A stretch of DNA of 10,214 nucleotides from Pseudomonadota bacterium (GTDB lineage Bacteria > Pseudomonadota > Gammaproteobacteria > Burkholderiales > Gallionellaceae). Below, one piece after another: positions 1-10,214 of this stretch. A program made the translations under genes and the position numbers. The notes beneath the pieces are model-generated. The model was not told the DNA's origin. It worked only from the letters and a program-made list of their open reading frames with translations, and did no database searches. Location: positions 1 through 10,214 of the forward strand of contig JAJZUH010000065.1 of the NCBI GenBank assembly GCA_021847165.1, given 5' to 3'. Numbering within the stretch: position 1 is the stretch's first letter; the number at the start of each line of letters is the position of its first letter.

Positions 1-2
1 TG

Positions 3-194
3 ACCGACATCTGCCTGACCGGGTCCGAGAAGCTGGCGCGCATCCCGCTCAAGCAGTATTTCCCGCAACGCGGCTACGGCCTGGTGTTGCGCAAGGGTCG
101 CTTCCTGTCGCCGCAGGCACGGCGCTTTGTGGAGATACTGAACGAGGTCTACGGCCTGCAAACGGAGACTGCGGCAGTCACCGTTCGAGATTGA
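3..194 (+). CDS. LysR-type transcriptional regulator, C-terminal fragment (5' end outside window)
   Basis: An open frame enters from the left edge and encodes 63 residues ending ...TVRD before a TGA at 192-194. It contains the stretch QYFPQRGYGLVLRKGRFLSP, followed by QARRFVEIL. This resembles the end of the effector-binding domain of LysR-type regulators of the CysB/Cbl-like kind, where a strand of the form GLVLRKGRFLSP is followed by an amphipathic helix. The DNA-binding domain and most of the effector domain are off the window, so ligand and targets cannot be judged. The last four codons and the stop lie inside the 53-bp repeat at 178-230. The same bases on the other strand would encode the C-terminus of PpsR, so the gene was probably convergent with and overlapping ppsR before the insertion. 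The family call rests on a short C-terminal match only. Confidence 0.55.
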   Translation, partial: TDICLTGSEKLARIPLKQYFPQRGYGLVLRKGRFLSPQARRFVEILNEVYGLQTETAAVTVRD

Positions 195-230
195 GTTCCT
201 GCATCAGTTGCACCGCCAGTTCCTCGATGG
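178..230. repeat. 53-bp direct repeat, left copy
   Basis: This copy is identical base for base to 1663-1715. The flanking bases differ at once on both sides (g/c before, c/a after), so 53 bp is the exact extent. It contains the LysR stop codon. Read on the minus strand it encodes the final PpsR residues [16 protein letters not shown] plus the stop, without the rest of ppsR. It is therefore a duplicated ppsR 3' end at the left edge of the inserted segment. Confidence 0.97.
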
Positions 231-319
231 CGGAAAAAAGGTGCAGGAGTCGATTTCTTTCCGGGAAGTAGTTAAAGAAAGTTCCTTAGCAATATCCTGA
301 TTGAAATGAAAGGAATGGT

Positions 320-976
320 ATGAGTAGTAAATCAAAAGAAGGAGGAGGCTCCGGAAAGTTTGCATCGACACATTTATTGCTTTCCCAAAATATTACCTCT
401 GCCATATGGGGAATTTTTGTGATCGTTCTTTTCATGATTGAGGTTGCTGATTGGTACACCAATGACTCAGTAGCGGCCCTATTCTTTCTCGGCCTTCCGA
501 TATTATTTATTGCAGTGCGTTCCTTATTTTTTGGTATCGAACATGCGGTACAAAAAGAATATAAATCAGCAGCACTGAAAATCTTGATCGCTTTTATGCT
601 GACGTGTTCATTCGCACTTCCATCTGCGATCCTGTCAATCGATGGGAATCATTTTGACTATGCTCGTGATGTCGCATATTTCATGAAACTCACACTTAAT
701 GAAGAGCGTTATCTTCAAGAAATAGAGTTGACTCACCCGGATGACAGAGGGTATCGCTTTAAAAAATTTAGTTGGGGGATAAATTCGGCCGATGCTGGGG
801 ATTCGACAGATTTAATCTACGATGAGAGTGATGAGATGGCGTTACTGGATGGGCAACGTTCTCAAAAATGGTGGAAAAATGCAGGAGAGAATTCAAGAGA
901 TTTTTTTGGCGGCTGCAATTATGAGGTTCGAAAAATAAAATCTCACTTTTATGTGGTTCGCTTTATATGTGGATAA
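320..976 (+). CDS. Unrecognised three-helix membrane protein with a C-terminal soluble domain
   Basis: The 218-residue protein starts at ATG 320, preceded by AAGGA five bases upstream. A Ser/Lys/Gly-rich N-tail (1-15) precedes three predicted membrane helices at about residues 27-44, 50-72 and 84-106. A soluble, acidic C-terminal domain (107-218) follows, containing the stretch IYDESDEMALL and ending in an aromatic, Cys-containing strand (FYVVRFICG). I do not recognise a named family and assign no function. The gene is much more AT-rich than its neighbours (Lys AAA/AAT-rich codons, Phe TTT), which suggests recent acquisition. It lies alone between the left repeat and the toxin-antitoxin genes, with 125 bp before it. 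That leader holds only an A/T-rich 7-bp inverted repeat (TTTCTTT 254-260, AAAGAAA 274-280) and no clear promoter. Being an accessory or immunity-type membrane protein is conceivable but unsupported. Confidence 0.8.
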   Translation: MSSKSKEGGGSGKFASTHLLLSQNITSAIWGIFVIVLFMIEVADWYTNDSVAALFFLGLPILFIAVRSLFFGIEHAVQKEYKSAALKILIAFMLTCSFALPSAILSIDGNHFDYARDVAYFMKLTLNEERYLQEIELTHPDDRGYRFKKFSWGINSADAGDSTDLIYDESDEMALLDGQRSQKWWKNAGENSRDFFGGCNYEVRKIKSHFYVVRFICG

Positions 977-1095
977 ATTCCAATAACTAAAAGATTTTTA
1001 TAATACACAAATAAGGAGTAAGGCAAAACGAAAGGTGCCGGATAGTAACGGGCTATGCACACCGCTATCGATTCGAGATTACCTGGGTTAGACTT

Positions 1096-1110
1096 GCATC
1101 AATATGATGC
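1096..1110. promoter_or_regulatory. Palindromic operator candidate of the toxin-antitoxin operon
   Basis: A perfect 6-bp inverted repeat, GCATCA-ATA-TGATGC, lies 14 bases before the antitoxin start and just ahead of its Shine-Dalgarno. Type II toxin-antitoxin operons are commonly autorepressed through such a palindrome, so this is the best operator candidate. A TATAAT hexamer at 999-1004 could be the upstream -10 box, but no good -35 was found. The rest of 977-1095 shows an SD-like AAGGAG (1013-1018) with no credible gene behind it. Confidence 0.45.
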
Positions 1111-1124
1111 CTGGAAGGAATGCC

Positions 1125-1334
1125 ATGAATATCACGCTACAAAAAATACCCGTCGAAGAACGAATCAAGATGGTTGAAGATATTTGGGACAGCATTGCTG
1201 CCGATAAGAAAGTGCTGGCGCTTACCGCCGAACAAAGAGCGGAGCTTGACCGACGTTTGAATGCATACGAAGTTGACGGAAATCATGGCCGCTTGGCGAC
1301 GGACGTGATGGCAGACATCAGACGCAAACTATGA
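1125..1334 (+). CDS. Type II antitoxin, PF09720-like (putative addiction module component)
   Basis: The 69-residue protein has the family's hallmark N-terminal helix, VEERIKMVEDIWDSIAAD, followed by LTAEQRAELDRRLNAYE. This is the pattern of the small antitoxins annotated as addiction module proteins (PF09720/TIGR02574). Its role would be to bind and neutralise the adjacent toxin and probably repress the operon. I chose ATG 1125 over the upstream in-frame ATGs at 1104 and 1107 because GGAAGGA (1113-1119) sits at the right distance and the homologous core begins here. The upstream ATGs lie in the palindrome. The stop overlaps the toxin start as ATGA, so the two are translationally coupled. The C-terminal part (about 50-69), likely the toxin-wrapping tail, is less conserved. 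Confidence 0.85.
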   Translation: MNITLQKIPVEERIKMVEDIWDSIAADKKVLALTAEQRAELDRRLNAYEVDGNHGRLATDVMADIRRKL

Positions 1335-1627
1335 CGCTGGAGATTCGTCTCCGGCCGGAAGCTGCGCTTGATCTGGAGGATGCAGCGTTTTGGTACGAAG
1401 AACAAAGCACCGGGTTGGGCCACCAGTTCCTGGACGAAGCGATGGCAATTTTATCCGCGATTGCGGAAGCACCCTTGGCTCATCCCCTTGTTCATAGAAA
1501 TACCCGGCGCGCTTTGATGCGGCGCTTTCCTTTTGGCGTTTATTATCGAGTCGATTCTTTCGCCGTTGCGGTTGTGGCAATCATGCACGGCAGTCGAAAT
1601 CCGCAGCGCTGGAAAAATCGCGATTAG
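1331..1627 (+). CDS. ParE/RelE-superfamily toxin
   Basis: The 98-residue protein is normal in length for the family (PF05016-like). The N-terminal part (IRLRPEAALDLEDAAFWYEEQ) is the characteristic strand then long helix. The C-terminal signature RRFPFGVYYRV, then VVAIMHGSRNPQRW, is typical of toxins paired with PF09720-type antitoxins. ParE members poison DNA gyrase and RelE members cleave mRNA on ribosomes. The sequence alone does not decide, though the partner type and the closing RNPQRW pattern are usual in chromosomal ParE-like toxins. It overlaps the antitoxin by four bases (ATGA). The frame is intact with no truncation. Only 35 bp separate its stop from the end of convergent ppsR, and no terminator hairpin is visible there. 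Confidence 0.85.
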   Translation: MTLEIRLRPEAALDLEDAAFWYEEQSTGLGHQFLDEAMAILSAIAEAPLAHPLVHRNTRRALMRRFPFGVYYRVDSFAVAVVAIMHGSRNPQRWKNRD

Positions 1628-1662
1628 GGATATGCCGAATAAGTCCTGATGCGTCATCCGGC

Positions 1663-1715
1663 TCACCGTTCGAGATTGAGTTCCTGCATCAGTTGCACCG
1701 CCAGTTCCTCGATGG
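1663..1715. repeat. 53-bp direct repeat, right copy (3' end of ppsR)
   Basis: Identical to 178-230. Here it is continuous with the intact ppsR gene and supplies its last 16 sense codons and stop on the minus strand. On the plus strand it still carries the ACC GTT CGA GAT TGA ending of the LysR gene, now disconnected from that gene. This copy is part of the resident ppsR, and the left copy is the one joined to the LysR gene. Confidence 0.97.
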
Positions 1716-2478
1716 AACGCGAGGTGGTGTCGAACCACTTGATCCCTTCGCGGCGCATCATGCGTTCCGCCGCCGCGACCTCGTAGCGGCAGTTCTCCAG
1801 CGAGGCGTATTTGCTGTTCGGGCGGCGCTCGTTGCGGATGCGGTGCAACTGCTCGGGTGCGATGGTCAGGCCGAACAGCTTGTTGCGATAAGGCTTCAGC
1901 CGCGAGGGCAGATGGTCGCGCTCGAAATCCTCCGGGATCAGCGGATAGTTGGCCGCCTTGAGGGAAAACTGCAGCGACAGATACAGGCTGGTCGGCGTTT
2001 TGCCGCTGCGCGAGACGCCGACCAGGATGATGTCGGCGCTTTTCAGGTCAGCATCCGAGACACCGTCGTCGTGGGCCAGCGCAAAATTCATGGCCGCGAT
2101 GCGCGCGTTGTATTCGGGGTTGGCGTGGCCGTGCGAACGCCCCATGACGCGGGTGTACTTGCAGCCGAGTTCCTGCTCCAGCGGCGCGATGAAGGCATCG
2201 AACAGGTCGATGAAGAACGCCTCGGCCTGGTGCAGGATCGCGCCGAGTTCGGGATTGGTCTGGGTCATGATCACGATGGGGCGAACCCCTTCGCGCCGGC
2301 TGACTTCATCGATGCGCGCCAGGCATTCCCGGGCCTTGTCCTCGCTGTCGAGGAACGGGAATCGCAGGGGCCGGAACTCGATCCCTTCGAATTGCGACAG
2401 CAGGCCGTGCCCCAGGGTCTCCGCAGTGATGCCGGTGCCGTCGGATACATAGAACACGGTACGCTTCTGGGTCGTCAT
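1663..2478 (-). CDS. ppsR: PEP synthase regulatory protein (bifunctional kinase/pyrophosphorylase, DUF299)
   Basis: The 271-residue protein is full length for the PpsR/DUF299 family (PF03618). It shows the N-terminal [14 protein letters not shown] signature (8-21), the [12 protein letters not shown] region (116-127) and a P-loop, GVSRSGKT (154-161). The family inactivates phosphoenolpyruvate synthase by ADP-dependent phosphorylation of an active-site Thr, and reactivates it by Pi-dependent dephosphorylation; it therefore gates pyruvate-to-PEP flux in gluconeogenesis. The start is ATG 2478, with AGGTGG a few bases upstream. It lies 56 bp behind the symporter gene on the same strand with no terminator between, so co-transcription is plausible. 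Its usual partner ppsA is not in this window. Its last 53 bp form the right repeat of the inserted island, but the protein is intact. Confidence 0.93.
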
Positions 2479-2534
2479 GGTTCATCCACCTGAATGATTA
2501 TTCCTGCACTATCGCCGTCCCGTCACCCGCAGGA

Positions 2535-4622
2535 TCAGACCGGCCTGTCCTTGCCGTCGCTTTCCAGATAAGGATAGCGGACATGGTCGACCAGCTCCTG
2601 CATCTCCTTGCCCGGCGCAGCGGTCAGCAGGCTGCCGACGATGACGCCGACGAAGCCGGCCAGCATGCCGAACATGCCCGACGCAATCGGGCTGATGTCC
2701 CACCAGAGCGGTGCATTCACCCCGAAGAACGGATAGGTCATGTACATGTAATACATGCATACCGCCAGGCCGCCGATCATCCCCAGCACCGCTCCCGCCT
2801 TGTTGGCGCGCTTCCAGAACACCCCCAGCGCCAGCGCCGGGAAGAACGCGGAAGCGGCCAGCGAGAACGCCGCCCCCACCAGGAACAGGATGTGGCCGGG
2901 CTTGAGCGAGGTGATATAGGCGGCGAATACCGCCACCGCGAGCAGCAACGCCTTGGCGATGAACAGGCGCCGGCCGGTCGGGGCTTTCGGGTCGATCATC
3001 TTGTAGTACACGTCGTGCGACAGCGAATTGGAAATGGTCAGCATCAGTCCGTCCGCCGTGGACAGCGCAGCGGCAAGCCCTCCTGCCGCCACCAGGGCGG
3101 TGACCACATAGGGCAGGCCGGCGATCTCCGGCGTCGCCAGCACGATCAGGTCGCCGCCGATATTGACCTCGGCCAGCTGCACGATGCCATCGTGGTTGAT
3201 GTCGGTCACGCTCATCAGCGACTTGTCCACCGATGCCCAGGCAGACACCCAGCTCGGCAGTTCGGAGAAGCTGGAACCCACCAGCAGGGTGTACACGTCG
3301 TACTTGGCCAGCACCGCCAGCGCGGGCGCGGTGATGTACAGCAGGGAAATGAAGAACAGCGCCCAGAACACCGACTGGCGCGCTTCCCGCACCGTCGGGG
3401 TGGTGTAGAAACGCATCAGGATATGCGGCAGTGCAGCCGTGCCGACCATCAGGCACAGCACCAGCGCCAGGAAGTTCTTGCGTTTCTTGTCGCGCGTCGC
3501 CGGGTCCGGACCGGCAAACGGTTCGGCATGGGCCGCGATCGGGGCGGCCTTGACCCGGTCCGTTTCGGCGGCCGCGCGCCATGCCTTGCGCGCCGCGTCG
3601 ACATCTGCGGGGAATTCCGCCACGGCCTTGTCGGCGGCCGCGATGGCCTTGGGGTCCGCATCGCGCTTGCCTTTCAGTTCGGCGGCCGCCTTGACCAGCC
3701 GGCCTTTTTCTTCGGCCAGATAGGCAGCCCCGCCCGCCTCCAGCGCCTGCAATTGGTCTTCGGTTGTCTTCTCGCGCTGTTTCAGGATCGACCTCACCTC
3801 GGCTTCGCGCGCGCCGTCGGGCGTGGCCGGGTCATTCAGCGCCTGCTCGCGTGCCGTGACCTTCTGCAGCACGTAGCCGTAGGCGACCTGCGGCACCGGG
3901 TTGCCGGTATGCTTCACCGACAGCCAGATCACCGGGATCATGTAGGCCACGATCAGGATCACGTATTGCGCCACCTGCGTCCAGGTCACCGCGCGCATGC
4001 CGCCCAGGAACGAGCACACCAGGATGCTGCCCAGGCCGACGAACACACCGGTGCCGAAATCCAGCCCGGTGAAGCGGCTGGTGATCAGCCCGACACCGTA
4101 GATCTGTGCGATCACGTACGTGAACGAACACAGGATCGCCGCGAACACGCCGATGGTGCGCGGGATGCGGCCGCCGTAGCGCGCGCCGAGGAAATCGGGG
4201 ATGGTGTACTGGCCGAACTTGCGCAGGTACGGGGCCAGCAGCAAGGCCACCAGCACGAAGCCGCCGGTCCAGCCCAGCACGAAGGCCAGACCGTCGTAGC
4301 CCGACAGGTAGAGCGTGCCGGCCAGGCCGATGAAACTGGCGGCCGACATCCAGTCGGCACCCACCGCCATGCCGTTGAAGAACGCCGGCACGCGCCGGCC
4401 GGCCACATAATATTCGGCAACGTCGGAGGTTCTGGACAGGATGCCGATGCCGGCATACAGCAGCACCGTGGCGCCGAGGAAGATGTAGCCCAGCATCTTG
4501 TTGGGCATGCCCATCTGCTCGAAGATGGACAGCAAGACGACGAAGCCGATGAATCCGCCCGTGTAGAGCGCATAGTAACGTTTGAGTTGCGCGACGAAGC
4601 GCGATTGCCCGGGTGCCGCCAT
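2535..4622 (-). CDS. Sodium:solute symporter large subunit, VC_2705-like subfamily (ActP/PutP superfamily)
   Basis: The 695-residue inner-membrane symporter probably moves acetate or another small monocarboxylate with a cation. Family marks include EYYVAGRRVPAFFNGMAVGADWMSAASFIG (70-99), the amphipathic GGMRAVTWTQ loop (207-216), [10 protein letters not shown] (398-407), and the cation-site helix LSTADGLMLTISNSLSHDVYY (520-540). It is longer than ActP because of two loop insertions: an Ala/Lys/Glu-rich hydrophilic segment at about 250-380, and a loop at 474-485 (DINHDGIVQLAE) matching an EF-hand calcium loop. The start at ATG 4622 overlaps the small subunit's stop by one base (TGATG). GGAAGG (4632-4637 on the plus strand) lies nine bases upstream and homology begins here, so the longer open frame to 4856 is not used. 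Substrate is inferred, not shown. Confidence 0.9.
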   Translation of the reverse strand: MAAPGQSRFVAQLKRYYALYTGGFIGFVVLLSIFEQMGMPNKMLGYIFLGATVLLYAGIGILSRTSDVAEYYVAGRRVPAFFNGMAVGADWMSAASFIGLAGTLYLSGYDGLAFVLGWTGGFVLVALLLAPYLRKFGQYTIPDFLGARYGGRIPRTIGVFAAILCSFTYVIAQIYGVGLITSRFTGLDFGTGVFVGLGSILVCSFLGGMRAVTWTQVAQYVILIVAYMIPVIWLSVKHTGNPVPQVAYGYVLQKVTAREQALNDPATPDGAREAEVRSILKQREKTTEDQLQALEAGGAAYLAEEKGRLVKAAAELKGKRDADPKAIAAADKAVAEFPADVDAARKAWRAAAETDRVKAAPIAAHAEPFAGPDPATRDKKRKNFLALVLCLMVGTAALPHILMRFYTTPTVREARQSVFWALFFISLLYITAPALAVLAKYDVYTLLVGSSFSELPSWVSAWASVDKSLMSVTDINHDGIVQLAEVNIGGDLIVLATPEIAGLPYVVTALVAAGGLAAALSTADGLMLTISNSLSHDVYYKMIDPKAPTGRRLFIAKALLLAVAVFAAYITSLKPGHILFLVGAAFSLAASAFFPALALGVFWKRANKAGAVLGMIGGLAVCMYYMYMTYPFFGVNAPLWWDISPIASGMFGMLAGFVGVIVGSLLTAAPGKEMQELVDHVRYPYLESDGKDRPV

Positions 4623-4885
4623 CACCGCTCGCCTTCCTGCACGTCGTATTCGCGGTCCAGGCGCTCCATGCGCCAGGCGTAATAGCCGATCAGGATCACG
4701 TAGATCAGCAGTGCGCCCTGCGCCGCCATGAAGAACGAGAGCGGGAAGCCCAGAATGGTGATGGACTGCAGATCGCGGGCGAACCAGCCGACGACGAAAG
4801 TGGCCACGAACCAGATCGCCAGCAACATCCCGGTCAGGCGCAGGTTCTTCCGCCAATATTCCCTGTGCCTTTGCGTCAACTGCAT
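4622..4885 (-). CDS. Solute:sodium symporter small subunit (DUF4212)
   Basis: The 87-residue protein has two predicted membrane helices (about 16-36 and 50-71) and the typical N-terminal basic motif, HREYWRKNLRLTG (7-19), of DUF4212/TIGR03647. This family is found as the partner of VC_2705-type symporters and is taken to be a small subunit; a direct role in transport is not well defined. I start it at ATG 4885, where AGGGGGA precedes at five bases and the family's N-terminus begins. An upstream in-frame start at 4972 would add 29 non-family residues and run through the inverted repeat. Its stop overlaps the symporter start, so the two are coupled. It is the first gene of the minus-strand symporter-ppsR operon and is divergent from the two-component genes. 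Confidence 0.88.
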   Translation of the reverse strand: MQLTQRHREYWRKNLRLTGMLLAIWFVATFVVGWFARDLQSITILGFPLSFFMAAQGALLIYVILIGYYAWRMERLDREYDVQEGER

Positions 4886-4907
4886 GTTTCCCCCTGTTAA
4901 AACAAAT

Positions 4908-4934
4908 CCCTGCAGGTCAAGCCGGCCTGCAGGG
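4908..4934. promoter_or_regulatory. Perfect inverted repeat CCCTGCAGG-N9-CCTGCAGGG in the divergent promoter region
   Basis: The two 9-bp arms (4908-4916 and 4926-4934) are exact reverse complements. Each also contains the self-palindrome CCTGCAGG, so the site can equally be read as two copies of an 8-bp palindrome 17 bp apart. It ends one base before the predicted -35 of the two-component promoter and lies in the leader of the DUF4212 operon, 23 bases from its ATG. It could be an operator for a dimeric repressor or a leader hairpin. It has no U-tract, so a terminator is unlikely. Confidence 0.5.
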
Positions 4935-4935
4935 T

Positions 4936-4963
4936 TGGACAATTCACCTCTTCCACTTAGAAT
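4936..4963 (+). promoter_or_regulatory. Predicted sigma-70 promoter of the two-component operon
   Basis: TGGACA (4936-4941), 16 bp, TAGAAT (4958-4963): each box matches the consensus in five of six positions. Transcription would start near 4970 and give a leader of about 84 bases before the response regulator ATG. The upstream inverted repeat abuts the -35, and the predicted response-regulator site lies downstream, within the leader. Assignment is by eye only. Confidence 0.45.
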
Positions 4964-5018
4964 GTCTCTCAAGCAGGGCGGGTGCGATACCTGACATGCA
5001 CTCGCCCCATGGAAGGAA

Positions 5019-5050
5019 CTTAACCCTCAATCCTTACACGGTACTTACAC
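5019..5050 (-). promoter_or_regulatory. Predicted response-regulator binding site: three TTA half-sites, steps 14 and 11 bp
   Basis: On the plus strand: CTTAACC at 5019, CTTACAC at 5033, CTTACAC at 5044. The 11-bp step is the usual spacing of direct-repeat sites bound by OmpR/PhoB-family regulators, and CTTA-type half-sites are known for the PmrA branch. The same 14+11 pattern occurs at 9428-9458 upstream of yjcH-actP. Relative to both symporter operons the site has the same orientation, reading GTAAG...GTAAG toward the gene. It ends three bases before the response regulator ATG, so occupancy could also block that gene's leader. No convincing -10 for the DUF4212 operon was found just downstream on the minus strand. 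Confidence 0.5.
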
Positions 5051-5053
5051 CCA

Positions 5054-5728
5054 ATGCGCATCCTGATCGCCGAAGACGACGAAGTTCTGGCGGATGGTTT
5101 ATGCCACTCCATGCGCCAATCGGGTTATGCCGTCGACTGCGTCAAGGACGGTCTCGCCGCCAACCTGATCCTCAGCGGCGAGCAGCCTTTCGACCTCGTG
5201 ATACTCGATCTGGGCTTGCCCAAGGTGGACGGTTTCAGCGTGCTGCGCAGCCTGCGCGAGAACAACCGCCAGGTTCCCGTCATTATACTCACGGCCCGCG
5301 ATGCCGAAGGCGACCGGGTCAAAGGCCTGGATCTCGGCGCCGACGATTACATGATCAAGCCGTTCAGCCTGCCCGAACTCGAAGCCCGCGTGCGCGCGCT
5401 GATCCGGCGCGGGCAGTGCGGCGTGAATCCGGTCTATACCTGCGGCACGCTGACCTTCGACAGCGTCGGACGCCGTGCCGCGATCAACGGCACCACGCTG
5501 GAACTGACCACCCGCGAGATGAGCGTGCTGGAGGCGCTGATGCTGCGCACCGGCTGGGTGGTCAGCAAGGAACAATTGCTGGAACGGCTCTACAGCTATG
5601 CGGAAGAAGCCAGCAACAACGCCATCGAGGTCTACATCCATCGCTTGCGCAAGAAGATCGAGCCTGCCGGCGTCACCATACGCACCATACGCGGGCTGGG
5701 CTATGTCATCGGCAGCCTGCCTTCCTGA
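5054..5728 (+). CDS. OmpR-family response regulator (TctD/QseB/PmrA-like)
   Basis: The 224-residue DNA-binding response regulator is of standard length. The receiver domain (1-118) has the acidic pocket D8/D9, phospho-acceptor D52 in LVILDLGLP, T80 and K102 in IKPF. The C-terminal winged helix (about 127-220) shows the LTTREMSVLEALM and VEVYIHRLRKKI-like (here IEVYIHRLRKKI) segments and ends in IRGLGYVIG. It would bind as a dimer to direct-repeat sites and control transcription when phosphorylated by the kinase encoded 67 bp downstream. The start at ATG 5054 is fixed by the canonical MRILIAEDD N-terminus. No Shine-Dalgarno is visible before it; the bases are instead the CTTACAC repeats. It is divergent from the DUF4212-symporter operon, which it probably controls together with yjcH-actP (inference from matched sites). 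Confidence 0.93.
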   Translation: MRILIAEDDEVLADGLCHSMRQSGYAVDCVKDGLAANLILSGEQPFDLVILDLGLPKVDGFSVLRSLRENNRQVPVIILTARDAEGDRVKGLDLGADDYMIKPFSLPELEARVRALIRRGQCGVNPVYTCGTLTFDSVGRRAAINGTTLELTTREMSVLEALMLRTGWVVSKEQLLERLYSYAEEASNNAIEVYIHRLRKKIEPAGVTIRTIRGLGYVIGSLPS

Positions 5729-5795
5729 AGCGGATGGCGCGTTCGTTCCCGCAGTTGCAACACCGTCAAACCTGGCAAGGCCCATAAGGAGCGTC

Positions 5796-7190
5796 ATGGA
5801 AAACAACATCCGTTCCCTGCGCAGCTACCTGATGCAGCGCTTACTGATCTCCCTCTACCTGCTGTGGATCGTCAGCACCATCGTCGGCTATTTCGCCACC
5901 ATCAACTACGCCAACCAGCCCTACGACCTGGTATTGCTGCAACGCGCCAACGAGGTGGCGGCCGAACTCCAGCTGGGCAGCGGCCACGAGAAGCTGGATG
6001 TGATCCCCACCCTGCCCGACGGTTCGGATCTGGGCATGCCGGACCGGGTGCTCTATACCGTGACCGACAGCGAGGGCCGGAAGCTTGCCGGTAACGGCAA
6101 CACCCTGCGGCCGCTGTCCTACCGGCGCGACCGCAAGGGCCCGCTGTTCAGCAATGGCGAACGGGAAGGACAGAAGACGCGCATGGTCAGCCTGACCTTC
6201 CCGTCCCGCAACGGGGTGCTGCAACTGCATGTCTCCGAAACCACGCAGCAGCGCCAGGCACTGATACGCGGCATCCTGGCCAACATCGTCATCCCGGAAC
6301 TGCTGCTGACCCTGATCGCGCTGGCCGTGGTCTGGTATGGCCTGAAGCAGGGCTTGCGGCCGCTCGAACAATTGCGCCACGAAGTGGTGAACCGGCGCCG
6401 CAACGACCTGAGCCAGCTCGACGGCAGCAAGGCGCCCGCCGAGGTGCGTCCGCTGATCGATGCCGTCAACAACCTGCTGGAACGCCTGAAACAGGTGATG
6501 GCGGCACAACAGCGTTTCGTCGCCGACGCGGCGCACCAGTTGCGCACGCCGTTCGCCGGCCTGAAGACGCAATCCGAACTGGCCTTGCGCACGGATGACC
6601 CGGAACGTAAGCAGCATGCGCTCGAACACATCCACACCAGCACCCGGCATGGCATCCGTCTGGTCAACCAGTTGCTCGCACTGGCCCGCAACGAGCCGGA
6701 CGCGCAGCGCACCGACAATTTCGCGGTGCTCAACCTGAACCGCCTGGCACAGGAATGTACCGTCAACTGGGTGCAGATGGCGCTGGAAAAGGACATCGAC
6801 CTCGGCTACGAAGGCACCTCCACGATGATCGAAGTGCATGGCGATGCCGCCAGCCTGGCGGAGATGCTGAACAACCTGGTCGACAACGCGATCCGCTATA
6901 CCCAGTCCGGCGGCCATATCACCGTCGCCGTCCGGGCGACGCCGCAAGGCCCCGAATTGAGCGTGGAAGACAACGGTCCCGGCATCGAGCCGCAACACCG
7001 CGATCGCGTGTTCGAGAGGTTCTATCGCGTCCTCGGCAGCGGACAGAGCGGCAGCGGCCTCGGCCTTTCCATCGTCGCCGAAGTCGCCAAGCGCCACGGT
7101 GCCGAGGTGAAGCTGGGCGCCGGCAACGGCGATGCCGGCACGCGCATCAGCGTGCGCTTTCCGCTGCGCACGGCCCGCACCGCGAACTGA
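5796..7190 (+). CDS. Sensor histidine kinase (TctE-like, two-component partner)
   Basis: The 464-residue inner-membrane kinase starts at ATG 5796 behind TAAGGAG; the open frame extends further upstream but without a start signal. Domains in order: membrane helix 1 (about 14-34), a periplasmic sensor of the 2CSK_N/TctE type (about 40-155), membrane helix 2 (about 158-181), a HAMP-like linker, a dimerisation domain with phospho-acceptor H247 in FVADAAHQLRTP, and an ATPase domain with N364 in NNLVDNAIRY, D392 in EDNGPG and the glycine lid SGSGLGLS (418-425). All catalytic motifs are present. In TctD/TctE systems the kinase reports on carboxylates outside the cell. With carboxylate-type symporters on both sides, a related signal is likely, but the ligand is not readable from sequence. 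The gene ends ahead of the terminator at 7209-7242, which is oriented for the opposite strand. Confidence 0.92.
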   Translation: MENNIRSLRSYLMQRLLISLYLLWIVSTIVGYFATINYANQPYDLVLLQRANEVAAELQLGSGHEKLDVIPTLPDGSDLGMPDRVLYTVTDSEGRKLAGNGNTLRPLSYRRDRKGPLFSNGEREGQKTRMVSLTFPSRNGVLQLHVSETTQQRQALIRGILANIVIPELLLTLIALAVVWYGLKQGLRPLEQLRHEVVNRRRNDLSQLDGSKAPAEVRPLIDAVNNLLERLKQVMAAQQRFVADAAHQLRTPFAGLKTQSELALRTDDPERKQHALEHIHTSTRHGIRLVNQLLALARNEPDAQRTDNFAVLNLNRLAQECTVNWVQMALEKDIDLGYEGTSTMIEVHGDAASLAEMLNNLVDNAIRYTQSGGHITVAVRATPQGPELSVEDNGPGIEPQHRDRVFERFYRVLGSGQSGSGLGLSIVAEVAKRHGAEVKLGAGNGDAGTRISVRFPLRTARTAN

Positions 7191-7208
7191 GGCGAGCCGG
7201 AACAGCGC

Positions 7209-7242
7209 AAATAAAAAGGCCACCGGGTCGCCCCGGTGGCCT
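7209..7242 (-). terminator. Rho-independent terminator of yjcH-actP
   Basis: There is a perfect 11-bp stem, AGGCCACCGGG (7217-7227) with CCCGGTGGCCT (7232-7242), and a four-base loop. On the minus strand it is followed by UUUUAUUU, placing it 23 bp after the actP stop. On the plus strand no U-tract follows, so it would end the kinase transcript only weakly, if at all. Confidence 0.92.
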
Positions 7243-7265
7243 GTGCGGATGAAGCCCGCTGCCGC

Positions 7266-9017
7266 TTAGTGCGAAGCGCCCACCTCGGCACCCAGGCCGG
7301 TCTCGGCACGGATCATCTGTGCGTCGAACGCAGCCCGTTCTTTCTTCGCGCTCTCGCTGTTGTCGGTGATCGAGGCGATATAGGCAACGATCAGCACGGT
7401 CGGCAACACGACGAAGGTCGGGAAGTCATACGGGAAGATGGCCGGGCCCATGGCAAGCACCTTGGTCCAGACCGTCGGGCCGATGATCAGCAGACCGATG
7501 GAGCCGAACACGCCGGTATAGCCGCCGAGCACCGCACCGCGTGTGGTGAGGCCGCGCCAGAAGATCGACAGGACCAGGATCGGGAAGTTGGTACAGGCCG
7601 CGATCGAGAAGGTCAGCGCCACGATGTAGGCGACGTTCTGCTTCTCGAAGGCGATACCCAGGATCACGGCGAGTACGCCCAGTCCGATCACCATCATCTT
7701 CGACATCCACACTTCCTGCTTCTCGGTCGCGGTACCCTTCATGATCACGTTCGCATAGATGTCATGCGACAGCGCCGAGGCGCCCGCCAGCGTCAGGCCC
7801 GATACCACGGCCAGGATGGTGGCGAAAGCGACCGCGGCGATGAAACCGAGGAAGAAGTCGCCGCCGAGCGCGTGCGACAGATAGACCGCCGGCATGCTGC
7901 CGCCGCCCTTGAGCACGAGCACGCTCTTGGTCAGGTCAGCCACATACTCGGGGTTGTTGGCCACGAGGACGATGGCGCCGAAACCGATGATGAAGGTCAG
8001 GATGTAGAAGAAGCCGATGAAGCAGGTTCCATACAGCACCGATTTGCGTGCGGCCTTGGAGTCGGTGACGGTGAAGAAGCGCATCAGGATGTGCGGCAAT
8101 CCGGCCGTACCGAACATCAGCGTCAGGCCCAGGGAGATGGACTCGATCGGATTGGCCTTCGCACCGATGGGCACCACGGACTTCATGATATCCAGGTGTT
8201 TCGGGTGCGCCGCGACAGCGTCATTGAACAGCTTGGCGAAACTGAAGTTCTCGTGTGCCATCACGCCGATCGCCATCATGGTGGCGCCGCCCAGCAGCAG
8301 GCCGGCCTTGATGATCTGCACCCAGGTCGTGGCCTTCATGCCGCCGAAGGTGACGTAGGTGATGATCAGCGCGCCGACCACCACGATCGATTCGCGATAG
8401 GAGATTTGCGGCACCAGCGTATGCAGCAGCTGTCCGGCACCGACGGCCTGGCCGATCAGGTACCAGATGACCACGATCAGGGAGCTGATCGCCGCCATGG
8501 TGCGCACCGGGCCCTGCTTGAGGCGGAACGAGACGACGTCGGCATAGGTGAACTTGCCGAGGTTGCGCAGGCGCTCCGCGATCAGGAACAGGATGATCGG
8601 CCAGCCCACCAGCCAGCCCACCGAGAACAGCAGACCGTAGAAGCCGTTGAAATACACCAGCGCGGCGATACCGAGGAACGAGGCAGCCGACATGTAGTCG
8701 CCGGCGATGGCCATGCCGTTCTGGAAGCCGGTGATGCCGCGTCCGGCGGCGTAGAAGTCGCTCGCCGTCTTGGTGCGGGTCGCGGCCCAGTAGGTGATGA
8801 CCAGCGTCACCGCCACGAACAGGATGAACATCACGATGGCATGCCAGTTGAGGGGCACTTCCGCAGGTGCGGCGGCCGGCGCAACGGCTGAAGCCGATGC
8901 CACGGCGGATGCCGTCGCCACCGCGGAGACTGCCGCATCGGCAGCCTGAGCCAGGCCGGAAGCGAACACCCCGATCATGGCCAGCAAAGCAAAGAAGGTA
9001 TTTTTGAATATTTTCAT
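7266..9017 (-). CDS. actP: Acetate permease ActP (cation/acetate symporter)
   Basis: The 583-residue sodium:solute-family symporter is slightly longer than the roughly 550-residue E. coli ActP. It starts with a cleavable signal peptide (1-25, ending AQA before ADA), as ActP does. A low-complexity Ala/Ser/Val linker follows (about 26-54), which explains the extra length. Conserved segments: [31 protein letters not shown] (86-116), [33 protein letters not shown], and [19 protein letters not shown]. It would import acetate, and possibly glycolate or other short monocarboxylates, across the inner membrane. Its ATG overlaps the DUF485 gene's stop by four bases (ATGA). No acetyl-CoA synthetase gene accompanies it here. 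It shares its superfamily with the symporter at 2535-4622 but is clearly a different subfamily. Confidence 0.94.
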
Positions 9018-9325
9018 TTGGAAGCCTCGCGCACGATTTCACTGACGATAGGATCGAAGGTCTGGTTCGCCTTGTAGACGTATACCCCCGTGAGCACGCA
9101 GGATGCCAGGATCACACCGACCCCCATGAGCATGCCGAGCGGGATCACGCTGTCGGCTGCGATAGGCTGGGTGAGGACATCTGGGGCAAACGCGATCATC
9201 AGGGTAAAACCGAAATACATCACGCAAACCAGGGCTGACAGTGTCCAGGCAAGCGTATCGCGCTGCCTGACCAACTGCAGGTATTTCGGATTGCTCTGTA
9301 TCTTGCTTGCAATCAATTCGGACAT
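9014..9325 (-). CDS. yjcH: DUF485 family inner-membrane protein, ActP partner (YjcH-like)
   Basis: The 103-residue protein has two predicted helices (about 25-47 and 61-84). The N-terminal [19 protein letters not shown] is followed by a [15 protein letters not shown] segment, as in YjcH/DUF485. The family almost always precedes actP and is co-expressed with it; its exact function is not established. I start at ATG 9325, with GGAGG upstream at a relaxed distance and the family N-terminus beginning here. The open frame to 9370 would add 15 unrelated residues. The overlap with actP indicates translational coupling. Upstream on this strand lie the inverted repeat at 9387-9407 and the predicted response-regulator site at 9428-9458. 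Confidence 0.9.
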
Positions 9326-9386
9326 GACTTCTTCCCTCCGTAAACGACAATTATCAAAAATATCCGGCAAAACAATCGACTAACTC

Positions 9387-9407
9387 AGGGCGAGCCTGTC
9401 CCGCCCT
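9387..9407. other. Short inverted repeat AGGGCG-N9-CGCCCT between yjcH and the exonuclease gene
   Basis: A perfect 6-bp stem with a nine-base spacer, followed on the plus strand by only TTT and on the minus strand by no T-run. It could be a weak terminator for the exonuclease transcript, a leader hairpin of yjcH-actP, or an operator. The rest of 9326-9448 contains the yjcH ribosome-binding site and AT-rich minus-strand -10 candidates, such as GATAAT just before the gene. Confidence 0.3.
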
Positions 9408-9427
9408 TTCGTGCTACCGCATATAAG

Positions 9428-9458
9428 GTTACGTCAGGAATCTTACGGTTAGCTTACA
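9428..9458 (-). promoter_or_regulatory. Predicted response-regulator binding site upstream of yjcH-actP
   Basis: On the plus strand: GTTACG at 9428, CTTACG at 9442, CTTACA at 9453. These are steps of 14 and 11 bp, exactly as at 5019, 5033 and 5044. On the minus strand, reading toward yjcH, the last half-site is followed directly by TTATAT (9426 down to 9421), a possible -10 box. The regulator would then cover the -35 region, the usual place for class II activation by OmpR-family proteins. The site overlaps the stop codon of the exonuclease gene. It lies about 103-133 bp from the yjcH ATG. Confidence 0.45.
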
Positions 9459-10153
9459 TCGCGCAACCAGCGATGCGACTTTTCCAGGCCGTACAAGCCC
9501 CCGAAATCATTGATGTTTTTCTTGCGCGCCTGGGCGGCGGCGACCTGGAACAGCTGCGCGGTCGCCAACGCGTCCGCCAGCGCGTTATGTCTGGCCTCGA
9601 TGCGAATGCCGAAGCGACCGATCCAGTCGTCCAGCGTACGGTGGTTCTCCATCAGCGGGCGATTCAAGGCCGGCATCACATAGGCCAGGTCCAGCCACTC
9701 GTGCCTGAAGGAAAACCCCAGATACTGGCGCACGGCGCGCCGGATCATGGTCTCGTCGAATGCGACGTGGAAAGCCACCAGCCGCGACGAGCCCAGGTAT
9801 TCGAGAAAGGCCAGCAGGGCTTCCACGGGATCGACCCCATCGCGTTGCGCGGCGCTGGAAATCCCGTGTATCAGGATGTTCTCCTTGGCGCTGCTCTGCT
9901 GCTGCTGCAGCACGACCGAGAAACTGTCGCCCAGCGCGATGCGCCCGTCCACCACCGCCACCGCCCCGATGGAGATCAGCGTATCGGTGATCAGGTTCAG
10001 GCCCGTGGTTTCGACATCGACCACCACGTAGCGCCCATGCCGAAGGTCGTCGTCGCCCGCAGCCGGCAGGGCGCGCCAGCCGGCCAGGCGGGCTTTCTGT
10101 TGCGCACTCAGGCGCGGCGCGGGAGCGAACCAGCGTTGCAGCAGCCTTCTCAA
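9449..10153 (-). CDS. DnaQ-like 3'-5' exonuclease (DEDDh family)
   Basis: The 234-residue protein has the full DEDDh exonuclease set: D46 and E48 in VVVDVETTGLN (Exo I), D133 in AFHVAFDETM (Exo II), and H189 and D194 in RHNALADALAT (Exo III). It is similar to the proofreading epsilon subunit of DNA polymerase III but carries a basic/hydrophobic N-terminal extension (1-40) and lacks an obvious polymerase-binding tail. It is therefore probably a stand-alone exonuclease of the kind often found beside actP and DUF294 genes. The start is a TTG at 10153-10151 that overlaps the preceding gene's TGA as TTGA. There is no strong ribosome-binding site, so translation would depend on coupling. No better ATG or GTG precedes the Exo I motif without losing the domain. 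Confidence 0.87.
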   Translation of the reverse strand: MRRLLQRWFAPAPRLSAQQKARLAGWRALPAAGDDDLRHGRYVVVDVETTGLNLITDTLISIGAVAVVDGRIALGDSFSVVLQQQQSSAKENILIHGISSAAQRDGVDPVEALLAFLEYLGSSRLVAFHVAFDETMIRRAVRQYLGFSFRHEWLDLAYVMPALNRPLMENHRTLDDWIGRFGIRIEARHNALADALATAQLFQVAAAQARKKNINDFGGLYGLEKSHRWLRDVS

Positions 10154-10214
10154 AGCTGGTAATCCAGTCTCAGCTTGGCCTGCGCCTTGCGCGCCTGACG
10201 GAAGGCCTCCTTGA
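10150..10214 (-). CDS. C-terminal end of a probable DUF294/CBS nucleotidyltransferase-like protein (5' end outside window)
   Basis: Twenty residues (KEAFRQARKAQAKLRLDYQL) enter from the right edge and end at TGA 10152-10150. The FRQARKxQAxLxLDYQL ending is what I recall for the C-terminus of proteins with cyclic-nucleotide/CBS domains and a DUF294 nucleotidyltransferase-like domain. These often precede a DnaQ-like exonuclease near actP. The stop overlaps the exonuclease TTG start, so the two form an operon. Only the tail is visible, so the family call rests on this and on context. Confidence 0.5.
   Translation of the reverse strand, partial: KEAFRQARKAQAKLRLDYQL

Follow-up and report, generated by a model that had tools for sequence, protein, structure and literature searches.

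Toxin-antitoxin modules in Gallionellaceae are often flanked by a host gene and a displaced copy of its 3' end

Among the closest described systems, taken here from the available portions of the source reports, is one in which E. coli given linear DNA incorporates it by ligation and a single crossing-over, with duplications of 109-950 bp in 14 sequenced clones (PMC3240628). Minimal mobile elements of Neisseria (following the definition cited in PMC3082526) are differing whole-gene cassettes located between two conserved genes. In the displacement of type VI effectors in Vibrio, which gives rise to arrays of immunity genes, each new homology-anchored insertion shifts the older pieces further out, and one-sided recombination was proposed for these arrays by the authors (PMC5361080). 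Small variable segments of E. coli and other genomes are small insertions without mobile-element genes, 10-18% of which are flanked by direct repeats, most of them under 30 bp, that were interpreted as deletion sites (PMC2884548). The movement of chromosomal toxin-antitoxin (TA) modules without plasmids, transposons or integrons is poorly understood.

The window (by which is meant the whole analysed stretch of 10,214 nucleotides) carries, between the 3' ends of a LysR-type regulator gene and of ppsR, an insert with the following surroundings and content:

3..194, + strand: 3' end of the LysR-type regulator gene, an open frame whose 5' part lies past the contig edge
178..194, no strand: tail-to-tail overlap of LysR and ppsR, 17 bp, arranged as in the empty site
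178..230, - strand: displaced ppsR tail (the scar) with the LysR stop retained, 53/53 identical to 1663-1715
231..1662, no strand: the insert, 1,432 bp, missing from 11 of the 20 junctions read in relatives
320..976, + strand: orphan 218-aa ORF without a Pfam match
1125..1334, + strand: predicted antitoxin gene, Unstab_antitox (PF09720), 49.9 bits (frame from 1104) against a cut-off of 23.3
1331..1627, + strand: predicted toxin gene, ParE family (PF05016), 33.1 bits against a cut-off of 23
1663..1715, - strand: tail of the working ppsR gene and second repeat copy, 53/53 identity
1663..2478, - strand: ppsR, Kinase-PPPase family (PF03618, 270 bits), the anchor gene

The perfect 53-bp direct repeat reported in an earlier note on this DNA is present at 178-230 and 1663-1715 (53/53 identical, spacing 1485), about 6e-25 such pairs being expected by chance in 10 kb, and no degenerate extension above shuffles is found on either side of it. 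The repeat contains the stop codon of LysR (192-194, + strand) as well as that of ppsR (178-180 or 1663-1665, - strand), the stretch common to both genes is the 17 bp of 178-194, and the boundary of the scar falls exactly at the ppsR stop codon. The description of a 1,432-bp island (231-1662) that leaves both genes intact also holds, both flanking stops being retained. The LysR-type fragment of the window scores 25.3 bits with PF03466, below the cut-off of 28, and the gene is full-length in relatives. Elsewhere in the window (2535-9370), two similar symporter-like genes, each adjoined by a small membrane-protein ORF and sharing a 63-bp stretch of 79% identity, stand on either side of genes for a response regulator and a histidine kinase (names obtained from reading the ORFs, with no family scan).

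The antitoxin and toxin genes of the insert overlap by ATGA (4 bp), the antitoxin start at 1125 having been picked by alignment to homologues from three relatives (G030, G146 and G021) within a frame that is open from 1104. By family, with both scores above their cut-offs, and by arrangement, these adjacent PF09720 and PF05016 genes are a predicted type II TA module, as had been suggested earlier. A word-based search through 5.8 billion proteins gave two homologues of the 218-aa ORF other than itself (at 72% and 52% identity); the 398 other genomes in the order sample contain none. Matches to the cassette elsewhere in the family comprise three that cover the TA genes only, at 73-75% identity (in the same three relatives), and three short ones of 38-47 bases (in G147, in G092 and a second one in G030). 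Plasmid and phage records gave no match to the cassette or its donor, and neither donor DNA nor a circle carrying the cassette was found in the family genomes or in these records.

In line with the earlier note, Pfam identifies no recombinase among the three ORFs of the insert, and no transposase; among the 25 longest inverted pairs listed, none has both arms at the insert ends. The length of the repeat varies between sites, being 53 bp in the window and 76 bp in a relative (G011). A transposon insertion is not supported, given that there is no transposase, no terminal inverted repeats were found among those 25 pairs and there is no short target duplication of fixed length. Likewise not supported is a site-specific integrative element, given that the insert has no recombinase of its own and that the scars of eight anchors (described below) have no common core of 6-9 letters beyond shuffles.

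A ppsR match is present in 82 of 158 genomes of the family, and the junction was read mainly in the 30 best ppsR matches. Counted were the 20 genomes in which LysR and ppsR (or its tail) are close on one contig; genomes with LysR beyond the DNA read (G005, G030, G176 and G147 among others) were left out. Eleven of these 20 junctions are empty (G004, G019, G013, G028, G023, G014 and G027 and, judged by eye, G178, G175, G078 and G076), that of G178 having a 2-bp gap and no overlap of LysR and ppsR. The other nine are filled with differing cargo, which includes TA genes in five: the orphan 218-aa ORF and the Unstab_antitox/ParE pair in the genome of the window (G000), MazE/PIN in G011, PIN and a weak Phd match in G171, MazE/PIN and HigB with an HTH gene in the 4.6 kb of G177, and, in G080, a weak RelE match and HTH, followed by an IS200-type transposase and then the ppsR tail only. 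The remaining four hold a transposase-like (G077), a dehydrogenase-like (G174) and a sulfatase-like (G003) gene, all by eye, and one ORF of no family (G007). In the G080 locus (L104, 3050-6126, reverse strand) the ppsR tail consists of the last 126 bp only, while an intact ppsR is located on a separate contig; the two 3' ends share 90% identity across 108 bp.

The nearest relative found, G004, whose ppsR protein is 98.5% identical to that of the window and whose DNA is 94% identical to the right flank of the window over 2,857 bp, has LysR and ppsR overlapping and a single copy of the 53 bp (52/53). The earlier note had named an empty site with one copy of the repeat, and other cargo at the same junction, as what an insertion should leave among relatives; both are seen, as is the tail-to-tail overlap of 17 bp that it had supposed for the state before insertion, and the arrangement with two repeats is by no means common to all relatives. 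Insertion at the LysR-ppsR junction is thus demonstrated by the empty and filled sites. In a mosaic test, which compared LysR with ppsR divergence, the gap of 6.1 points between G000 and G004 lies within the range of the other pairs (-9.4 to 7.3).

The filled junction of G011 has the order intact LysR, 76-bp copy of the ppsR tail, TA genes, 129-bp LysR piece and ppsR. The LysR piece is 94.6% identical to the LysR of the same genome, with seven differences of which five are synonymous (1.8 expected, p 0.009), and it looks like the gene of another lineage and not like a decayed local copy, judging from this pattern of substitutions.

TA loci of the family were sampled as 40 TA windows (24 PIN and 16 ParE) from 10 relatives, reaching about 6 kb to each side where the contig allowed. 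They come from a list of 73 PIN and 54 ParE places in 12 genomes and are not random, long contigs having been favoured and ppsR places excluded; two of them overlap by 3.75 kb. Direct repeats enclose 9 of the 40 TA genes, as compared with 62 of 1,612 other positions of the same TA windows; in 80 contigs of the window's own genome, 25 of 3,701 positions are so enclosed. With flanks of 1.5 kb, repeats surround 7 of 40 TA genes from the family and 5 of 30 PIN loci from the order sample; among 30 acetyltransferases (order) and 30 glycosyltransferases (family) there are none, 0/60 in all (p 0.0004 together, 0.016 and 0.026 apart).

Most of the repeats that flank TA genes in the family are gene tails. 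When the last 150 nt of each ORF of at least 150 aa was scanned, the 3' tail was found repeated for 9 of 340 ORFs in the TA windows (10 were found, and L249 was removed since its tail is by eye a dispersed repeat), in each case downstream and never upstream (9/9, p 0.004). Such repeats were seen for 0 of 464 ORFs in the 80 contigs of the own genome (p 0.0004), for 0 of 306 in 40 ppsR-centred loci and for 0 of 171 in the 60 transferase loci, the latter being short (about 3.3 kb) and a weaker test for tails; over all control ORFs the comparison is 9/340 with 0/941 (p 6e-6). The ppsR-centred control (L056-L099) excludes the known positive of G011 (L070), three duplicate or short loci (L057, L079 and L097) and a tandem microrepeat (L071). 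Repeats of the first 150 nt were found for 2 of 340 ORFs in the TA windows (9 versus 2 for 3' and 5' ends, p 0.065), and in the controls for 1/464 (a scaffold artefact), 1/306 and 2/171, with 2/68 at the PIN loci of the order. Outside the family, none of 68 ORFs at the 30 PIN loci of the order sample (1.5-kb flanks) has a repeated tail. The repeats at five PIN loci of other families were considered as gene tails and rejected, being by eye intergenic repeats or a terminator, and so were those of L248 and L251 within the family. At one locus outside the family (L278, 1427-2453), a VapBC-like pair has a copy of a terminator-like hairpin on each side, the hairpin coming after a gene which by eye is thioredoxin reductase-like.

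In a small and chosen TA sample from one family, made up mostly of metagenome assemblies, TA modules of Gallionellaceae are therefore often seen with a host gene on one side and, on the other, a displaced copy of that gene's 3' end. The nine anchors are trpC, thiC (truncated by the contig end), DUF2238 (in two species), a 5'-nucleotidase, a sigma-54 activator, a cyclase-like gene and mutS (in two species), the latter named from sequence without a family scan; the G005 copy of mutS matches residues 2-865 of the G004 protein. Three of the nine come from G171 (350 contigs, 80% complete), a TA-rich assembly with 20 PIN and 18 ParE matches, compared with one of each in the window's own assembly. 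Between gene and scar are found VapBC-type pairs (L221 and L222), a VapBC-type pair with DUF433/DUF5615 (L232), Phd and ParDE (L225), MazE/ParE (L241), ParE with other genes (L253) and PIN with a weak DUF2281 match (L256); at L240 the order is a non-TA stretch, a first mutS scar, TA genes and a second mutS scar. One interval of the nine lacks TA genes (L223, an ORF6N gene), and their presence in the others is partly built in, since the TA windows were centred on TA genes; at L225 the two TA pairs behind trpC differ from the gene used to choose the window. Two successive scars are present at thiC (G011), DUF2238 (G005 and G011) and mutS (G005). The VapC at DUF2238 is 92% identical between G005 and G011, one cassette type being present at this gene in two species.

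Of 15 scars, those of the window and of G011 included, 13 end at most 20 nt from the stop codon of the anchor; the trpC scar extends 56 nt beyond it, and the second mutS scar was placed at the stop by BLAST, the end alignment giving no call. Their starts lie 35-288 nt ahead of the gene end, and no word of 6-9 letters is common to the scars of eight anchors in excess of shuffles. The gene overlap as a target is a peculiarity of the LysR-ppsR locus alone. Leaving out the window scar, which has zero differences, 14 scars hold 55 synonymous and 50 non-synonymous differences, with 23.4 synonymous ones expected (maximum of 2,000 simulations, 39). The synonymous excess is significant in four of the 14, namely trpC (7:2, synonymous to non-synonymous), 5'-nucleotidase (10:2), sigma-54 activator (17:2) and the second thiC scar, where synonymous changes are above expectation yet non-synonymous ones are in the majority (10:22). 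It is absent from the mutS, DUF2238 and cyclase scars, and the ppsR scar of G011 gives 2:0 (p 0.08), or 3:0 (p 0.017) with the stop counted. Such ratios indicate that at several loci each tail had evolved in a functioning gene of its own lineage before the two came together; an origin of one repeat copy in another lineage is supported at G011, trpC, 5'-nucleotidase and the sigma-54 activator, and not at mutS or DUF2238. In the window, where the copies are identical, a donor tail and a local duplication would look alike.

Considering these observations, we find it rather probable that the TA cassette entered at the ppsR 3' end through recombination with incoming DNA in which the cassette was accompanied by a homologous ppsR tail. 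The incoming DNA would have consisted of the ppsR tail of a relative joined to the TA cassette; ppsR would have acquired its complete tail (or a mosaic one) from this DNA, and the resident tail, still fused to LysR, would have been displaced beyond the cassette to become the 53-bp scar. We infer the route itself, which may have been a single crossover with a circularised fragment or a one-sided, homology-assisted insertion, and which would require neither integrase nor transposase. The insert is flanked by a direct repeat of host gene sequence with the whole gene on one side, as is a feature of a single-crossover product. In our reading, gene 3' ends would be targeted because the incoming DNA brings a replacement tail, not because they offer a recombinase site, and TA addiction would help to prevent loss of the cassette by recombination between the flanking repeats.

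The other explanations differ in weight. An assembly artefact is an unlikely source of the repeat, and we give it only the slightest chance, even though the contigs are short (210 for 1.85 Mb) and a repeat-flanked N gap occurs elsewhere in the assembly (L158, G000:C20, 5518-5871), where a 127-bp sequence on each side of 100 N is a scaffolding artefact that mimics a direct repeat. That gap, one of ten, suggests an assembly word length of 127, longer than 53; the identical 218-aa protein is listed on three contigs, the longest of 901,123 bp, and the similar architecture of G011 sits on a 622-kb contig. Long direct repeats in the own genome (60 contigs, 474 kb) are limited to a CRISPR-like array, the scaffold-gap artefact and three pairs of 20-23 bp; the array (L189, G000:C51, 5394-6486) has repeats of 37-40 bp, and its contig also holds a PIN gene at 164-532. 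A tandem duplication of the LysR-ppsR end within one lineage, later filled or overwritten by TA DNA, would explain why pieces of both genes are retained in G011, but it is highly improbable, as two events would be required per locus and five of the seven differences in the G011 LysR piece are synonymous.

More weight is due to an illegitimate insertion, in which TA DNA was taken up at the gene overlap through a staggered break or a switch of template, with copying of the 53-bp target, though we regard this too as unlikely. Selection would keep such an event, because only a duplication that spans the 17-bp overlap leaves both genes whole; the copies in the window are identical with no sign of a donor tail, and the mutS and DUF2238 scars have no synonymous excess. 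The mostly synonymous differences at G011, trpC, 5'-nucleotidase and the sigma-54 activator are, however, unlike neutral decay. Gene 3' ends are usual att sites, and a site-specific integration there, with the recombinase acting in trans or since lost and the 53 bp being att, would fit the direct repeats around the insert and the several cargos at one junction. This is improbable, the insert having no recombinase gene and the tails (35-288 nt, of unrelated anchors and with no common 6-9-letter word beyond shuffles) diverging in a coding-type manner. The likeness to att-type integration drawn in the earlier note is not supported; the unrelated anchors, variable tails, lack of a motif and mostly synonymous differences at several loci fit recombination with the DNA of a relative better than an att site or a transposon target duplication.

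The recombination reading can be taken further, in a tentative and rather doubtful form, to one in which TA modules of Gallionellaceae are integrase-free cassette arrays, each cassette being a TA module plus one host gene tail. Recombination between the flanking tails would free a circle with one tail, which would guide its re-entry at the same gene in any cell having that gene; new cassettes would enter beside the gene, moving earlier ones further away from it, as the ladders at thiC, DUF2238 and mutS suggest, and addiction would keep the repeats from deleting the cassette. If this were true, the tail of a housekeeping gene would play the part that att sites play in integrons. Each arrival would be readable from the gene-tail scar it left, which names the anchor gene and the direction and order of insertion, and whose divergence can reveal whether a relative was the source of the DNA. 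The scars also make the idea that addiction protects repeat-flanked DNA directly testable.

No description of gene-tail scars at TA modules was found in the open-access literature searched, as far as the available text of these reports extends, and the comparisons that follow are with the available portions of the same reports. In the small variable segments, neither gene tails nor a link to TA modules appears, unlike here (PMC2884548). The LysR-ppsR junction fits the minimal mobile elements of Neisseria, in that different cassettes are found between two conserved genes (11 junctions empty, 9 filled) and that entry, which in those elements is by homologous recombination, would be so here; displaced gene tails are not mentioned for those elements (PMC3082526), and here homology to one gene would suffice and would leave a scar. 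The displaced piece in Vibrio is part of the toxin system itself (PMC5361080), whereas at the present loci an unrelated host gene has its tail displaced. The closest likeness in outcome is to circularised linear DNA and homology-facilitated illegitimate recombination, where foreign DNA joins the chromosome via homology to one gene end and duplicates a piece of that gene (PMC3240628). That work concerns a laboratory assay in E. coli, and the pattern described here is a natural one, which is located at TA modules and sometimes forms ladders of two scars.
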